From NCBI RefSeq assembly GCF_001570405.1, contig NZ_BBYM01000013.1:62001-126000 (forward strand): DNA of 64,000 nt, written 5' to 3'. This stretch comes from Microtetraspora niveoalba. Lineage in GTDB: Bacteria > Actinomycetota > Actinomycetes > Streptosporangiales > Streptosporangiaceae. The notes under the pieces are model-generated. The model was given only the letters and a program-made list of their open reading frames with translations, was not told where the DNA came from and searched no databases. Below are positions 1 to 64,000 of this stretch, in pieces. The position numbers and the translations under genes are program-made. Each line of letters begins with the position of its first letter. Position 1 is the first letter of the stretch.

Positions 1-132
1 GAGGACCGGCCCGGGTTCGCCGTCGCGCAGCTCCAGTTGCACCCGGCCGCGGGTGACGACGCCGAACGCGTCGCACCACTCGGCCGCGACCACCGGGACA
101 CGCGCGCCACCGCGCAGCACGAGCGTCCGCAC
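1..132 (-). CDS. hypothetical protein, C-terminally cut by window edge
   Basis: The frame opens with a GTG at 132 and stays open to base 1, giving 44 residues (begins VRTLVLRGGARV). The GTG lies five bases after the stop of the sigma factor gene, which suggests translational coupling in one operon. The pattern of short strands with Gly turns resembles small cupin-like or beta-rich proteins found behind SigX5-type sigma factors, but the fold is a guess. No start other than this GTG is obvious. Confidence 0.45.
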   Translation of the reverse strand, partial: MRTLVLRGGARVPVVAAEWCDAFGVVTRGRVQLELRDGEPGPVL

Positions 133-137
133 CGGGA

Positions 138-1136
138 CTACTCCGTGCCGTCCGCCGGCAGGCGCTCCGGCAGCCCGAGCCGCGGAAACTGGTCGTCGTG
201 GAACGTGACGATCTCGGTGATCGCCCCGCCGGTGATGCGCAGGACGTCGATCGTCAGCGGCAGGTACGCGTCCTCCGGCTTCCGCCAGAGGTAGAAGGCG
301 ACGGCGGGCTGCCGGTTCACGGAGGTGAGGACGGCGCGCAGGTGCTCCATGCTCTCGAAGCCGCTCTCGACCCAGTCGTTCACCACCGCGTCGCGGCCGA
401 CCTGCAGGCCCGGCGTGGGCGGCATCGAGCAGCGGACGTCGTCCCGCAGCAGTGCGGCGAGCCCGTCGACGTCCGTGGCCACGCTGGCGTCGGTATAGCG
501 GCGCACCAGCTCGCGCGTCCCGGCGTCCTCCTCGCCGCCGGTCCAGTCCTGCCGCTCGGCGGGCAGGTGCTCCCGCATGCCGGCGCGGGCCCGCTGCAGC
601 GCGCTGTTCACGGAGTTGACGGAGTCCCCGAGGAGCTCCGCGACGTCCTTCGCCGGCCAGCCGAGCACGTCCCGCAGGATCAGCACGGCCCGCGGGCGCG
701 GCGCGAGGTGCTGGACTGCGACCAGGTACGCCAGCTCGATCGTCTCCCGCGCGAGGGCGACGGTCTCCGGCTCGTCCGCGTCACCCGCGGGCAGCTCGTC
801 GAGCAGCCGGTCCGGGTAGGGCTGCAGCCACAGCACCTCACCGCCGGTCGCGGGCTCCGGGCGGCACCTGGCGAGCAGATCCAGGCAGGCGTTGGTGGCG
901 ATCCGGTACAGCCAGGCCCGGAACGTCGACCGCCCCTCGAAGGTCTCCCGCCGCCGCCAGGCACGGAGGAACGTCTCCTGCACGGTGTCCTCGGCGTCCT
1001 CGAACGACCCGAGCATCCGGTAGCAGTGCACGTGCAGCTCCCGCCGGTGCCGCTCCGCCAGCCCCGAGAACGCCGGCTCGTCGACCTCGCCCAGACCGCT
1101 CACGCCCAGCTCCTCCAGCCGCGTGTCCGCACTCAT
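138..1136 (-). CDS. ECF RNA polymerase sigma factor with C-terminal SnoaL-like domain
   Basis: This is a 332-residue sigma-70 factor of the extracytoplasmic-function group with the extra C-terminal domain typical of the SigJ/SigX5 (ECF41-like) types. Region 2 covers about residues 25-95 (HCYRMLGSFEDAEDTVQETF), and region 4 about 145-200 (PRPRAVLILRDVLGWPAKDV). A SnoaL/NTF2-like fold covers about 210-325 and in this family tunes sigma activity. No anti-sigma gene is adjacent, which fits the ECF41-type design. The ATG at 1136 was chosen because a GGAAGG box lies about 8 bases upstream and the protein begins where homologues begin. The further upstream extension to 1220 is not needed. Confidence 0.9.
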   Translation of the reverse strand: MSADTRLEELGVSGLGEVDEPAFSGLAERHRRELHVHCYRMLGSFEDAEDTVQETFLRAWRRRETFEGRSTFRAWLYRIATNACLDLLARCRPEPATGGEVLWLQPYPDRLLDELPAGDADEPETVALARETIELAYLVAVQHLAPRPRAVLILRDVLGWPAKDVAELLGDSVNSVNSALQRARAGMREHLPAERQDWTGGEEDAGTRELVRRYTDASVATDVDGLAALLRDDVRCSMPPTPGLQVGRDAVVNDWVESGFESMEHLRAVLTSVNRQPAVAFYLWRKPEDAYLPLTIDVLRITGGAITEIVTFHDDQFPRLGLPERLPADGTE

Positions 1137-1345
1137 CACGTCATCCTTCCGCTTCGTCGTGTCCCGTCGTAGGTGTGACGGGTGCGGGCGCGACAACTCA
1201 TCACCAGGGTCGGTCGGCATGGCTGATCCCGTGACGGATCCGGTGGCGGAGCACGACGCGCGGTCCGGTCGGTTCGCAGGCCGCGCATCGGTCTCAGCCG
1301 CGCTTGAGATGACAGTGATCAGGTTGGAAAAGGGTCATCGCTCAA

Positions 1346-1382
1346 CATGCCTGACAAGCAGGCGTGCGGCAGAGCAGGCATG
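1346..1382. terminator. inverted repeat downstream of the histidine kinase
   Basis: CATGCCTG and CAGGCATG form perfect 8-base arms around a 21-base loop, 28 bases past the stop of the kinase gene. It could end the kinase transcript. There is no T tract, so the role is inferred. Confidence 0.35.
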
Positions 1383-1410
1383 ATCAACCCGGAGGAGTGC
1401 CGGGGCGTCG

Positions 1411-2568
1411 CTATCTGGTGGTCGCCGGCAGCGCGATCGGCCGGGGGAAGCGCGCGACGAACCGTGCTCCGCAGGGGCTGTCTTCGAGGATGAGGGTGCC
1501 GCCATGGGCTTCGGCGATCTCCCGGGCGATGGGCAGTCCCAGGCCGCTGCCGCCGGCGTCCTTGGCGCGGGCGTCCGGCAGGCGGACGAAACGCTGGAAG
1601 ACGGCTTCCCGCTGCTCGGGCGGCACCCCGCTCCCGTCGTCGTGGACCTCCAGCACCGCCGCGTCGCCCCGATGCTCGACGGTGACCGTGACGCTGGAGC
1701 GGGCGTGGCGTTCGGCGTTGTCCAGGAGGTTGTGCAGCAGCCGTTCCAGGCCGATCCGGTCGCCGTGGACCATCACGCCGCTGCTGAACCTCTTGACCAC
1801 CCTGATCTTGCTTTGCCGGTGGTCGCGCTGCCGGTGGTCGAGCTCGCCGGCCACCAGAACGGCGAGGTTGAGCAGGTCGTGCTGACCGACGACGCCCGCG
1901 TCGAGCCGGGAGATCTCCAGCAGGTTGGTCACCAGGTCCTGCAGCCGCTCGACGGACTCCAGCAGCCTGTTTCCGGTTGCCACCCAGTCGGTCTCCTCCG
2001 GCCGCACGAGCGCGTCCTCGATCTCGGTACGCATGGCCGCGAGCGGGTTGCGCAGGTCATGAGAGGTGTCCGAGGCGAACCTCAACTGCTGCTGGATCGC
2101 CGTTCCGGCCCGTTCCAACGTCTGGTTGGTGGTCTGCGCAAGCTCCTTGAACTCGTCGTCATGACGCGGCAGCGGAACCCGCTCGCTCAGATTGGAGGGC
2201 CGGATCGTGGCGAGTTTCCCGCTGATGGCGTACACCGGCTGGAGGGTCCTGCTCATCATCCAGTACGTCCCGAACGCGGTGGCCGCGATCAGCAGAAGCG
2301 AACCGCCGACGAGTCCGGCCAGTACTGCCGCGCTTGCGTAGAGCGGAGGCTGGGGACCGGCCGTCAGCAGCAGCACGCTGGAGATGGCGCAGACCAGCGC
2401 CATGACGGCGCTCGCCACGATGGTCACACGGGTCTTGATGGAGCAGTGATGCCATGCGCTCAAGGTGATCACCCCATGCGTCCGCTGGATGCGGTTCTGG
2501 ACAGAGGTACCCGTCCAAACGGCGGACAAAGTTGTCCCTATTCCCATATGGGGCGACTGTGGGGCCAC
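1411..2568 (-). CDS. orphan two-component sensor histidine kinase (HAMP-HisKA-HATPase)
   Basis: This is a membrane sensor kinase of up to 385 residues. Two hydrophobic segments near residues 50-72 and 80-105 are separated by only about ten residues, so the sensor part lies mostly in the membrane. A HAMP-like linker follows, then a HisKA box with the phospho-acceptor His in SHDLRNPL. The ATPase domain has the N box (HNLLDNAERHA), a G1 box (DDGSGVP) and a G2 box (GGSGLGLPIA). No response regulator lies next to it, which is unusual for this group. The first GTG is at 2568, but a perfect palindrome at 2524-2537 lies inside that extension, so translation may begin lower, for example at the GTG at 2472. 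Confidence 0.85.
   Translation of the reverse strand: MAPQSPHMGIGTTLSAVWTGTSVQNRIQRTHGVITLSAWHHCSIKTRVTIVASAVMALVCAISSVLLLTAGPQPPLYASAAVLAGLVGGSLLLIAATAFGTYWMMSRTLQPVYAISGKLATIRPSNLSERVPLPRHDDEFKELAQTTNQTLERAGTAIQQQLRFASDTSHDLRNPLAAMRTEIEDALVRPEETDWVATGNRLLESVERLQDLVTNLLEISRLDAGVVGQHDLLNLAVLVAGELDHRQRDHRQSKIRVVKRFSSGVMVHGDRIGLERLLHNLLDNAERHARSSVTVTVEHRGDAAVLEVHDDGSGVPPEQREAVFQRFVRLPDARAKDAGGSGLGLPIAREIAEAHGGTLILEDSPCGARFVARFPRPIALPATTR
2524..2537. promoter_or_regulatory. palindrome near the histidine kinase start
   Basis: GGACAA-AG-TTGTCC is a perfect 6-base inverted repeat with a 2-base spacer. It overlaps the 5' end of the longest kinase frame. It may be an operator if the kinase starts further downstream. 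Confidence 0.3.
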
Positions 2569-2834
2569 CTCGCCGCACGCACGGCGAGATGACCTACGAG
2601 CGTGAGCGGGCCCCGCGGGGGCGAACCTGCGACAGCATGACCTCGACCCCGTACAGCAGGCCCGGCCGGCACGCTCTCGTGAGAAGGCACTCCGGCCGGG
2701 ACCGCGTTCGGCACCGGTTCGCGGGTCGCCGGAGGACGAGCGCTACTCTGCAGGATGACACCGCTGGATTCCGGCCGCCCGTTCGCGGTGGCCGAGGGCG
2801 GACCTCCGACGACGCGACGACGAAGGAGTGACGC

Positions 2835-3275
2835 ATGTGGTGGGACATCGCGGCCGGCATCGCCATCGCGCTGTTGGCAACCTGGCTCCTGCTGATCGTC
2901 GCGCTGATCGTCGTTCGGCCCGAAGCCGGTCTCTTGAAGGAAGCCCTGCGGATCCTGCCGGATCTGTTACGCCTTCTGCGTCGTCTGGCGGGTGACAGGA
3001 CCCTGCCCCGTGGTGTTCGAGTTCAGCTCGCGTTGTTGATGGTGTATCTGGCGCTTCCGTTCGACCTCGTTCCCGACTTCATCCCTGTCCTGGGGTACGT
3101 CGACGACGCGATCGTCGTCACCGTTGTTCTCCGCAGAGTCGTTCGCCGTGCCGGGCCGGATGCCGTGCGGCGGCATTGGCCCGGGAGCGAGGATGGATTC
3201 GCCGTCCTCTGCCGACTGACCGGCATCACGGCGCCCGGGACGACACGAGGAGCCGGCGAGCCCGCCGGCAGCTGA
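2835..3275 (+). CDS. DUF1232 (YkvA-like) membrane protein
   Basis: This 146-residue protein begins with a hydrophobic helix (about residues 5-27). It then carries the DUF1232 signature around residues 70-95, YLALPFDLVPDFIPVLGYVD, followed by another hydrophobic stretch. The biochemical role of the family is unknown. The ATG has a clear AAGGAG box 6 bases upstream. The gene stands alone and converges on the metal ATPase gene. Confidence 0.85.
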   Translation: MWWDIAAGIAIALLATWLLLIVALIVVRPEAGLLKEALRILPDLLRLLRRLAGDRTLPRGVRVQLALLMVYLALPFDLVPDFIPVLGYVDDAIVVTVVLRRVVRRAGPDAVRRHWPGSEDGFAVLCRLTGITAPGTTRGAGEPAGS

Positions 3276-3366
3276 GTCGGGTCGCAGCCGTTCCGCCTCC
3301 AGCGCTCGACCAGACGGCCTGACAGAGCGTGGTCGTCGCTGCCCGGCAACCGGGCGGCAGCGACAT

Positions 3367-5334
3367 TCACGCGAGTGCCCTTTCGGGGGCGGCCGACGGG
3401 GCCGGGCTGCCGACCGTCCGCAAGGGGCGGGCCCGGCCGGCACGCACGCCGTTGGCGATGACCACGACCTCGGCGATCTCGTGCACGGCCACCACGGCGG
3501 CCAGGCCGAGCACGCCCAGCAGCGCGAGCGGCATCAGCGCGACCACGATGGCCAGTGAGAGGCCGACGTTCTGCAGCATGATCCGCCGGGCGTTTCGGGC
3601 GTGTTCCAGGGCCTGCGGCAGGTGGCGCAGATCCTCCCCCATCAGGGCGACGTCGGCGGTTTCGATCGCCACGTCGGTACCCATCGCGCCCATCGCGATG
3701 CCCAGATCGGCGGTGGCCAGGGCGGGTGCGTCGTTGACGCCGTCGCCGACCATCGCCGTACTCTGCTCGCCGCGCAGCTTCGCGATGACGGCCGCCTTGT
3801 CCTCGGGACGCAGGTCGCCATGCACCTGCTCGATACCCGCCTGGGCGGCGAGCGCGGCGGCGGTGGCGCGGTTGTCGCCCGTCAGCATCGCGATCCGGTA
3901 GCCCCCTTCGCGCAGCCGGGTGACCACCTCGGCCGCCTCGGGGCGGAGTTCGTCGCGCACGGCTATCAGACCGACCACGTGGCCGTCGTCCTCGACCAGC
4001 ACAGTGGTCGCGCCCGAGTGCTGCATGCGGGTCACTTCGGCGGCCAGAGCACCCGGCTCCAGCCAGCCCGGGCGCCCCAGCCGTACCCGGCGGCCGGCTA
4101 CGAACCCGACGAGACCGGCGCCGGTGACCGCTTCCACCTCCTCGGCGGCAGGGACGGTGGCCGCGGCAGCCAGGATCGCGCGCGCCAGGGGATGTTCGCT
4201 GCGTGCCTCCAGCGCGGCCGCCAGCGCCAGCACGCGCTCTTCCGAGATGCCGGGACCGGTCGCCACCACCTCGATGACGGTGGGCCGGTTGCGGGTCAGC
4301 GTGCCGGTCTTGTCCAAGGCGATCGTCTTGACCACGCCCAGGCGCTCCAGCGCCGCGCCCCCCTTGACGAGCACGCCGAGCCTGCTCGCCGCACCGACGG
4401 CGGCGACCACGGTGACCGGGACGGAGATGGCCAGCGCGCACGGCGAGGCGGCCACGAGTACGACCAGGGCCCGTTCGATCCAGACCAGCGGGTCGCCGAG
4501 CGCGCTGCCGATCAGCGCGATCGACGCCGCGACGATCATCACGCCGGGCACCAACGGGCGGGCGATCCTGTCGGCCAGGCGCTGGCTGGAACCCTTGCGG
4601 CCCTGTTCAGCCTCGACGATGGCCACAATGCGGGCCAGGGAGTTGTCGGCCGCGGTGGTGGTGACCTCGATCTCCAGCGCGCCGGTGCCGTTGATCGATC
4701 CGGCGAACACCTCGCTGCCGGGTTCGGCCTCGACCGGAACCGATTCGCCGGTGATGGCCGAGACGTCCAGCGCGGTGCGACCGGCGCGGATGATCCCGTC
4801 GGTGGCGATCCGCTCGCCGGGCTTGACCAGCATCACATCGCCCGTACGCAGTTCGGCGGGAGCGATCGCCACCTCGGCGCCGTCGCGGAGCACCGTGGCC
4901 TCATCGGGCACCAGCGCCAGCAGGGCGCGCAGTCCACGGCGGGTGCGGGCCAGCGAGTACTCCTCCAGGCCCTCGCTCATGGAGTACAGGAAGGCCAGCA
5001 TGGCGGCCTCGCCGAGCGCTCCCAGCGCGGTCGCGCCGACGGCGGCGATCGTCATCAGCGTTCCGACACCGACCTTGCCCTTGGCCAGGCGTCGCAGGGT
5101 GGAGGGCACGAATGTCCATGCCCCGGCCGCCAGTGCCAACGCCTGCAGGGTCGACGCGCCCCACGCCGGCCCGCCCGCCCAGCCGCTGCCGTAGCCGGCC
5201 AGCAGCAGGACACCGGCGACCGCGGCCCAGCGCAGTTCCGACACCTGCCACAACCGCTCGGGCTCACGCTCTTCGGCTACCGCGGCATCGCCGAGTGCCC
5301 GGGGCTCATCGTGACCACAGCACGCGTCACTCAC
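3367..5334 (-). CDS. P1B-type heavy-metal translocating ATPase
   Basis: This is a 655-residue metal-pumping P-type ATPase. The phosphorylated Asp is D341 in DKTGTLT. The TGES actuator motif is seen as AITGESVPVE, and the hinge as MVGDGVNDAPAL. The intramembrane motif is SPC (VAASPCALAIS) rather than the CPC or CPH of copper and zinc pumps, and the last helix carries HEIAEV. This combination resembles the P1B-4 group, which handles cobalt and related ions. There is no full N-terminal metal-binding domain, only a short CCGH stretch. The GTG start at 5334 overlaps the ArsR stop by 8 bases, so the two genes are co-translated. Cadmium, zinc or cobalt are all possible substrates; the CmtR-like regulator favours cadmium or lead. 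Confidence 0.88.
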   Translation of the reverse strand: MSDACCGHDEPRALGDAAVAEEREPERLWQVSELRWAAVAGVLLLAGYGSGWAGGPAWGASTLQALALAAGAWTFVPSTLRRLAKGKVGVGTLMTIAAVGATALGALGEAAMLAFLYSMSEGLEEYSLARTRRGLRALLALVPDEATVLRDGAEVAIAPAELRTGDVMLVKPGERIATDGIIRAGRTALDVSAITGESVPVEAEPGSEVFAGSINGTGALEIEVTTTAADNSLARIVAIVEAEQGRKGSSQRLADRIARPLVPGVMIVAASIALIGSALGDPLVWIERALVVLVAASPCALAISVPVTVVAAVGAASRLGVLVKGGAALERLGVVKTIALDKTGTLTRNRPTVIEVVATGPGISEERVLALAAALEARSEHPLARAILAAAATVPAAEEVEAVTGAGLVGFVAGRRVRLGRPGWLEPGALAAEVTRMQHSGATTVLVEDDGHVVGLIAVRDELRPEAAEVVTRLREGGYRIAMLTGDNRATAAALAAQAGIEQVHGDLRPEDKAAVIAKLRGEQSTAMVGDGVNDAPALATADLGIAMGAMGTDVAIETADVALMGEDLRHLPQALEHARNARRIMLQNVGLSLAIVVALMPLALLGVLGLAAVVAVHEIAEVVVIANGVRAGRARPLRTVGSPAPSAAPERALA

Positions 5335-5716
5335 CGCACGCTCCGCCTTCTGGAGCGGTGACATCCGATGCGGCGGCTCCGTAGTTCGGACACAGGGCCA
5401 CGGCCTCGCCGGTCGCCGCCAGGAGCGTCTCGGCGGCGCGCAGCAGATCCAGCAGCTCGGGCCGGGCCAGCGCGTAGAACATCTGCCGCCCTTCCGGCCG
5501 GCCGACGACCAGGCCGCAACCGCGCAGGCAGGCCAGATGCGACGACGCCGTCGACTGCGCCAGCCCCAGCTCTGTGGTCAGGTCGACGACCCGGCGTTCA
5601 CCGTCGGCCAGGAGCCGGACGATCGCGAGCCGGACCGGATCACCGAGTGAGCGGAACAACGCGCCGGCGGCTGCCAGCTCGGTTCGGGCGGTCGCGGCCG
5701 CTCCCGCACTTATCAT
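5327..5716 (-). CDS. ArsR-family metal sensor, CmtR-like
   Basis: This winged-helix repressor (about 129 residues from the ATG at 5716) controls the ATPase gene that overlaps its 3' end. The recognition helix stretch is SSHLACLRGCGLVV, close to the HLSCLRGCGLVV of mycobacterial CmtR. The two Cys there (C63, C67 by this start) and a third at C109 (ALCPNYG) reproduce the spacing of the CmtR ligands C57, C61 and C102. CmtR senses Cd(II) and Pb(II), so the same is inferred here. A GAGGA box sits 6 bases before the ATG at 5716; the ATG at 5722 has no usable gap. Both starts lie inside a palindrome that is the likely operator. Confidence 0.85.
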   Translation of the reverse strand: MISAGAAATARTELAAAGALFRSLGDPVRLAIVRLLADGERRVVDLTTELGLAQSTASSHLACLRGCGLVVGRPEGRQMFYALARPELLDLLRAAETLLAATGEAVALCPNYGAAASDVTAPEGGACGE

Positions 5717-5734
5717 CGACATTCCTCGATGATA
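5711..5734. promoter_or_regulatory. ArsR (CmtR-like) operator palindrome
   Basis: TATCATCGA-N6-TCGATGATA is a perfect 9-base inverted repeat with a 6-base spacer. It overlaps the start codon and ribosome binding site of the ArsR gene. A repressor bound here would block both initiation and elongation from a very close promoter. The layout resembles ArsR operators of the ATCA-N6-TGAT kind. Confidence 0.6.
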
Positions 5735-5938
5735 GCGATCGCACCGGAAACATCGGAAGATGCCGATGACAGCGGGAATCACAACTTTTCGCTGGCCATC
5801 GGCCGAGTTCGCCGGCGTGGCGGTTCAGGGCCCACACGGCGGAGACCTCGCCACGAAGCCCGCCTGCCTGCCCTCGCGTTCCCGGCCGCCCCCGGCCGCC
5901 GTGGTATGTGGTCGCACCGGACGACGCGGCCCGCGCCG

Positions 5939-6577
5939 TCAGAGCAAGGTGATCCAGTAGGCCCAGAAGCGCTCCAGGACAAGGCCGGCGATCACGAACG
6001 CCCAGACGGTCAACACGACCGTGTGGTACCGGGCCGCCGCGGCGGCGAACCGGCGCGCGACTCCTGGCAGCGGGATCCGGCCCGCTTCCAGGTTCGCCAA
6101 GGTCACATACCAGAAGACAGGGATGGTGACCGACCAGACGACCATGCAGTAGGGGCACAACGCGCCGATCCGGTAAAGGCTCTGGAAGATCAGCCAGTGG
6201 ACGAACAGGACACCGGCGAGCGTGCCGGCCTGCAGGCCGTACCAGAACCACGAACGGAACCGAGCTCCCGCCAGCAGAGCCATGCCCACCGCGATCACGA
6301 CGGAGAACGCCGCGACGCCGATGAGCGGATTGGGGAAGCCGAAGAGGGCGGCCTGTTCCGTTTTCATCACCGACCCGCAGCTCAGGATCGGATTGATGCT
6401 GCAACTCGGCACGTAGTCCGGATCGGCGGCCAGCCGGAGCCGTTCGACCATGAGCAGAAAGGCCGCGACGAGACCACCGCCGCCACCGAGCGTGAGCACG
6501 AACGGCAACGCCCGGGTGACGATCGTCCGTGACCTCGCGGCGGAGGTCTCGCGCTGCCGGCTCTCGTGGACGGTCAT
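5939..6577 (-). CDS. vitamin K epoxide reductase (VKOR) family protein
   Basis: This 212-residue integral membrane protein belongs to the bacterial VKOR family, which reoxidises DsbA with quinone as acceptor. It has about five hydrophobic helices. The loop cysteine pair is seen in CSINPILSCGSV and the active-site CxxC in GALCPYCMVVWS. Its ATG overlaps the stop of the DsbA-like gene by four bases (ATGA), so the pair is translationally coupled. Substrate and shuttle are therefore made together. Confidence 0.9.
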   Translation of the reverse strand: MTVHESRQRETSAARSRTIVTRALPFVLTLGGGGGLVAAFLLMVERLRLAADPDYVPSCSINPILSCGSVMKTEQAALFGFPNPLIGVAAFSVVIAVGMALLAGARFRSWFWYGLQAGTLAGVLFVHWLIFQSLYRIGALCPYCMVVWSVTIPVFWYVTLANLEAGRIPLPGVARRFAAAAARYHTVVLTVWAFVIAGLVLERFWAYWITLL

Positions 6578-7242
6578 GAGGCGAGCGCGGCGTCGATCGC
6601 GGCCTTCAGGTTCTCGTAGCTGGGCGGCACATCCAGCGCCGCGCCGTTGAAGAAGATGGTCGGCGTCCGCTGCACGCCCAGCGCGAGCCCGTCGCCCTGG
6701 TCCTTCTTCACGCGCTCGATCGTCTCGGGGGCGCGCAGGTCACGCTTGAAGGCAACCGCGTCGAGTCCGAGTCGCTCGGCCAGGTCGAGAAAGAACGCTT
6801 CCTTCGAGTCGGAGGCCTCGCCCCACTGGCGCTGCGTCTCGAACAGCCTGGCGTACATGGCCTCGAACTTGCCCTGCTTGGCGGCCGCCTCGGCGGCCTG
6901 CGCGGCGAGTGGGGCGTTGCGGTGCCCCGGCAGGGGGAAGTAGCGGACGACGACGGTGATCCGCCCGTCGTACTCGGCCCGGATCCGCTCCATGTGCGGG
7001 AAGGTGGCGGCGCAGGCTTCGCACTCGAAGTCCAGGAACTCCACCAGCGTCACCTTGCCGTCGGCCGCGGTGGACAGCCTGTGACTGTCCTCGCGCACCA
7101 GATGATCGGCGGGAAGTGCCCGCCCTGGGCTCGCGGCAGCGGGCGCCGTCGGATCTCCGGACCGGCCGAACACCATGACCGCGGCGACAATCATGGCCAT
7201 TGCCGCGGCGATGCCGAGAGTGATCTTCAGGTTCGTCGTCAT
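6574..7242 (-). CDS. membrane-anchored DsbA-like thiol oxidoreductase
   Basis: This 222-residue protein has one N-terminal membrane segment (about residues 5-25) and a thioredoxin-fold DsbA domain. The active site is FECEAC (CxxC), and the cis-Pro loop is GVQRTPTIFFNG. It introduces disulfides into exported proteins and would be recharged by the VKOR product downstream. The ATG at 7242 has a GGAG box about 6 bases before it. The longer frame to 7449 is not needed. A perfect palindrome (7268-7286) sits just upstream and may control the pair. Confidence 0.9.
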   Translation of the reverse strand: MTTNLKITLGIAAAMAMIVAAVMVFGRSGDPTAPAAASPGRALPADHLVREDSHRLSTAADGKVTLVEFLDFECEACAATFPHMERIRAEYDGRITVVVRYFPLPGHRNAPLAAQAAEAAAKQGKFEAMYARLFETQRQWGEASDSKEAFFLDLAERLGLDAVAFKRDLRAPETIERVKKDQGDGLALGVQRTPTIFFNGAALDVPPSYENLKAAIDAALAS

Positions 7243-7267
7243 ATCCGCTCCATGTCGAAGACCGGCG

Positions 7268-7286
7268 AGAAGACCGGTTGTCTTCT
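7268..7286. promoter_or_regulatory. palindrome upstream of the DsbA-VKOR operon
   Basis: AGAAGAC-N5-GTCTTCT is a perfect 7-base inverted repeat, centred about 35 bases from the DsbA-like start. A related AGAAGA-N10-TCTTCT occurs upstream of the BlaI gene at 9325-9346. The regulator is not known. Confidence 0.4.
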
Positions 7287-7392
7287 GCCGGACGTAGAAG
7301 AAAAACGGTGTCGGGTGTCGGCGGGCGTCGCCTCGATGCCAGCTCAGCGCTCGCCGCCGCAACTTCCGGCCGGGTACGTGATGTCCGTCGTA

Positions 7393-7432
7393 CTCCCCTG
7401 GGAGCACGAGGCCTCCCCTGGGAGCACGAGGC
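7393..7432. repeat. two exact tandem copies of a 20-base unit
   Basis: The unit CTCCCCTGGGAGCACGAGGC occurs twice without a gap at 7393-7412 and 7413-7432. Each copy holds the small inverted repeat CTCCC-CT-GGGAG. It lies in the non-coding stretch between the DUF305 remnant and the DsbA-like gene. It might be a doubled operator; the GC-rich centre is faintly like CsoR sites. Confidence 0.6.
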
Positions 7433-7504
7433 GGCGATGTCGCGCGCAAGGTCCGCGGAACGACGCCTGCCCTTGGCCGTGGAAGCCGGCGCGCGGGCGC
7501 CGGT

Positions 7505-7810
7505 TCAGGGTGACTGAGTGCGCTCGTTCTCTCCGCGCGCGACCAGCATCCGCTTCATCAGGCCGATTTCGCTCTGTTGAGCGGCGACCATGGACGTGGC
7601 CATCCGGCGCACCTGAGGATCGTCGCTCAGGCCGAGGGCCGCCTCGGCCATCCGCACGCCCGCCTGGTGGTGAGCGATCATCAGGCGGAGGAACCGCACT
7701 TCGGCGTCACGTCCGCTCGCCTGCTCCAGCTCCTTGAGCCGGCGGGATGTCGCCATTCCCGGCATGGGCGGGGACCCTGGTTCCGGCTGTTCCCGCTGAA
7801 AGCCGCCCAC
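7505..7810 (-). pseudogene. DUF305 protein lacking its N-terminal half
   Basis: The frame encodes about 101 residues matching the second half of DUF305 proteins: MPGMATSRRLKELEQ, then RFLRLMIAHHQAGVRMAEAA with the His pair of the family. Full-length members have a signal or anchor and a first HHxxA repeat before this. Here an in-frame stop lies directly before the GTG at 7810, and no first half is seen upstream. It is either a 5' truncated remnant or a rare short form. DUF305 proteins often sit near copper genes and secretion or redox genes, which fits the surroundings. Confidence 0.65.
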
Positions 7811-7861
7811 TGATCACTTCACGTCTGTCGCCGCTCATGAGACTCCCGCGCCCATCGCATC

Positions 7862-7897
7862 TTCTACGTCACGTCGAAGTTCTACAGCACGTCGAAT
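7862..7897. repeat. tandem 18-base direct repeat, each unit an imperfect palindrome
   Basis: Two 18-base units starting TTCTAC and containing CACGTCGAA lie head to tail at 7862-7879 and 7880-7897. Each unit reads TTCnAC-N5-GTnGAA, an inverted repeat. They sit 52 bases upstream of the DUF305 remnant and may be paired operators, possibly for the neighbouring BlaI-type repressor. Confidence 0.5.
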
Positions 7898-7996
7898 ATG
7901 AATGCCGTAAGGGCCGGGACGGGGAGACCCGGCCGGGCCTCGGCGAGGAGCCCCCCGTTCGCGAGAACGCGCGACGTCGAACCCTTGGCAGCGCCC

Positions 7997-8938
7997 TCAG
8001 GCCTGCACGATCCCGATGCAGATCAACGGCGCGATCAGTACGGCGAGCGGTCCGCTGAGCAGGAGGCTCACGGCGCTGTAAACAGCCGTCGGCACCCATG
8101 TCGATCGCGGCCTCTCACCGCGCAGAAGCCGTTCCACGCGGTGCACGACCGCCGTTTCGGCCAAAGCGGGGGTTCCCGCTGTCGTGGCGGCGGGAGAGGC
8201 CATCTGCACCAGGGCACGGGCCAACGGCAGTCCGCCATGGGCCCGCGACGCACGATCGTCGGCCATCATCTCCAGAAGCACGGGCACGACCTCGCGGGCG
8301 GTTCGTACCGCGGGGATCCAGGGGAACGCCTGATGCAGTGCTATGAACGGGAGCAGGACGAGGTCATGACGACCTCCCGCGTGAGCGCGCTCATGTTCGA
8401 TGACGGCACGGAGCTCCTGGGGGCCGAGCCGCTCCAACGTTCCGCGGCTGAGCACGATCCGACTGCGCCACCCCGGAACACAGTAGGCGGCCAGCCCCTC
8501 GTCGGGCAGAACGTAGGCATCGTGGGAGGGGCAGCGGTCGGCGACGAGGTCCACCAGAAGACGCTGCCGTCGTTGCGTGGCAGCCGTTCTCACAGCCGTC
8601 CTGATCGTGTGGGTGAGCAGCCACACCGCCAGTCCCAGCGACCAGGCCAGCGCGGAAATCTGCGTCCAGTCGAGCCCGCCCAGCCCGCGATCGTCCATGA
8701 TCTGGCCGATCAGGGTGTGGGCTCCGTGCGGGAACACCGCGGCCAGCGGAATCACCGCTGCCACCAAACCGATACCGATCGCGCCCAACCCTCCCGCCAG
8801 GCCGATCGCCTGCCACAGCGCGAGCGCCGCCCGGGGGCTCTGGTGGGTCCACGGCGCAGTGGCCAGCCGTGCGGCCAGGCGGCCGCCAAGCATGATCGGA
8901 GCCAATGAGATGCCGGCGGCGACCAGCCAGAAGTTCAC
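7997..8938 (-). CDS. M56-family (BlaR1-like) membrane metallopeptidase
   Basis: This 313-residue protein has hydrophobic helices at the N-terminus, in the middle and at the C-terminus. Its gluzincin zinc site is HERAH in RAVIEHERAHAGGRHD. M56 proteins sense cell-wall or other stress and cleave BlaI/MecI-type repressors. There is no penicillin-binding sensor domain at the end, as is usual for the actinobacterial short form. Its start overlaps the stop of the BlaI gene by four bases (ATGA), so sensor protease and repressor form one operon. Confidence 0.88.
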   Translation of the reverse strand: MNFWLVAAGISLAPIMLGGRLAARLATAPWTHQSPRAALALWQAIGLAGGLGAIGIGLVAAVIPLAAVFPHGAHTLIGQIMDDRGLGGLDWTQISALAWSLGLAVWLLTHTIRTAVRTAATQRRQRLLVDLVADRCPSHDAYVLPDEGLAAYCVPGWRSRIVLSRGTLERLGPQELRAVIEHERAHAGGRHDLVLLPFIALHQAFPWIPAVRTAREVVPVLLEMMADDRASRAHGGLPLARALVQMASPAATTAGTPALAETAVVHRVERLLRGERPRSTWVPTAVYSAVSLLLSGPLAVLIAPLICIGIVQA

Positions 8939-9291
8939 GGATCGGTTCCGTCCCGTCCGTTGAGCGCGTCTCTGAGCACCTCGGCGACCTCGGGCGAGAC
9001 GACGCCGACGAAGCGGTTCACCGCGGCCGCGAGGTCGGTGGCCTCATCGAGTGCGGCGCGCATGGTTTCGGCGACGAAGGCGTCCTTCGTGGCCGTGGCC
9101 TGGTAAAGGTGCGCTCTCCCCCGCCGTTGCCTGGACACCATGCCCTTCCGGGAGAGCCGGACCAGCACGGTGAGAACGGTCGTGACGGCAGGGGACGACG
9201 GGAGTGCCTGGGCGACGTCCTGGGCGAACATGCCCTCAGGATGGTTCCACAGAAGTTCCATTATCGAACGTTCCAGATTGCCGAGCCGCAC
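8935..9291 (-). CDS. BlaI/MecI/CopY-family repressor
   Basis: This 118-residue winged-helix protein has the family N-terminus (RLGNLERSIMELLW) and the wing region SRKGMVSRQRRGRAHLYQA. The C-terminal helices (about 75-115) serve dimerisation and hold the usual protease-sensitive segment. It would repress its own operon until cut by the M56 protein encoded downstream. In actinomycetes such pairs respond to beta-lactams, copper or respiratory stress; the ligand is not visible here. Confidence 0.9.
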   Translation of the reverse strand: MRLGNLERSIMELLWNHPEGMFAQDVAQALPSSPAVTTVLTVLVRLSRKGMVSRQRRGRAHLYQATATKDAFVAETMRAALDEATDLAAAVNRFVGVVSPEVAEVLRDALNGRDGTDP

Positions 9292-9324
9292 TCATCAGCC
9301 CCCTTGCACACATCTACAGGAAGG

Positions 9325-9346
9325 AGAAGATTACCGGCCGTCTTCT
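9325..9346. promoter_or_regulatory. inverted repeat upstream of blaI-like gene
   Basis: AGAAGA-N10-TCTTCT lies 34 bases upstream of the BlaI start. It shares its arms with the palindrome in front of the DsbA-VKOR operon, though the spacer is longer. It could be an operator shared by the two units. Confidence 0.35.
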
Positions 9347-9440
9347 GGCGGGCGCCTCCGGCGCGGGTACGTCGACCCGCATGTCAGCCCCGCCGTCAGG
9401 GCTCGGCCGGACGTCGCGTGACACGACGCATCCGGCGACC

Positions 9441-9467
9441 GGCCCCTGCCGCCCATCAGCAGGGGCC
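9441..9467 (-). terminator. hairpin after the ZIP gene
   Basis: GGCCCCTGC and GCAGGGGCC form a perfect 9-base stem with a 9-base loop, 28 bases past the stop of the ZIP-fusion gene. No T tract is present, as is common for such hairpins in high-GC genomes. Confidence 0.55.
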
Positions 9468-9494
9468 CGTAAGGCGGGGACATGCCGGATCACG

Positions 9495-10685
9495 CTACCG
9501 GCCGAACACCTTCAGCAGTTTCCGGCGCTGCTGCTCCGTCAGGTCTGCCACCTGCCGCTCCTCGTCGACCCCGCCGGCCGCGATGAGAGCTGTGACTTTG
9601 TCCTTGCTGTGTCCGGGTAGGGCACGCAGGATCCGCCCGATCGGCGTGCGCTTGATGAGATCGTCGTCGCGCTGGAACACCTCGGCCAGGGTGAGCCGTC
9701 CCGAAGCGATCGCCGCCTGCAACTCCGCCTGGCCGTACGCGCCGGAGAACGGCCCGGCAGGGGCCGGCGATGTGCCGGAACCGGGCCGTGAGGGAATCGG
9801 TCGCGCGTAGTCCTTCATGGCGAGGCCCGTGGAAGGTGAGGGCGGAAGGGCTCCGTCCTCGGCATGCAGGATGTTCGCGGTGGCCAGCAGCGTGCCGGCG
9901 ATGCCCGCGGCGGCCGCGGCCACGGCGACCTGGCGCCTGGAGAGCCGCCCGTTTCGCTGCCTGCTCGCGGCGAGTTTCATGCCGACGACGGCGGTCCGCA
10001 GCAGCACGCCCATCACCATGCTGAGCAGGATCGGCACCAGCGGAGCCGGAAGCGGGCTCAGCGTGGCGAGCAGCACTCCGACGGCCGGGCTGACACAGGA
10101 CACGACGAGCCAGGGCGCCAGGCGCTGCCTGGCCATGTCGAGCAGCGCGGCGAGAGCCAGCCCTTCACTGGCGGAGTGGATGGTGAGGGCGATCACCACC
10201 ACGACCGAGGCGGTCAGGGCGAGAGTCGCGCCCTCGATCGCGCGGTGCAGCGTGAGTGCGGCAGCGGTCCCCATGCCTCCGAACAGGGCCGCGTTGATGG
10301 CTTCCTTGACGCGGCGATGCCGACCTGGCGCATGGGCTCCGCCTTCCCTCTCGGAGTGGTCGTGTGCGTGCCCGCACCCTTTGCGGGTGAAGTAGGTGAT
10401 GACGAGGAATCCGAACGTGGCGGCGAGCGCCGGCGCCCAGAGCGGCACGCCGGCCTGCATCGACTCCGACCACGCGTCGGGAAGCAGGTCGACGAGAGCG
10501 GTGACCAGCATCATGGCGGAGGCCACTGCCAGCCACAACGTCATCCGCTGGGAGTTACGGCGGGCCAGCCAGGCCCCTGTGAGAGTGGAGGCACAGACCA
10601 GCAGTACTGCGACCCATGTCTCCCGGTTGGCGGGTTGTCCTTCAAGTGCCGGGCCTACGGCCCGCGCCCAGTCCGATGAGGGCAT
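9495..10685 (-). CDS. ZIP-family metal permease fused to an mIHF-like domain
   Basis: The first about 270 residues form a ZIP transporter with eight likely helices. The paired metal motifs HRAIEGATLAL and HSASEGLALAAL are in helices 4 and 5, and a His-rich loop (GHAHDHS, then more His) lies between helices 3 and 4. After a Pro-rich linker (about 275-310) comes an 80-residue C-terminal domain. Its pattern, LTLAEVFQR, then RTPIGRILRALPG, KDKVTALI, and QRRKLLKVFG, follows the actinobacterial integration host factor (mIHF) helix-hairpin-helix fold. The hairpin itself is altered (PGHSKDK instead of PGVGKVK). Eight helices with positive loops inside would place this tail outside the cell, so DNA binding is doubtful. 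Likely zinc or related metal uptake. Confidence 0.82.
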   Translation of the reverse strand: MPSSDWARAVGPALEGQPANRETWVAVLLVCASTLTGAWLARRNSQRMTLWLAVASAMMLVTALVDLLPDAWSESMQAGVPLWAPALAATFGFLVITYFTRKGCGHAHDHSEREGGAHAPGRHRRVKEAINAALFGGMGTAAALTLHRAIEGATLALTASVVVVIALTIHSASEGLALAALLDMARQRLAPWLVVSCVSPAVGVLLATLSPLPAPLVPILLSMVMGVLLRTAVVGMKLAASRQRNGRLSRRQVAVAAAAAGIAGTLLATANILHAEDGALPPSPSTGLAMKDYARPIPSRPGSGTSPAPAGPFSGAYGQAELQAAIASGRLTLAEVFQRDDDLIKRTPIGRILRALPGHSKDKVTALIAAGGVDEERQVADLTEQQRRKLLKVFGR

Positions 10686-10812
10686 CGATGAACACCTCTG
10701 GTCGATTTGTGGGGGGAAGGACCGGGAGGGGTGGAGGGGATGACCGTCACCGTCGGTTCCGCCATCGGGCCGCAGGCGACCTCGCGCCCGCGGCGGCCGG
10801 GCGGCGTGAAGG

Positions 10813-11592
10813 TCAGGCGTGCGAGCGCCGGCCCGTCGGGGGTGTCACCGTGCCTGGCGCATGGGCGCCGAGCACGCGCTCACCGTCCCGGGCCGTGTGC
10901 TCCGCTTTGAGGTGCTGCACGCTCGGGAGCGACGCCGCGATGTCGTCAGGATCGTGAAGCTGTGTGATCAGGCGGTGCAGGTGGCCGATCTGGCCTTTCA
11001 AGGTCTCCTGCATCTGGCTGTCGAAGTCGGTCACGAAGGTGCTCAGGGTCCTGATCCGCTGATCCAGCGCCTCACGCCGCCCCTCCTGGATCTCCCGTTG
11101 CAGTGCGGTGGCTCTTTCGAGCGCATCCGCGACCGTTTCCTCCGCCTCTTCCCGGGCTCGCGTGAGGATCGTCTGGGCCTCCTGGCGCGCCGAGGAGACG
11201 GTCCAGTCGGCGGTTTCCTGCGCGATCTCCACGATGCGTGCGGCTCTTTCCCCAGGGGAGAGTCGCATGTGCTGCGCCCTCTCGTCGGCCTGGGCGTGCA
11301 GAGTTCGGAGTTCCTCGTTCTCCCTCAGGAGTCTCGTCAGGGTGGCCTCGACCCGGCTGAGGAAAGCGTCGACCTCGGCCAAGGCGTAGCCCTCGCGCAG
11401 GCGGACCACGGTGAACACCTGATTGCGGACGCCGGCCGGAGTCAGCAGTCCCGTGCTCTCATGTGGATGGTTTCGCGGGAGTGACGCGACCTCCGCCGCG
11501 CTGACCACGTGACCGTGCCCATGTCGTTCGCCCGATCGGGCGACCCGCTCACCATGTTCGTGTTCGTGTTCGTGTTCGTGTCTGTTGGGCAT
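10813..11592 (-). CDS. DivIVA-domain coiled-coil protein with His/Glu-rich N-terminus
   Basis: This 259-residue protein begins with alternating His and Glu (MPNRHEHEHEHEHGE) and a further GHGH cluster. It then has a DivIVA-type domain at about residues 50-95 (TPAGVRNQVFTVVRLREGYA, DVDAFL-like AEVDAFLSRVE). From about 80 to 215 it is a continuous coiled coil rich in Glu, Arg and Ala. DivIVA/Wag31 proteins bind curved membrane at poles and septa and recruit partners. The His tail suggests metal binding, which fits the ZIP gene downstream and the His-rich gene upstream. It is not the main polar-growth DivIVA, which sits elsewhere near cell-wall genes in actinomycetes. Confidence 0.8.
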   Translation of the reverse strand: MPNRHEHEHEHEHGERVARSGERHGHGHVVSAAEVASLPRNHPHESTGLLTPAGVRNQVFTVVRLREGYALAEVDAFLSRVEATLTRLLRENEELRTLHAQADERAQHMRLSPGERAARIVEIAQETADWTVSSARQEAQTILTRAREEAEETVADALERATALQREIQEGRREALDQRIRTLSTFVTDFDSQMQETLKGQIGHLHRLITQLHDPDDIAASLPSVQHLKAEHTARDGERVLGAHAPGTVTPPTGRRSHA

Positions 11593-11772
11593 TCCGTCCC
11601 ACCAACCCTTCGACGTTTCGGCGGATGAGCGTCCGGCTGATGCGGTGCCGAAATGGCACGGATACCGGATTCCAGGACCGTGTAGTTCTTGCGGGCTCGG
11701 GCGGTCGCCGTGCTCTCAGAACATTGGCGCGTTTCCGGTCCAGCGGCATGCGCCGCCATAGGTGGGCGGCGG

Positions 11773-12099
11773 CTATTCGCCGTCGACACGAAGGTGGCAT
11801 GCGTCCTCGTGGGTGCCGTGCTCATGCCCGTGCTCATGCCCGTGCTCGTGGCCGTGCTCCCCGTGCTCGTGGCCGTGCCCGTGCTCATGCCCGTGCTCGT
11901 GCCCGTGTGCGCCGCCGTCGTCCCGTTCCGGCTCGTCGACGCCGATCGCGTCGTGACAGGACGACTGAGCGTGCTCGTGTGCGTGCTGCGTCACAGGAAC
12001 TCCGATCTCCTGATTGATTTCTGTTGTTTCCTGCCTGATTTCCGTCTCTCCCGGCGGTGAGCTCATGGACGAGATGAAGCGTTGACGGCATCGCTTCAC
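11773..12099 (-). CDS. small His-rich metal-binding protein
   Basis: This protein of up to 108 residues has a C-terminal half that is almost only HEHG repeats (about residues 62-95), then HEDACHLRV. One Cys-His pair (SSCHDA) precedes it. Such tails bind several zinc, nickel or cobalt ions and serve storage or delivery. No fold can be assigned. The GTG at 12099 has AAGGGG a few bases upstream; an ATG at 12066 is the alternative. If the ATG is used, the inverted repeat 12075-12098 lies in the leader as an operator would. The codon run is close to a simple repeat, so length may vary between strains. Confidence 0.65.
   Translation of the reverse strand: MKRCRQRFISSMSSPPGETEIRQETTEINQEIGVPVTQHAHEHAQSSCHDAIGVDEPERDDGGAHGHEHGHEHGHGHEHGEHGHEHGHEHGHEHGTHEDACHLRVDGE
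12075..12098. promoter_or_regulatory. inverted repeat at the start of the His-rich gene
   Basis: TGAAGCG-N10-CGCTTCA has perfect 7-base arms. The TGA-A and TTCA ends resemble the half-sites in front of the ArsR gene at 13180, so it may respond to the same or a related metal sensor. Confidence 0.35.
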
Positions 12100-12279
12100 C
12101 GGCCCCTTCGGCAGGATTCGCGCCTGCCGCCAATGCCTTTACAGATCGCGGGAGTCATTCGATGGGCAGGCTCCGAGACGACGGCCGTCACGACCATCGG
12201 CCGGTACGGATATGCCGGATCGGCGCTGACCATGAATGTGAGGTGCCGGGCGCGTCAGCTCCGGTGCCGGCCGCGGGGT

Positions 12280-12317
12280 CCCCGCCCCCGACGCACGGGG
12301 GATGGTCGGGGGCGGGG
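12280..12317 (-). terminator. strong GC hairpin after the SH3 gene
   Basis: CCCCGCCCCCGAC and GTCGGGGGCGGGG form a perfect 13-base stem with a 12-base loop, 37 bases past the stop of the SH3 gene. The rest of the stretch 12100-12353 shows no gene. Confidence 0.7.
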
Positions 12318-12353
12318 TGTCGGCATGCGCCGGCGGCGTACTCGCCGGAACGG

Positions 12354-12947
12354 CTACCTGCCGGTGATCTTCCGGAGCTTCTGGGCGGGAGTCCAGCCGA
12401 CCTTGCCGGTGGAGGTCTTCACCGCGACCCAGCCGTCGGCGGTGGAGCAGGACCCGGCGAATCGCCCGCCCGCGTTCAGCGTGCCGATCGGCTGGAAGCC
12501 GGAACCAGGACCGTTGTAGACGGTGAGGGAGCCGGTCGAGCCCTGATGGAGGAGCTGGTAGGTACAGCTCAGGGAAGGAACCGCGGCCGGAGCGGCCGGC
12601 TGGGACTTGGCGACCTTACGCAGGTAGTGGGCCCAGGCCCACCCCGATCGCCCGGTGGAGGTCTGCACCGCGACCCAGCCTTTCGTGGTGGTGCACGACC
12701 CGGCGACCCGGCCACCGGCCGTCGTGAGCCGGCCGATCGGCCGGAAACGCAGACCCGGCCCCCTCCTGACACGGAGGTAGCTGGTCGACCGGACGTGGGC
12801 CAGCCGGTAGGTGCAGGCACGGACGGGGTGGGCGGCGGCCGTGCCGGCGGGGGCGGCCGCGGCCTGCGCCGGCGCGACGCCGACGGCCAGCCAGCCCGCG
12901 GCGGCGCAGACGGCCAGGGCGGGGGTGATCTGCTTGGAGATGGACAC
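12354..12947 (-). CDS. secreted protein with two bacterial SH3 domains
   Basis: This 197-residue protein has a Sec signal peptide with cleavage near residue 30 (APAQAAAA). Two SH3b repeats follow at about 42-112 and 125-195. Each has the pattern CTYxL, S-x-LxVxxGPGxxFxPIG, CxTxxGWVAVxTSTGxxGW, with two conserved Cys that may pair. Such modules bind peptidoglycan or small ligands outside the cell. No catalytic domain is present. It is transcribed away from the ArsR-CDF operon, and the shared 230-base promoter region holds one sensor half-site pair. Confidence 0.82.
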   Translation of the reverse strand: MSISKQITPALAVCAAAGWLAVGVAPAQAAAAPAGTAAAHPVRACTYRLAHVRSTSYLRVRRGPGLRFRPIGRLTTAGGRVAGSCTTTKGWVAVQTSTGRSGWAWAHYLRKVAKSQPAAPAAVPSLSCTYQLLHQGSTGSLTVYNGPGSGFQPIGTLNAGGRFAGSCSTADGWVAVKTSTGKVGWTPAQKLRKITGR

Positions 12948-13060
12948 GAGGTCTCCCTTCCGGATGCATCGCGTTTCACCTGACCTGGGCCGGGGAGTCG
13001 GGGGTCTCCGTGGCGATGCTCACGAAGGGTGGTGCTCTGATTACTCTTCGTTTAAACATG

Positions 13061-13074
13061 TGAACAGTCACTCA
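13061..13074. promoter_or_regulatory. putative ArsR/SmtB operator, upstream copy
   Basis: TGAA-CAGTCA-CTCA differs by one base from the TGAA-N6-TTCA half-site pair of SmtB-type repressors. It lies in an AT-rich stretch between the SH3 and ArsR genes and could control both directions. Confidence 0.4.
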
Positions 13075-13178
13075 ACTATTTCTTTACCTTGCATCGGTAT
13101 TCGCATGGCGACGCTTCGTGACGGGTATGCCGCCGACCGTCTTGACAGCGGGACTTCCGTCGGCTCACACTCTCACGT

Positions 13179-13583
13179 GTGAATAATCGTTCAAACATCG
13201 TCTCGTTGTCCGCCGACGCCTGCTCCTCTCCCGTCGTCGACGCGCACCGGGTCGCCGACGTCCGGCAGGCACTGCCCAGCGAGCAGATGATCCAGGATCT
13301 CGCCCAGATCTTCGGCCTTCTCTCCGATCCCGGACGCCTCCGGCTGATATCCGCCCTGCTGGAGGGCGGGGAGATGTGCGTGTGCGACCTCGCGGCGGCG
13401 ACCGGGCAGAGCATGTCCGCCGCCTCGCACGCGTTGCGGCTGCTGCGGGCCAACCGCGTAGTGAAGGTGCGCAGAACAGGAAGGATGGCCTACTACCGGC
13501 TCGCGGACTCCCACGTGCGGATGCTGATCGACCTCACCATCGCCCACCTCGGCCACGACGAAGGGGATCCCCATGACGACTGA
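13179..13583 (+). CDS. ArsR/SmtB-family sensor with both Cys and His metal sites
   Basis: This 134-residue winged-helix repressor keeps two metal sites known from the family. The alpha-3 site is CVC (C67, C69 in EMCVCDLAA), as in CadC and ArsR, with C15 as a possible N-terminal partner. The alpha-5 site is D110-x-H112-x10-H123-x2-H126, the zinc, cobalt or nickel site of CzrA and NmtR. It overlaps the CDF exporter gene and therefore controls metal export. The GTG start has no ribosome binding site and lies next to an operator, so a leaderless message is likely. Zinc, cobalt and cadmium are the candidate inducers. Confidence 0.88.
   Translation: MNNRSNIVSLSADACSSPVVDAHRVADVRQALPSEQMIQDLAQIFGLLSDPGRLRLISALLEGGEMCVCDLAAATGQSMSAASHALRLLRANRVVKVRRTGRMAYYRLADSHVRMLIDLTIAHLGHDEGDPHDD
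13180..13193. promoter_or_regulatory. putative ArsR/SmtB operator over the start codon
   Basis: TGAA-TAATCG-TTCA is an exact match to the SmtB-type TGAA-N6-TTCA core. It begins one base after the G of the GTG start, which supports transcription starting at or near the codon and tight autoregulation. Confidence 0.55.
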
Positions 13584-14616
13584 TCAGCGCGACGCCGCGG
13601 GCCTCGACCACGGGCATCAGCACGAAAGCGGGCACAGACACGGGCCCGGTCACGGGCATGGGCACGGGCACGGGCACGCCGTGAGCGCTCAGGCGGACCG
13701 CCGCTACCTCACCGGCGCTCTGCTGCTGATCGTCGGCTTCATGATGGTCGAGGTGGTGATCGGCTTCATCGCCCGGTCTCTCGCGCTCATCTCCGACGCG
13801 GGCCACATGCTCACCGACGCCATCGCCATCGTCTTCGCCATGGTCGCCATGCGGATCGCCGCCCGGCCGCCCCAGGGCGGTTTCACCTACGGCCTCAAGC
13901 GCGCGGAGATCATCTCCGCGCAGATCAACGGCATCACCCTGCTGCTGCTCAGCGTGTACTTCGTCTACGAGGGCGTCCAGCGGCTGATCACGCCACCGGA
14001 AGTCGCGGGCGTCTACATGGTGGCCACCGGGCTGGCCGGCATCGTCGTCAACCTCGCCGCCACCTGGCTCCTCAGCAAGGCCAACCGGTCGAGCCTCAAC
14101 GTCGAGGGTGCCTTCCAGCACATCCTCAACGACCTGTTCGCCTTCATCGCCACCACCGTCGCCGGCGCCGTCGTGTGGCTCACCGGGTGGGGACGCGCGG
14201 ACGCCGTCGCCGCGCTGGTCGTCGCCGCGCTGATGCTCAAGGCGGGCTGGGGACTGGTCCGCGACGCGGGCCGCGTGTTCATGGAGGCCGCGCCCGCCAA
14301 CATGAACCCCGCCGAGATCGGGCAGAAGGCCGCCGCCCTGGAGCACGTGACAGAGGTCCACGACCTGCACGTGTGGGAGGTCACCTCCGGCTACGCCTCC
14401 CTGTCGGCGCACATCCTGGTGCGGCCGGGCGCCGACTGCCATGCCGTACGCCAGGCCGCCGAGCGTCTGATGCGCGAGGAATACGGCATCGAGCACACGA
14501 CCCTGCAGGTCGACCACGCGCCCAAGGACCTCCTCCCCGCTACGGACGCCCAGCGCCACTGCGCCGACCCGCACGGCCCCGTCCACCGAGCCGAGATCTC
14601 TTCCGTGCGCCGGTAG
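13573..14616 (+). CDS. CDF-family zinc/cobalt exporter (CzcD-like)
   Basis: This 347-residue cation diffusion facilitator begins with a His-rich tail (about residues 8-35, many GHGH steps). It has six membrane helices; the zinc-site residues are in helix 2 (DAGHMLTDA) and helix 5 (FQHILNDLFAF). The cytoplasmic C-terminal domain holds EVHDLHVWEV, typical of the family. Such proteins export zinc, cobalt or iron in exchange for protons. The ATG overlaps the 3' end of the ArsR gene by 11 bases, so sensor and exporter are co-translated. Confidence 0.92.
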   Translation: MTTDQRDAAGLDHGHQHESGHRHGPGHGHGHGHGHAVSAQADRRYLTGALLLIVGFMMVEVVIGFIARSLALISDAGHMLTDAIAIVFAMVAMRIAARPPQGGFTYGLKRAEIISAQINGITLLLLSVYFVYEGVQRLITPPEVAGVYMVATGLAGIVVNLAATWLLSKANRSSLNVEGAFQHILNDLFAFIATTVAGAVVWLTGWGRADAVAALVVAALMLKAGWGLVRDAGRVFMEAAPANMNPAEIGQKAAALEHVTEVHDLHVWEVTSGYASLSAHILVRPGADCHAVRQAAERLMREEYGIEHTTLQVDHAPKDLLPATDAQRHCADPHGPVHRAEISSVRR

Positions 14617-14755
14617 CCCTTTCGACTCCAGGCGCCGGCGGCACGAACGATCTGCCGATCACGGTGGCGGTCCGCTCCCCGGACCCGGGGTGACAGCCAC
14701 CGTGTCACGCCGACCGTCGGAGACGTTCCCATCCGAAGAGCTTGATGACAGGGGG

Positions 14756-15020
14756 ATGACCGGCCTGGACCGGGTGTCGTCCCCGTGCACCTTGCCCACC
14801 GCCGAGCGGCCCCTGCGTGCGGCGGAGTGGGATGCGCTGTTCCGCGAGCGGCTCAGACACGCGTCCCGGCCGTATGTTCTCGCTCGTCCGGGGCCCGGAT
14901 CGGTGGAGGAAGTCCACGCGACACCGAGGGCGGAACGACTACCGCCGCCCACAGGAGCTCCGGGTACGACGGCGCTGACGTCCGGATCCGCGGTCCACCT
15001 GGGGAAAGGACCACGGGCGA
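14756..15020 (+). pseudogene. remnant of a small actinobacterial hypothetical gene
   Basis: After the ATG at 14756 the frame gives SSPCTLPTAERPLRAAEWDALF, very like the N-terminus (CTLPTxERPLRLAEFD) of a small protein often found beside metal-responsive regulators. The rest of the family, including its ECCSFF motif, is not found in frame. A short piece in another frame (ADVRIRGPPG) resembles the family's end. This suggests frameshifts and decay. The stretch 14617-14755 holds nothing recognisable. Confidence 0.4.
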
Positions 15021-15176
15021 TCACCAATAGTGGCGTCGTCCGCCGACCGCGTGTCCGAGCGCTCCGAGGATCCACAGGATGGCGCCGATCACCAGGAGGA
15101 TGATCCCGATGGTCCACAGGACGGAGATGCCGAACACGAAACCGAGGATGAGGAGGATGACTCCGAGAATGATCAT
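15021..15176 (-). CDS. DUF6131-type small membrane protein
   Basis: This 51-residue protein begins MIILGVILLILGF and ends in a basic tail (GHAVGGRRHYW). It has two short hydrophobic helices joined by a tight turn. It matches a widespread actinobacterial family of unknown role, often seen near stress genes. A GGAGGG box lies about 5 bases before the ATG. Confidence 0.8.
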   Translation of the reverse strand: MIILGVILLILGFVFGISVLWTIGIILLVIGAILWILGALGHAVGGRRHYW

Positions 15177-15311
15177 TGAGCCCTCCGATCTTCAGGACGA
15201 GTAGTAATGTCCACTTGCCCGGCTGGTCGCCAGATATGCCCCTGTGCCGCGCCAAACCCCATCGCGCAAGGTTTGAGCCGCACCGTCCCCGCCTTGACGA
15301 TCTCATCCTTG

Positions 15312-15332
15312 TTGTAACAGGATCTGTTTCAA
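15312..15332. promoter_or_regulatory. putative Rrf2 operator, own promoter
   Basis: TTGTAACA-N5-TGTTTCAA is an inverted repeat with one mismatch, 12 bases before the Rrf2 start. The same left arm and spacing recur before the NIPSNAP gene. Confidence 0.55.
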
Positions 15333-15344
15333 ACGGGAGGTGAG

Positions 15345-15773
15345 ATGGCGGGGAACAGCCGGCTGACGATCGCGACACACGTGCTGACATGGATGGCGCT
15401 CGCCCGCCGGCGCGGGCTGGACCTGTTGACCTCCGATCAGGTGGCCGCAAGCGTGAACACCAACCCTGTGATCATCCGGCGCAGCCTGGGCGACCTCCGG
15501 CGGGCGGGCCTGGTGGAGGTACGCCGGGGCGCGGGGGCGGGCTGGATCCTGGCCCGCGCACCCGAGGAGATCACCTTGCTCGACGTCTACGACGCGGTCG
15601 AGCGGCAGCCGCTGTTCGCGATGCATCACACCGAGCCCAACCTCGAGTGCCCGGTCGGAAAGGGCATCCGCCCGGCGTTGGGCCACGCCTACGACGGCGT
15701 CGAGGAGGCCCTGCGTCACGAGTTACGGCGTACTTCGATCGCCGACGTGCTGAGGCGGACTCTCCGGGAGTAG
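15345..15773 (+). CDS. Rrf2-family transcriptional regulator
   Basis: This 142-residue winged-helix protein has the Rrf2 core: RLTIATHVLTWMAL, then TSDQVAASVNTNPVIIRRSL as the recognition region and a Gly-rich wing (RRGAGAGWIL). Only one Cys (C100, in LECPVGKG) is present, so it cannot carry the three-Cys iron-sulfur cluster of IscR or NsrR. It is closer to the YwnA type, which responds to small electrophiles. Operators flank the gene, and the NIPSNAP gene downstream seems to be its target. Confidence 0.85.
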   Translation: MAGNSRLTIATHVLTWMALARRRGLDLLTSDQVAASVNTNPVIIRRSLGDLRRAGLVEVRRGAGAGWILARAPEEITLLDVYDAVERQPLFAMHHTEPNLECPVGKGIRPALGHAYDGVEEALRHELRRTSIADVLRRTLRE

Positions 15774-15779
15774 GTGATC

Positions 15780-15799
15780 CGCGGCCGGAACCGGCCGCG
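15780..15799 (+). terminator. perfect hairpin after the Rrf2 gene
   Basis: CGCGGCCGG-AA-CCGGCCGCG is a perfect 9-base stem, six bases after the Rrf2 stop. It separates the regulator from its target gene, which has its own operator. Confidence 0.5.
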
Positions 15800-15817
15800 C
15801 CCACAGCACGCAGTCGG

Positions 15818-15838
15818 TTGTAACAAGAATTGTTCTGA
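15818..15838. promoter_or_regulatory. putative Rrf2 operator, NIPSNAP promoter
   Basis: TTGTAACA-N5-TGTTCTGA shares the left arm and spacing of the site at 15312-15332. It lies 15 bases before the NIPSNAP start. Confidence 0.5.
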
Positions 15839-15853
15839 TGAAAGGCGGGCGGC

Positions 15854-16582
15854 ATGGCGCCGATCGGCGAGTACCCGATCATCGAGCTGAGGCAGTACAC
15901 GTTGCGCCCTGGCCGGCGGGACGTCCTGATCGATCTGTTCGACCGGGAGTTCGTCGAAAGCCAGGAAGCCCGCGGCATGGCGGTCCTGGGGCAGTTCCGC
16001 GACATCGACGACCCGGACCGGTTCGTCTGGCTGCGAGGGTTCCGCGACATGCCGTCCCGCGCCGAGGCCCTGGCCGGCTTCTACGGCGGTCCGGTGTGGA
16101 AGGCGCACGGTCCCGCGGCCAACGCCACGATGCTCGACTCGGACGACGTACTGCTCCTGCGTCCCGCGGCGACGTGCTCCGGCCTCCCCGGCACGGCCGC
16201 CGTGCGGCCGCCGATCGGCGGCGCCGCGCCACCGCCGTCGCTCGTTCTGGCGACGATCTACCGCCGTGACCGGCCGTTCGACGAGGCGTTCACCGACTTC
16301 TTCGATCGCGAGGTCCGCACGCTGCTGACCGCGACCGGAGCGTCGCCGCTGGCGTGTCTGCGGACGGAGCACGCCGAGAACACCTTCCCCGCGCTTCCGG
16401 TACGTACGGGCGAGAACGTCTTCGTGTGGTTCGCGCGTTTTCCCAGCCAGGCTCACCTCGACGAGCATCTGACCCGGCTGAATGACTCGGACCGCTGGCG
16501 GGACCACGTGGCTCCCGTCGTGGAGCCGATGGTGCTGCAGCGGTTGCGGCTGGCCCCTTCCGCCAGATCCCTGCTGCGGTGA
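15854..16582 (+). CDS. NIPSNAP-family protein
   Basis: This 242-residue protein has two alpha/beta-barrel-like NIPSNAP repeats. The first opens with IIELRQYTLRPGRRDVLIDL and has the aromatic FVWLRGFRDM strand; the second covers about 130-235 with the matching FVWFARFPS strand. The family's reaction is unknown. Its place behind an Rrf2 regulator with a matching operator suggests a role in removing or sensing a reactive small molecule. The start ATG has GGCGGGCGG upstream, a weak binding site. Confidence 0.82.
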   Translation: MAPIGEYPIIELRQYTLRPGRRDVLIDLFDREFVESQEARGMAVLGQFRDIDDPDRFVWLRGFRDMPSRAEALAGFYGGPVWKAHGPAANATMLDSDDVLLLRPAATCSGLPGTAAVRPPIGGAAPPPSLVLATIYRRDRPFDEAFTDFFDREVRTLLTATGASPLACLRTEHAENTFPALPVRTGENVFVWFARFPSQAHLDEHLTRLNDSDRWRDHVAPVVEPMVLQRLRLAPSARSLLR

Positions 16583-16630
16583 AACGGGGGTCGACCACGT
16601 GATCGCGTGGCACGGCGCGGACGGCGCCGC

Positions 16631-17191
16631 TCACAGGTGGGCCAGCAGACCGTCCAGCGGTCGCGGCACACGATCGAGGTCTAGCGCCGCGACGAGCTGG
16701 CCCGAGTAGCGGATCTTGCGGCCGCTGCCCGCCCCCATGAACCGGCGCAACTGGTCGTGGGTGCTGCGCGCGCGCCATGAGGGTTGCTTCTGAAGCGTGC
16801 GAAACGAGCCGAGCTCGCCCTCGGCGTCGACGACGCGTTCGACCGCGGCGGTGCCGAGGGCGCGGATCAGCTCGTCTTCCAGGTCGGCCACGCACACGAA
16901 GAATCCGAGCGCCTCCAGATCGTCACCGTCGAGATCGGATCCGAGGCCCGCGCGCTCGAGCCCCCTCTGGAAGGCGCCCACTTCGCCGGCGTCACACAGA
17001 CCGGCCAGCCGGAGACCGCGGCCGGGAGGGCCGAACCTGCCGATGTACGTCCCGATGTTCGTGGCGCCCCCCATCGCCACGAGGGAGACGCCTTCGGCGG
17101 CCAGGTTTCGGCCCCGGCGCTCGGCCAACGCTTCGATGGCCGACTTGTCACTGACTCCCTCGACCAGCACCACGGTGTGCGTATGGTTCAC
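16631..17191 (-). CDS. stand-alone TOPRIM-domain protein (OLD-nuclease-like)
   Basis: This 186-residue protein holds a TOPRIM fold: the Glu motif VVLVEGVSDKSAIEAL near the N-terminus and an acidic motif LAGLCDAGE near residue 70. These are the metal-binding positions of OLD-type nucleases, but no ATPase domain is present or adjacent. Similar single-domain proteins are common in actinomycetes and uncharacterised. A nucleic-acid-related role is inferred only from the fold. Confidence 0.7.
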   Translation of the reverse strand: MNHTHTVVLVEGVSDKSAIEALAERRGRNLAAEGVSLVAMGGATNIGTYIGRFGPPGRGLRLAGLCDAGEVGAFQRGLERAGLGSDLDGDDLEALGFFVCVADLEDELIRALGTAAVERVVDAEGELGSFRTLQKQPSWRARSTHDQLRRFMGAGSGRKIRYSGQLVAALDLDRVPRPLDGLLAHL

Positions 17192-17255
17192 GCGCTTAAC
17201 CTTGCACCGGATCCGGCGAAGTTCGTACCGGTTTTTCGGTGTCGGGGGCCACCGG

Positions 17256-18302
17256 CTAGCCTTTCGCGTTCGCCTCCAGCCAGGAGTCGATCAGGGCGGC
17301 CACCTGGTGGGAGTTGCGGTCCATCATGATCATGTGGGAGCCGCCGCGATGGCCTTCGGCCGGCAGGTCGATCCAGGTCGATCGTCCGCCGGCCCTGCGC
17401 AGGGCGTCGTGGAAACGCCTGGTGGAGGCGTACAGCTCGGCCCACGAGCCGTCCGCGTCGAGGTGGTCGCCCCAGATGATGAGGTGCGGGATCCGGCGGA
17501 GCCGGCTGAAGTCGACGGTGGCCGGGTCGGGGGCGCCCGACGGCTCGATCGCGACGTGGGCGCGGACGTGGCCGGGAGCGGCGACGGTCGCGGCGAAGCC
17601 GAGCGGCCCGGCGGCGCTGTGGGTGAGGATCACGCTCCGCCCGACCTTGGCGACCAGCGCGTCGTACCCGGCCTGGGTGGACCGGTCGTAGGTGCGGAAG
17701 CGCGGCACCACCTGCTTGACGAACTCGTCGAACGCGGCGACGGGGAACAACGTGTCAGGGTACGGGCGGCGCTTGGCCGGGTCGGTGGCGTACGAGCCGG
17801 GAGGGCCGATGCGGAACAGCTCCCAGAGCTCCCGCTTGGTGCGGAACAGCGGTTCCGACTGGGAGATCTCCGGATAGCGCTGCCACGGGGCGCGGCCGCC
17901 GCCGAACCCGTCGGCCAGGTAGACGTCACGGCCGCCGGCGAGGAAAAGCTGCTGCCATCCCGGCCGTCCGTCCGGCGTGGTTTCGAAGGAGGCGCCGGTC
18001 AGGCCGCCGCCGTGCCACATGAGCAGCGGCAGCGAACGGCGGGGGCGCGCGAGGCGGACGTACTGAACGTATACCTGGCCGGTCTCGAAATCCCCGTTCG
18101 GGTTCACCCGGACCGGCGGCTGCCCGGGGGCGACGAACGCGTCCCTGGACTCCGCGCCCTCCAGGGTGATCGATTCACCGCCGACGTAATAACTGCCCAC
18201 CTCGCGGACACGGATGCCGTCGTTCTCCGGTAGCGCCCAGCCCCCCGCGGCGACGGCGATCACACCGGGCACGGAACCTGCCAGCAATTCTCGACGGTTC
18301 AC
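17256..18302 (-). CDS. exported alpha/beta-hydrolase
   Basis: This 348-residue hydrolase starts at a GTG with GGAAGG 6 bases upstream. The N-terminus NRRELLAGSVPGVIAVAAGG looks like a Tat-type export signal. The nucleophile Ser is in LTHSAAGPLG, the acid is probably in IIWGDHLDADG, and the His in AEGHRGGSHM. The oxyanion region is MWHGGGLTG. The fold matches secreted esterases of the AB-hydrolase 1 group. It follows the PNPOx gene after 38 bases and may be the last gene of that operon. Confidence 0.8.
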   Translation of the reverse strand: MNRRELLAGSVPGVIAVAAGGWALPENDGIRVREVGSYYVGGESITLEGAESRDAFVAPGQPPVRVNPNGDFETGQVYVQYVRLARPRRSLPLLMWHGGGLTGASFETTPDGRPGWQQLFLAGGRDVYLADGFGGGRAPWQRYPEISQSEPLFRTKRELWELFRIGPPGSYATDPAKRRPYPDTLFPVAAFDEFVKQVVPRFRTYDRSTQAGYDALVAKVGRSVILTHSAAGPLGFAATVAAPGHVRAHVAIEPSGAPDPATVDFSRLRRIPHLIIWGDHLDADGSWAELYASTRRFHDALRRAGGRSTWIDLPAEGHRGGSHMIMMDRNSHQVAALIDSWLEANAKG

Positions 18303-18340
18303 TGTTGCCTTCCAATCTGACGAGCCGACGGCCGACGAGG

Positions 18341-18928
18341 TCAGGGCCCGAGCACCTGCTCTACCCACGTGTCCCCGACCAGGCGATGCCTGAGGCGGTC
18401 GTGCAGGCGGTCGGGGCGGCCCGCCTGCAGGAACTCGATCTCCGTCGGCGTGATCACGTATCCGGCCCAGTGCGGAGGAACCGGAACGGCCTCGCCCTCG
18501 GGCCAGCGGCGCCCGGCCGCGGCCATGGCCGAGTCCAGTACGCCCCGGTCCGGGATCGGCGAGGACTGGTGGCCGGCCCAGGCCCCGAGCTGGGCCGGCC
18601 GGGAACGGCGGCGGAACTCCCGTTCGGCCTCCGCCGCGCTCATGGGTGCCGCGTCACCGCGCACGGTGACCTGGCGGCGCAGCGACAGCCAGGTGAACAT
18701 CACCGCCACCCGGGGGCAGGCGGCGATGTCGCGCGCTTTCGGGGAGCGGCTGTCGGTGACGAAGCCGATGCGGCGGCTCTCCAGCAGCTTCACCGACACG
18801 GTACGCACGCCGGGCTCGCCGGCCGGGCTGACGGTGCTCAGCGCCATCAGCCCCGCCTGCGGATCACCGGCTTCCTGGGCGGCCGCCTGCCATTCGAGCA
18901 GGACGGCCATCGGGTCGGAACACGTCAT
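18341..18928 (-). CDS. pyridoxamine 5'-phosphate oxidase-family protein
   Basis: This 195-residue flavoprotein resembles PdxH: GLMALSTVSPAGEPGVRTVSV for the FMN site, then the SPKARDIAACPRVAV and the C-terminal PTEIEFLQ-GRPDRLHDR region that in PdxH binds the substrate. It would oxidise pyridoxamine or pyridoxine phosphate to PLP. Three PLP enzymes lie in the same locus, so a supporting role is plausible. Its ATG overlaps the amidohydrolase stop by four bases. Confidence 0.82.
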   Translation of the reverse strand: MTCSDPMAVLLEWQAAAQEAGDPQAGLMALSTVSPAGEPGVRTVSVKLLESRRIGFVTDSRSPKARDIAACPRVAVMFTWLSLRRQVTVRGDAAPMSAAEAEREFRRRSRPAQLGAWAGHQSSPIPDRGVLDSAMAAAGRRWPEGEAVPVPPHWAGYVITPTEIEFLQAGRPDRLHDRLRHRLVGDTWVEQVLGP

Positions 18929-20145
18929 CGGACGACCCGCCCGTCACGCGCCACCGCGTGGAGCCGGTCCAGCGCGGTGAGGTCGTCCACGGGATCGGCG
19001 TCGGCCGCGATGAAATCCGCCTGGTAACCGGGCGCGATCCGGCCGATCCGGTCCCCCATCCCGAGTGCGGCGGCCGCGTCGGTGGTCGCCGCGGCCAGGG
19101 CCTCCCGGTTCGTCATCCCGGCGCCCGCCATCATCCGCAGCTCACCGGGCAGCGCGTCGAACGGCGTGAACCGCCAGCCCGCGTCCGTGCCGCTCACCAT
19201 GCGCACACCGCTTTCGACCAGCCGCCGGAAGTCGTCGAGGTCGTACGGGTGGCGCCGTCGCCACAATCCGGCGGCGTCCCCGGAGACCTCGGGTGGCGCG
19301 GTGAGCACGTGATGGCCCACGGACAGGGTCGGGCAGACGGCGACGCCGGCCTTCGCGAGCAGGTAGGCGACGGCCGCGTCGAAGCCGGCGCCGTCCTCGG
19401 CGGCTGTGCGGAACTTCCCGTGCTCGATCAGCGTGACGCCCGCCGCGACGGCGGTCCGCATCGACCCGGCGGACAGGCAGTGGACCTTCAGGGGGCGGCC
19501 GAACGACGCGGCCGTCTCGACGGCCACGCGGAGCGACTCCTCGGGAAAGCCCGGCTCCCAGGGGGGCGCCCCGGCCGTACCCCCGCCGGAGGCCATGACC
19601 TTGATGAAGTCGGCCCCGGCGAGGGCGAACCGCGTGACCAGCTCTCGTACGGACGCCGCGTCGGGCGCCTCACCGCCCAGGCGCCAGGTGTGGCCGCGAA
19701 CGGTGGTGATCGGCGCCGCCGCGACGAGCGTCCGGGCGCAGTCGGGTAGGGCGGCGGCTTGGGCACGCACCTCGAACACGGCCTCCGGCGGGCCGCCGCA
19801 GTCCGCGACGGTGGTGACGCCCGCGCGCAACGCGGTCCGGGCGTTCCTGACGCCCAGTTCCACGCGCTCCGGGACGGTGCGCGCCGCGGAGACGTCCTCG
19901 CCCGCCCCGTCGCCGGACTCGGTCAGGTGGACGTGGGAGTCCACCAGCCCGGGGAGCACCACCGACCGGCTCAGATCCAGGTCGGGGCAGGTGCCGGGCC
20001 ACTCCCCCGGCCGGGCCCGGCCGTGCGCGATCTCCGCGAAGCGGCCGTCCCTGATGAGCAGCCACGCGGGACCGAGGTCACGCGCCCACGGATCCGCACG
20101 CAGCCGGCCCGCGTACACCACCAGTTCGTTCCGCAGCCGGTTCAT
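18925..20145 (-). CDS. metal-dependent amidohydrolase (imidazolonepropionase-like)
   Basis: This 406-residue enzyme has the full ligand set: HxH in LVDSHVHLTE, a Lys candidate for carboxylation in DFIKVMASGG, His in KVHCLSAG and LIEHGKF, and Asp in SGTDAG. Proteins of this type include Xaa-Pro, Xaa-Arg and Xaa-Lys dipeptidases as well as imidazolonepropionase. With a peptide transporter next door, a dipeptidase or N-acyl amino acid hydrolase role is likely. A GGAGGG box precedes the ATG. Confidence 0.85.
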   Translation of the reverse strand: MNRLRNELVVYAGRLRADPWARDLGPAWLLIRDGRFAEIAHGRARPGEWPGTCPDLDLSRSVVLPGLVDSHVHLTESGDGAGEDVSAARTVPERVELGVRNARTALRAGVTTVADCGGPPEAVFEVRAQAAALPDCARTLVAAAPITTVRGHTWRLGGEAPDAASVRELVTRFALAGADFIKVMASGGGTAGAPPWEPGFPEESLRVAVETAASFGRPLKVHCLSAGSMRTAVAAGVTLIEHGKFRTAAEDGAGFDAAVAYLLAKAGVAVCPTLSVGHHVLTAPPEVSGDAAGLWRRRHPYDLDDFRRLVESGVRMVSGTDAGWRFTPFDALPGELRMMAGAGMTNREALAAATTDAAAALGMGDRIGRIAPGYQADFIAADADPVDDLTALDRLHAVARDGRVVR

Positions 20146-20180
20146 GGCCCTCCACCTCGCTCGCCGCCGTCACCAGGGGT

Positions 20181-21440
20181 TCAGCGCGCCGGCTTCCACA
20201 ACACCTCGGGCGTCTTCGCGGTCGCGGCGACGTCGTCCCGGTGGACCAGGCCGCCCTTCATCACGAATCCGACCCGCTTGAGCGCCTCGATGTCCTGGAC
20301 GGGATCGCCGTCGACGGCGATGAGGTCGGCGTGGGCGCCGGCGGCGAGGGTGCCGATCTGCCCCTCCTTGCGCAGCACCTCGGCCGCCACCACAGTGGCC
20401 GACCTGATCGCGTCCAGCGGCTTCATGCCGTACTGCACCATCAGGCTGAACTCGTCCATCTGCTCGCCGTGCGGGAAGGACCCGACGTCGGTGCCGAACG
20501 CGATCTTGACGCCGAGTTCGAGCCCGCGCTTGAAGGCGCCCTCGTGCCGCTTGACGAAGCGGCGGTCGAACTCGGTGTGCTGGCGCTTGTAGTACGTGCC
20601 CATGGTCGGCACCCAGAAGGTGCCGAACTCGAGCATGGCCTGCAGGTCCTCCTCGGTGAGCAGAGGGCCGTGCTCGAGCGTGCGGACGCCGCCGCGGATC
20701 GCGGCCTGCGCGCCGTCCTTGCCGTAGGCGTGGGCCGCGACGTCGCGCCGGTACCGCTTGGCCTCCGCGACGACGGCGGCGATGTCCTCCTCCGTGAACT
20801 GGTGCAGGGGCTCCAGCTCCTCCGGCTCGACGTCCTTGCGGGTGCTGGTCGCGTAGATCTTGACCCAGTCCGCGCCGATCTTGATCTGACGGCGCACTTC
20901 CTTGATCAGTTCATCCCGGGTGTCCACCATCCCGGCGACGTCGGGGAGGTGGAGTTCCGGGTTCACCTTGTCGTCGATGCGCATGTCGCCGCCGGTGATG
21001 GAGATGCCGTCGGACGCCACGGCCATCCGCGGGCCGGGGATGATTCCGGCCTCGATCGCGTCGCGGAGCGCGGTGTCGCCGTGCCACACCTGCTCGTTGT
21101 CGGTGTCCCGGGCGCTGGTGAAGCCGATCTGCAGCGCGCGGTCGCACGCCGCGACGCCCTCGATCACCCGGTAGACCTGCGTCTTGAACAGGATCGCCGG
21201 CGGCCACACCTGGTCCTCGGGGCGCAGCAGCATGTGCGTGTGGCAGTCGACGAGCCCGGGCATCAGGGTCAGCCGGCCCACATCGATGAGATCGGCGTCG
21301 GCGGGCGGCGTGTCGACGACCGACACGATCCGGCCGTCGGCGACGACAACGCACGCGTTCTCGTAGTACTCGCCGGTCGCGGGGTCCAGAACACGAGAGG
21401 CACGTACGGCGAACTGGCGGTCGTTCGGGGGCTGAGTCAC
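20181..21440 (-). CDS. metal-dependent amidohydrolase, second copy
   Basis: This enzyme of about 419 residues has the same fold as its neighbour, with only distant similarity. Metal ligands are in LVDCHTHMLL, GADWVKIYATS, AAHAYGKDG, TLEHGPLL and FGTDVGSF. The GTG at 21440 is preferred because GGAGGA lies 5 bases before it; the TTG at 21452 is the only alternative. A shared motif at 21454-21473 lies immediately upstream, so this gene probably begins a unit with the downstream amidohydrolase and PNPOx genes. Confidence 0.87.
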   Translation of the reverse strand: MTQPPNDRQFAVRASRVLDPATGEYYENACVVVADGRIVSVVDTPPADADLIDVGRLTLMPGLVDCHTHMLLRPEDQVWPPAILFKTQVYRVIEGVAACDRALQIGFTSARDTDNEQVWHGDTALRDAIEAGIIPGPRMAVASDGISITGGDMRIDDKVNPELHLPDVAGMVDTRDELIKEVRRQIKIGADWVKIYATSTRKDVEPEELEPLHQFTEEDIAAVVAEAKRYRRDVAAHAYGKDGAQAAIRGGVRTLEHGPLLTEEDLQAMLEFGTFWVPTMGTYYKRQHTEFDRRFVKRHEGAFKRGLELGVKIAFGTDVGSFPHGEQMDEFSLMVQYGMKPLDAIRSATVVAAEVLRKEGQIGTLAAGAHADLIAVDGDPVQDIEALKRVGFVMKGGLVHRDDVAATAKTPEVLWKPAR

Positions 21441-21453
21441 TGTTTCCTCCAAA

Positions 21454-21473
21454 ATTCTGTGTACAGAATACAG
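21454..21473. promoter_or_regulatory. locus-wide operator-like motif, copy A
   Basis: ATTCTGT-GT-ACAGAAT is a perfect 7-base inverted repeat followed by ACAG. Read as CTG-TGTACAGAATA-CAG it matches copies at 27021-27037 and 28359-28375. It is the probable binding site of the GntR regulator. Confidence 0.5.
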
Positions 21474-21479
21474 TAGTCG

Positions 21480-22484
21480 CTATTCGCCCACTTGCACAGA
21501 GGCGGCGGGGGCGAAATGGCAGGCGGTCCGATGGCCGGAGGCCGCGCCCTCCACGAGCGCGGGCTCGTGCACGGCGCACACCTCCTCCGCCTTCCAGCAA
21601 CGGGTGCGGAACCGGCACCCGCTGGGAGGCTCGGCGGGACTGGGCGGATCGCCGTTGAGCATGATCACTTCCTGCTCGCGGGCCTTGTCGGGGTCCGTGG
21701 GCGGCGCGGACGACAGCAGCGCCTGCGTGTACGGGTGCCGCGGTTGTCCGTAGACCGCCCCCTCGGGGCCGACCTCGACGACCTTCCCCAGGTACATCAC
21801 GGCCACCCGGTGGCTGATCTGGCGGACGACGGTGAGATCGTGCGCGATGAACACGTACGAGAGGTTCAGCTGTTCCTGCAGATCGGCCAGAAGGTTGAGG
21901 ACCTGCGCCTGGACGGAGACGTCCAGCGCGGAGACGGGTTCGTCGCAGACGACGATCTCAGGCCCCAGGGCGAGCGCGCGGGCGATGCCGATGCGCTGGC
22001 GTTGCCCGCCGGAGAACTCGTGCGGGTAGCGGTTCACGTGATCGGGGTTGAGGCCGATCAGCTCGAAGAGCTCCCGGGTGCGGTTCCGCCTCTCGGCCCG
22101 CGTCCCCTCGCCGTGCACGGCCAGCGGCTCGGCGACGATGTCCCCGACCGTCATCCGCGGATCGAGGCTGGTGTACGGGTCCTGCAGGACGATCTGGATC
22201 TTGCGCCGCAGGGCTTTCAGCCCGGCGCGGCTGAGCCGGTGAATGTCCTCGCCCCGGTACCGGATCGTCCCCGACGTGGGCCGGTCGAGGGCGACGAGCA
22301 TCCGGCCGAGCGTGGACTTCCCGCAGCCGGACTCGCCGACGAGACCGAGCGTCTCCCGCTCCCCCAGGGTGAAGGACACCCCGTCCACGGCGTGTACGCG
22401 CGACATGGGGCCGAGCGGCCACCGGCGTCCGGACGCGTAGTGCCGGGTGACGCCGGTGACCTCAAGGATGGGCTGTGAGCACAC
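21480..22484 (-). CDS. oligopeptide ABC transporter ATP-binding protein (OppF/DppF-like)
   Basis: This 334-residue ATPase has Walker [10 protein letters not shown], the signature SGGQRQR, Walker B IVVCDEP and the switch His in IAHDL. The C-terminal tail with [14 protein letters not shown] is the Cys-rich OppF/DppF domain that in related proteins holds an iron-sulfur cluster. It pairs with the OppD-like gene it overlaps by 23 bases. Confidence 0.92.
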
Positions 22485-23466
22485 CGGCGATCACGTCCTT
22501 TCCCAGGTGGCAGGCGCTCCAGCGCCCCTGCGCGTGTTCACTGAGCGCCGGCTCCCGCTCCTCGCACACGGTTTCCGCGAGCGGGCACCGGAAGCGGAAC
22601 GGGCAGCCGGTGCTCTCCTTGCCGAGCGCCGGCGGCTGCCCGGGCAGGGCGGCGAGCCGCCCGGCCCGGCGATCCGCGCGGGGAACCGCGTCGAGCAGCG
22701 CCTTCGTGTACGGGTGGGCGGGGCGGCGGAAGATGTCGCGGACCATGCCGGTCTCCACCACGCGGCCGGCGTACATCACGGCCACCCGGTCGGCGATCGA
22801 CGCGGCCGCGCCGAAGTCGTGGGTGATCAGGACCAGTCCCATGCCGGACTCTCGCTGGAGAGTCTGGAGCAGCCGGAGTATCTGAACCTGGACTGTGGCG
22901 TCCAGGGCGGTCGTCGGCTCGTCGGCGATCAGCACGTCCGGCGACAGCGCGAGCGCCATCGCGATCACGGCGCGCTGCCGCATTCCGCCGGAGAACTGGT
23001 GCGGGTACTGGCGGTAGCGCTGTTCGGCGTCCGGGATCCGTACCTGCCGCATCAGTTCGACCGTGCGGTCGCGGGCCTCCCCGCGGGAGAGGCCGAGGCG
23101 GGTCCGCAGGGTCTCGCCGATCTGCGGGCCCACGCGCAGGACGGGGTTCAGGGCGGACAGCGAATCCTGGAAGACCATGCCGATGCCCTGCCCCCGGACC
23201 TCGCGCCTGGCGGCCTCCGGCAGGCCGAGCAGATCGCGGCCGTTCCAGCGCACGCTTCCGCCGCCGATCCTGGCCGGGGGGATCTCCAGAATCCCCATGA
23301 TCGCCTGAGCGGTCATGCTCTTGCCCGACCCGGACTCTCCGAGGATCGCGAGGGTCTCCCCGCGGTCCACGTGCCAGCTCACCCCGCGCAACACCGGCAC
23401 GGGGCCGTCGTCGCCGCCGAACTCGACCTGCAGATCGTGCACTTCCAGCAGGTGTTCGCTCGCCAT
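22462..23466 (-). CDS. oligopeptide ABC transporter ATP-binding protein (OppD/DppD-like)
   Basis: This protein of about 334 residues has Walker A GESGSGKS, signature SGGMRQR and Walker B VLIADEP. Its end, [16 protein letters not shown], carries the four-Cys OppD tail. The ATG at 23466 has GGAAGGG upstream and matches the usual start (MASEHLLEV). A GTG at 23496 that overlaps the permease stop is a second option. Confidence 0.92.
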
Positions 23467-23492
23467 GGCGTTTCCCTTCCGCGTCGTGCCGC

Positions 23493-24404
23493 TCACGAGT
23501 GGATCCTCGGGTCGATCGCGTCCCGGACGACGTCGCCGAGCAGGATGAAGGCCAGGACGGTGACGCTGAGGAACAGAGCCGGGCCCAGAAGCGGCAGCGG
23601 CGCCTCCAGGAACCGCGCCTGGGCGTCGTGGATCATCTGCCCCCAGGAGATCGTCGGCGGGCGCAGGCCGATCCCCAGCATCGAGATGATCGACTCATAG
23701 GTGATGAACACGCCGAGGTTCGTCGTCACGACCACCAGCCAGGGGCCGAGGCTGTTCGGCACGACATGGCGGGCGAGGGCCCTCAGCCGCGAACACCCGA
23801 TGGCGGCCGCCGCCTGCATGTAGTCCTGCTGTTTCGCCTCCATGACCGCCGAGCGGGTGATGCGGGCGACCTGCGGCCAGCCGTGCACCGACAGGGCGAT
23901 GATCACCGTCCACGTGCCGCTGCCCGACGCGCCGAACAGCGTCAGCAGGACGCTCGCCCCCAGCAGCAGCGGAATGGCCAGGAAGATCTCGGTGATCCTG
24001 GACAGGGTCGCGTCGACCCAGCCGCCGAAATACCCGGCGGCGGCGCCGACGGCCCCGCCGAGCAACCCGGTCGTCAGGGAGACGGCGAGGCCGATGCCGA
24101 GACTCGCGCGGGCGCCGTACACGCTGCGCGAGAACACGTCGCAGCCCTGGAGGTCCCTTCCGAACCACTGGCCGGCGCCCGCGTCGGCCAGCGTCCGCCC
24201 GAGATCGCAGTCGTACGGATCGGCCGTCGCGAACAGGGAGGGAGCGGCGGCCATGCCCGCCATCACCACGAGCAGGGCGGCGGAGAGATAGAAGAGCGGG
24301 CTGCGGGAGAGCCGTCGCCGGACCGCCTGCCAGTGACCGCGCCGCTTCCTCTGCGGAATCGCCCGCGGCTCCACGACGCCGGCGGCCGAAGCGAGTTCAG
24401 GCAT
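23493..24404 (-). CDS. peptide ABC transporter permease (OppC/DppC-like)
   Basis: This 303-residue permease has an N-terminal cytoplasmic tail, one helix, the typical DPYDCDLG-type periplasmic region and five further helices. The EAA loop is visible around AAAIGCSRLRALARHVVPNSL. It overlaps the partner permease by 8 bases. Confidence 0.92.
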   Translation of the reverse strand: MPELASAAGVVEPRAIPQRKRRGHWQAVRRRLSRSPLFYLSAALLVVMAGMAAAPSLFATADPYDCDLGRTLADAGAGQWFGRDLQGCDVFSRSVYGARASLGIGLAVSLTTGLLGGAVGAAAGYFGGWVDATLSRITEIFLAIPLLLGASVLLTLFGASGSGTWTVIIALSVHGWPQVARITRSAVMEAKQQDYMQAAAAIGCSRLRALARHVVPNSLGPWLVVVTTNLGVFITYESIISMLGIGLRPPTISWGQMIHDAQARFLEAPLPLLGPALFLSVTVLAFILLGDVVRDAIDPRIHS

Positions 24405-25320
24405 AGCGGATCCTCGGGTCGAGTACGGCGTACAGCAGGTCGACGAGCAGGTTCGCGACGACGTAGACGAGCACGAAGACGGTGACCACGCCCACCACCG
24501 TCGTGCGTTCGCCCAGGTAGACGGCGCGCGCCATGGCCTGGCCCATGCCGGGGAGGTTGAAGATGCTCTCGGTGATGACGGCGCCGCTGAGCAGCGCGCC
24601 GACCTCGAGGCCGAGGAACGTGACGACGGGGATCAGGCTGTTGCGCAACGCGTGGTGCGCCACGACCCGGACCCGGGTCAGGCCCTTGGCCGTGGCCATC
24701 CGGACATAGTCCTCTCGCAGCGACTCGGTGAGCTGGCCGCGGGTGAGCCGGGCGACGTAGGCGGTCGACAACGACCCGAGCACGAACCCGGGCATGACGT
24801 AGCTGAGGAAGCCGTCCTCGGTTCCGGCCACCGGGAGCCAGCCGAACTTCACCCCCACGACGAGCTGCAGCACGAACGCGGTCACGAAGAACGGGATCGA
24901 GAGCCCCGCGAGGGTGAAGATCCGGACCCCGGTGTCGGCGACGCCGTTGCGGCGCAGCGCGGACAGCACTCCGGCGCCGACACCGATGACGATCTGGAAC
25001 GCCAGGGCGAACGCCGCGAGCTGGGCACTGACCCAGATCCGCTCACCGAGCATCTGGGCCACGTCCTGGCCGCTGTAGGTCTGTCCCAGATCGCCGTGGA
25101 GGACCCCGAGCAGGAAGCGGCCGTACTGCTGGAGGAGCGGCTCGTCGAGGTGGTAACGCGCCCGGATCGCCTCGGCGAACGCCGGATCGGCGGCTCGCTC
25201 TCCGGCCAGGGCCTGCACCGGGTCGCCCGGCAGGGCGAAGGTGATGACGAAGATGACGAGAGTCGCGCCGACGAGGACCAGCACCGCCTGCAGGACTCGG
25301 CTCATGATGTATCGGGACAC
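24397..25320 (-). CDS. peptide ABC transporter permease (OppB/DppB-like)
   Basis: This 307-residue permease has six helices, the N-terminal signature RVLQAVLVLVGATLVIFV, and the EAA loop MATAKGLTRVRVVAHHALRNSL. It forms the channel with the OppC-like partner encoded directly downstream. Confidence 0.92.
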   Translation of the reverse strand: MSRYIMSRVLQAVLVLVGATLVIFVITFALPGDPVQALAGERAADPAFAEAIRARYHLDEPLLQQYGRFLLGVLHGDLGQTYSGQDVAQMLGERIWVSAQLAAFALAFQIVIGVGAGVLSALRRNGVADTGVRIFTLAGLSIPFFVTAFVLQLVVGVKFGWLPVAGTEDGFLSYVMPGFVLGSLSTAYVARLTRGQLTESLREDYVRMATAKGLTRVRVVAHHALRNSLIPVVTFLGLEVGALLSGAVITESIFNLPGMGQAMARAVYLGERTTVVGVVTVFVLVYVVANLLVDLLYAVLDPRIRYA

Positions 25321-25337
25321 TGGGCGTCCTCCGCCGG

Positions 25338-26927
25338 CTAGTCCACGACCACGGACTCGATCCGCAGTCTGCGGAAGGAATCCACGCTCACGTCGCTGAC
25401 CCGCTTGGAGTGCCCGGCCATGACCCCCTGGTACCAGAGCGGCACATAGGGCATGTCGTCGAGGAGCACCCGCTCGGCCTCCGCGTACTTCGCGTCGGCG
25501 GCCTCCGTGTCCTTGGCCGCCGCGCCGTCACGCAGCAGCGCCTCGAACTCGTCGTTGCGGTAACGGGAGAAGTTCTCCCCGGCGTCCTGGGTGAACAACG
25601 GCTTGAGGTAGTTCTCCGGGCTGGGGAAGTAGAAGGTCCACGCGGTGCGGAAGGCGGTGTCGACCTTCCCGCTGGACAGATCTCCCAGCAGCACCGCGAG
25701 CTTGGGATACGCCCGCGTCTCGACGTTCACGCCGAGGTCCTTCGAGATCTGCCGCGCGGCCGCCTCCACCCATTCCTTGTTCTCCGGGGCGTCGCTGTTG
25801 TAGCCGATGGTGAACCCGTTGCCGGGGATGCCGCCCGCCGCGTCGAAGGCCGCCTTGGCCGCGGCGGCGTCGTGGACGCACAGGGCTCCGCACGCGTTCG
25901 GCGCCGCGCCCGGGACGACCGGGGGAACGAAACCGGTCGCCGGCGTGCGCGTTCCCCTGAAGATCGCCTTGGTGATCGCCTCCCGGTCGATCGCCATCGA
26001 GATGGCCCTGCGTACGCCGGGCGACTTGAACTTCTCGCTGTTCACGGGGAACCCGAGGTATTCCATGCGCCCGCTCGGCGACTCCCCGAACCGGTCCCCC
26101 AGCAGGCTCTTGGCCTCGGTGATCCTCGCCGTCGGGACGGCGGGCAGGACGTCGAGATTGTTGGCGAGCAGGTCGTTGTAGGCGGTGTCGAAGCTCTGAT
26201 AGATCTTGAACCGGACCTCCCCCGCCTTGGCCTTCGTTCCGGCGTAGGAGTCGTTGCGGCGCAGCGTGATCTGCTGGTCGTGCTGCCAGGCGCCCTCCAT
26301 GAGGAACGGGCCGTTCCCGATCGGCCGCTGCTCGAATGCCTTCGGGTCCTTGTACGCCGCGGAGGGGAGCGGCGAGAACGCGGGATATCCCAGCAGTTGC
26401 CTGAACTGCGACCACGGCCGCACCAGCGTGATCTCGAATTCGAGGTCGCCGACGACGCGCAGGCCGGACATCGTCTCCTCGGCTCCGGAGGCGACCTCGC
26501 GATAGCCCTTGATCTCCCCGAAGACGTACGCGTTCAACTGGGCGGACTTCTTGTTCGCGGCGAAGTTCCACGCGTCCACGAACGAGCGCGACGTCACGGG
26601 TTCGCCGTTGTGGAACGTCCAGCCGGATTTGAGCCTGACCTTCCACACCTTGTTGTCGGTGCTCTCGATGCTCTCGGCGACCTCCAGACGGGTCTCGTTG
26701 GTCTTGATGTCGAAGGTCACCAGCGGAGTGAAGAGCGCGGACACCACCTGCGCTCCGTAGACCTCCGAGTAGTTGGCCGGCATGAGCGAGGACGGTTCGA
26801 GGATCGCGGCGGAGAACGCCCCCGTCTTCTTGCCGGCCTCGGAGCCGCCGCATGACGCGACCGATGCCAACAGGACGGACGTTAAGCCGACGGCCACCAT
26901 GCCTCTGATGTGCAGGAACACGGTCAT
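25338..26927 (-). CDS. family 5 peptide-binding lipoprotein of the ABC transporter
   Basis: This 529-residue solute-binding protein has a lipoprotein signal ending at SVASCGG, so the mature protein is anchored by that Cys. The family 5 fold is clear: TFDIKTNETRLEVAESIE, then KSGWTFHNGEPVTSRSFVD for the usual FHDG-type motif. The ATG at 26927 has GAAGGTGGG before it; the longer frame to 27344 reads through non-coding DNA. It is the first gene of the transporter unit, and motif copy B lies 94 bases upstream. Confidence 0.92.
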   Translation of the reverse strand: MTVFLHIRGMVAVGLTSVLLASVASCGGSEAGKKTGAFSAAILEPSSLMPANYSEVYGAQVVSALFTPLVTFDIKTNETRLEVAESIESTDNKVWKVRLKSGWTFHNGEPVTSRSFVDAWNFAANKKSAQLNAYVFGEIKGYREVASGAEETMSGLRVVGDLEFEITLVRPWSQFRQLLGYPAFSPLPSAAYKDPKAFEQRPIGNGPFLMEGAWQHDQQITLRRNDSYAGTKAKAGEVRFKIYQSFDTAYNDLLANNLDVLPAVPTARITEAKSLLGDRFGESPSGRMEYLGFPVNSEKFKSPGVRRAISMAIDREAITKAIFRGTRTPATGFVPPVVPGAAPNACGALCVHDAAAAKAAFDAAGGIPGNGFTIGYNSDAPENKEWVEAAARQISKDLGVNVETRAYPKLAVLLGDLSSGKVDTAFRTAWTFYFPSPENYLKPLFTQDAGENFSRYRNDEFEALLRDGAAAKDTEAADAKYAEAERVLLDDMPYVPLWYQGVMAGHSKRVSDVSVDSFRRLRIESVVVD

Positions 26928-27020
26928 CCCACCTTCGGTGAATTGTGAGTGACGCCGGAATCCGGCAGTCGTGTGACACAGGCAGCCGAGGCAGTTCCCC
27001 CACGCGCTTCCAACTGCGTG

Positions 27021-27037
27021 CTGAACACAGAATGCAG
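27021..27037. promoter_or_regulatory. locus-wide operator-like motif, copy B
   Basis: CTGAACACAGAATGCAG lies in the 224-base gap upstream of the binding-protein gene. It differs from copy C, read on the other strand, at only two positions. The rest of the gap shows no gene. Confidence 0.5.
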
Positions 27038-27151
27038 AGATAGTGCAAGAGGTGTCAAGGACATGAATGGTTGGAATTGGCTGACAGTCCGGCCGGTTCG
27101 GGCCGGGCCGATACGCCCCGGCCCGAAGCGTGGCCTCCGGCCGCGGAGGCG

Positions 27152-28312
27152 TCAGCCGCTCGCCGTGGTCGCGGCTCCCACGATGCCGCGGTAGCTCGCG
27201 GGGTCGCTCGCGCCTTCCGTGTTCAGGAGAAGGATCGTGCTGTCCGGTGTCAGCCCGAGCCCCTCGCGGAACCCGTCGTCGGCCGAGGCGAGCAGCGCGC
27301 CCGCGAGCGAGGCCGCGCCGCTCTCCCCCGACTCGATCCCGCAACCGGCGAAGACCCTCATGGCCTCGCGCACTCCGTCGTCGTCGACGGTGATGGCCGC
27401 GCCCACCGTGCCGCGCAGGATCGGCCAGGCCACCACGCTCGTCTCGCCGCAGTTCAAACCGGCCATGATCGAGCCGTGCGGCCCCTGGACGGTCGTGCGG
27501 ACGCCGGCGGCGAGCGAGCGGTGGACGCAGTCGGCGGTGTCGGGTTCGACGGTCGCGATGCGCGTCGCCGCACGGGAGCCGAAGTGGAGGCCGACGGCGG
27601 CGGCGAAGGCGCCCACGCCCGCGGGGACGATCACCAGGTCCGGGGTGTCCATGGGGTCGAGACCCATCTCGGCCAGTTGCTCGTCGACCTCGAGAAAGAT
27701 CGTCGAATAGCCGTCGATCACGCGCCGGGGCACCGTCTCGTACCCGGGCCAGGCCGTGTCGGACACCAGGATGGCGCGGGGATCGCGTTCGGCCTGAACG
27801 GCCACGTAGCGCACCGCGTCGTCATAGCTCGCGTACACCCGGACGACCTGCGCCCCCTCGCCCTCGATCGCCGCCGACCGCGACATCGACACCTCGTCCG
27901 GCACGTAGATGCGGGCGCGCATGTCGAGGAGCCTGGCCATGTGCGCCACGGCCCTGCCATGGTTCCCGTCGGTGGCGCACGTCAGCACGTGGTCGCGCAG
28001 CGGCCCGACGGCGTGACGCAGCTCCTCGAACGAGATCGCCGGGTCGAGGCCCAGGCGTTCGCACAGCGTGCGGTGGATCCCCCAGGACGAGCCGAGGATC
28101 TTGAAGGACGGCAACCCCAGGCGGTGCTGCTCGTTCTTGACGAGGACCCGCCCCGTTCCCGTGCGGCGCGCCAGTTCGGGCGAATCGACAAGAGGGGTGC
28201 GGGCGTACCCCGGCATCGATCGATGGAATCGTCGTGGCGCGTCACGGGGGTCATCGCTGAGCGTGTTCGGATAATCGCTTCTCGGTGACCGGATGATGGC
28301 GCAGCCCGGCAT
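27152..28312 (-). CDS. diaminopropionate ammonia-lyase-like PLP enzyme
   Basis: This 386-residue fold-type II PLP enzyme holds the Schiff-base Lys in GLPSFKILGSSWG and the phosphate and substrate loop in CATDGNHGRAVA. A Gly-rich loop is in VPAGVGAFAAAV. These features match DpaL, which splits 2,3-diaminopropionate into pyruvate and two ammonia. Threonine or serine dehydratase action cannot be excluded. The ATG has GGAGG 7 bases upstream. It is transcribed divergently from the GntR gene across motif copy C. Confidence 0.85.
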   Translation of the reverse strand: MPGCAIIRSPRSDYPNTLSDDPRDAPRRFHRSMPGYARTPLVDSPELARRTGTGRVLVKNEQHRLGLPSFKILGSSWGIHRTLCERLGLDPAISFEELRHAVGPLRDHVLTCATDGNHGRAVAHMARLLDMRARIYVPDEVSMSRSAAIEGEGAQVVRVYASYDDAVRYVAVQAERDPRAILVSDTAWPGYETVPRRVIDGYSTIFLEVDEQLAEMGLDPMDTPDLVIVPAGVGAFAAAVGLHFGSRAATRIATVEPDTADCVHRSLAAGVRTTVQGPHGSIMAGLNCGETSVVAWPILRGTVGAAITVDDDGVREAMRVFAGCGIESGESGAASLAGALLASADDGFREGLGLTPDSTILLLNTEGASDPASYRGIVGAATTASG

Positions 28313-28358
28313 GGTGCGACCTCCAGGGATGTGGGATGGAGCCGCCAGCGTAGCGCTT

Positions 28359-28375
28359 CTGCACTCTGAGTTCAG
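28359..28375. promoter_or_regulatory. locus-wide operator-like motif, copy C
   Basis: On the minus strand it reads CTGAACTCAGAGTGCAG, an imperfect palindrome (arms CTGnACT and AGTnCAG). It lies between the divergent ammonia-lyase and GntR genes. A GntR protein bound here could control both. Confidence 0.5.
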
Positions 28376-28430
28376 TATGTAGTATGCTTACTCTCTGACA
28401 TCATCAGTGGCTTTTGCTGGAGGCGGAACA

Positions 28431-29090
28431 ATGGCGGTCGATCGCAGACTTTTGCGTGAGCAGGTCAGGGACGAGATCCTCGACCGCCTTCTCCAAGGCA
28501 AATATCCGGTGGGCAGCCGCATCAACGAGGTGCAGCTCGCGGCGGAGATCGGCGTCAGCCGGACACCGCTGCGCGAGGCGCTGGCGAGCCTGGCACAGGA
28601 AGGCATTCTCGACGCCCGCCCGAACCGAGGGTATTGGGTCTCCCCCCTGAGCGAGCAGGAGGTCCGCGAGACCTACCCGATCATCGCCCAGCTCGAAATG
28701 CTCGCGATCACGCTCTCCGATCCCGAGGAACTCGCCCGGCGCGCCCCGCAGCTCATCGAGCTCGCGGAGAACATGGCGGCGGCCGGAGACGTCCGCGAGG
28801 TGCAGCGCGCCGACGACGAGTGGCACGCGGGCCTGCTTTCCGCCTGCCCGAACAGCCGGCTCCTCGAAATGATCGGCGACACCAAACGCGTCGTCCATCG
28901 GTACGAGCACGCCTATCTCGGCGACCCGCAGAGTGTCCGGGAGTCGATCGAACAGCACAAGCGCATCGCCGCGGCCCTTCGGGAAGGCGATTTGGCGACG
29001 GCGTCCCGCGAGCTGGAAAGCAACTGGAAGACATCGATGCACCGCCTCGTCGCGCGCATCACCGGATCACAAGACACAAGCGGAGACTGA
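28431..29090 (+). CDS. GntR-family regulator with FCD domain
   Basis: This 219-residue regulator has an N-terminal winged helix (GSRINEVQLAAEIGVSRTPL, then EGILDARPNRGYWVS). The C-terminal FCD effector domain has likely metal ligands in DDEWHAGLL and EQHKRIAAAL. FCD proteins sense organic acids and amino acids. The ATG at 28431 has GGAGG 7 bases before it. It is followed directly by two aminotransferase genes and probably controls the whole locus. Confidence 0.88.
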   Translation: MAVDRRLLREQVRDEILDRLLQGKYPVGSRINEVQLAAEIGVSRTPLREALASLAQEGILDARPNRGYWVSPLSEQEVRETYPIIAQLEMLAITLSDPEELARRAPQLIELAENMAAAGDVREVQRADDEWHAGLLSACPNSRLLEMIGDTKRVVHRYEHAYLGDPQSVRESIEQHKRIAAALREGDLATASRELESNWKTSMHRLVARITGSQDTSGD

Positions 29091-30167
29091 ATGCCGGCCC
29101 TGCCTGTCCGGGACGACCTGCGTACGGCCCGCCCGTACAACACCCGGCCGTTCTCCTCGCCGGTCGACCCGGTCGCGCTGCTGAACAACAACGAGAGTCC
29201 ACGTCCTCCGGAAGGTCGCCACCTCGAGGCGTTGCGTTCGGCGGCCTCCCTGGCGCTGGCGACCGCGAACCGCTATCCGGACGCCGACGTCGCCACGCTG
29301 CGATCCGCGTTGGCGCGGTATGCCGGCCACGACGTGCGAGCCGAGATGGTGTGGCCGGGAAACGGCTCGAACGAGGTATTGCTGCACCTGCTCCTGACAT
29401 ACGGCGGGCCCGGCCGAACTGCCCTCGGATTCGGGCCGACGTATTCGATGCACGAGCAAATCGCGACGATAACCGGCACTCGATGGATATCAGCCGACAG
29501 AGGGCCGGATTTCGGCCTGACCCCTGAGGCGGCGGCCGTCGCGGTCGAACGGCACCGGCCTGACATCATCTTCCTCTGCGCGCCCAACAATCCGACGGGG
29601 ACGCCTCTGGACCGGGCGACGCTGGACGTCGTCCTGCGGACCGCGCCGGGGCTGGTGGTGCTCGACGAGGCATATGTGGAGTTCTCCGCCATCGGCAGCC
29701 AGGCGGGCCTCCTCGCCGAACACCCGCGGCTGGTGATCTCCCGGACGATGTCGAAGGCATTCGGTTTCGCCGGGATACGCGTCGGGTTCCTGCTCGCCTC
29801 GCCCGACGTGCTGACCCATTTGCGCATCGTCGCCCTGCCCTACCATCTGTCGACGCTGACGGCGGCGGTCGCGCTCGCCGCGCTCGAACAGGCCGACGAA
29901 CTGCTCGCGCACATCCCGAGCGTTCTCGCCGAGCGAGGGAGGATGCGCGACGCTCTGGTCGGCGCGGGCCACGCGGTCGCGCCGAGTGACGCGAACTTCC
30001 TGTTCTTCGACACCGGCGCCGATTCCGCCGCGGTGGGGGCGCGGCTGGCCGGACAGGGCGTGCTGGTACGCGACGTGGGCCCGGCCGGATGGTTGCGCGT
30101 GACCGTCGGGCATCCCGATGAGAACGACATCTTCCTCAAGGCGCTGTCCGAATTCTCGTTGAAGTAA
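29091..30167 (+). CDS. HisC-like aminotransferase
   Basis: This 358-residue class I/II aminotransferase resembles histidinol-phosphate aminotransferase. Key parts are NNNESPRPPEG at the N-terminus, the substrate region GNGSNEVLL, APNNPTGTP, the Asp in VLDEAYVEF, and the PLP Lys in SRTMSKAFGFAGIRVG. Its ATG lies at the base after the GntR stop. The setting suggests an amino acid catabolic task rather than histidine synthesis. Confidence 0.85.
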   Translation: MPALPVRDDLRTARPYNTRPFSSPVDPVALLNNNESPRPPEGRHLEALRSAASLALATANRYPDADVATLRSALARYAGHDVRAEMVWPGNGSNEVLLHLLLTYGGPGRTALGFGPTYSMHEQIATITGTRWISADRGPDFGLTPEAAAVAVERHRPDIIFLCAPNNPTGTPLDRATLDVVLRTAPGLVVLDEAYVEFSAIGSQAGLLAEHPRLVISRTMSKAFGFAGIRVGFLLASPDVLTHLRIVALPYHLSTLTAAVALAALEQADELLAHIPSVLAERGRMRDALVGAGHAVAPSDANFLFFDTGADSAAVGARLAGQGVLVRDVGPAGWLRVTVGHPDENDIFLKALSEFSLK

Positions 30168-30177
30168 GAGGAGAACC

Positions 30178-31401
30178 ATGTCCATCGGATTGAGTGACAG
30201 AGCGGGCGCGGTCGCCGGGTCGGCGACCATGGCGGTTTCCTCCCGGGCGGCCGAGCTGCGCGCGGCCGGGTACCGCATCGTGAGTTTCGGCGCGGGTGAG
30301 CCGGATTTCCCCACCCCGGCCCACATCGTCGAGGCCGCCCAGCGGGCCTGCCCGGATCCCGTCAACCATCGGTACACCTCGGCGGCCGGGCTGGCGGAGT
30401 TGCGCCATTCGATCGCCCGGACCGTCCTGGCGGATACGGGCCTCGCCATTGACGACGCCGACGTGCTGGTCACCAACGGAGCGAAGCAGGCCGTATATCT
30501 CGCCTGCATGGTCCTGCTGGATCCCGGCGACGAGGCGCTCGTTCCGGCTCCCTATTGGACCACCTATCCGGAGGCCGTACGCCTCGCCGGCGCGGCCCCG
30601 GTTCCCGTGCGCACCGACGCCGACCAGGATTTCAAGGTGACGCCCGAACTCCTGGAGGCGCACGTCACCCCGCGGACCAAGGTGCTGTTCTTCGGCTCCC
30701 CCGCCAACCCGACGGGAACCGTCTACACGCCCGAGGAGACCCGGGCCATCGGAAACTGGGCGGCGCGGCGGGGAATCTGGGTGATCAGTGATGAGATCTA
30801 CCAGCACCTCGTGTACGACGGCGCGACGGCCCTGTCCATGCCGGTGGCCGCCCCGGACATCACCGATCGGTGCCTCGTCATCGGCGGCGTGTCGAAGACG
30901 TACGCCATGACGGGCTGGCGGGTCGGCTGGTTGTACGGTCCCAGCGAGGCGGTCAAGGCGGCCGTCAACCTGCAATCACACATGTCGTCCAACGTCGCGA
31001 ACGTCGCCCAGGTCGCCGCGATCGCGGCCCTGCGCGCGGGCCGCCCGGGTTTCGACGACGTCCTGGCCGCCTACGATCGCCGCCGACGGCTCATGGTCGA
31101 CGTGCTCCAGGGGATACGCGGCGTCGACTGCCCCACCCCCACGGGGGCCTTCTACTGCTTCCCCTCGGTCAAGCGCCTGCTCACCCGGTCGATCCTCGGC
31201 CACTCCTTCGCCACCACCGCCGAGCTGGCGGCGTTCATCCTGGACGAGGCCTCCGTGGCCCTCCTCCCGGGCGAAGCCTTCGGCGCCCCCGGCTGCCTCC
31301 GCCTCTCCTACGCGCTGGACGACCAGAGCCTGCAGACGGGCCTGGAACGCCTCCAGCGCCTCCTCAGCTCCCAGGACATCCCGCGCGCCCACGTGCACTG
31401 A
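30178..31401 (+). CDS. aspartate aminotransferase-like enzyme (class I)
   Basis: This 407-residue enzyme has the AAT Igamma layout: FGAGEPDFPTPAHI, the cofactor loop TNGAKQAVY, SPANPTGTVY, VISDEIYQHL and the PLP Lys in GGVSKTYAMTGWRVGW. It moves amino groups between aspartate or related amino acids and 2-oxo acids. AGAGGAG-type bases lie just before its ATG, and only 10 bases separate it from the HisC-like gene. Confidence 0.88.
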   Translation: MSIGLSDRAGAVAGSATMAVSSRAAELRAAGYRIVSFGAGEPDFPTPAHIVEAAQRACPDPVNHRYTSAAGLAELRHSIARTVLADTGLAIDDADVLVTNGAKQAVYLACMVLLDPGDEALVPAPYWTTYPEAVRLAGAAPVPVRTDADQDFKVTPELLEAHVTPRTKVLFFGSPANPTGTVYTPEETRAIGNWAARRGIWVISDEIYQHLVYDGATALSMPVAAPDITDRCLVIGGVSKTYAMTGWRVGWLYGPSEAVKAAVNLQSHMSSNVANVAQVAAIAALRAGRPGFDDVLAAYDRRRRLMVDVLQGIRGVDCPTPTGAFYCFPSVKRLLTRSILGHSFATTAELAAFILDEASVALLPGEAFGAPGCLRLSYALDDQSLQTGLERLQRLLSSQDIPRAHVH

Positions 31402-31485
31402 CGTAGGCGGGGCGGCGGGGACGACCATCGGGCACCCGGCAGATCGTTCGGCTTCCCGGTCCGCACACGGGCCGGCGCTTGGCCC

Positions 31486-31507
31486 CGGCCCCGCGGGGAC
31501 GGGGCCG
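31486..31507 (+). terminator. hairpin after the aminotransferase gene
   Basis: CGGCCCCG-N6-CGGGGCCG is a perfect 8-base stem 85 bases past the stop. The gap 31402-31716 otherwise holds only the upstream region of the next gene; no open frame there looks coding. Confidence 0.45.
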
Positions 31508-31716
31508 TCGGCCGGGCCGACAGGACGACGACTTCCCCGGCCCTGACTCGCTGGGACGGCGGCACTGAGGGACGCCATCCGCGCTGAGCTGGGAGCTCTT
31601 CCCGGCGTTCTGTAATGGAGGAGCGGGTGACTCGACGGTCTGCCAGGATTTGACTCTCTTGACCACCGGCGTCCCGTACGCGGGACCCGTCCTGTGCCGA
31701 CCCGAGGAGTGCCCGC

Positions 31717-33573
31717 ATGGACCGGAGACGTTTTCTCAGCCTGACCGCCGCCACCGGAGCCGGCGTCGGTCTGGCCTCCGCGGGGTTCGGGCAGCCGGCG
31801 TGGGCGGCGAGCTACCCCTATTTCAACCGCCGTGTACCCGACGAGGCGCACACGAAGATGGGTGAGCTGGCGCCCTACGGCATCACCTCGTTCGCGTTCA
31901 CACCGTCCAACGGCTGGGTCATCGTCACCCAGGACGGCCGTTTCTTCGCGCGCGGCATCCCCGACGCGTGTTTCACCGAGCTCGGGAAGCTGACGAAGGC
32001 CGGCCGGAGGATTCATTGCGTGGCCTTCCCGCCCGAGGGCGGCGACCGGTGGGTGATCACCACGGACAAGGGGGTGTCCGCGCGCGGCATCCCCGAGGAG
32101 TGCCGGCAGCGGATCACCGCCAGCTACACCGCAGGCAAGCAGGTCGTCAACGTCGCCTTCCCCCCGGCGGGCGGCAACCGCTGGTCGGTGGTCGACACGG
32201 GCGGCTTCCACGTCCGGGGCGTCGACGACGAGTGCTACCAGATGATGCGCAACCTGACCCAGGGGGGACGCCGCGTGACCCTCGTCGCCTTCCCCCGCAC
32301 CGGCGGGTGGGTGGTCGTCGCGCAGGACGAGTTCCACGCGCGCGGCATCGACGACGAGTGCTACCAGCAGATGGGCAAGCTCGCCGCGGGCGGATGGCAG
32401 TTGCACAATGTGGCCTTCTCGCCGGTCGGCGGCGGCTGGTCGCTGTGCTCGCGCGGCAAGGTTCCGTCCCTGCCCGCCGACCGGGTGCGCCAGGTCGAGA
32501 ACGCGGTGGGGAGCGGGGGCATCTGGCAGCGGATGGGCTACTGGAAGACGCCGGGCGTGGCGGTCGCGGTGGTGACCGGCAACAGCGTCGCCTGGTCCAC
32601 CGGCTACGGCTGGCTGGAGGCGGGCAGCGGGGCCGCCGCGCACCCGGAGACCGCCTTCCAGGCCGCCTCCATCAGCAAGGCCGTCGCCTCGGTCGGCGTA
32701 CTGCGCCTGATGCAGACGCTCAAGCGGCCCCTGAGCACCGACATCCGCCCCCACCTCGGCTGGACCCTGCCCCACCGCTCCTGCGTCTCGCCCGACGCGG
32801 TGCCGACGATCGACCTCCTGCTGACCCACCGGGCCGGTGTCATCGGGCGCGGCTCCACCTCCCCGGCGGAGGTCTGCTCCGGCTTCAACACCGCCGCGGG
32901 CGGCGGCTTCGCCGGCTACGGGCCGAACGCGACCGTGCCGTCGCTGCTGCAGATCATGAACGGCGAGGGCAACTCGCCGAAGATCGAGCTCACCACCGCC
33001 CCCGGCGCGGAGTACCACTACTCCGGCGCGGGATTCGTGCTGTTGCAGCGGATGGTGGAGCAGCAGACCGGTCTGCCGCTGGCCCAGTACATGGACAAGG
33101 AGGTGTTCGCGCCGCTGGGCATGAAGACCAGCTCGTACGCGCTGTCCCCCGCCTTCGAGCTGGCGTCGGGGCACACCTCCGCCGGCGCGGTGATCCCCGG
33201 CAAGCGGAACCGCTATCCGGAGTCGGCCGCCGCGGGCCTCTACACGAACGTCCTCGACCTGTGCCGTCTCGTGTGCTACCTCAACAAGGCGTGGACCGCC
33301 TCCGGTGACATCGCGGGCCCGCTCAGCAAGGCGTCGGTGCGGACGCTGCTCAGCAAGGGGCCGCAGCCCGACATGGGCCGGGGCCTGTTCATCGCCGGGT
33401 CGGGGACGAAGAACTTCTCCTTCACCCACGACGGCTCCAACTACGGCTTCAAGTCCGTGTTCAAGGGCTATCCGGAGCTGGGAGCCGGATACGCCGTCCT
33501 GGCCAACGGCGACAACGCGAGCCTGGTCGGCGAGATCGCCGCGTCCATCAGGTCGACCTACGGCTGGGCCTGA
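31717..33573 (+). CDS. Tat-exported class C serine hydrolase with N-terminal repeats
   Basis: This 618-residue protein starts with a Tat signal (DRRRFLSLTAATGAG, cleavage after AWA). About residues 35-255 hold four repeats of roughly 50 residues, each with a GGWV-type strand, FxARGIxDxCxxxxG and a V(A/N)F(P/S) strand. The second half is a beta-lactamase/DD-peptidase fold with S318-x-x-K321 (SISK), Y435 in HYSG and HDGSNYG near the end. The Tyr motif has Gly instead of the usual Asn. An esterase or D-amino peptidase is likely; the repeats may bind wall or polymer. GAGGAG precedes the ATG. Confidence 0.85.
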   Translation: MDRRRFLSLTAATGAGVGLASAGFGQPAWAASYPYFNRRVPDEAHTKMGELAPYGITSFAFTPSNGWVIVTQDGRFFARGIPDACFTELGKLTKAGRRIHCVAFPPEGGDRWVITTDKGVSARGIPEECRQRITASYTAGKQVVNVAFPPAGGNRWSVVDTGGFHVRGVDDECYQMMRNLTQGGRRVTLVAFPRTGGWVVVAQDEFHARGIDDECYQQMGKLAAGGWQLHNVAFSPVGGGWSLCSRGKVPSLPADRVRQVENAVGSGGIWQRMGYWKTPGVAVAVVTGNSVAWSTGYGWLEAGSGAAAHPETAFQAASISKAVASVGVLRLMQTLKRPLSTDIRPHLGWTLPHRSCVSPDAVPTIDLLLTHRAGVIGRGSTSPAEVCSGFNTAAGGGFAGYGPNATVPSLLQIMNGEGNSPKIELTTAPGAEYHYSGAGFVLLQRMVEQQTGLPLAQYMDKEVFAPLGMKTSSYALSPAFELASGHTSAGAVIPGKRNRYPESAAAGLYTNVLDLCRLVCYLNKAWTASGDIAGPLSKASVRTLLSKGPQPDMGRGLFIAGSGTKNFSFTHDGSNYGFKSVFKGYPELGAGYAVLANGDNASLVGEIAASIRSTYGWA

Positions 33574-33659
33574 TCCGGGTCTCCCCCGATTCTCCCCGGA
33601 GCCCGGCCCGCCGGAGCGTACGGAACGTGGGGCGTGGCCTCGACCTCCGCCCCGGCCCC

Positions 33660-33679
33660 CGGGGCGCGGCGGCGCCCCG
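33660..33679. terminator. bidirectional hairpin between convergent genes
   Basis: CGGGGCGC-N4-GCGCCCCG is a perfect 8-base stem between the stops of the serine hydrolase and the OsmC gene. It can serve both transcripts. Confidence 0.5.
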
Positions 33680-33730
33680 AGGAGAAACCGGGCCCCCGGC
33701 CCACGCGATCCGCGCGGGCCGGGGAGGAGG

Positions 33731-34258
33731 TCAGGCGCCGACCCGGACGATCGTGCCCGTGATGTCCTGCGGGTTCCGGATGAGGTTGAGGATGGGGCAG
33801 ACCCGCTCGACCTCGGCGTGCAGCCGGGCGAGCTCCTCGTCGGAGGCGGGCGAGTCCAGGTGGACCTCGTAGCGGAAGTTCTGCGGGTGGACCGGGATGT
33901 CGGTGGTGTCCGGCGACTGGGCGCGCGGGTCGTACTCGGCCCGCACGTCCACCGACAGCGCGTCGATCGGCACCTCCAGTTCGGCCGCCTTGATCAGGAA
34001 GATGTGCGTCACGCAGCTTCCCAGCACGCCCGCCTGCAGCTCCGGTGAGCCGGGCCCGAGGTCGTACCCGGCGAAGTCGGGACCGCTGTCGCTGATGATC
34101 TGGAAGTCGCGGATCCTGATCCGCCGCACGCCGCTGCGGCCCTCGGCGGTGACGGTCGCCCGCAGCGGCACGGGACCGCCGCCGCTCTCCGCCGTGGCGG
34201 CGCGGCGGGCGAGGAGCGCGGCGCGCTTCTGGACGAGGTATTCGCGGAGCGTGCTCAT
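33731..34258 (-). CDS. OsmC-family protein
   Basis: This 175-residue OsmC/Ohr-like protein has the two Cys of the family, in GVLGSCVTHIFLIKAA and VERVCPILNLI. Such proteins reduce organic hydroperoxides. It is the last gene of the nine-gene operon, and its ATG overlaps the stop of the glyoxalase-like gene by four bases. Confidence 0.85.
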   Translation of the reverse strand: MSTLREYLVQKRAALLARRAATAESGGGPVPLRATVTAEGRSGVRRIRIRDFQIISDSGPDFAGYDLGPGSPELQAGVLGSCVTHIFLIKAAELEVPIDALSVDVRAEYDPRAQSPDTTDIPVHPQNFRYEVHLDSPASDEELARLHAEVERVCPILNLIRNPQDITGTIVRVGA

Positions 34259-34875
34259 ACGAGGGTCACCTGTCCTTCCGGGGTGTCGAGGACGGCACGC
34301 AGTCCGGGGGCCGGGCCGCGCTCGACGCTGACCGTGACCCCGAGGGCGTCCAGGGGGCCGCGCGCCGACGCGGGCTCCGGATGGATCACGGTGAGGGAGG
34401 CCAGGGAGAGGGCCGGGATGCCCGAGGCCGAGGGGTGCGCGGTGCTCCCCCAGTCGATGAGGAACGGCGTGGTACGCACGGCGGCCAGGTCGTCGCGCCT
34501 GGTCAGCCGCCATTCGAGGAGAGTGCCGTCGGGCGTGCGCCGCGAGAGCGGTTCGATGGAGCCCGGGTCGTGGCCGGCCTCGCGGGCCCGCCGTACGGCC
34601 ACCTCGATGTCGTCGGTGCGCACGGCCCAGGCGGCGAGCGTCGGCTCGGTCAGCGCCTCCAGGCCGAAGGCACGCGGCCGGGCGCCGGGCCGGGACGGGT
34701 CGGGGCCGATGATCTCCAGGTAGGCGCCGGCGCCGAGGCCGACGAGGTAGTTGGCCGTGCCGCCGGGGTGCGCGCCGCCCGCCGAGGGGACGACGCCGGT
34801 CAGCGCGGCGAAGGCCGCCACCCCGGCCTCGAGGTCGGGGACGGCGTACACGAGGTGGTCCAGTGCGATGGTCAC
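34255..34875 (-). CDS. glyoxalase-like (VOC-superfamily) domain protein
   Basis: This 206-residue protein begins VTIALDHLVYAVPDLEAGVA, the start of the glyoxalase-3-like fold, with the metal-type His in DHLVY and a Glu in YLEIIGPDP. Its substrate is unknown. The GTG at 34875 overlaps the AhpD-like stop as GTGA and has GGGAG 7 bases upstream. Confidence 0.8.
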   Translation of the reverse strand: MTIALDHLVYAVPDLEAGVAAFAALTGVVPSAGGAHPGGTANYLVGLGAGAYLEIIGPDPSRPGARPRAFGLEALTEPTLAAWAVRTDDIEVAVRRAREAGHDPGSIEPLSRRTPDGTLLEWRLTRRDDLAAVRTTPFLIDWGSTAHPSASGIPALSLASLTVIHPEPASARGPLDALGVTVSVERGPAPGLRAVLDTPEGQVTLV

Positions 34876-35423
34876 GCGGGTTCTCCCAGGGAAAGCATGA
34901 GCCGGTTGGCCCAGTTGAAGAAGGCGGCGGCGTGGATCACGTCGCTGACCTCCAGGTCGTCGAGCCCGGCGGCGCGCAGGGCCGCCAGGTGGTCGGCGCC
35001 GAGCGCGCCGGGGGTGGCGGTCAGCGCCACGGAGGCGTCGATGATCGCACGCCACCGCTCGTTCTGAGGGGCGTCGACGCCGTCGTCGAGCAGCCGCCGC
35101 ACGTCGTCGGGGCGCTTGGAGTAGTGCGCGGCGAAGCGGGCGTGCACCGAGGCGCAGAAGACACAGCCGTTGTGCCGCGAGGTCGCGGTCGCGGCCAGCT
35201 CCCGCTCGGCGCGCGGCAGGCCGCCGTCGGCGTTGTGGAAGATGTCGTTGTCGGTCGTGGTCCGCGCGTGCAGCACGCGCGGATCGAGCGCGAGCAGCCG
35301 GAAGTACGGCGAGGCCGCGCGCGCCCTGTCGACGAGGGCGTCGCGGTGGGCCTCGGTCAGCTCGTCCTCGGCCGGCGGCTCCAGCCAGGGTTCCCAGCCG
35401 AGCTTGTCCCGGGTGAACTTCAT
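34872..35423 (-). CDS. alkylhydroperoxidase-domain protein (Avi_7169-like)
   Basis: This 183-residue AhpD-fold protein has the redox motif CVFCASVHARF with CxxC and the following His. The combination with an adjacent CMD protein, luciferase-like monooxygenase and peptide transporter matches the Avi_7169/KPN_01858 gene set known from proteobacteria. It probably protects against or processes a peroxide made by the oxygenase. Confidence 0.85.
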   Translation of the reverse strand: MKFTRDKLGWEPWLEPPAEDELTEAHRDALVDRARAASPYFRLLALDPRVLHARTTTDNDIFHNADGGLPRAERELAATATSRHNGCVFCASVHARFAAHYSKRPDDVRRLLDDGVDAPQNERWRAIIDASVALTATPGALGADHLAALRAAGLDDLEVSDVIHAAAFFNWANRLMLSLGEPA

Positions 35424-36001
35424 CGGTCGGCTCCTAGAAGTCGCAGGCCCGCGACCACGCGGACCTGGAAGGTGAGGAAGGCGACGAGCTGCGAGATCGT
35501 CACCACGCCCGCGGTGGTCCAGCCGGCGTCGACGAGCGTCTTGAGCGCGTCGCGGCTCGACTCGCGGGGGCGGAAGACCAGCAGGTGGGCGTGGTCGAGG
35601 GCGGCGGCCAGGCGCTCGCCGAGCGCGGCGCGCCGCCCGGCCCGGTAGGCCGGGCCGATCAGGCTCTCCTGGGCGAGCGCCGGCTCGTCGTACACGCCGT
35701 ACGGGCCGACGGTCCGGGCCTCCTCGATCTCGCGCTCGACGGTCGCGGCGAGGTCGGGGGCGTGCTCGGCCAGCAGGTCGGCGTAGTGGCGGACGACGGC
35801 GGGGTCCTGGTGGAGACCGGCGACGAAGGCGGCCACGGCGGCGCGCTCGGCCCGCGTCACCTCCTCCTCCGAGTCGGGGGCGAACAACGCGTCGTAGGCG
35901 CGCTGGGCGTGTTCGCGGGCGTCGGGACGCCGGTCGCGCAGCAGGTCCAGGCGGGAGCCCGGCCGGATCGCGGCCAGCGTGTCGATGACGTCGGCGGTCA
36001 T
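35420..36001 (-). CDS. CMD-domain protein (Avi_7170-like)
   Basis: This 193-residue protein of the carboxymuconolactone decarboxylase superfamily lacks the CxxC of its neighbour. It shows ERAAVAAFVAGLHQDP and a C-terminal helix pair (GVVTISQLVAFLTFQVRV). It may form a complex with the AhpD-like product. Both ends overlap neighbours by four bases. Confidence 0.82.
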   Translation of the reverse strand: MTADVIDTLAAIRPGSRLDLLRDRRPDAREHAQRAYDALFAPDSEEEVTRAERAAVAAFVAGLHQDPAVVRHYADLLAEHAPDLAATVEREIEEARTVGPYGVYDEPALAQESLIGPAYRAGRRAALGERLAAALDHAHLLVFRPRESSRDALKTLVDAGWTTAGVVTISQLVAFLTFQVRVVAGLRLLGADR

Positions 36002-36980
36002 GCGGTGTTTCCTTCCACTGTCCCTCCCAGCGCGGGAGCCACCTCGGTCGCGAGCAGTTCGATGGAGCGCAGGATCAGCTCGTGCGGCGGGTCGATGGAG
36101 TGCACCTGGAAGACCAGGTCGGTGGCACGTTCCAGAGTCGGGTCCGCCTTCAGGCCGGCGACGACGTCCTCGGGGGTGCCGACGTGGGCGTCCCAGGCGG
36201 CGATCAGCGCCTCGACGCCGTCGCCGTCCGGCTGCCGCAGGCCCGGCCTGGCCAGCCCTCGGGCGGCCCAGCGCAGCGCCTCCTCGCGGGTGTCGGCGAC
36301 GAACGCGGTGCGCGAGGCCATGACCCGCGGGACGACGCCGGAGGGCAGGTTGGCGTAGTAGGCGTCCACGATGGGTTTCTGGATCTCGGCCAGCGTGGCG
36401 TGCGACGCCCCCTCGGGCCTGGGCTGGGTGCGCGAGAGCATCAGCCCGTTGCCCGCCCGCCCGGCGCGCGCGCCGCCGGCGACGGAGAACGTGGCCTCCC
36501 AGATGGCGTCGAGCAGGGTCGGCGCGGCCGGGTAGAGGTGGTTGTCGCCGCCCAGGTCCTTGCCCGACCACGCGTCCACGAGCACCTGGAGATGGTCGGC
36601 GTAGACGGAGGCGCGCTGGTCCGGGTCCTTGCCGAAGGCCGCGAACGCCGTGGGCGTGCCGCCGCCGCCCACGCCGACCTCCAGCCGCCCGCCGGACAGC
36701 AGGTCGAGCACGGCGGCGTCCTCGGCCACGCGCACCGGGTGCTCCAGGGGCAGCGTGATGATGCCGGTGCCGAGCCTGATCCGGCTGGTACGCGCGGCCA
36801 GGTGGCTGAGGAAGACCAGCGGCGCGGGCAGGCCGCCCTCGCCGCCGTCGAAGTGGTGCTGGGCCACCCAGGCGGTGTCGAAACCGAGGCGTTCGGCGTG
36901 CTCGATCTGCTCGGCGGCCAGACGGTAGCGCTCGCCGGGCGGGGCGTCGTCGAGCACCCGGGTGAAGAAGCCGATCCGGG

Positions 36981-36984
<4 letters not shown>
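35998..36984 (-). CDS. FMN-dependent luciferase-like monooxygenase (KPN_01858-like)
   Basis: This 328-residue TIM-barrel flavin enzyme begins [19 protein letters not shown] and has [18 protein letters not shown] and [18 protein letters not shown], typical of bacterial luciferase-like oxygenases. It would use reduced FMN from a separate reductase to oxidise an imported compound. No reductase gene is in the operon. Confidence 0.87.
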
Positions 36985-38506
<1,522 letters not shown>

Positions 38507-38510
<4 letters not shown>

Positions 38511-39274
38511 CTGATCTCCTTCGAGATGCGACCGGCGGCGAGCACCACGGCCACGACGACCGCGCCGGGCAGTGTGGTGAGCCACCACGAGGTGGCCAGG
38601 TAGTTGCGGCCCTCGGCGATGAGCAGCCCCCACTCGGGAGTGGGCGGCTCGGCTCCGTAGCCGAGGAAGCCGAGCGTGGAGATCGCCAGGATGGCCACGC
38701 CGAACTGCAGCGCCGCCAGCGCGACGACCGGGCCGAGGGAGTTCGGCAGCACGTGCCGCCGGAGCACCCCGGCGAAGGTGCCGCCGCTGCCGAACGCGGC
38801 CTCGACGTAGTCGGTGCGGCGCACCCGGACCACCTCGGCCCTGGCCAGCCGGGCGAAGGAGGCGACGGAGCCGACGCCCACCGCGATCGCCACGTTCACC
38901 GTGCCCGGCCCGAGCAGGATGATCACGGTGAGCGCCAGCAGCAGCCCCGGCACCGACAGCAGCACGTCCATGACGCGCATGACGATCTCGTCGACCACCC
39001 CGCGCACCGAGCCGGCGATCAGGCCGAGGAGCGTGCCGAGCACCAGGCCGACGCCGACCGCGGCGAGCGCGCCCGAGAGCGAGTGGACCGATCCATGCAC
39101 CACCCGGGCGAACAGGTCGCGTCCCACGGCGTCCGTGCCGAACAGGTGCGCGGCGCTCGGCCCCTGGAGCTTCTCGGCCGGGACCCCGTCCAGCGGGTCG
39201 TACCCGGTGAACAGGGACGGCACGGCGGCCCAGAGCACCACCAGGGCGATGACCGCCCACGACAGCCACCTCAT
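38507..39274 (-). CDS. peptide ABC transporter permease (OppC-like)
   Basis: This 255-residue permease starts [17 protein letters not shown], has the periplasmic [16 protein letters not shown] motif of OppC proteins and an EAA loop at [20 protein letters not shown]. It is a little shorter than usual at the N-terminus. It overlaps both neighbours by four bases. Confidence 0.9.
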
Positions 39275-40176
39275 GTCGCCAGCCTCGGGTCGAGCACCGG
39301 GAACAGCACGTCCACCAGCAGGTTGACCAGGACGAAGACGGTCGCGGCCACCACCACCACGGCCAGGAGCACCGGAGTGTCCTGGGCGTTGACCGCCTGT
39401 TCGGTGAGGCGGCCGATGCCGTTCCGTCCGAAGACGGTCTCGGTGACCACGGACCCGGCGATCAGCTCGCCGAACACCAGGCCCGCCACGGTCAGCGTCG
39501 GCGGCAGCGCGTTGCGCGCGACGTGCCGCCACAGGATCCAGGAGCGCGAGGCGCCCTTGGCCGCCACCACCGGCACGAACGGCTGGGTGAGCACCTGGTC
39601 GATGCCGCGCGCGAGGACCTGCGCGATCGGCGCGGAGATCGGCACGGCCAGCGTGAGCACCGGCAGCACGAGCTGCTGGAGCTCGGTGCCGCCGATGACC
39701 GGGACCAGCCGGAGCCGGAAGGAGAAGATCTGGATGAGCAGGATGCCGAGCCAGAACACCGGGACCGAGACGAACAGGGAGGGCACCGCCAGCAGCAGGC
39801 CGCGCAGCCTGCCGCTGTACGCGGAGCCGAAGGCGATCAGCACGGCCAGCAGCACCGCCAGGACGAAGGCGCAGGCGGCCAGCCTGGCCGTCTCGGGCAG
39901 GCCCTCGGCCAGCCGTTCGACGACCGGGGTGCCCGTGTCGATCGAGTAGCCGAAGTCCCCGTGCAGGAAGCCGAGCACGGTGTGCAGGTAGCCGCCGGCG
40001 TCGTAGTACTCGCGGATCTTCGCGATCTGCTCGGGCGACAGCCCGAGCTCGGGGTTCTGGAACTTGATCAGGATGGAGTCGCCGGGCATGGCCTGGAGCA
40101 GGATGTACGCCGCGGTGAAGGCGGCCCACAGGACGAGCAGTGCCTGCCCTGCCCTTTTGACCAGATATTTCGTCAC
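39271..40176 (-). CDS. peptide ABC transporter permease (OppB-like)
   Basis: This 301-residue permease has the N-terminal [20 protein letters not shown] and the [20 protein letters not shown] region of the OppB family, followed by five helices. It starts with GTG overlapping the stop of the binding-protein gene (GTGA). Confidence 0.9.
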
Positions 40177-41792
40177 TTGCTGAGCCAGACGGAGTAGAAG
40201 CTCGGCCGGCCGACCGCCTCGAAGGCCGCCCCGTGGACGTACGGCGCGATGCCGTAGACCTGGGGCTCCTCGAACAGCGGGATGACGTACCCCTGGTCGA
40301 TGACGTACCGCTGGATCTCGGCCACCTTCTCGTTCCGCTTCGTCTCGTCGGCGAGGGCCGACTCCTCCTCGAGGAGCTGGTCGAGCTTCTTGTCATCGGA
40401 CAGGATCACGTCGCGGTTCTCGGTGTGGAACTGGCTCTTGATGACGTCCTGGTCGGCGCGGCCGACCATCGAGTGGTTCACCGCCGTCTTCTCGGCGTCC
40501 TTGATGTCCACGGCCTGGGTGCCCGAGTCGGCGGGGCGGATCTCGAGCTTCACGCCGATCTTGGTCCACTGCTGGGCGACCAGTTCCAGGGTCTGCTTGG
40601 ACAGCGGCTGCGGGCCGGCGACGAAGACGCCGAGTCGCAGTTTGACGCCGTCCTTCTCGCGGATGCCGTCGGCGCCGCGCGTCCACCCGGCCTCGTCGAG
40701 CAATTTGTTGGCCGTGTCGGGGTCGTGGACGAGCTTGTCCGACAGGTCGACGTATCCGGCCGCCAGGTGGCTGAGGACCGAGGTGGCCACGGGATAGTTG
40801 TCGGTGAAGAGGGTGTCCACGACCTCCTTGGCGTCCGTCCCCGCCTGCAACGCCTTCCTGACCCTGATGTCCTTAAGGATGCTGTTGGCGGGGCGCAGGT
40901 AGAGGCCGTTGTTCACGCCGCGGGTGGGCTCGCCCTTGACGACGAAGCCCGCGTTCTTGACCGTCGCCTCGTCGTAGGCCTGCACGTAGCGGACGTAGTC
41001 GGCCTGTCCCGAGGTCAGCGCGCCCACGCGGACGTTGTCCTCGGGCGTGACGATGATCTTGATGAGGTCGAGGTAGGCCCGGCCCTGGTGCGTGGAGGAG
41101 GGCGGCGCCCAGTTGTAGTCCTTGCGCGCCTGGAGGTCGATCTCCTTGTCGACGACCTGCTTGGCCACGGTGAACGGCCCCGAGCCGACGACGTTCTTGA
41201 GCTGGCACTGCTCCTCGTACGGCAGGCCGATCGTCTTCTTGGAGACCAGGCCTGCGCCGATGACCGAGGTGCCCTGGAGGAAGCCGGGCGACGGCTTGCT
41301 GAAGTGGAAGCGCACGGTCCTGGCGTCGACGACCTCGCTGCGCTCGTAGTTGTTGACGAACTCGGCCGGGGGCAGCTTGAGCTTGTCGTCGCCGCGGCCG
41401 TACACGTCGAAGTTGGCGGCCACGGCCTCGGCGTCGAGGGGCGTGCCGTCGCTGAACGTCACGCCGTCCCGCAGGTGGAAGGTGTATTCCGTGGCGTCCT
41501 CGTTGATCTCCCACTTGGTGGCGATCCACGGCTCGATCTTGAGCGTCTCGGGGTTCTGCCAGGTCAGCTTGTCGGTGAGCTGGTTGAGCACGCCGCCGTT
41601 CGGATAGAAGCCGGCCGCCGGAAGGTAGAGGCAGGTGGGCGGCTGGTGTTCCAGGTAGGTGAGCGTGCCGCCGTACACGGGTTCGCCGTCGCTCGCGGCC
41701 TGGGCACCGGCGCCGGAACCGCCACAGGAGGTCAGAAGCCCCACGGCGGCGAGCATGGCCACGGTGACGACCGCAGGTCTAAAGGAGGACAT
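40173..41792 (-). CDS. family 5 solute-binding lipoprotein (KPN_01854-like)
   Basis: This 539-residue binding protein has a lipoprotein signal (lipobox LLTSCGG) and the motif FHLRDGVTFSDGTPLDAEAV. It heads the operon and would deliver an unknown organic ligand to the permeases; members of this set are filed as peptide binders without proof. The ATG at 41792 gives a normal signal peptide. The longer frame runs through non-coding DNA and the integrase remnant. Confidence 0.9.
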   Translation of the reverse strand: MSSFRPAVVTVAMLAAVGLLTSCGGSGAGAQAASDGEPVYGGTLTYLEHQPPTCLYLPAAGFYPNGGVLNQLTDKLTWQNPETLKIEPWIATKWEINEDATEYTFHLRDGVTFSDGTPLDAEAVAANFDVYGRGDDKLKLPPAEFVNNYERSEVVDARTVRFHFSKPSPGFLQGTSVIGAGLVSKKTIGLPYEEQCQLKNVVGSGPFTVAKQVVDKEIDLQARKDYNWAPPSSTHQGRAYLDLIKIIVTPEDNVRVGALTSGQADYVRYVQAYDEATVKNAGFVVKGEPTRGVNNGLYLRPANSILKDIRVRKALQAGTDAKEVVDTLFTDNYPVATSVLSHLAAGYVDLSDKLVHDPDTANKLLDEAGWTRGADGIREKDGVKLRLGVFVAGPQPLSKQTLELVAQQWTKIGVKLEIRPADSGTQAVDIKDAEKTAVNHSMVGRADQDVIKSQFHTENRDVILSDDKKLDQLLEEESALADETKRNEKVAEIQRYVIDQGYVIPLFEEPQVYGIAPYVHGAAFEAVGRPSFYSVWLSK

Positions 41793-41843
41793 GTTCCGAA
41801 CAACCCTTCGCTTTCCGGTGGGACCTGGAGATAGAAGGTAATA

Positions 41844-41860
41844 CCTACCGGAATAGTAGG
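41844..41860. promoter_or_regulatory. inverted repeat upstream of the nine-gene operon
   Basis: CCTAC-N7-GTAGG lies about 50 bases before the binding-protein start, in the only AT-containing stretch of the leader. It is the best operator or promoter candidate for the operon. Confidence 0.4.
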
Positions 41861-42160
41861 CAAATCGCTCGGACCGGTGCGTCCGTTCCACCGGCCGCAG
41901 CCGGTCCTGCTGAACCGTCAGATCAGCGACGCACCGGAGGCGGAGCGCGAGGGGCTCGGGCCGCCGATGAACGCCGACCTGTGGGCGCCCCTCGCCGCGC
42001 CGCGCGACCGCGGCGACGCGGACGGCCTTCGCCGGACGCGAGACGTCACGGTCGCCGCCGGAGCGGGTGAGCCCCCCGGTCGAGATCCTCGCGGGCTCGA
42101 CCGACCCGCCGGCCGTAGGCGAGTACGCAGAAACACACCGCGTGGCGTGGATGCCTGGCG

Positions 42161-42585
42161 TCAGCGCTTGCGCCGGCGGGCCGCGGGGTCGTGCTCGGCG
42201 GTGATCCGGGCGGAGGTCTCCTCGCCCAGGCGCACGCAGCGGCCGAGGCTGGACAAGTGCTGGTGACGGGACTTGGCCTGCAGTTCCGGCGCGGTGCGCC
42301 CGGCAGCGGCCAGGTGGGTCAGCGCCGAGTGGCGCAGCTGGTGCAGCGTCCAGCCTTCGCCATGCGGGACCAGGTCGGCTGAGGCGGTCTTGAACAGGTA
42401 TTCGGCGCGGGGGTAGGACAGGCGGCCGCGGCCGGTGGCCGGACAGAGTCGGCGGCCGCGGGCGCTCGCCTGCCTGAGGCGGGGGCGCGGCGGTCGGCCA
42501 GGAACACCGGCCCGGCGGTGCCGCTCGCCCGGTACGGGCGAGCGGCGAGCTGGAGGGACGTGGCCCGAGAGCGGCATATGTGACA
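42161..42585 (-). pseudogene. frameshifted C-terminal remnant of a tyrosine-type integrase
   Basis: One frame near 42490-42540 encodes GTAGPVFLADRRAPA, typical of actinomycete phage-type integrases. After a frame change near 42460 another frame continues with CPATGRGRLSYPRAEYLFK and GWTLHQLRHSALTHLAAAGR, the catalytic HxLRH box, then SRHQHLSSLGRCVRLGEE. The N-terminal half is absent. The final catalytic Tyr position holds Cys (LGRCVRLG). The gene is dead and marks an old insertion. Confidence 0.75.
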
Positions 42586-43156
42586 GGTAATGGAAATTCC
42601 CTGTCGCAGGACAGGGCCTCCTCACCCAAGCGGTATATCAACACAGAGTTACAGATGATTACGCTCAGTGCGCATGGTTGTCCGGGAGAGAGGAAAGGTC
42701 ATGCAGCTGCCCATTCAATCCCCCCGCTCACGGCCGTCCTGAGCGCTGCTGCCTGAACGGCCACCTCGACCTGCCCGCCGCCGTAGCCCCACCTGCTCCC
42801 CGGCCTGCCTCGTCTCACGCATCCTGCGTGAGCTGGGGAAACAGGCTTAAGCGTACGTTTGTGTGCTTCCACCCGCCGAGGGGCGACACCGCCATCGCCG
42901 AACGCCTCGGCCTGGACAACATCTCCCACACCCCGCCGTACGTGCTCAGCGCCGGGCACCGGCGGCCCTCACCCCGACCCGGACAGCAGACACCCCCGGC
43001 AGGGCTGGACGCCTTCGCACCACACCACTCATCTGACGAGAAAGGCCACCGGATCTCCAGCAGCTCCGAACACCGAGGTCAGGCACACATTTCCGTTCTT
43101 CCACATCCCGAAGGCCGCCTCAAAAGGCGTCTCCCACTCACAGAGAAGAAACAGCA
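42586..43156. other. gene-free stretch with a hairpin
   Basis: No frame here looks coding on either strand. A perfect stem CTCACGCA-TCC-TGCGTGAG lies at 42814-42832. The stretch may be debris of the same insertion as the integrase remnant, plus the leader of the SGNH gene. Confidence 0.4.
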
Positions 43157-44392
43157 GTGCGCGCTACCATCCCACAGCATCCCCACAGTGGTCCCGCCGC
43201 CCCCCGCCGCCCCTGTCACCCCCGCCGCCTGCGCCGTGCCGGGCATGCTGGTCGTGTTCTGGCACTCCTGGCGCTGAGCGCGACAGCCCTGGCCGTCCCC
43301 GCACCCGCCCAGGCCCAGGCGGCCGAGCAGGTGGCGGTGTCCTTGGGGGACAGCTTCATCTCCGGCGAGGCAGGCCGATGGTGGGGCAACAGCACAGTGC
43401 CCGCCGCTGCGGGCTGCACCCGCGGCGGAACCGACCGGGCCGCTTATCGCAAGCTTTTGATCTGCCGCTACGACCCCCAGCGGGTGTATGACGGCACGGC
43501 CGTGCACGGAGAGGGCACCGGATGTCACCGCTCCGATGTGGCCGAGATCACCGGGCTGGGCCAGGCCGGGCTCACCCCGGTCAACCTGGCCTGTTCAGGG
43601 GCGGAGACCCGGCACGTCATCAACGAGGCGTTCAAAGAGAACACCGCCTCCCAAGCCGAACTGCTTGCGCAGGTTGCCGCCACCCAGCAGGTCAAGGTGG
43701 TCGTGCTGTCGATCGGCGGCAACGACCTGAACTTGTCCGGGATGCTGCGCCGCTGCGCCGCGATGTACATGGCGGGCGACAAGCGCTCCTGCGCCTCCAC
43801 GGGCGAGGGCGATCGGCTTCTGGCCGCGCTACCGGCGGTGGAGCAGCAGGTGACCCTGGCGGTGCAGAAGATCCGCCAGGTGATGAGCCAGGCGTCCGCC
43901 CGTTCCGCCGGCTACCGGCTGATCCTGCAGTCCTATCCCTCTCCGGTGCCCTCCTCGGCCCGGGTGCGCTACGGCGAGGGCGGCGGCGGCAAGGCCACCA
44001 AACGTACGCTCGTGGGCGGCTGCCCGCTGTGGGACGCCGACTTCGACCTGATGCACGACACCCTGGCACCCGCGATCGACGCCATGCTGCGACGGGTCGC
44101 CACCGCGACCGGGGCGGAGTTCCTGAGCATGCTGGGCGCCGTGGAGGGCCACGCGTTGTGCGAGCAGGGCACAAGCCAAGCCGGCCCGCTGGACGACGCC
44201 GCCGAACTGGGCGACACGATGGAGTGGGTACGGTACGGCACCGCCGACGCGAAGATCAGCCAGGGACACCAGCAGGAGGCCATGCACCCCAACGCGTTCG
44301 GCCAGCAGGCGCTCGGCCGCTGCCTGCTGGCCCTCTACCGCAATCCCAGCACCCAGCCCTGCAACGCGGGCACACCCAGGAGTCAGACGTGA
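43157..44392 (+). CDS. secreted SGNH/GDSL hydrolase
   Basis: This protein of about 411 residues has a long basic N-terminus and a hydrophobic signal (VLALLALSATALAV) cut near AQAQAA. Block I is SLGDSFISGEAGRW, block III is SIGGNDLNLS, and block V is MHPNAFGQ with the catalytic Asp/His spacing replaced by H-P-N. Several Cys suggest disulfides. It is an exported esterase of unknown substrate. The GTG at 43157 is a tentative start; a later one within the basic stretch is possible. Confidence 0.8.
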   Translation: MRATIPQHPHSGPAAPRRPCHPRRLRRAGHAGRVLALLALSATALAVPAPAQAQAAEQVAVSLGDSFISGEAGRWWGNSTVPAAAGCTRGGTDRAAYRKLLICRYDPQRVYDGTAVHGEGTGCHRSDVAEITGLGQAGLTPVNLACSGAETRHVINEAFKENTASQAELLAQVAATQQVKVVVLSIGGNDLNLSGMLRRCAAMYMAGDKRSCASTGEGDRLLAALPAVEQQVTLAVQKIRQVMSQASARSAGYRLILQSYPSPVPSSARVRYGEGGGGKATKRTLVGGCPLWDADFDLMHDTLAPAIDAMLRRVATATGAEFLSMLGAVEGHALCEQGTSQAGPLDDAAELGDTMEWVRYGTADAKISQGHQQEAMHPNAFGQQALGRCLLALYRNPSTQPCNAGTPRSQT

Positions 44393-44549
44393 TCCATTCC
44401 ACAGCCTGCACATAGTCCTCGACGTCACCGTCATCGAACTCACCGACGAACTCCCACCAGCGCCCGGCTGACCAACCCCGATTCCGCGGTCCGGAACACG
44501 ACGTGCCGATATCTGTACGGTCCGGCTCGATTCCCCAAAGATCGCTCAC
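44256..44549 (-). pseudogene. possible truncated small gene
   Basis: The first about 53 residues (MSDLWGIEPDRTDIG, later RWWEFVGEFDDGDVEDYVQ) have normal codon use and composition. The rest runs antisense into the SGNH gene and looks random. It may be a gene cut off when the SGNH gene arrived, or chance. Nothing is recognised. Confidence 0.25.
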
Positions 44550-44604
44550 ACGGGTCCCCGTGCGGGAATCACGGGCCGCGCGACTATCGCATCCGCCTCA
44601 TCGC

Positions 44605-44643
44605 GAGGGGCCTGCCACGAACCGTGTGGCAGGCCCCTCTTTC
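44605..44643. terminator. strong intrinsic terminator
   Basis: GAGGGGCCTGCCAC and GTGGCAGGCCCCTC form a perfect 14-base stem with a 7-base loop, followed by T and TTC. It is the best terminator in the window. It lies 213 bases after the SGNH stop, with no obvious gene directly before it. Confidence 0.8.
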
Positions 44644-45331
44644 ATGACGCCTGGAAGACCGGGGGCAGCCGCTGGGCAGCCCGGTGCCTGCCCGGTCCGA
44701 TTACTCCGTCGCCTTCAAGCACGGTATAAGGCCGACTCGCGGCATGTTGAGATCTGCCAGGCATTTTCTGAAATCGCCAGCGGATGGCGGAACGCGTGGA
44801 GCGTGGTCTGCCTGACGCGGTCGCCCGCCGCGCCCCGCCCCTCCCCCTTCAGGCCGTCCGCGCCCTTGACGGCGCGACAGGCGGGGCACCTGGCGACCGC
44901 GCACGTGAGGTCATAGATCAATCGCCGGATACGGCGATGACCGGGTGTGGCCGATCGCGCCGCGGCGATCTCGGGTGACACCCGCCGGGGCCGACCGGCC
45001 CGGTGAACAGGCCCGACATGGGCCCGCGCGGCCGCGGGAGCATGCGCCGGCCAGGAAGGGGGCCGCGCGCGTCACACAAGGGCGATATCGATGACATTTC
45101 GCCTTATCAGCGATATCCGAAGGACTGCTCAACGAAGCAACCTACGTCCATCAACAAAAGAAAAGAAATCAGCAAGATCTGTTAATCCAGGTTTCGGTTC
45201 ACGCGGAAAGGGAGAGGCCAAGCGGCATTCGAAGCAATTCTCGAGCGGTTACCAAGGTTGAGCATTTTCCACCATCAACCGATTCGAGAACTATTACGCC
45301 GGGTTGCGAAACCCATCCAAGGAGAACCAAG
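44644..45331. other. gene-poor, locally AT-rich stretch before the repeat protein
   Basis: No convincing gene is seen. From about 45070 to 45310 the G+C content falls clearly below the surroundings, and GCGATATC occurs twice (near 45082 and 45110). A GGGTT-GCGA-AACCC hairpin lies at about 45301-45314, just before the ribosome binding site of the repeat protein. It is probably a long 5' leader. Confidence 0.4.
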
Positions 45332-46504
45332 TTGCTCAAGTCCAGCAAGCTGGCCGGGGTGCTCATGATCAGCACTGTGGTGGCGGGAGGCGCCGTGGCT
45401 GCGAGCGGGGTCGTCACCCCCGCCTTCGCGGACGGCATCCCCGTACCGGTGGTCACCGGCCACCATGGTGGCTTCACCGGCCCTCCGGGCAACAGGAACA
45501 GGAACCACAACAGGAACCGGAACCGGAACCACAACCGGAACCACGAGCACCAGCGAGAGCGTCAGCACGAGCGCCAGAAGCAGGACCAGAAGGTGCGGAA
45601 CATCATCGTGACGCCGCACAGGCCGCGCGTCCGGATCGAGCCGACCCGGCCGACAACCCGGCCGCTACCGCCGCCGCCCGCCGTGCCGCCCGCGCCGCCG
45701 ACGACAACGACAACGACAACGCCGCCCGCACCGCCCACAAGGCCCACACGGCCCACGCCACCCACGCTGCCGCCGCCGGCCACGCCCCCGGCGACAACGA
45801 CACCGCCGGCCACGGTCACCACCCATCCCACCCCCACTCCCACGCCGACACCCACGCCGACACCCACGCCGACGCCCACGCCCACGGCCACGGCCGTGGT
45901 CACCACCGACACCGTCACCACGGACACCGTCACCACGGACACCGTCACCACGGACACGGTCACCACGGATGCCGTCACCACGGTCGTCGGGGCGGCCACC
46001 GCGACATGCGCTTCCGGGCTCGGCCTCGCGGGGCTCTCCATCGGGGCGAACACGGGGCTCTCCGCCGGCGCCTCCCTCGATGCGAACGCGACCGCCGCCT
46101 GGGTGCCCGTGTTTCTCGTCGACGCGAGCCCCGCGACCGTCGCCGCCGCGGCAGGCGTCAACGCGGACCTCGGGACACTTGTCACGGCAGACGTCGGCGC
46201 CGGTCTCGGACTGGGTGTCGGGGTGCTTGCCACGGCGGATGCCGGTGCCGGTCTCGGGACGGCTGTCACGGCGGATGCCGGCGCCGGTCTCGGACTGGGT
46301 CTCGGAACGGCTGTCACGGCGGACGCCGGCGCCGGTCTCGGGACGGCTGTCACGGCGGACGCCGGCGCCGGTCTCGGACTGGGTCTCGGAACGGCTGTCA
46401 CGGCGGACGCCGGCGCCGGTCTCGGCACGCTTGCCACGGCGGACGTCGACGCCGGTCTCGGACTGGGTGCCGGGACGAACGCCTGCGTCGTCCCCTCCTT
46501 CTGA
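45332..46504 (+). CDS. secreted low-complexity repeat protein
   Basis: This 390-residue protein begins at a TTG with AAGGAG 8 bases upstream. A Sec signal ends near TPAFADG. It then has an Asn/Arg/His tract (about 50-85), a Pro/Thr region with PT dipeptides (about 105-190), five TTDTV-like units (about 190-218), and a C-terminal array of TADAGAGLG-type units (about 285-380). Only three Cys occur. It looks like a wall-associated or matrix-forming fibre; no enzyme domain is visible. The repeats are mirrored in the DNA, so the length probably varies. Confidence 0.7.
   Translation: MLKSSKLAGVLMISTVVAGGAVAASGVVTPAFADGIPVPVVTGHHGGFTGPPGNRNRNHNRNRNRNHNRNHEHQRERQHERQKQDQKVRNIIVTPHRPRVRIEPTRPTTRPLPPPPAVPPAPPTTTTTTTPPAPPTRPTRPTPPTLPPPATPPATTTPPATVTTHPTPTPTPTPTPTPTPTPTPTATAVVTTDTVTTDTVTTDTVTTDTVTTDAVTTVVGAATATCASGLGLAGLSIGANTGLSAGASLDANATAAWVPVFLVDASPATVAAAAGVNADLGTLVTADVGAGLGLGVGVLATADAGAGLGTAVTADAGAGLGLGLGTAVTADAGAGLGTAVTADAGAGLGLGLGTAVTADAGAGLGTLATADVDAGLGLGAGTNACVVPSF
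45899..45983 (+). repeat. 15-base tandem repeat array (TTDTV units)
   Basis: The unit GTCACCACGGACACC recurs about five times with few changes, ending in GTCACCACGGATGCC and GTCACCACGGTC. It lies in frame within the repeat protein. Confidence 0.8.
46185..46475 (+). repeat. GC-rich tandem repeats coding TADAGAGLG units
   Basis: Blocks built from GCTGTCACGGCGGACGCCGG and GCCGGTCTCGGACTGGGTCT alternate in short and long forms, with about seven TAD(A/V) starts. Nearly identical copies suggest recent expansion. Confidence 0.75.
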
Positions 46505-46518
46505 CCCTCGGTCCGTGT

Positions 46519-46553
46519 GCGGCGGCCGTCCGCTCAGCCGGTACGGCCGCCGC
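46519..46553 (+). terminator. GC hairpin after the repeat protein
   Basis: GCGGCGGCCGT and ACGGCCGCCGC form an 11-base stem with a 13-base loop, 15 bases after the stop. The stretch 46554-46903 has no clear gene; it holds two imperfect 26-base direct repeats at 46641 and 46669 and one CGTAGAGATCGCGAC element at 46801 that also occurs before the peptidase gene. Confidence 0.55.
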
Positions 46554-46903
46554 GCACCGGCCGCCGCCGCGCCCGTCACCCTCCGTCGGGAGCGCGGCGG
46601 GGACACCCGACCGGAACCGCACTCCGCGTGATCCGTCGCCGGAAACAGCTCATATCGTCCGGCCGCCAGGAACGGCTCACATCGTCCGACCGCCGGTCCG
46701 GGGCACGGATGCCGGACGGCTCCCGGCGCTACCGGCCGGTAACGCCGAACGACGCCCCGCCGGGGCGCACCCGATGATCGGCTGAACACCCGGCGACGAC
46801 CGTAGAGATCGCGACTTGCGAGCCACTGGCAAACCTCCGGCGGTCGTCCCCGCCGCCCAGCCGTCGGGTCAGACGCGAGCGAAGCGGGGACTCACGCGCG
46901 CCC

Positions 46904-47428
46904 TCATGACGGATCGCGCGACGTGGGGCCGCAGGTCACCTCCGCGGCGGCGGGCGGGCACGGCATGGTCCAGTCGGGTGTCGTCACGAGCACGGCGACG
47001 CCGGGCGGCACGCTCAAGGTGTAGACGGCGCGGCAGCCGGGATCCACCCGCCCCGCCTCCCGCGGGCAGGTCACCTCGGCGCGCAGCGTCTTCCCCGACT
47101 CCCAGGTCTCCCTCATCGAGGGCGGCTCGCCGTGCCAGGTGGTCTCCCGTTCGACGGAGAGGCGCCCGGGGACGCCCGGAGCCACCCGCACGCCGACCCG
47201 CCCCCGCACGTCCACGATGATCCGCGGCGTGGTGACGGCGTACGTCACGGTCCTCGTCTCGGTCGTGCTCCGGTCGAGGACCGACGACTCGTACGAGCCG
47301 GGGAAGGAGAAGTCGTAGCCGTGGGGCACGCGGATCTCCGACCACGCCGCCACCGCCATCCCCACCACGGCGGACACGGTCAGCGCCGCGCCGGCGGCGA
47401 TCCACCTCGTCCGCACCGCTCTTCGCAT
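46904..47428 (-). CDS. membrane-anchored hypothetical protein of the two-component operon
   Basis: This 174-residue protein has one N-terminal helix (about 9-30) and an extracytoplasmic, strand-rich domain with two Cys pairs (TCPREAGRVDPGCR and CPPAAAEVTC). The family is not recognised. It follows the response regulator gene after 11 bases, so it is probably a target or accessory sensor of that system. Confidence 0.65.
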   Translation of the reverse strand: MRRAVRTRWIAAGAALTVSAVVGMAVAAWSEIRVPHGYDFSFPGSYESSVLDRSTTETRTVTYAVTTPRIIVDVRGRVGVRVAPGVPGRLSVERETTWHGEPPSMRETWESGKTLRAEVTCPREAGRVDPGCRAVYTLSVPPGVAVLVTTPDWTMPCPPAAAEVTCGPTSRDPS

Positions 47429-47439
47429 GATGCCGCCTC

Positions 47440-48081
47440 TCAAATCTTCAGGAACCGCAGTACGGCCAGCACCCGCCGGTGATCCTTCTCTGCGCCGGAG
47501 AGCCCGAGCTTGGCGAAGATGTTGTTGATGTGCTTGCCGACCGCGCTTTCGGAGACCACGAGGGCCTCCGCGATCCCGGCGTTGGACCGTCCCTCCGCGA
47601 TCAGCGCGAGCACCTCGTACTCCCTGCGGGTCAGCAGGTCCAGCGGATCGCTGTGCCGGCGCACCAGCAGTTGGGCGACCACCTCGGGGTCCAGGGCGGT
47701 GCCGCCCGCGGCGACCCGCCGCAGCGAGTCCAGGAACTCGGCGACGTCGGCCACCCGGTCCTTGAGCAGGTATCCGACGCCGGTCGTCGCCATGGACAAC
47801 AACCGGGTCGCGTAGTGCTCCTCGACGTACTGCGAGAGCACGAGGATGGGCAGCTCCGGCCGCCGGTGCCGCAGCAGCAGCGCCGCGCGCAGGCCCTCGT
47901 CGGTGTGCGACGGCGGCATCCGCACGTCGGTGACGACGAGATCGGGCTCGTGGTCGTCCACCGCCCGCAGCAGCCCCTCGGCGTCGGACACCGCGGCCAC
48001 GACCTCGATGCCGGCGGATCCGAGGACCCAGACGAGGCCCTCCCTGAGGAGGACGAAGTCCTCGGCGAGCACTACGCGCAC
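47440..48081 (-). CDS. NarL/LuxR-type response regulator
   Basis: This 213-residue regulator has a receiver domain with the acidic pair in VLAEDFVLL, the phospho-acceptor Asp in DLVVTDVRMPP and the Lys in YLLKDRV. The C-terminal LuxR helix-turn-helix reads LTRREYEVLALIAEGRSNAG and VGKHINNIFAKL. The GTG at 48081 overlaps the kinase stop by 10 bases and has GGAG 5 bases upstream. Confidence 0.92.
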   Translation of the reverse strand: MRVVLAEDFVLLREGLVWVLGSAGIEVVAAVSDAEGLLRAVDDHEPDLVVTDVRMPPSHTDEGLRAALLLRHRRPELPILVLSQYVEEHYATRLLSMATTGVGYLLKDRVADVAEFLDSLRRVAAGGTALDPEVVAQLLVRRHSDPLDLLTRREYEVLALIAEGRSNAGIAEALVVSESAVGKHINNIFAKLGLSGAEKDHRRVLAVLRFLKI

Positions 48082-49298
48082 GGCAGCTCCACCTCTATCG
48101 TCGTCGGGCCGCCGCTCGGGCTGTCGATGCGCAGGGTCCCGTCCACCGACCCCGCACGTTGCGCGAGGCCGCGCAGGCCCGATCCGTTGGCGGGCTCGGC
48201 GCCCCCGCGTCCGTCGTCGCGTACGACGAGGCGGAGCACGTCGCCGTCGCGGCGCACGGCGACCTCGGCCTCGGATGCCTCCGCGTGCTTGGCGACGTTG
48301 GTCAGCGCCTCGGAGACGACGAAGAACGCCACCGCCTCGATCACGGGAGCGACGCGTTCCGGCACATCGACGCTGAGCCGTACGGGGAAGGGGGCGCGCG
48401 CCGCGAGGCCGGACATCGCCGCGTCCAAACCCTGGTCGTTGAGCACGGCCGGGTGCAGCCCCCGCACGACGTCGCGCAGTTCCTTCAACGCCTGCTTGGC
48501 CTCCTCGTGCGAGCGCACGATCACCTGGCGGGCGGGCTCCGGCAGGTCGGTGAAAGCGGTGCGCGCCATGCCCAGGTTGAGGGCGAGCGACACGAGCCGC
48601 TGCTGCGTGCCGTCGTGCAGGTCGCGTTCGATCCGGCGGCGTTCCGCGTCGGCCGCCTCGACCACCTCGGCCCGGCTCTCCCGCAGCGTCTCCACCCGCC
48701 GGGACAGCTCGTCTTTCACGCTGGGACCGAGCAGCGCCCGCGCCGCGACCGTGTCGAGCGCGGCGATCCCTTGGAGCAGCCACGGCACCACCACGAACAG
48801 CGCGAGCGCGCCCGCCGCGGGCAGGGCGGCGGTCCAGCCGCCTCCGGCCATCAGGAGTTGCACGGCGACGACGGCCGCGACCAGGCACGCCGACCACGTC
48901 ACGACCCCGCTCAGGAAGCCCACCGCGCCGATCAGGGGCCCGATCGCCACGTGATAGGCGATCTGCCGCCACAGACCGCCCGATCGTGCCTGCGGGAAGA
49001 GCAGCCTGAGCGGGCTCCCGTTCCGGGCGGGACGCGGCAGCGGGGGGATCTCCGTTTCGAGGAAGGCGGCGAACCGGGAGCGCTGCACCCAGGTGAGCAG
49101 CGGCGTGATCCGGGTGAGGACCAGCAGCGCGACCAGGGGGACGACGATCGTCCACGCCAGGACGACCGACACCGCGACCAGCCCCGAGATCGCCGCCATC
49201 GAGATGAGCGCGATCGGGACGCCCGCCGTCACATGGATGGTACGGAGCCAGGTCGGCGACGACCAGTGGCCGCGAATCCGGTCCCAGGGAGTGGTCAT
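48072..49298 (-). CDS. NarL-family sensor histidine kinase (HisKA_3)
   Basis: This 408-residue kinase has about six hydrophobic helices in residues 20-200 and a HisKA_3 domain with the phospho-His in RRRIERDLHDGTQQRL. The ATPase has EALTNVAKHAEAS and the glycine box RDDGRGG, GSGLRGLAQR. No large extracellular domain exists, so it may sense membrane state. A 24-base palindrome 55 bases upstream is shared with the peptidase promoter. Confidence 0.92.
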   Translation of the reverse strand: MTTPWDRIRGHWSSPTWLRTIHVTAGVPIALISMAAISGLVAVSVVLAWTIVVPLVALLVLTRITPLLTWVQRSRFAAFLETEIPPLPRPARNGSPLRLLFPQARSGGLWRQIAYHVAIGPLIGAVGFLSGVVTWSACLVAAVVAVQLLMAGGGWTAALPAAGALALFVVVPWLLQGIAALDTVAARALLGPSVKDELSRRVETLRESRAEVVEAADAERRRIERDLHDGTQQRLVSLALNLGMARTAFTDLPEPARQVIVRSHEEAKQALKELRDVVRGLHPAVLNDQGLDAAMSGLAARAPFPVRLSVDVPERVAPVIEAVAFFVVSEALTNVAKHAEASEAEVAVRRDGDVLRLVVRDDGRGGAEPANGSGLRGLAQRAGSVDGTLRIDSPSGGPTTIEVELPCA

Positions 49299-49352
49299 GC
49301 GCCAACCCTAGAGATCGGTACGGCGCGGCGACATGAGCTGTACATCCCAGAA

Positions 49353-49376
49353 GATGGTGAGGTAAACCCCACCATC
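49353..49376. promoter_or_regulatory. operator shared by kinase and peptidase genes, copy 1
   Basis: GATGGTG-N10-CACCATC has perfect 7-base arms, with further GG and CC symmetry in the spacer. It lies 55 bases before the kinase start. The conserved elements GACATG, CATCCC and TAGAGATCG stand between it and the gene. Confidence 0.6.
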
Positions 49377-49455
49377 CCCCGGACCACCGCCAAGGCGGAA
49401 GCGGCGTATGCGCGCCTTTCCGCCGCGCCACCACCGCGGCGCCACCACCGTCGTG

Positions 49456-50955
49456 TCATCGCCGGCGGGGTGAGCAGAGGGCGCCTGCGGGGGGCGGCGT
49501 CAGCTTCGTCAGATACCGGTCGGCGTACCCGGTCACGCACGGGTTCTTCGCCCGCAGGTAGACGACGTGCACGGGGCCGTCGAATCGGACGGCGCCCGAT
49601 CCGGGGATCCTGCTCACCAGGAGTTCGGTGACCGGAAAGTCCCGGTCACCGCCGAGTCCCAGTACCGGAGGCAGGCCGACCGGCAGGGGGCGTGGCGAAT
49701 TCACCGGCCGGTGCCGCCAGCCGGAGCAGGCCAATGCCTCCAGCCCGATGCCGACCCCGGCGCCGAAGTCGCGGGAGATCCGCTCGCTGTAACGGCGGTC
49801 GCCGACCAGTTCCTCGTACCCCAGTCCGACGAGGCCGTCGGAGCACCGGCTCGCCACCGCGCCCGGCGAACTCCAGCTCGCGGAGATGCCCAGGATCTGC
49901 TCGCCGAACCAGGCGAAGTCGCCCTTGCTCGCCTTGAGCAGCGCGCCGGCGAACTCCGGCGCCTTCTCCGGAACGGGGAGGACCAGCCGGGCCAGCGCCT
50001 TGAGGTGCAGATCAGTCAGTCTGATCTCGCCCAGCCGGGCGGAGGTGTACGTGACGGGCTCGCGGCCGGTGCTCTTGATCAGCCCGCGCCAGAGCCGACG
50101 CACGTTCCGCCCCCGCAGGGCGCACGCTTCGTCACCGGCGCACCAGGTGGTGAAGCGCGTGAACGCCGCCTCGGTAGCGCCCAGTTGCGCGCGTTCCACC
50201 CCCCGCCAGCCGACCGTCGGGTCGGGCGTGCTGTCGAAAACCACGGCACGGACGCGTCCTGGATGAAGCCGCGCGTACGCGGCGGCCGGAACCCCGCCGT
50301 AGGAGAAGGCCAGCATGTTGAGCCTGTCCTGGCCGAGGGCGGTTCGGATCGCCTCCATGTCCCCGGCCACCGAGGACGAGTCCAGGTGGTCGGCCAGACC
50401 GGTCGTGTCGTCCCGACGGCACCGATCGACCAGGCGTTCAAGGGCGACGGCCTGGGCCTCGTACGCGGCGCGGTCACGCGGGTCATTGAGCGGCAGCCCG
50501 GGAACCCCGCAGGAAGGCGGCAGATAGCGTCCGGCCGCGCTGGTGCGCGGGTTGTAGCTGACGACATCGAAGTGCTCGCGCAACTTCGTGAACGACTCCG
50601 GAGCCGGGGAAAGGACGCCTTGGATCCCCGGACCGCCGTCGGGCACCACGAGAACGCTGCCGAGGCGGAGCGACGGATCGGTGGCGGGCAGCCGAGCGAG
50701 GTCCAGCTTGATCGTGGCTCCACCCGGCGCGGACCTGTCCACCGGAACCTCGATGGCGGCACATTCCATATCGGCCGGGCCCTGGCCGGCAGAGCAGGAC
50801 CTCCAGGTGAGGGTCGGCGCGGCCTGGGCCGCTACCGGCAGTACGGCCGGGCCCAGGAACGCGGACAGGGCCGAGAGGGCGACCGGCACGGCCCTCACCC
50901 GATACGCGGAGCGCACCGGTGCCGGTCCGACCGGCCGTTTCGTTCGGTTTTCCAT
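49456..50955 (-). CDS. secreted tripeptidyl aminopeptidase-like alpha/beta hydrolase
   Basis: This 499-residue exported hydrolase has a signal peptide (about 1-47, ending AAQAAPTL). The nucleophile is in MLAFSYGGVPAAAYA, the Asp in LGGDRDFPV and the His in GPVHVVYLR. The TAP-like C-terminal domain ends with the NPCV Cys. Related Streptomyces enzymes cut tripeptides from the N-terminus of secreted proteins. The usual GHG around the His is changed to PVH. Its promoter copies the kinase promoter, so it is probably a target of that system. Confidence 0.87.
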   Translation of the reverse strand: MENRTKRPVGPAPVRSAYRVRAVPVALSALSAFLGPAVLPVAAQAAPTLTWRSCSAGQGPADMECAAIEVPVDRSAPGGATIKLDLARLPATDPSLRLGSVLVVPDGGPGIQGVLSPAPESFTKLREHFDVVSYNPRTSAAGRYLPPSCGVPGLPLNDPRDRAAYEAQAVALERLVDRCRRDDTTGLADHLDSSSVAGDMEAIRTALGQDRLNMLAFSYGGVPAAAYARLHPGRVRAVVFDSTPDPTVGWRGVERAQLGATEAAFTRFTTWCAGDEACALRGRNVRRLWRGLIKSTGREPVTYTSARLGEIRLTDLHLKALARLVLPVPEKAPEFAGALLKASKGDFAWFGEQILGISASWSSPGAVASRCSDGLVGLGYEELVGDRRYSERISRDFGAGVGIGLEALACSGWRHRPVNSPRPLPVGLPPVLGLGGDRDFPVTELLVSRIPGSGAVRFDGPVHVVYLRAKNPCVTGYADRYLTKLTPPPAGALCSPRRR

Positions 50956-51011
50956 GCGCTCACCGTAGAGATCGCGACCGGCCCGATGACATGGCCGAGG
51001 CATCCCGAAAC

Positions 51012-51033
51012 AAGGTGAGGCACACTCCACCTT
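51012..51033. promoter_or_regulatory. operator shared by kinase and peptidase genes, copy 2
   Basis: AAGGTG-N10-CACCTT has perfect 6-base arms with the same spacer length and GAGG start as copy 1. It lies 57 bases before the peptidase start, with GACATG, CATCCC and TAGAGATCG in the same order. Confidence 0.6.
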
Positions 51034-51077
51034 CGCCCGTGCGCCCAGCCCCACCGCTCACCGCCGCCGTGGGCGCG

Positions 51078-52703
51078 TCACTCGCGGGCGAGATCCCCGG
51101 TCTCCAGCAGCCGCCCGCCTGACAGCTCCAGCCGGCGGTCCACCCTGATCTCCGCGAGAAAACGCTCGTCGTGGCTGACCACCACGAACGCCCCCTCGTA
51201 CGCGCCGAGCGCGCTCTCCAACTGCCCCACGCTGACCAGGTCGAGGTTGTTCGTGGGCTCGTCGAGCAGCAGAAGCTGGGGCGCCGGCTCCGCGCACAAC
51301 ACGCAGGCCAGCGTGGCGCGCAGCCGTTCGCCGCCCGACAGCACCCCGACCGGCAGGTGGGCGCGGGCGCCCCGGAACAGGAAGCGGGCCAGCATGTTCA
51401 TCCGGTCCACCTCCGGCATCGCGGGGGCGAACGCGGCCAGGTTCTCGGCCACGGTCCGGCCGACGTCGAGCAGGTCCAGCCGCTGCGACAGGTAGGCCAC
51501 CCGGCCGTCGGCCCGCCTGGTCGTGCCGCCGTCCGGCTCCAGCTCGCCGCTGATGAGGCGCAGCAGGGTGGACTTGCCCGCACCGTTGGGGCCGGTCAGC
51601 GCGATGCGCTCGGGTCCGCGGATCGTCAGGTCGACGCCGGGCTCGGCGAACAGGCCGCGGGCCCGCAGGTGTTCGCCGAGGAAGACCGTGCGCCCCGCGG
51701 GGACGTTGGTCCCGGGCAGTTGCAGCACGATCTTCTGGTCGTCGCGCAGGGCGCGCCCCGCCTCGTCGAGCCGGGCCTTGGCGTCGCTGACGCGGGCCGC
51801 GTGCATCTGGCCCGCCCGCCCGGCCGACTCCTGGGCGCCCCGCTTCATGTTCCCGGCGAAGATCCGCGGCAGGCCGGCGCTCTTGAGGTTGCGCGCGGCG
51901 TTGCTCGCCCGGCGTTCGGCCCGCTCGCGGGCCTGCTGCATCTCCCGCTTCTCACGCTTGAGCTCCTGCTCGGCGCTGCGCACGGTCCGCTCGGCGGCCT
52001 CCTGCTCGGTGCGTACAGCCTCCTCGTACGCGGTGAAGTCGCCGCCGTAGAAGCGGACCTCGCCCCGGTCGAGCTCGGCGATGCGGTCCATCCGGTCGAG
52101 CAGGGCCCGGTCGTGACTGACCACGAGCAGGCAGCCGTTCCAGTCGCCGAGCACGGCGTAGAGCTTGCGGCGCGCGTCGAGGTCGAGGTTGTTCGTCGGC
52201 TCGTCGAGCAGCAGGACGTCGGGACGTTTGAGGAGCTGCGCGGCCAGGCCGAGCGACACGACCTGGCCGCCGCTGAGCGTGCGCAGCGTACGCGCGAACT
52301 CGAGGTCGCCGAGCCCGAGCCGGTCGAGCTGGGCTCGGGTGCGTTCCTCGATGTCCCAGTCGTTGCCGATGGCGGTGAAGTGCTCCTCGCTCGCGTCTCC
52401 CGACTCGATGGCGTCCAGCGCGGCGATCACGGGGGCGATGCCCAGGACCTCGGCCACGGTCAGGTCGCCGGCGAGTGGCAGGCTCTGCGGTAGGTAACCG
52501 AGCACACCGTTGACGGACACGCTGCCGCCGCCGGGCCGGTACTCGCCGGCGATCAGCTTGAGCAGCGTGCTCTTGCCCGCGCCGTTCGGGGCGACGAGGC
52601 CCGTACGGCCGCCGCCCACGGTGAAGGACAGGTCGGTGAAGACGGGCGTGTCGTCGGGCCAGGAGAAGGACAGGTTGGAGCAGACGATGAACGCATCGGA
52701 CAT
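51078..52703 (-). CDS. ABC-F family ATPase, probable ribosome protection factor
   Basis: This 541-residue protein has two ABC domains and no membrane part. Domain 1 has APNGAGKST, LSGGQVVSLG and LLLDEPTNNLDLDA; domain 2 has GPNGAGKST, LSGGERLRA and LLLDEPTNNLDL. A charged coiled linker (about 245-310) lies between them; in ABC-F proteins it reaches the ribosome P-site. ABC-F proteins free ribosomes from antibiotics or rescue stalled ones. The leader upstream has a short frame and hairpin that suggest drug-dependent attenuation. Confidence 0.9.
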   Translation of the reverse strand: MSDAFIVCSNLSFSWPDDTPVFTDLSFTVGGGRTGLVAPNGAGKSTLLKLIAGEYRPGGGSVSVNGVLGYLPQSLPLAGDLTVAEVLGIAPVIAALDAIESGDASEEHFTAIGNDWDIEERTRAQLDRLGLGDLEFARTLRTLSGGQVVSLGLAAQLLKRPDVLLLDEPTNNLDLDARRKLYAVLGDWNGCLLVVSHDRALLDRMDRIAELDRGEVRFYGGDFTAYEEAVRTEQEAAERTVRSAEQELKREKREMQQARERAERRASNAARNLKSAGLPRIFAGNMKRGAQESAGRAGQMHAARVSDAKARLDEAGRALRDDQKIVLQLPGTNVPAGRTVFLGEHLRARGLFAEPGVDLTIRGPERIALTGPNGAGKSTLLRLISGELEPDGGTTRRADGRVAYLSQRLDLLDVGRTVAENLAAFAPAMPEVDRMNMLARFLFRGARAHLPVGVLSGGERLRATLACVLCAEPAPQLLLLDEPTNNLDLVSVGQLESALGAYEGAFVVVSHDERFLAEIRVDRRLELSGGRLLETGDLARE

Positions 52704-52828
52704 GCGAGAGACCTCGTACGCAAGTGATCCGGGCGCGCCGACGCAGCCCGGTGATGGGACAGGGATTCGGGGAACGACGACCGAAGCCGCATCGGCGGCG
52801 CTCAACATGCGCCCGCCGGGGCCGATCA

Positions 52829-52850
52829 ATCTCCGGTATCACCCGGAGAT
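52829..52850 (-). promoter_or_regulatory. attenuator-like hairpin in the ABC-F leader
   Basis: ATCTCCGG-N6-CCGGAGAT is a perfect 8-base stem that overlaps the stop of the leader peptide. A second small palindrome, CCGCT-N4-AGCGG, lies at 52886-52899 near a probable promoter. The rest of 52704-53014 holds no gene. Confidence 0.5.
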
Positions 52851-52868
52851 GTCGTCGTCACCTGCCAC
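52839..52868 (-). CDS. possible 9-residue leader peptide of the ABC-F gene
   Basis: A GTG-initiated frame (VAGDDDISG) has AGGAG 7 bases upstream. It ends inside the hairpin at 52829-52850, about 135 bases before the ABC-F start. Such upstream frames control many resistance ABC-F genes by ribosome stalling. Confidence 0.35.
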   Translation of the reverse strand: MAGDDDISG

Positions 52869-53014
52869 GTCTGGTCTCCTAGCTTCCGCTCACAAGCGGT
52901 ATACACCATAGCAGCGGTCCACCGGCCGGCGGCAAGAACGATCTTGCTCTGGCCGTCTTCGCCGCCTCGGCCGGCGCCGCCGCCGGCGGGGTGCCCCGAT
53001 CCTCAAGGAGTTCC

Positions 53015-53701
53015 GTGGTCTGGAAGCGTCTGCGCCTGCCCGCGCTCCTCGTCGCCGTGAGCGGCGCGCTCGGGGTCGTCGCGAGGACACCGCTGGTCAC
53101 CGAGCACGACCTGCGCGCCGACGAAGCCGTCGGGACGCTGCGCTCCCCCGTCCTGACGGCGATCGCGGACGGCCTCGACATCGCCTTCCGCCCCCTGGCG
53201 GGCATCATGATCATCGCGGCGCTGGCGGTCGTGCTCGCCGCGATGGGACGCGCCCGCACGGCGGTGCTCGTCACGGCGATGGTCACGATCGGCTGGACCA
53301 CCGGCTCGGTCCTCAAGCGGATCATCGCCCGGCCCCGCCCGCCCCTGTCGGGCCAGCTCCTTCACATGACCGGTCACGACAGCTTTCCCAGCGGGCATGT
53401 CACCCTGACGCTCTCGCTGGTCATCGCCGCCTGCTTCCTCGCCGCCGGCACCCGGCGGTTCCGGCTCGTCGTGTGCGTCGGCGCCGTTCTCGTGGCCGCG
53501 CAGGCGTTCGCGCGCGTCTACCTCGGCGTCCACTACCCCACCGACGTGATCGGCGCGCTGCCGGCCGCCGCGGCAGGGACCTCGGCCGTCATCGCGCTGC
53601 GCGACGGCGTCGGCGGCCGGTTCGGCCGGGCGCCGCTCTCCGCCGCGCCTCCGGGCCGGAGGCGTCGACGGGGGTCGCGCGACGCGGGCGACGACGCGTG
53701 A
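53015..53701 (+). CDS. PAP2-family membrane phosphatase
   Basis: This 228-residue protein has about five helices and the full phosphatase signature: KRIIARPRP, SFPSGHVT and RVYLGVHYPTDV. It removes phosphate from lipid or isoprenoid phosphates at the outer face of the membrane. The GTG at 53015 has AAGGAG 4 bases upstream. The basic C-terminal tail (GRRRRRGSRD) is unusual. Confidence 0.87.
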   Translation: MVWKRLRLPALLVAVSGALGVVARTPLVTEHDLRADEAVGTLRSPVLTAIADGLDIAFRPLAGIMIIAALAVVLAAMGRARTAVLVTAMVTIGWTTGSVLKRIIARPRPPLSGQLLHMTGHDSFPSGHVTLTLSLVIAACFLAAGTRRFRLVVCVGAVLVAAQAFARVYLGVHYPTDVIGALPAAAAGTSAVIALRDGVGGRFGRAPLSAAPPGRRRRRGSRDAGDDA

Positions 53702-53784
53702 GCTCCCCCTTCGGGGAGAGCCGCGCCGCCGCGCCGAGCCGTACTGACCTGAACGCGACCTGAACGCCGGGCCCCGCCGGCGCG

Positions 53785-54417
53785 GTGACGCTCCGGAGGC
53801 GGGCGATAGCCGGCCCGCCGTGCCGAACCGCTCGGCCGCGCCGCGCTCGCTCCACCGCGCGGCCTGGGAACGCGGCCGAGCGGCGGGCGTCCCACGAGGT
53901 GATCGCGTCCGCGGCGGCGACGATGCGGAGCATCTGCGAGACCCTGCTCTCCGAGGCGCGGACCCGGTCGGCGCCGGTGCCGGGGCGGTGCGCGGTGCTC
54001 GACCTCGCGCACGACCTGGCCCGGCGCAGCGCCGAGGAGCATCCGGAGGCGGCCCCCGTGGTCGTACGCGGCTCCGCGGTGACCGCCGGGGTCGCCGCGG
54101 CCGTCGCGGAGCGTGTCCTGACGCCGCTGCTGGACAACGCCCGCCGCTACGCCGTACGGACGATCGCGATCGAGTGCGCGCGGGTTCCCGGCGGCGGTGT
54201 CGAGGTCGCCGTCGCCGACGACGGGCCCGGGGTGCCCGCCGAGGTGGGCGCGGCCGTCTTCGAGCCGGGCCGGCGCGCGGATCCCGCCGACGGGCACGAC
54301 GGCGCGGGTCTCGGTCTCGCCCTCGCCCGGCGCCTGGCGCGGGTGGCCGGGGGTGACGTGCACCTGGCCCCGGGCGCGGAGGGCGCCCGGTTCGTGGTCC
54401 GGCTGCCCGCCGGGTGA
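53785..54417 (+). pseudogene. sensor kinase reduced to its ATPase domain
   Basis: The recognisable part begins at about residue 33 (ASHEVIASAAATMRSICETLL), the second helix of a HisKA domain, and continues into a good ATPase (LTPLLDNARRYAV, DDGPGVP, GAGLGLALARRLA). The sensor, HAMP and phospho-His box are missing, and the first 30 residues look random. No response regulator remains. It is a decayed kinase gene or a bare ATPase fragment. Confidence 0.7.
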
Positions 54418-54474
54418 CGTTCGCCGGGGACGGGCTCCTTTCGCGGGCGGGACGCGTCTCGGCGAGGCCGGCGG

Positions 54475-54810
54475 TCACCCCGCGTCGGACAGCGGTGTCG
54501 TCGTCCGCTGCCCCTGCCACATCGTGTACGCGATCAGCGCGGCCAGGACCCCGGCGAGCACCAGCGAGGAGCCGATCGTCCCGTACCCGAGCCCGCCCTT
54601 GGCGACGGGCTTGCTGAAGAAGTCGCCGACGGTGGCGCCGAGCGGGCGGGTCAGGACGAACGCCGTCCAGAACAGCAGCGTGACGGAGACCCGGGTGAGG
54701 TATCGGGCCGCGAGGATCGCCGCGAGCAGGTCGCCACCCGTCTCCCCCAGGGTCGTCGCCGCGATCTTCATGATCCAGAAGGCCAGGGTGATCCGCGGAA
54801 GCTTCGTCAT
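54475..54810 (-). pseudogene. COG4705-type membrane protein with internal deletion
   Basis: The 111-residue frame starts like COG4705 proteins (KLPRITLAFWIMKIAATTLGE TGGDL) and then jumps to the C-terminal part (RVSVTLLFWTAFVLTRPLGA, later KGGLGYGT). The family normally has about 230-260 residues and seven or eight helices; some 130 residues of the middle are missing without loss of frame. GGAGGGG precedes the ATG, so it may still be translated. In actinomycetes this gene usually sits beside a two-component system, which fits the decayed kinase nearby. Confidence 0.65.
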
Positions 54811-55021
54811 TTCCCCTCCCCGTGCCCAGGTGCGGACGCGGGGGGCGTGAGCGAACGCCGCGTGCGCCCTGGAGATGACCGGAACCGCGTGGCGGTCCGG
54901 CCTCTCCAGACCGCCGGGAGGAGCGTAGGTCGGCGGATCTGAAATCAACCTGAGCGGCCGGCGGGGGTTCCGCCGGCCGCGTTCCGTCCCGGGCCCCGGG
55001 GTCGCGCCCGGGGTGGCGGGG

Positions 55022-55222
55022 TCAGTCGTTCTCGTGCAGTTCGATGGCGGAGGTGGGGCAGACGGCGGCGGCTTCGCGCACCACCGGGTGGAGACGCTCG
55101 GCGGGCTCCGCGTCCAGCAGCGCCACGACGCCGTCGTCCTCGCGCTGGTCGAACACCTCGGGTGCGAGCAGCACGCATTGGCCCGCGCCGCAGCACCTGG
55201 TCTCGTCCACGCTGATCTTCAT
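55022..55222 (-). CDS. ferredoxin for the P450
   Basis: This 66-residue ferredoxin has CCGAGQC near the N-terminus and CP near the C-terminus (AAVCPTSAIEL), the pattern of 3Fe-4S or 4Fe-4S ferredoxins that serve cytochromes P450. Its ATG overlaps the TetR stop by one base (TAATG). It would pass electrons to the P450 encoded two genes upstream. Confidence 0.92.
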   Translation of the reverse strand: MKISVDETRCCGAGQCVLLAPEVFDQREDDGVVALLDAEPAERLHPVVREAAAVCPTSAIELHEND

Positions 55223-55884
55223 TATGGGGTTCCTCTCCGCTTCCCTTCGACGTGCGTGACGGGCGCCGTCCACAGGCCGGTGATGGCGTCGATCAGGCCG
55301 GTGGCGGCGTCGTGCCAGCTCGCCCGGGGGGTGGGCCGGCCCTCGGCCAGGGCGCGCTCGCGCTCGGCGCACCCGTGCATCATGAGCTGGCTCGTCATCT
55401 CGCCGCGCTCGGCCCGTACCTCGCCCGGCAGGCCGGGAAGGCACCGGTTCAGCCCGTCGACGACGCGGATGAGCGTGGGCGAGGCGAGCGCCTCCTCGAT
55501 CATGATTTCGCGCAGCGCGGGGTCCGTCATCACCTGGGCGCCGAACCGGGCGAACCAGGTGGGGTTGCCCATGGCGGCCAGATGTTCGGTGAACGGGCGC
55601 ACCAGGCAGGCCACCCAGTCCCGCACGTCGGCGGAGCCGGCCGTCTCGGCCAGCATCCGCCGGCGGATGAGGTCCATCCGCTCGGCGTGCTTGTGCACGA
55701 TCGCGCGCACCAGGTCGGCTTTGGCGCCGAAGTGGTAGCCGACCGCGGTGTTGTTGCCCTGGCCCGCCGCCTCGCTGATCCGGCGGTTGGACACGGCGAA
55801 CACCCCCTGCTCGGCGAACAGCCGCTCCGCCGCCGTCAGGATCTGCTCCCGGGTCGCGCTGACCCTCTCGGCCCGCAGGGCCAT
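55222..55884 (-). CDS. TetR-family regulator
   Basis: This 220-residue regulator has the TetR DNA-binding domain: SATREQILTAAERLFAEQGV and AAGQGNNTAVGYHFGAKADL. The ligand domain follows from about residue 80. It sits between the P450 and ferredoxin genes, only two bases after the P450 stop. A palindrome in front of the P450 gene is the likely operator. Confidence 0.9.
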   Translation of the reverse strand: MALRAERVSATREQILTAAERLFAEQGVFAVSNRRISEAAGQGNNTAVGYHFGAKADLVRAIVHKHAERMDLIRRRMLAETAGSADVRDWVACLVRPFTEHLAAMGNPTWFARFGAQVMTDPALREIMIEEALASPTLIRVVDGLNRCLPGLPGEVRAERGEMTSQLMMHGCAERERALAEGRPTPRASWHDAATGLIDAITGLWTAPVTHVEGKRRGTP

Positions 55885-55886
55885 GC

Positions 55887-57107
55887 TCACCACCGCACCG
55901 GGACTTCCCGCAGCCCGCCGACGATCAGCCCGTCCACAGGGAGCAGGTCCTCCGGCGCGACGGCGAGCTCCAGGGACGGGAGCCTGCGCAGCAGCACCTC
56001 CAGCACGACCTGCAGCTCGGTGCGCGCCAGCGCCTGCCCCAGGCACGAGTGCGCCCCGGAGCCGAAGGCCAGGTGCGGGTTCGGGGTACGGCCCAGATCC
56101 ATCTCGCCGGCGTTCTCGAACGCGGTCTCGTCCCGGTTGGCCGCGGCCATGCTGCACACGACGGTCGTGCCGGCCGGCAGGGACGTGCCCCCGAGCTCGG
56201 CCTCCTCGCCGAGGTAGCGCGGCATGCCGAACCCCGGGTTGGCGTCGAACCGCAGCGCCTCCTCGACCGCCGTACGCACCAGCGACGGATCCGCGAGCAG
56301 CGACTCCCAGCGCCGCCGGTCGGCCAGCAGCATGCCGACCATCTTTCCGATCATGTTGGCGGTGGTCTCGTGCCCGGCGACCAGCAACGCCATCCCGGTG
56401 ATCACCAGCTCGTCCTCGGACAACCCTTCGCCATCGGCGTCCGTGCCGACCATCAGCTCGCTGATCAGGTCCTCGCCGGGCTCCGCCCGCTTGGCGGCGA
56501 CGTGCGCGGCCATGTAGCCGATGAACTCGGCCTGCGCCGCGTCGATCTCCTCCTGGCCGTACCGGGTCAGGTTGAGCAGCGTGTCGGACCAGTAGGCGAA
56601 CCGGTCCCGGTCGGCGGCCGGCACCCCGAGCAGGTCGCAGATCACGTACACCGGGAACGGGAAACCCAGGCCCGCCCTGAGATCGGCCGGATGTCCCGTC
56701 TTGACCATGTCGTCGACGAGCCGGTCGGCCATCTCCTCCATCCGCGGACGGAGGGCGGCCATCCGCTTGGCGGTGAACCATTTGGCGACCAGGCGCCGCC
56801 ACCGCCGATGCCCGTCGCCGTCCTGGGGGAGGGTCGTCGCCATGTCGTTGTTGAACACCCCGCCCGACTCGTTGTCGGAGATCCGGGCCGCGTCGTCCGC
56901 GCTGAGCTGCCGGGTGAAGCGCGGGTCGGACAGCGCCTGCTTGACGTCCTGGTAGCGGGTCAGCAGCAGCGCCTCGTCCCCGCTGGGCAGCCGCACCCGC
57001 GCGACCGGGCACTCCCGCCGCAGCCGGGCCCACTCGGCGGGCGGCTCCAGCGCCGTCTCGCTCCGCATCGGGTAGCTCAGGATCGGCTCGTCGTGGCCTC
57101 GGCTCAC
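55887..57107 (-). CDS. cytochrome P450
   Basis: This 406-residue P450 has the oxygen-binding helix ALLVAGHETTANM, the ExxR pair in EEALRF and the haem loop FGSGAHSCLGQALAR with the Cys ligand. It would hydroxylate or epoxidise an unknown substrate with electrons from the downstream ferredoxin. No biosynthetic genes are adjacent, so a detoxifying or tailoring role is possible. Confidence 0.93.
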   Translation of the reverse strand: MSRGHDEPILSYPMRSETALEPPAEWARLRRECPVARVRLPSGDEALLLTRYQDVKQALSDPRFTRQLSADDAARISDNESGGVFNNDMATTLPQDGDGHRRWRRLVAKWFTAKRMAALRPRMEEMADRLVDDMVKTGHPADLRAGLGFPFPVYVICDLLGVPAADRDRFAYWSDTLLNLTRYGQEEIDAAQAEFIGYMAAHVAAKRAEPGEDLISELMVGTDADGEGLSEDELVITGMALLVAGHETTANMIGKMVGMLLADRRRWESLLADPSLVRTAVEEALRFDANPGFGMPRYLGEEAELGGTSLPAGTTVVCSMAAANRDETAFENAGEMDLGRTPNPHLAFGSGAHSCLGQALARTELQVVLEVLLRRLPSLELAVAPEDLLPVDGLIVGGLREVPVRW

Positions 57108-57157
57108 CGGACACCTCCTTCGACGCCGGCGCGCGGTCGTCGACCCGGCCGGTCAAG

Positions 57158-57179
57158 TTAAGTCAAGCGATTGATTTAA
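57158..57179. promoter_or_regulatory. TetR operator candidate
   Basis: TTAAGTCAA-GCGA-TTGATTTAA is a 22-base palindrome with one mismatch, 51 bases before the P450 start. The gap 57108-57490 holds no gene; its right end carries TTATACGATAT at 57471-57481, a -10-like element for the next operon. Confidence 0.6.
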
Positions 57180-57490
57180 TATGTCCCCCTTTCCTCGCGG
57201 CGTAAGACGGGAAACCCGACCTTTTACCGTCGCTCGACCCACTCCCTGCCTCCCCTTGGTGCGACGCGTACGCCGCGTGGGCCGCGCTCCGCCGCCTCCC
57301 GGCCTCCCCCAGGCCGTGGGCGTCACGGACGTCCCACGACGTCGCGGGAACCAGCAGATGATCACCGGCCCGCACGTTCCCGGCCAGGACGCGGACGGCT
57401 CCTGCGCCTTCCCCCGGGAGTGGCCGGCGTCCCCGGAGGCGACCGCGGAGGACCGCCCGGGGCGGGAAATCTTATACGATATGTTGTCTT

Positions 57491-58603
57491 ATGGACTTTA
57501 TCGATCGTGTGTCCACCGGAGACTCGACCGGGCGGGCGTCGCGGGAAACCGTCGTCACCGTCACCGGCGAGGTCGCGGCGGACACGCTCGGCGCGGTGCT
57601 CCCCCACGAGCACCTGCTGAGCGACTTCGCCCCGCCCCGCGACACCGCCGAGTCCTGGGCGGCGGTGGGCGTCACCCGCCCCACCGCCGCGAGCCGCCTC
57701 CGCCTCTACCGCGCGCCGCTCACCATGGACCTGCTCGGCGAGGTCGCGATGGGCACGCCCAACAGGGACGACTGGCTGCTCGGGGACGAGGACCTCGCCG
57801 TGCGCGAGGCGGCCGCGTTCAAGGAGGCCGGCGGCGGCACGCTGGTGGACGCCACCACCGCCGGTCTCGGCCGCGATCCGGCCGCCCTGCGCCGGATCGC
57901 CGAGGCGACCGGCCTCGCCGTCGTCATGGGCGCGGGGTGGCACCACCCCGCCCGGGCCGGGGGGCTCGCCGGCCGCGACGCCGAGAGCCTCACGGAGGAG
58001 ATCGTCCGGGACCTCACCGAGGGCGTGGACGGGGTGCGCGCCGGCGTCATCGGCGAGATCGCGGCGCTCGACCCCGGCGAGCCGTCCGAGCGCGCCGTCC
58101 TCGTCGCGGCGGCGCGGGCGTCGGCGGCGACCGGCGCTTCGATCTCGCTCCGCCGTTCCGGCGACGCCGCCACCCAGCGGCGCGTGCTCGACCTGCTCGC
58201 CGAGGAGGGCGCGGACCTCGCCCGTGTCGCCGTCGGGAACTGCGACGCGCTCGCCCCGCGCCCCGACGACCTCGAACCGCTCCTCGAACGCGGGGTCTTC
58301 GTGCGGTTCGACCGGCTCGGCCGGCTTCCCTCGGTGCTCAGCGTGTCCGACGACCAGGACGTCGCCCTGGCCGTGCTCGAACTCGCCCGCAGGGGCCACG
58401 CCGAGCGGATCCTCCTGTCGCAGGGCGTCTCCGCCAAGTCGCAGCTCCTCGCCTACGGGGGCGGCGGCTACGGCTTCGTCCTCCGGCAGTTCGTCCCGTA
58501 CCTGAGGATGCTCGGAGCCGACGACGCCCTCGTCGAGCGCGTCACCGTCCGGAACCCGCGTCGTCTCCTCGCCGTCCCGACCACCCCGAAGGCAGACTCG
58601 TGA
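57491..58603 (+). CDS. phosphotriesterase-family protein lacking most metal ligands
   Basis: This 370-residue protein keeps the TIM-barrel frame of the family and the first ligands H39 and H41 (PHEHLLSD) and E189 (GVIGEIA). Against the next gene, the later His ligands are R221 and N250, and the catalytic Asp is G312 (LLSQGVSAK). A normal two-metal site cannot form. It may be a non-catalytic partner, a one-metal enzyme or a decaying copy; the frame is intact and codon use normal, which argues against simple decay. The ATG has no ribosome binding site, so a leaderless message from TTATACGATAT is likely. Confidence 0.85.
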   Translation: MDFIDRVSTGDSTGRASRETVVTVTGEVAADTLGAVLPHEHLLSDFAPPRDTAESWAAVGVTRPTAASRLRLYRAPLTMDLLGEVAMGTPNRDDWLLGDEDLAVREAAAFKEAGGGTLVDATTAGLGRDPAALRRIAEATGLAVVMGAGWHHPARAGGLAGRDAESLTEEIVRDLTEGVDGVRAGVIGEIAALDPGEPSERAVLVAAARASAATGASISLRRSGDAATQRRVLDLLAEEGADLARVAVGNCDALAPRPDDLEPLLERGVFVRFDRLGRLPSVLSVSDDQDVALAVLELARRGHAERILLSQGVSAKSQLLAYGGGGYGFVLRQFVPYLRMLGADDALVERVTVRNPRRLLAVPTTPKADS

Positions 58604-59676
58604 GCCGCTACCCCTTCGAGATCCCCGACATCGCCGGCAAGGCTCTCACCGTGACGGGCCCGGTGGACCCGGCGACGCTCGGGGAAACGCTCATGCACGA
58701 GCACGTCTTCGTCGACCTGCGGCGGCCGCCGCGGTTCCACCGCCCCGGCGAGGACGCCCCCGAGGCCGCCGAGCCGCTCACGCTCGCGAACCTCGCACGT
58801 GTACGCCACGGGAGCCCGAACGCCGACAACGACGTGATGGGCGACTTCGACGAGATGCTCGCGGAGGTGGCGGCCTTCGCCCACAGCGGTGGACGCACGA
58901 TCGTCGAGGTCTCCCCCATCGGCCTCGGCCGGGACCCCGAGGCGCTTTCGCGGCTCTCCCGGGCGAGCGGGCTCAACATCGTGATGGGCGGAGGCTGGTA
59001 CACCCCGGCCTTCCACCCGGAGGACATGGGCGAGCGCACCGTCGACGACCTCGCCGACGTCATCGTGCGCGACATCGCCGTGGGCGCCGACGGTACCGGC
59101 GTGCGCTCGGGCGTCATCGGCGAGGTCGGCGCGGAGTCGGCGCCGCTGACCGGCGACGAGCTGAAGAGCGTGCGGGCGAGCGGGCGCGCGAGCAGGATCA
59201 CCGGCGCTCCCGTCACGTTCCACGTCGGCGGCGTGGGCGAGGAGAAGTTCCGGGTCCTCGACATCCTGGACGAGGAGGGCGTCGCCCCGTCGAACGTCGT
59301 CATGGGGCACGCGGCGGACGTCCTCGCGGACGCGCCGTTCGCCGAGCGGCTCCTCGCCCGCGGCGTCTTCGTCGAGTTCGACTTCCTCGCCTCGCCCGGG
59401 AGCCCGTGGGGCCACCTCGTCCTCATGAGCGACCACAAGGTGGTCCGGGGCATCGCGGACCTGATCGAGCGGGGTCACGCCCGCCAGATCGTGCTCGGCC
59501 ACGACGTCTGCCAGAAGATCCAGCTCAAGAGGTACGGCGGCAAGGGGTACGACTACATCCACCGGCACTTCCTGCCCGCCCTGCGCCGCCTCGGCGTGAG
59601 CGAGGAGGCGATCCACACGATCATGGTGGAGAACCCGGCGCGCGCGCTCGCCTTCGCCGAGCCGCAGGCCGGTTAG
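58600..59676 (+). CDS. phosphotriesterase-family metal hydrolase
   Basis: This 358-residue enzyme has a complete ligand set: H33 and H35 (MHEHVFVD), E175 in GVIGEVG in place of the carboxylated Lys, H208 (FHVGG), H237 (MGHAAD) and D302 (GHDVCQK). The Glu form is typical of the lactonase and amidase-like branches rather than true phosphotriesterases. Its GTG overlaps the stop of the degenerate paralogue by four bases (GTGA). Confidence 0.88.
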   Translation: MSRYPFEIPDIAGKALTVTGPVDPATLGETLMHEHVFVDLRRPPRFHRPGEDAPEAAEPLTLANLARVRHGSPNADNDVMGDFDEMLAEVAAFAHSGGRTIVEVSPIGLGRDPEALSRLSRASGLNIVMGGGWYTPAFHPEDMGERTVDDLADVIVRDIAVGADGTGVRSGVIGEVGAESAPLTGDELKSVRASGRASRITGAPVTFHVGGVGEEKFRVLDILDEEGVAPSNVVMGHAADVLADAPFAERLLARGVFVEFDFLASPGSPWGHLVLMSDHKVVRGIADLIERGHARQIVLGHDVCQKIQLKRYGGKGYDYIHRHFLPALRRLGVSEEAIHTIMVENPARALAFAEPQAG

Positions 59677-59781
59677 CGACCCCAACCCCGGCGTCCGGCC
59701 GGAAAGCCCCCGATCCCAGACCTGGCTGCGCTGACACGGGCGTACCCGGCCCCGGCGCACGACCGGCGCGCCCGGCCGGGC

Positions 59782-59819
59782 GCTCCCTTCGGCCGGGCGT
59801 GAGGCGGGCCGAAGGGAGC
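59782..59819. terminator. bidirectional hairpin between convergent genes
   Basis: GCTCCCTTCGGCC and GGCCGAAGGGAGC form a perfect 13-base stem with a 12-base loop. It lies between the phosphotriesterase-like operon and the glycosidase gene. Confidence 0.75.
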
Positions 59820-59830
59820 CTCCGGGGGTG

Positions 59831-61876
59831 TCACCGCGTCGTGCAGACGGCTCCGTTGAGGGTGAAGACGGCGGGGAGCACGTTCGGACCGCTGTAGTTT
59901 CCGACGAAGCCGACCGTGGTCGAGGCGCCGGTGGCCAGCGAGCCGCCGCCGGGCTCGTTCACGACCGTGACCTCCGAGCCCTCCTGCGTCCAGACGGCGC
60001 TCCAGCCGCTGCCCAGGCTCTGCCAGGGCCTGGGCCACCTGAAGTGCAGGGTCCAGCCGTTGACCGGCGCGCCGTTGTTCGTGATCTCGATGGCGCCGAC
60101 GTAGCCGTTGCCCCAGTCGGACTGGTCGGTCAGCCGTACGGCGCAGGAGCCGGAGGCGGGCGTGCCGGTCGTGAACGTGAGCGGCGGCGAGGCGGGCGAG
60201 ACGCCGCCGGCGCCGTCCCGGGCGACCACGTTGACGGTGTGGCGCGTGCCCGGGGTGAGGTTGGCGACGCGGAAAGACGTGCCGGCGGTCTCGCCGAGCT
60301 GCTCGCCGGCGGCCCCGTCGTTGCGGTGGACCTCGTACTTCACGATCGGGCGGGTCCCGGCGGAGGCGGCGGGCCAGGAGATCGTGGCGGCCGTGTCCGT
60401 CACGTTCGAGACGGCCGGCTGCCCCGGCGCTCCCGGGAGGCCCTCCTGGGCCGCGGCGGGACGCACGACGATCGTGGTCAGCGACAGCGGCGGCAGCGTC
60501 TGGCCGGTCGCGCTCCCGGCGGTCGAGCCGGTGATGCCCGTGGCGCCGTTGGTGTGGGTCAGCACGGTGGGCGCGCCGGAGGCCGGGCTGAAGCCGGAGT
60601 AGCCGATCGTGACGGGGTAGGACGTGTCGGACGAGGTGTTGATCAGCATGACGGCGAGATCGCCGCCGGGACGGCGGACCGCGTGCGCGGCGACCTTCGG
60701 CTCGTCGGTCGCGGCCGCGACGAACCGGTCTCCCGGACGGGCGAACCGGCTCATCATCTGCAGCGCGTAGTACGGCGCGAAGGGCGTGTTCGCCGGCGGC
60801 TCGCAGACGTCGCCGGCGGAGGTGCACGCGGCGCTGGACAGCAGGCCGAAGTCGCCGTAGTCGGTGTGGCCCTCGACCTGCGTGACGGCGCCGATGCCGT
60901 TGTGGACGTTCCACCAGTCGACCGTGAACACCCCGTTCGCGAGCAGCGTCGCGTAGGCGTCGGCGGCCGCGAGCGCGCCGGGCTGGGTGTTCGTGCCGTT
61001 GCTGCTGCTCCCGGTGTTGAACTCCGTCATCGCGATCCCGATCCGGTCCGACCCGGGTCCCGCGTACTCGGCGATCTGCCGTCGGGTGAGACGGATCATG
61101 TCGGGGACGTGGGCGGCCTTGTCGAGGGCGCCGGGATACCAGTGCAGGATCACGAAGTCGATCTTCGGTCCGGCGATCGAGAGGACGACCTTGTTCCAGG
61201 TGCCGTCGTCTCCGTCGCCGACGAGGCCGTCGGGCCAGTTGGCCGCCGTGGTGAGCACCGCGCCCACCTTGATGGCCGGGTCCACCGCCTTCATCGCCTC
61301 GGCGTACGCGACGACGTTGCGCGCGTACTCCGCCGGGCTCTTGTCGGCGTGGGCGTCCGCCTCCCAGGCGGAGCCGTAGTGGCCGTTGCCGTAGTTCTCG
61401 TTGCCGATCTCCCAGTACGTGACGCCGTACCCCTTGGTGACGTTGGCGTGGCGGACCCAGGCGGCGGCCTCCTCGGCGGTTCCGGTGCCGTAGTTGGCCG
61501 TCACCATCGCCTGCGCCCCGGTCCGCCGCACGCCGCGCATGAAGGTGTCGAAGTCGGTGTCCGGAGCGACGTAGCCGCCGGGAGCGGTGTGGTCGGCCCA
61601 GTGGTAGATGTCGGAGTAGGAGCCGCCCGGGTAGCGCAGCAGCTTCACACCCGCGTCCTTGAGCCGGTCCGCGGTCTCGTCGGTGCCAAGGCGGCTGTCC
61701 CAGATCGCGTGGTTGGCTCCGATGGCGGTCTCGGGGACGGCGGCGAGCGCGGCACGCGCGTTGACGGTCACCGCGACTGGGGCGGCCTCCTCGGCGTGGG
61801 CGGGGGGAACGGTCAGCGCGGCCAGCGTCAGCAGGACGGCGGACGCGACTCGTAACGGGACATTGGGCATCGGCAC
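59831..61876 (-). CDS. secreted clan A glycosidase with FnIII and CBM2 domains
   Basis: This 681-residue protein has a signal peptide (about 1-28). The catalytic barrel (about 35-460) has the acid/base Glu in YWEIGNENYGN and the nucleophile Glu in IAMTEFNTG, as in GH-A families related to alpha-L-arabinofuranosidases. A fibronectin III domain follows (about 475-570), then a family 2 cellulose-binding module (about 580-681) with the paired end Cys and WGNGYVG and NGWTLHFRW. It attacks plant cell-wall polysaccharide while held on cellulose. Confidence 0.88.
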   Translation of the reverse strand: MPMPNVPLRVASAVLLTLAALTVPPAHAEEAAPVAVTVNARAALAAVPETAIGANHAIWDSRLGTDETADRLKDAGVKLLRYPGGSYSDIYHWADHTAPGGYVAPDTDFDTFMRGVRRTGAQAMVTANYGTGTAEEAAAWVRHANVTKGYGVTYWEIGNENYGNGHYGSAWEADAHADKSPAEYARNVVAYAEAMKAVDPAIKVGAVLTTAANWPDGLVGDGDDGTWNKVVLSIAGPKIDFVILHWYPGALDKAAHVPDMIRLTRRQIAEYAGPGSDRIGIAMTEFNTGSSSNGTNTQPGALAAADAYATLLANGVFTVDWWNVHNGIGAVTQVEGHTDYGDFGLLSSAACTSAGDVCEPPANTPFAPYYALQMMSRFARPGDRFVAAATDEPKVAAHAVRRPGGDLAVMLINTSSDTSYPVTIGYSGFSPASGAPTVLTHTNGATGITGSTAGSATGQTLPPLSLTTIVVRPAAAQEGLPGAPGQPAVSNVTDTAATISWPAASAGTRPIVKYEVHRNDGAAGEQLGETAGTSFRVANLTPGTRHTVNVVARDGAGGVSPASPPLTFTTGTPASGSCAVRLTDQSDWGNGYVGAIEITNNGAPVNGWTLHFRWPRPWQSLGSGWSAVWTQEGSEVTVVNEPGGGSLATGASTTVGFVGNYSGPNVLPAVFTLNGAVCTTR

Positions 61877-62254
61877 ACCTCGCCATGTGTAGCGGCATTC
61901 ACTCGACGCCCCCTCCTGACCAGGGAAGCACCATGATCCTGTGGGCAGCTGCCACGCGCGTCAACCTCGCGTGAAAGTTTCATCCGCACGCCCGCCACGG
62001 CGTGGCCCGCCCGACGGCGCACACCTCGGAATCGCCTCGGCGGAAACACAAGGTCGGCCGCGCCCGGGACCGTACGGACCGGCTCCTTCGGGAACACGGA
62101 AAACGGCCGACACATATTGCATTCGACGGGATCCCTTTTCGCCGACAAAAGCCATAGAGCGAGCGAATGAATGGTCGGCGCGAGAAAGGGATGACGGAAG
62201 GCAACGCTTTGGGTCAAGATTGACAGGTCTGTCCGTCAGGGTGGAGGTAGGCGC
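61877..62254. other. intergenic region with palindrome before the glycosidase
   Basis: No gene is seen. TGAAA-G-TTTCA at 61972-61982 is a perfect palindrome about 100 bases before the glycosidase start. It resembles GAAA-N-TTTC operators found before xylanase-type genes in actinomycetes, so it may bind a LacI-type sugar repressor. Confidence 0.4.
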
Positions 62255-62734
62255 GTGCGCGTTGCGTGGACGGCGATGGCGGTTCTGCTGGTCGGCGGAG
62301 TGCTCTCCGGATGCGGCCCCGGCCCCACTCTCGCCGCGGCGACCGCCGAGCTCCGAAAGGACACGCAACGCCTGGAGACCGACAGGTTTTTCAAGAATCC
62401 CCTGACCAAACTGCGGATCGTGGAGCGTCCGGACAAGGATCTGCCCTGCGACAAGGGCAAGTTCCAGCGGGTGTTACACGCGACGGCCGACTACGGATCC
62501 AAGCCTTCGGATGTGGACGGCCGTCTCGATCTCGCACAGCGGTTGATGGAGAACACGCTGTCTCAGGCGCTCCACTACACGGTGACCTATGACTTCACCC
62601 AGGTGGACTGGGAAGACGCCCGGTTGATCGAGGGCAGGAAGGACGTCCCCGGAATCACCGTCAAGGTGATCCTGGTACCGGAGTCCCCGACGTGGCGGCT
62701 CGTCGCGAAGACCGACTGCCTCCCCCGCTCATAG
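62255..62734 (+). CDS. small lipoprotein of unknown function
   Basis: This 159-residue protein has a lipoprotein signal with lipobox VLSGCGP. Two more Cys (LPCDKGK and TDCLPRS) may pair in the exported domain. The mature part has a mixed alpha/beta pattern. The GTG has GGAGG 7 bases upstream. It converges on the next gene with a gap of only five bases. Confidence 0.75.
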   Translation: MRVAWTAMAVLLVGGVLSGCGPGPTLAAATAELRKDTQRLETDRFFKNPLTKLRIVERPDKDLPCDKGKFQRVLHATADYGSKPSDVDGRLDLAQRLMENTLSQALHYTVTYDFTQVDWEDARLIEGRKDVPGITVKVILVPESPTWRLVAKTDCLPRS

Positions 62735-62739
62735 CCCCG

Positions 62740-64000
62740 TCACCCCCATAGGCGGAGGAGTTCCTTCGCCTGCTCGTTGGCCATGTGATCCGCGGCGTCC
62801 TCGACCTTCCGATCGAGGGCGTCATTCCTGTCCATCCATCGCTCGTAGGGCGTCAGCTTCGCCCGGAGAACGCTCTCCCAGCTCTTTCCGGTACGGGCGG
62901 CCTCCTGCTTGGCCTCCGCCATCAACTCGTCGAAGGTCTTGAGGTGGCCCGTTCTGGCCTTGATCAACTCACTCGGGGGCCTGCTCGCGGGATAACCGGC
63001 GTCGTGCAGCAGGTAGGCCATGTCGTACTTCTGACGCAGGGTGAAGTTGGCCCGGGCCTCGGCCAGCGACTGGACGCGGGTTTCGAAACCGGCGGCCCAG
63101 TTGTCCAGCAACTTGCTCGCTCCGTACGTTTTCGCGAGCGTCCATCCCACCCCGACGATGGGGCCGGCTATGGGGATCCGGTCGATGCCCAGGGCCATCG
63201 TGTTCTTCGTGAGATCCCGGATCAGGCTGTCCGTGGCGTCCTTCTCACCCCGCACCTCCAACGCCGCCTTGAACTCGAGCCCGCCGAGATCGCCGAACAT
63301 CTGGCTGGCACGTTGGAAGCGGTAGTTGTCTCCCTTGGCGTCCAGGCGGGCCGCCGACGTCAGGACGTCGTACCGGAAGCCGGCCGCGGCCTTGTCGAAG
63401 TCGTCGGTGAGCCGCTCCTCTCCGGCGAACGTCTGGAGGAAGCGGTAGGTGTCCCCCGGGCTCAGGTAGAAGGCGGGAGTGACGCCGGTGATCGGCACCC
63501 AGTTCTCCGGTGTCGCCATGCCCGACGTCCGGTGGAGCGCCTTGTCGAAGCGGGCGCCGGAAGCGAGCTCGTGGACGTAGGACTCGCCGATCACCTCCAT
63601 CGAGTCCCTGGCCGTGTTGGGCAGGTCCTTGCCGAAGGAACCGGCCGCGAGGACCGCGTCGAGCGCGAACGCCGCGGCCGGCGCGGAGTGTTTTCCCGGC
63701 TTTTCGGTCGCGGCCTCGCTGCCCGCCTCCATCACGTGGCCGAAGGCGTCGGCGACGGCGTCGCCCGTGCCGACGGATTTGGCGTAGTTCAGGAACAGCT
63801 TCATCTTCCCGACGCGATCGAGCGTGACGCCGTCGCCGCCCATCTGCGCGAAGGCCGTGCGGGCGGCCGCGCCGTCCCCGGCCAGCACCTCCAGCGCGAG
63901 GGCGACCACGTCGGAGGAGTATCCGTACGCCCGGGACAGGCTCGCGCTGCCGCCGCGCCAGTCCTGCCGGGGATTCCCGGCGAACGCGTCGAGTGCGAGA
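62740..64000 (-). CDS. large hypothetical protein (DUF6571-like), N-terminus outside the window
   Basis: The frame is open from base 64000 to the stop at 62740, at least 420 residues. It is mostly helical and soluble, with KMKLFLNYAKSVGTGDAVA and GITPAFYLS-type stretches seen in actinobacterial proteins that follow WXG100-like genes. A short hydrophobic part (IPIAGPIVGVGWTLAK) lies about 130 residues from the end. The family call is from memory of the pattern and uncertain. Confidence 0.6.
   Translation of the reverse strand, partial: LALDAFAGNPRQDWRGGSASLSRAYGYSSDVVALALEVLAGDGAAARTAFAQMGGDGVTLDRVGKMKLFLNYAKSVGTGDAVADAFGHVMEAGSEAATEKPGKHSAPAAAFALDAVLAAGSFGKDLPNTARDSMEVIGESYVHELASGARFDKALHRTSGMATPENWVPITGVTPAFYLSPGDTYRFLQTFAGEERLTDDFDKAAAGFRYDVLTSAARLDAKGDNYRFQRASQMFGDLGGLEFKAALEVRGEKDATDSLIRDLTKNTMALGIDRIPIAGPIVGVGWTLAKTYGASKLLDNWAAGFETRVQSLAEARANFTLRQKYDMAYLLHDAGYPASRPPSELIKARTGHLKTFDELMAEAKQEAARTGKSWESVLRAKLTPYERWMDRNDALDRKVEDAADHMANEQAKELLRLWG

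Follow-up and report, generated by a model that had tools for sequence, protein, structure and literature searches.

A ZIP-family permease carrying a C-terminal mIHF homologue in Microtetraspora niveoalba and related actinobacteria

We describe a 396-residue protein of Microtetraspora niveoalba in which a ZIP-family permease is joined, through a flexible linker, to a homologue of the actinobacterial nucleoid protein mIHF. The ZIP–mIHF fusion is real and confirmed, with match quality far beyond chance, and the tail is an mIHF homologue with a homologous H2TH core. The gene lies in a 64,000-nucleotide stretch of DNA that was analysed as a whole and is referred to here as the window; its parts and neighbours are listed in Table 1. 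The explanation we favour, held with moderate confidence as a whole, is that a ZIP-family importer gained an mIHF-type H2TH core behind its last transmembrane (TM) helix, most simply through a single ancient fusion event within this family of actinobacteria. The fold of a nucleoid protein that otherwise works in the cytoplasm would thereby have come to lie outside it, tethered by a flexible Pro-rich linker, and the domain may now serve as an extracytoplasmic accessory through whose surface the importer makes contacts, either to dimerise or to engage a partner in the envelope. The adjoining DivIVA-domain protein probably organises or localises the importer from the cytoplasmic side. In the titles and abstract openings of the literature searched, which covered few subscription papers, no account of a ZIP–mIHF fusion or of a ZIP–DivIVA pair was found.

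Table 1. Features of the fusion gene and its neighbours (positions in the window)
Feature	Position	Strand	Basis or remark
ZIP–mIHF fusion gene, 396 aa	9495..10685	(-)	ORF with ATG; Pfam, NCBIfam, structure model
ZIP permease part, residues 1–277	9855..10685	(-)	eight TM helices in model
TM3–TM4 loop, predicted cytoplasmic, His-containing, residues 100–130	10296..10388	(-)	net positive in 95% of 63 relatives
TM4 motif HRAIEG, residues 147–152	10230..10247	(-)	candidate metal ligands H147, E151
TM5 motif HSASEG, residues 170–175	10161..10178	(-)	candidate metal ligands H170, E174
Pro/Ala/Ser/Thr/Gly-rich linker, residues 278–317	9735..9854	(-)	low pLDDT, dN/dS
mIHF-like S13-type H2TH domain, residues 318–396	9498..9734	(-)	sequence, profile, fold
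Altered hairpin LPGHSKDK, residues 356–363	9597..9620	(-)	replaces LPGxGxxK
Altered second turn RQVADLT, residues 377–383	9537..9557	(-)	replaces RRVGGLG
DivIVA-domain protein, His-rich N-terminus, directly upstream	10813..11592	(-)	Pfam DivIVA 2.9e-18
Small His-rich ORF, upstream of DivIVA gene	11773..12099	(-)	relative in L010, L039, both M. fusca-like
BlaI-type repressor, downstream	8935..9291	(-)	
M48/M56-type peptidase, downstream	7997..8938	(-)	Pfam M48 above cut-off, M56 below
ArsR-family regulator, divergent	13179..13583	(+)	
CDF metal exporter, His-rich N-terminus, divergent	13573..14616	(+)	

The fusion gene and the mIHF homology of its tail

An AGAGG stretch, noted by eye, lies directly upstream of the start codon. 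The closest named relative, judged by the fusion protein, is Microtetraspora fusca (Streptosporangiaceae), whose version shares 94% identity across the full 396 residues. The initial annotation, made from the sequence without searches, had proposed the fusion of a nucleoid-protein fold to a metal importer; it is seen in frame in 49 distinct sequences. These 49 in-frame fusions, together with the full-length M. fusca relative, rule out a frameshift or assembly artefact, the former of which that annotation had kept in view. In the structure model, pLDDT falls below 50 at residues 282–299 and 301–306 of the linker, 19% of which is proline.

Homology of the tail to mIHF was evident at several levels. 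NCBIfam actino_IHF matched residues 320–394 (E 2.1e-11, 44.2 bits for the whole protein) and the tail alone scored 48.3 bits, both below the cut-off of 60, and Pfam H2TH_5 matched the C-terminal part weakly, below its own cut-off. A PDB search with the tail returned, at E < 0.1, only sIHF (4itq, E 0.007) and mIHF (6tob, E 0.013); a profile of the 49 tails retrieved 6tob (3e-11), 4itq (1.3e-7) and then ribosomal protein S13. Profile–profile comparison of the tails with 12 stand-alone relatives scored 99.7% (E 3e-26, 77 columns, 48% identity), and 43 of the 49 tails individually match actino_IHF at E ≤ 0.001. The window tail shares 39–48% identity with 11 stand-alone paralogues and 33% with the genome's own sIHF; the window genome (G000) also encodes an ordinary stand-alone mIHF/sIHF, at C15. 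Chance resemblance to mIHF is ruled out by the actino_IHF, PDB and profile matches.

The structure models agree with this assignment. The H2TH core of the tail matches the fold of sIHF/mIHF at 1.3–2.3 Å over 79–80 residues; the tail-only model was computed from a 53-row alignment that included 12 stand-alone relatives, which may bias that model towards mIHF. The full-length model was built from alignment A1, which contains no stand-alone mIHF row. A Foldseek search with this full-length model listed no match at E ≤ 0.001, a point against the favoured reading. The mIHF likeness claimed at the outset is supported by sequence, profile and model, and the predicted tail does resemble mIHF in structure. 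Both the H2TH core fold and clear sequence homology are held in common with sIHF SCO1480 (PDB 4itq/6bek) and mIHF (PDB 6tob), whereas ribosomal protein S13 and the TopoVI-B H2TH domain are more distant from the tail by fold score, S13 also in sequence.

The tail is not filed as mIHF because it scores below the actino_IHF cut-off, lacks the N-terminal segment and has two changed turns. The stand-alone sIHF/mIHF type is distinguished by a MALPxLTPEQR segment, a GxG hairpin and a RRVGGLG turn, all three of which are missing from the window tail; a segment of the first kind is present in 12/12 aligned stand-alone relatives. Among ten mIHF matches picked by hand from the matches listed, mostly for long frames or unusual scores, none was fused to another protein: all are stand-alone and start MALP or MAVP, the open frame just extending upstream.

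Changed positions, distribution and constraint

The DNA-binding hairpin, already described as altered in the initial annotation, reads GHS within LPGHSKDK where 12/12 stand-alone relatives have GxG, and the RR-GLG turn is absent, with RQVADLT in its place. These changes are shared by most of the family, as judged against a small stand-alone set (12 proteins here and 19 in the domain tree, one of those of sIHF type). Position 360, the second hairpin glycine, is G in 8/49 tails versus 12/12 stand-alone proteins; K or R occupies position 363 in 15/49 versus 12/12; R occurs at position 377 in 21/49 and at position 378 in 12/49, each versus 12/12; and position 381 is D or E in 44/49 tails versus G in 12/12. 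The hairpin region is partly deleted in L086, L087 and L089. A further position, W351, is tail-specific (28/49 tails versus 0/12), the window protein having R351. We take the two turns of mIHF, the GxG hairpin and RR-GLG, to form its DNA grip; on that assumption, and given that neither varies among the 12 stand-alone relatives, the lost positions would be those that grip DNA.

Net charge averages +3.2 in the tails versus +5.75 in the stand-alone proteins; it is positive in 40/49 tails (+3 in the window tail), zero in four and negative in five. The tails of L091–L093 are strongly basic (+10 to +15) and all three keep a KRRVG motif of the mIHF kind. This mostly basic character, on a fold that is a nucleic-acid-binding one, speaks for a tail that has kept the ability to bind nucleic acid, or some other polyanion, outside (extracellular DNA, teichoic acid, polyphosphate) and so holds divalent metals near the importer mouth. 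Such retention is nevertheless unlikely in our judgement, given that G360, K/R363 and R377–R378 are mostly lost, that position 381 is acidic in nearly all tails, that nine tails are neutral or negative, and that three hairpins are partly deleted. A bolder extension, which we consider distinctly unlikely, is that the exported nucleoid protein kept its charge in order to hold extracellular DNA or polyanion, that the cell harvests metal from envelope-bound polyanions, and that L091–L093 are closest to the ancestral DNA-gripping state. Re-use of the fold for partner contact fits better than metal-dependent DNA contact, both of which had been entertained at the outset. Cysteine occurs in the linker or tail of only 4/49 sequences, and a metal-binding role for the tail gets no support.

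In a tree of the domain (78 columns), a single branch separates the 49 tails from the 19 stand-alone proteins (support 96/83). With L091–L093 near the stand-alone side, basic and carrying KRRVG, the tree suggests a series from a DNA-gripping ancestor to the changed domain. The same three loci have two cysteines each in the linker–tail part, and their tails are among those closest to the stand-alone proteins.

In all, 66 distinct ZIP-like frames were collected, 49 tailed and 17 tail-less; for the relatives, a script took the nearest ATG, GTG or TTG as the start codon. Alignment A1 comprises 63 of these relatives (49 tailed, 14 tail-less), three tail-less frames (two from L067, one from L090) being excluded. 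A hand count places the fusion in at least 33 of the family's 297 genomes, with up to three per genome among the matches listed, and 53 of 345 genomes of the order have a relative, tailed or tail-less, at E ≤ 1e-40. In a sample of the class (394 genomes), five genomes had matches at E ≤ 1e-15, all of them in the window's own family and the window genome among them; rare cases escape this sample, since a contig scan turned up two tail-less relatives in Streptomycetaceae (Streptomyces sp. CG 926, Actinacidiphila soli). One fusion, L052 (Actinoallomurus), belongs to Thermomonosporaceae by its NCBI name.

Mapping the tail onto the ZIP tree takes nine changes, a number that a single gain with several later losses would fit but that does not prove such a history. 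Because the tail is absent from 14/63 relatives and changes this often on the tree, it appears dispensable in places. Tail remnants were sought by tblastn with 17 of the 49 tails, and none was found at E ≤ 0.01 at the 14 tail-less A1 loci, some of which had flanks of just 0.8–1.5 kb. The matches obtained were at L094/L109 and L096, loci added for their known tail or mIHF; L067, L090 and L110, also added, gave none. Several irregular loci were seen along the way. At G061:C36 (L149) the remnant match spans only residues 236–394, and at G005:C16 (L094, L141) the remnant consists of linker and tail only (274–395), with no ZIP within the stretch examined. A degenerate-looking ZIP relative with a TGA inside the match lies in the same genome as the window, at G000:C2:96773-97585 (L090, L137).

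Selection was gauged by dN/dS in 13 hand-chosen close pairs, the tail being computable in 12 (L078–L079 has dS = 0). Values ranged from 0.10 to 0.46 in the ZIP part, 0.24 to 1.68 in the linker and 0.05 to 0.61 in the tail, which stayed within 0.05–0.39 in 11/12 pairs. In most pairs the tail is constrained about as tightly as the permease, with L044–L019 as the exception (0.61 versus 0.21). The tail value lies below that of the linker in 9/12 pairs, the others being L072–L073, L085–L088 and L044–L019. Core residues are kept nearly throughout (L382 and L390 in 49/49 tails, R387 in 48/49). Those three pairs, and the existence of tail-less close kin (L048, L049, L025), would suit a non-functional passenger persisting by chance; set against the constraint in 11/12 pairs, the conserved core and the presence of the tail in 49 distinct sequences, we find this very unlikely.

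The permease, its topology and its neighbourhood

Pfam Zip matches the N-terminal part above its cut-off (37.2 versus 35.1 bits), and 60 of the 63 family members match at E ≤ 0.01. Residues ~9–271 of the model match BbZIP (Bordetella bronchiseptica ZIP; PDB 5tsa, 6pgi, 8ght), with eight TM helices in the BbZIP arrangement. BbZIP chains align only as far as residue 271–274 of the window protein, the C-terminal H2TH domain being extra here. By motif spacing rather than residue-level superposition, H147, E151, H170, E174, R148 and S171 correspond to BbZIP H177, E181, Q207, E211, N178 and D208, which PMC9873690 gives as residues of the binuclear centre.

The candidate metal ligands H147 and E151 are present in 49/49 tailed rows (in tail-less rows, H 13/14 and E 14/14), and the TM5 motif with H170 and E174 is kept in 63/63; the main metal site looks intact. 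R148 and S171, present in 63/63 rows, occupy the places of BbZIP N178 and D208, so the second metal site looks lost and the protein probably has one metal site. Many ZIPs lack the second metal site, which is not taken here as a defining feature of the family. The protein is a ZIP in fold and motifs, and would be expected to transport metal.

R148 in all 63 relatives at the N178 position, and the occurrence of paralogues, could also be accommodated by a sensor (transceptor) rather than a transporter, in which the ZIP body reads metal and the tail signals to a partner in the envelope or spore. Retention of all four ligands in the 49 tailed rows argues for ordinary transport, and no partner is known; we rate a sensing role as hardly probable.

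Loop charges were counted across the 63 relatives with hand-set TM boundaries. Loops 1–2 and 7–8 are net positive in all 63 and loop 3–4 in 95%, versus 3% for the N-terminus and 2% for loop 2–3. The short loop 5–6 should face the cytoplasm, yet just 8% of the relatives have it net positive, and it thus gives no support to the topology. The eight helices and the loop charges together point to an N-out/C-out arrangement. PMC9873690 describes cytoplasmic extensions of BbZIP α3 and α4, from which we would expect the chain after α8 to be outside. By fold, helix count and most loop charges, the tail is therefore predicted to lie outside the cytoplasm, in agreement with the helix counting of the initial annotation.

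In 37/49 loci with the tail and 13/14 without it, the ZIP gene has a DivIVA-domain gene as a same-strand neighbour, upstream or downstream, no more than 1.5 kb away. A CDF gene occurs within 4.5 kb in 27/49 tailed and 11/14 tail-less loci, and an ArsR gene near the ZIP gene in 20/49 and 6/14, respectively; flanks were unequal in these counts, and with a flank of 1.5 kb the window's own CDF and ArsR genes went uncounted. Since the DivIVA gene adjoins as frequently where the tail is absent, the DivIVA–ZIP link is independent of the tail, which looks like an addition to a pre-existing metal module.

His-rich tracts occur in three of the neighbours, namely the N-termini of the DivIVA protein and the CDF exporter and the small ORF. 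The small His-rich ORF contains a 12-base repeat array (11816–11907), and another repeat (13629–13678) lies in the CDF N-terminus. A scan for sigma-70-type promoters and terminators over 9290–13600 found none, and Rfam gave no match at gathering scores in the whole window. Farther away, 46169–46468 holds a long tandem array with an 84-base unit (3.6 copies, 89% matches).

The tail could instead be cytoplasmic through a different topology, touching the nucleoid or the DivIVA-domain protein as a membrane-tethered nucleoid protein, for which the DivIVA adjacency, the normally cytoplasmic location of mIHF and the lack of the expected positive charge on loop 5–6 might be cited. A distant parallel would be Rv3852, a nucleoid protein anchored in the membrane that binds the DivIVA homologue Wag31 (PMC8233713). 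A cytoplasmic tail is nevertheless highly improbable: the eight helices, the BbZIP fold and the other loop charges fit N-out/C-out in nearly all 63 relatives, the adjacency holds equally without the tail, and the presumed DNA-contact positions are mostly lost.

Known systems and implications

Unlike actinobacterial IHF, the window tail is attached to a membrane protein, and its predicted place is outside. ComEA-type DNA receptors, as generally described, also expose an HhH-type domain outside the membrane; they have a single TM helix and an intact HhH and serve DNA uptake, whereas the hairpin of the window protein is changed. In human ZIP4, too, the outer face of the transporter carries an accessory domain; this extracellular domain is N-terminal and is not known to be related in sequence to the window tail. 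According to PMC9873690, the ZIP4 extracellular domain is possibly key for dimerisation.

Within one family, the fusions can be arranged as a series: a protein that packs DNA appears to have crossed the membrane by fusion, lost its DNA grip and persisted in an importer. This makes testable how a nucleic-acid-binding fold turns into an extracellular accessory domain. As a bacterial ZIP with a predicted extracytoplasmic domain, the fusion may offer a compact system in which to study the kind of extracellular domain that human ZIPs carry. The loci also show that a DivIVA-domain protein and a metal importer are repeatedly encoded side by side.
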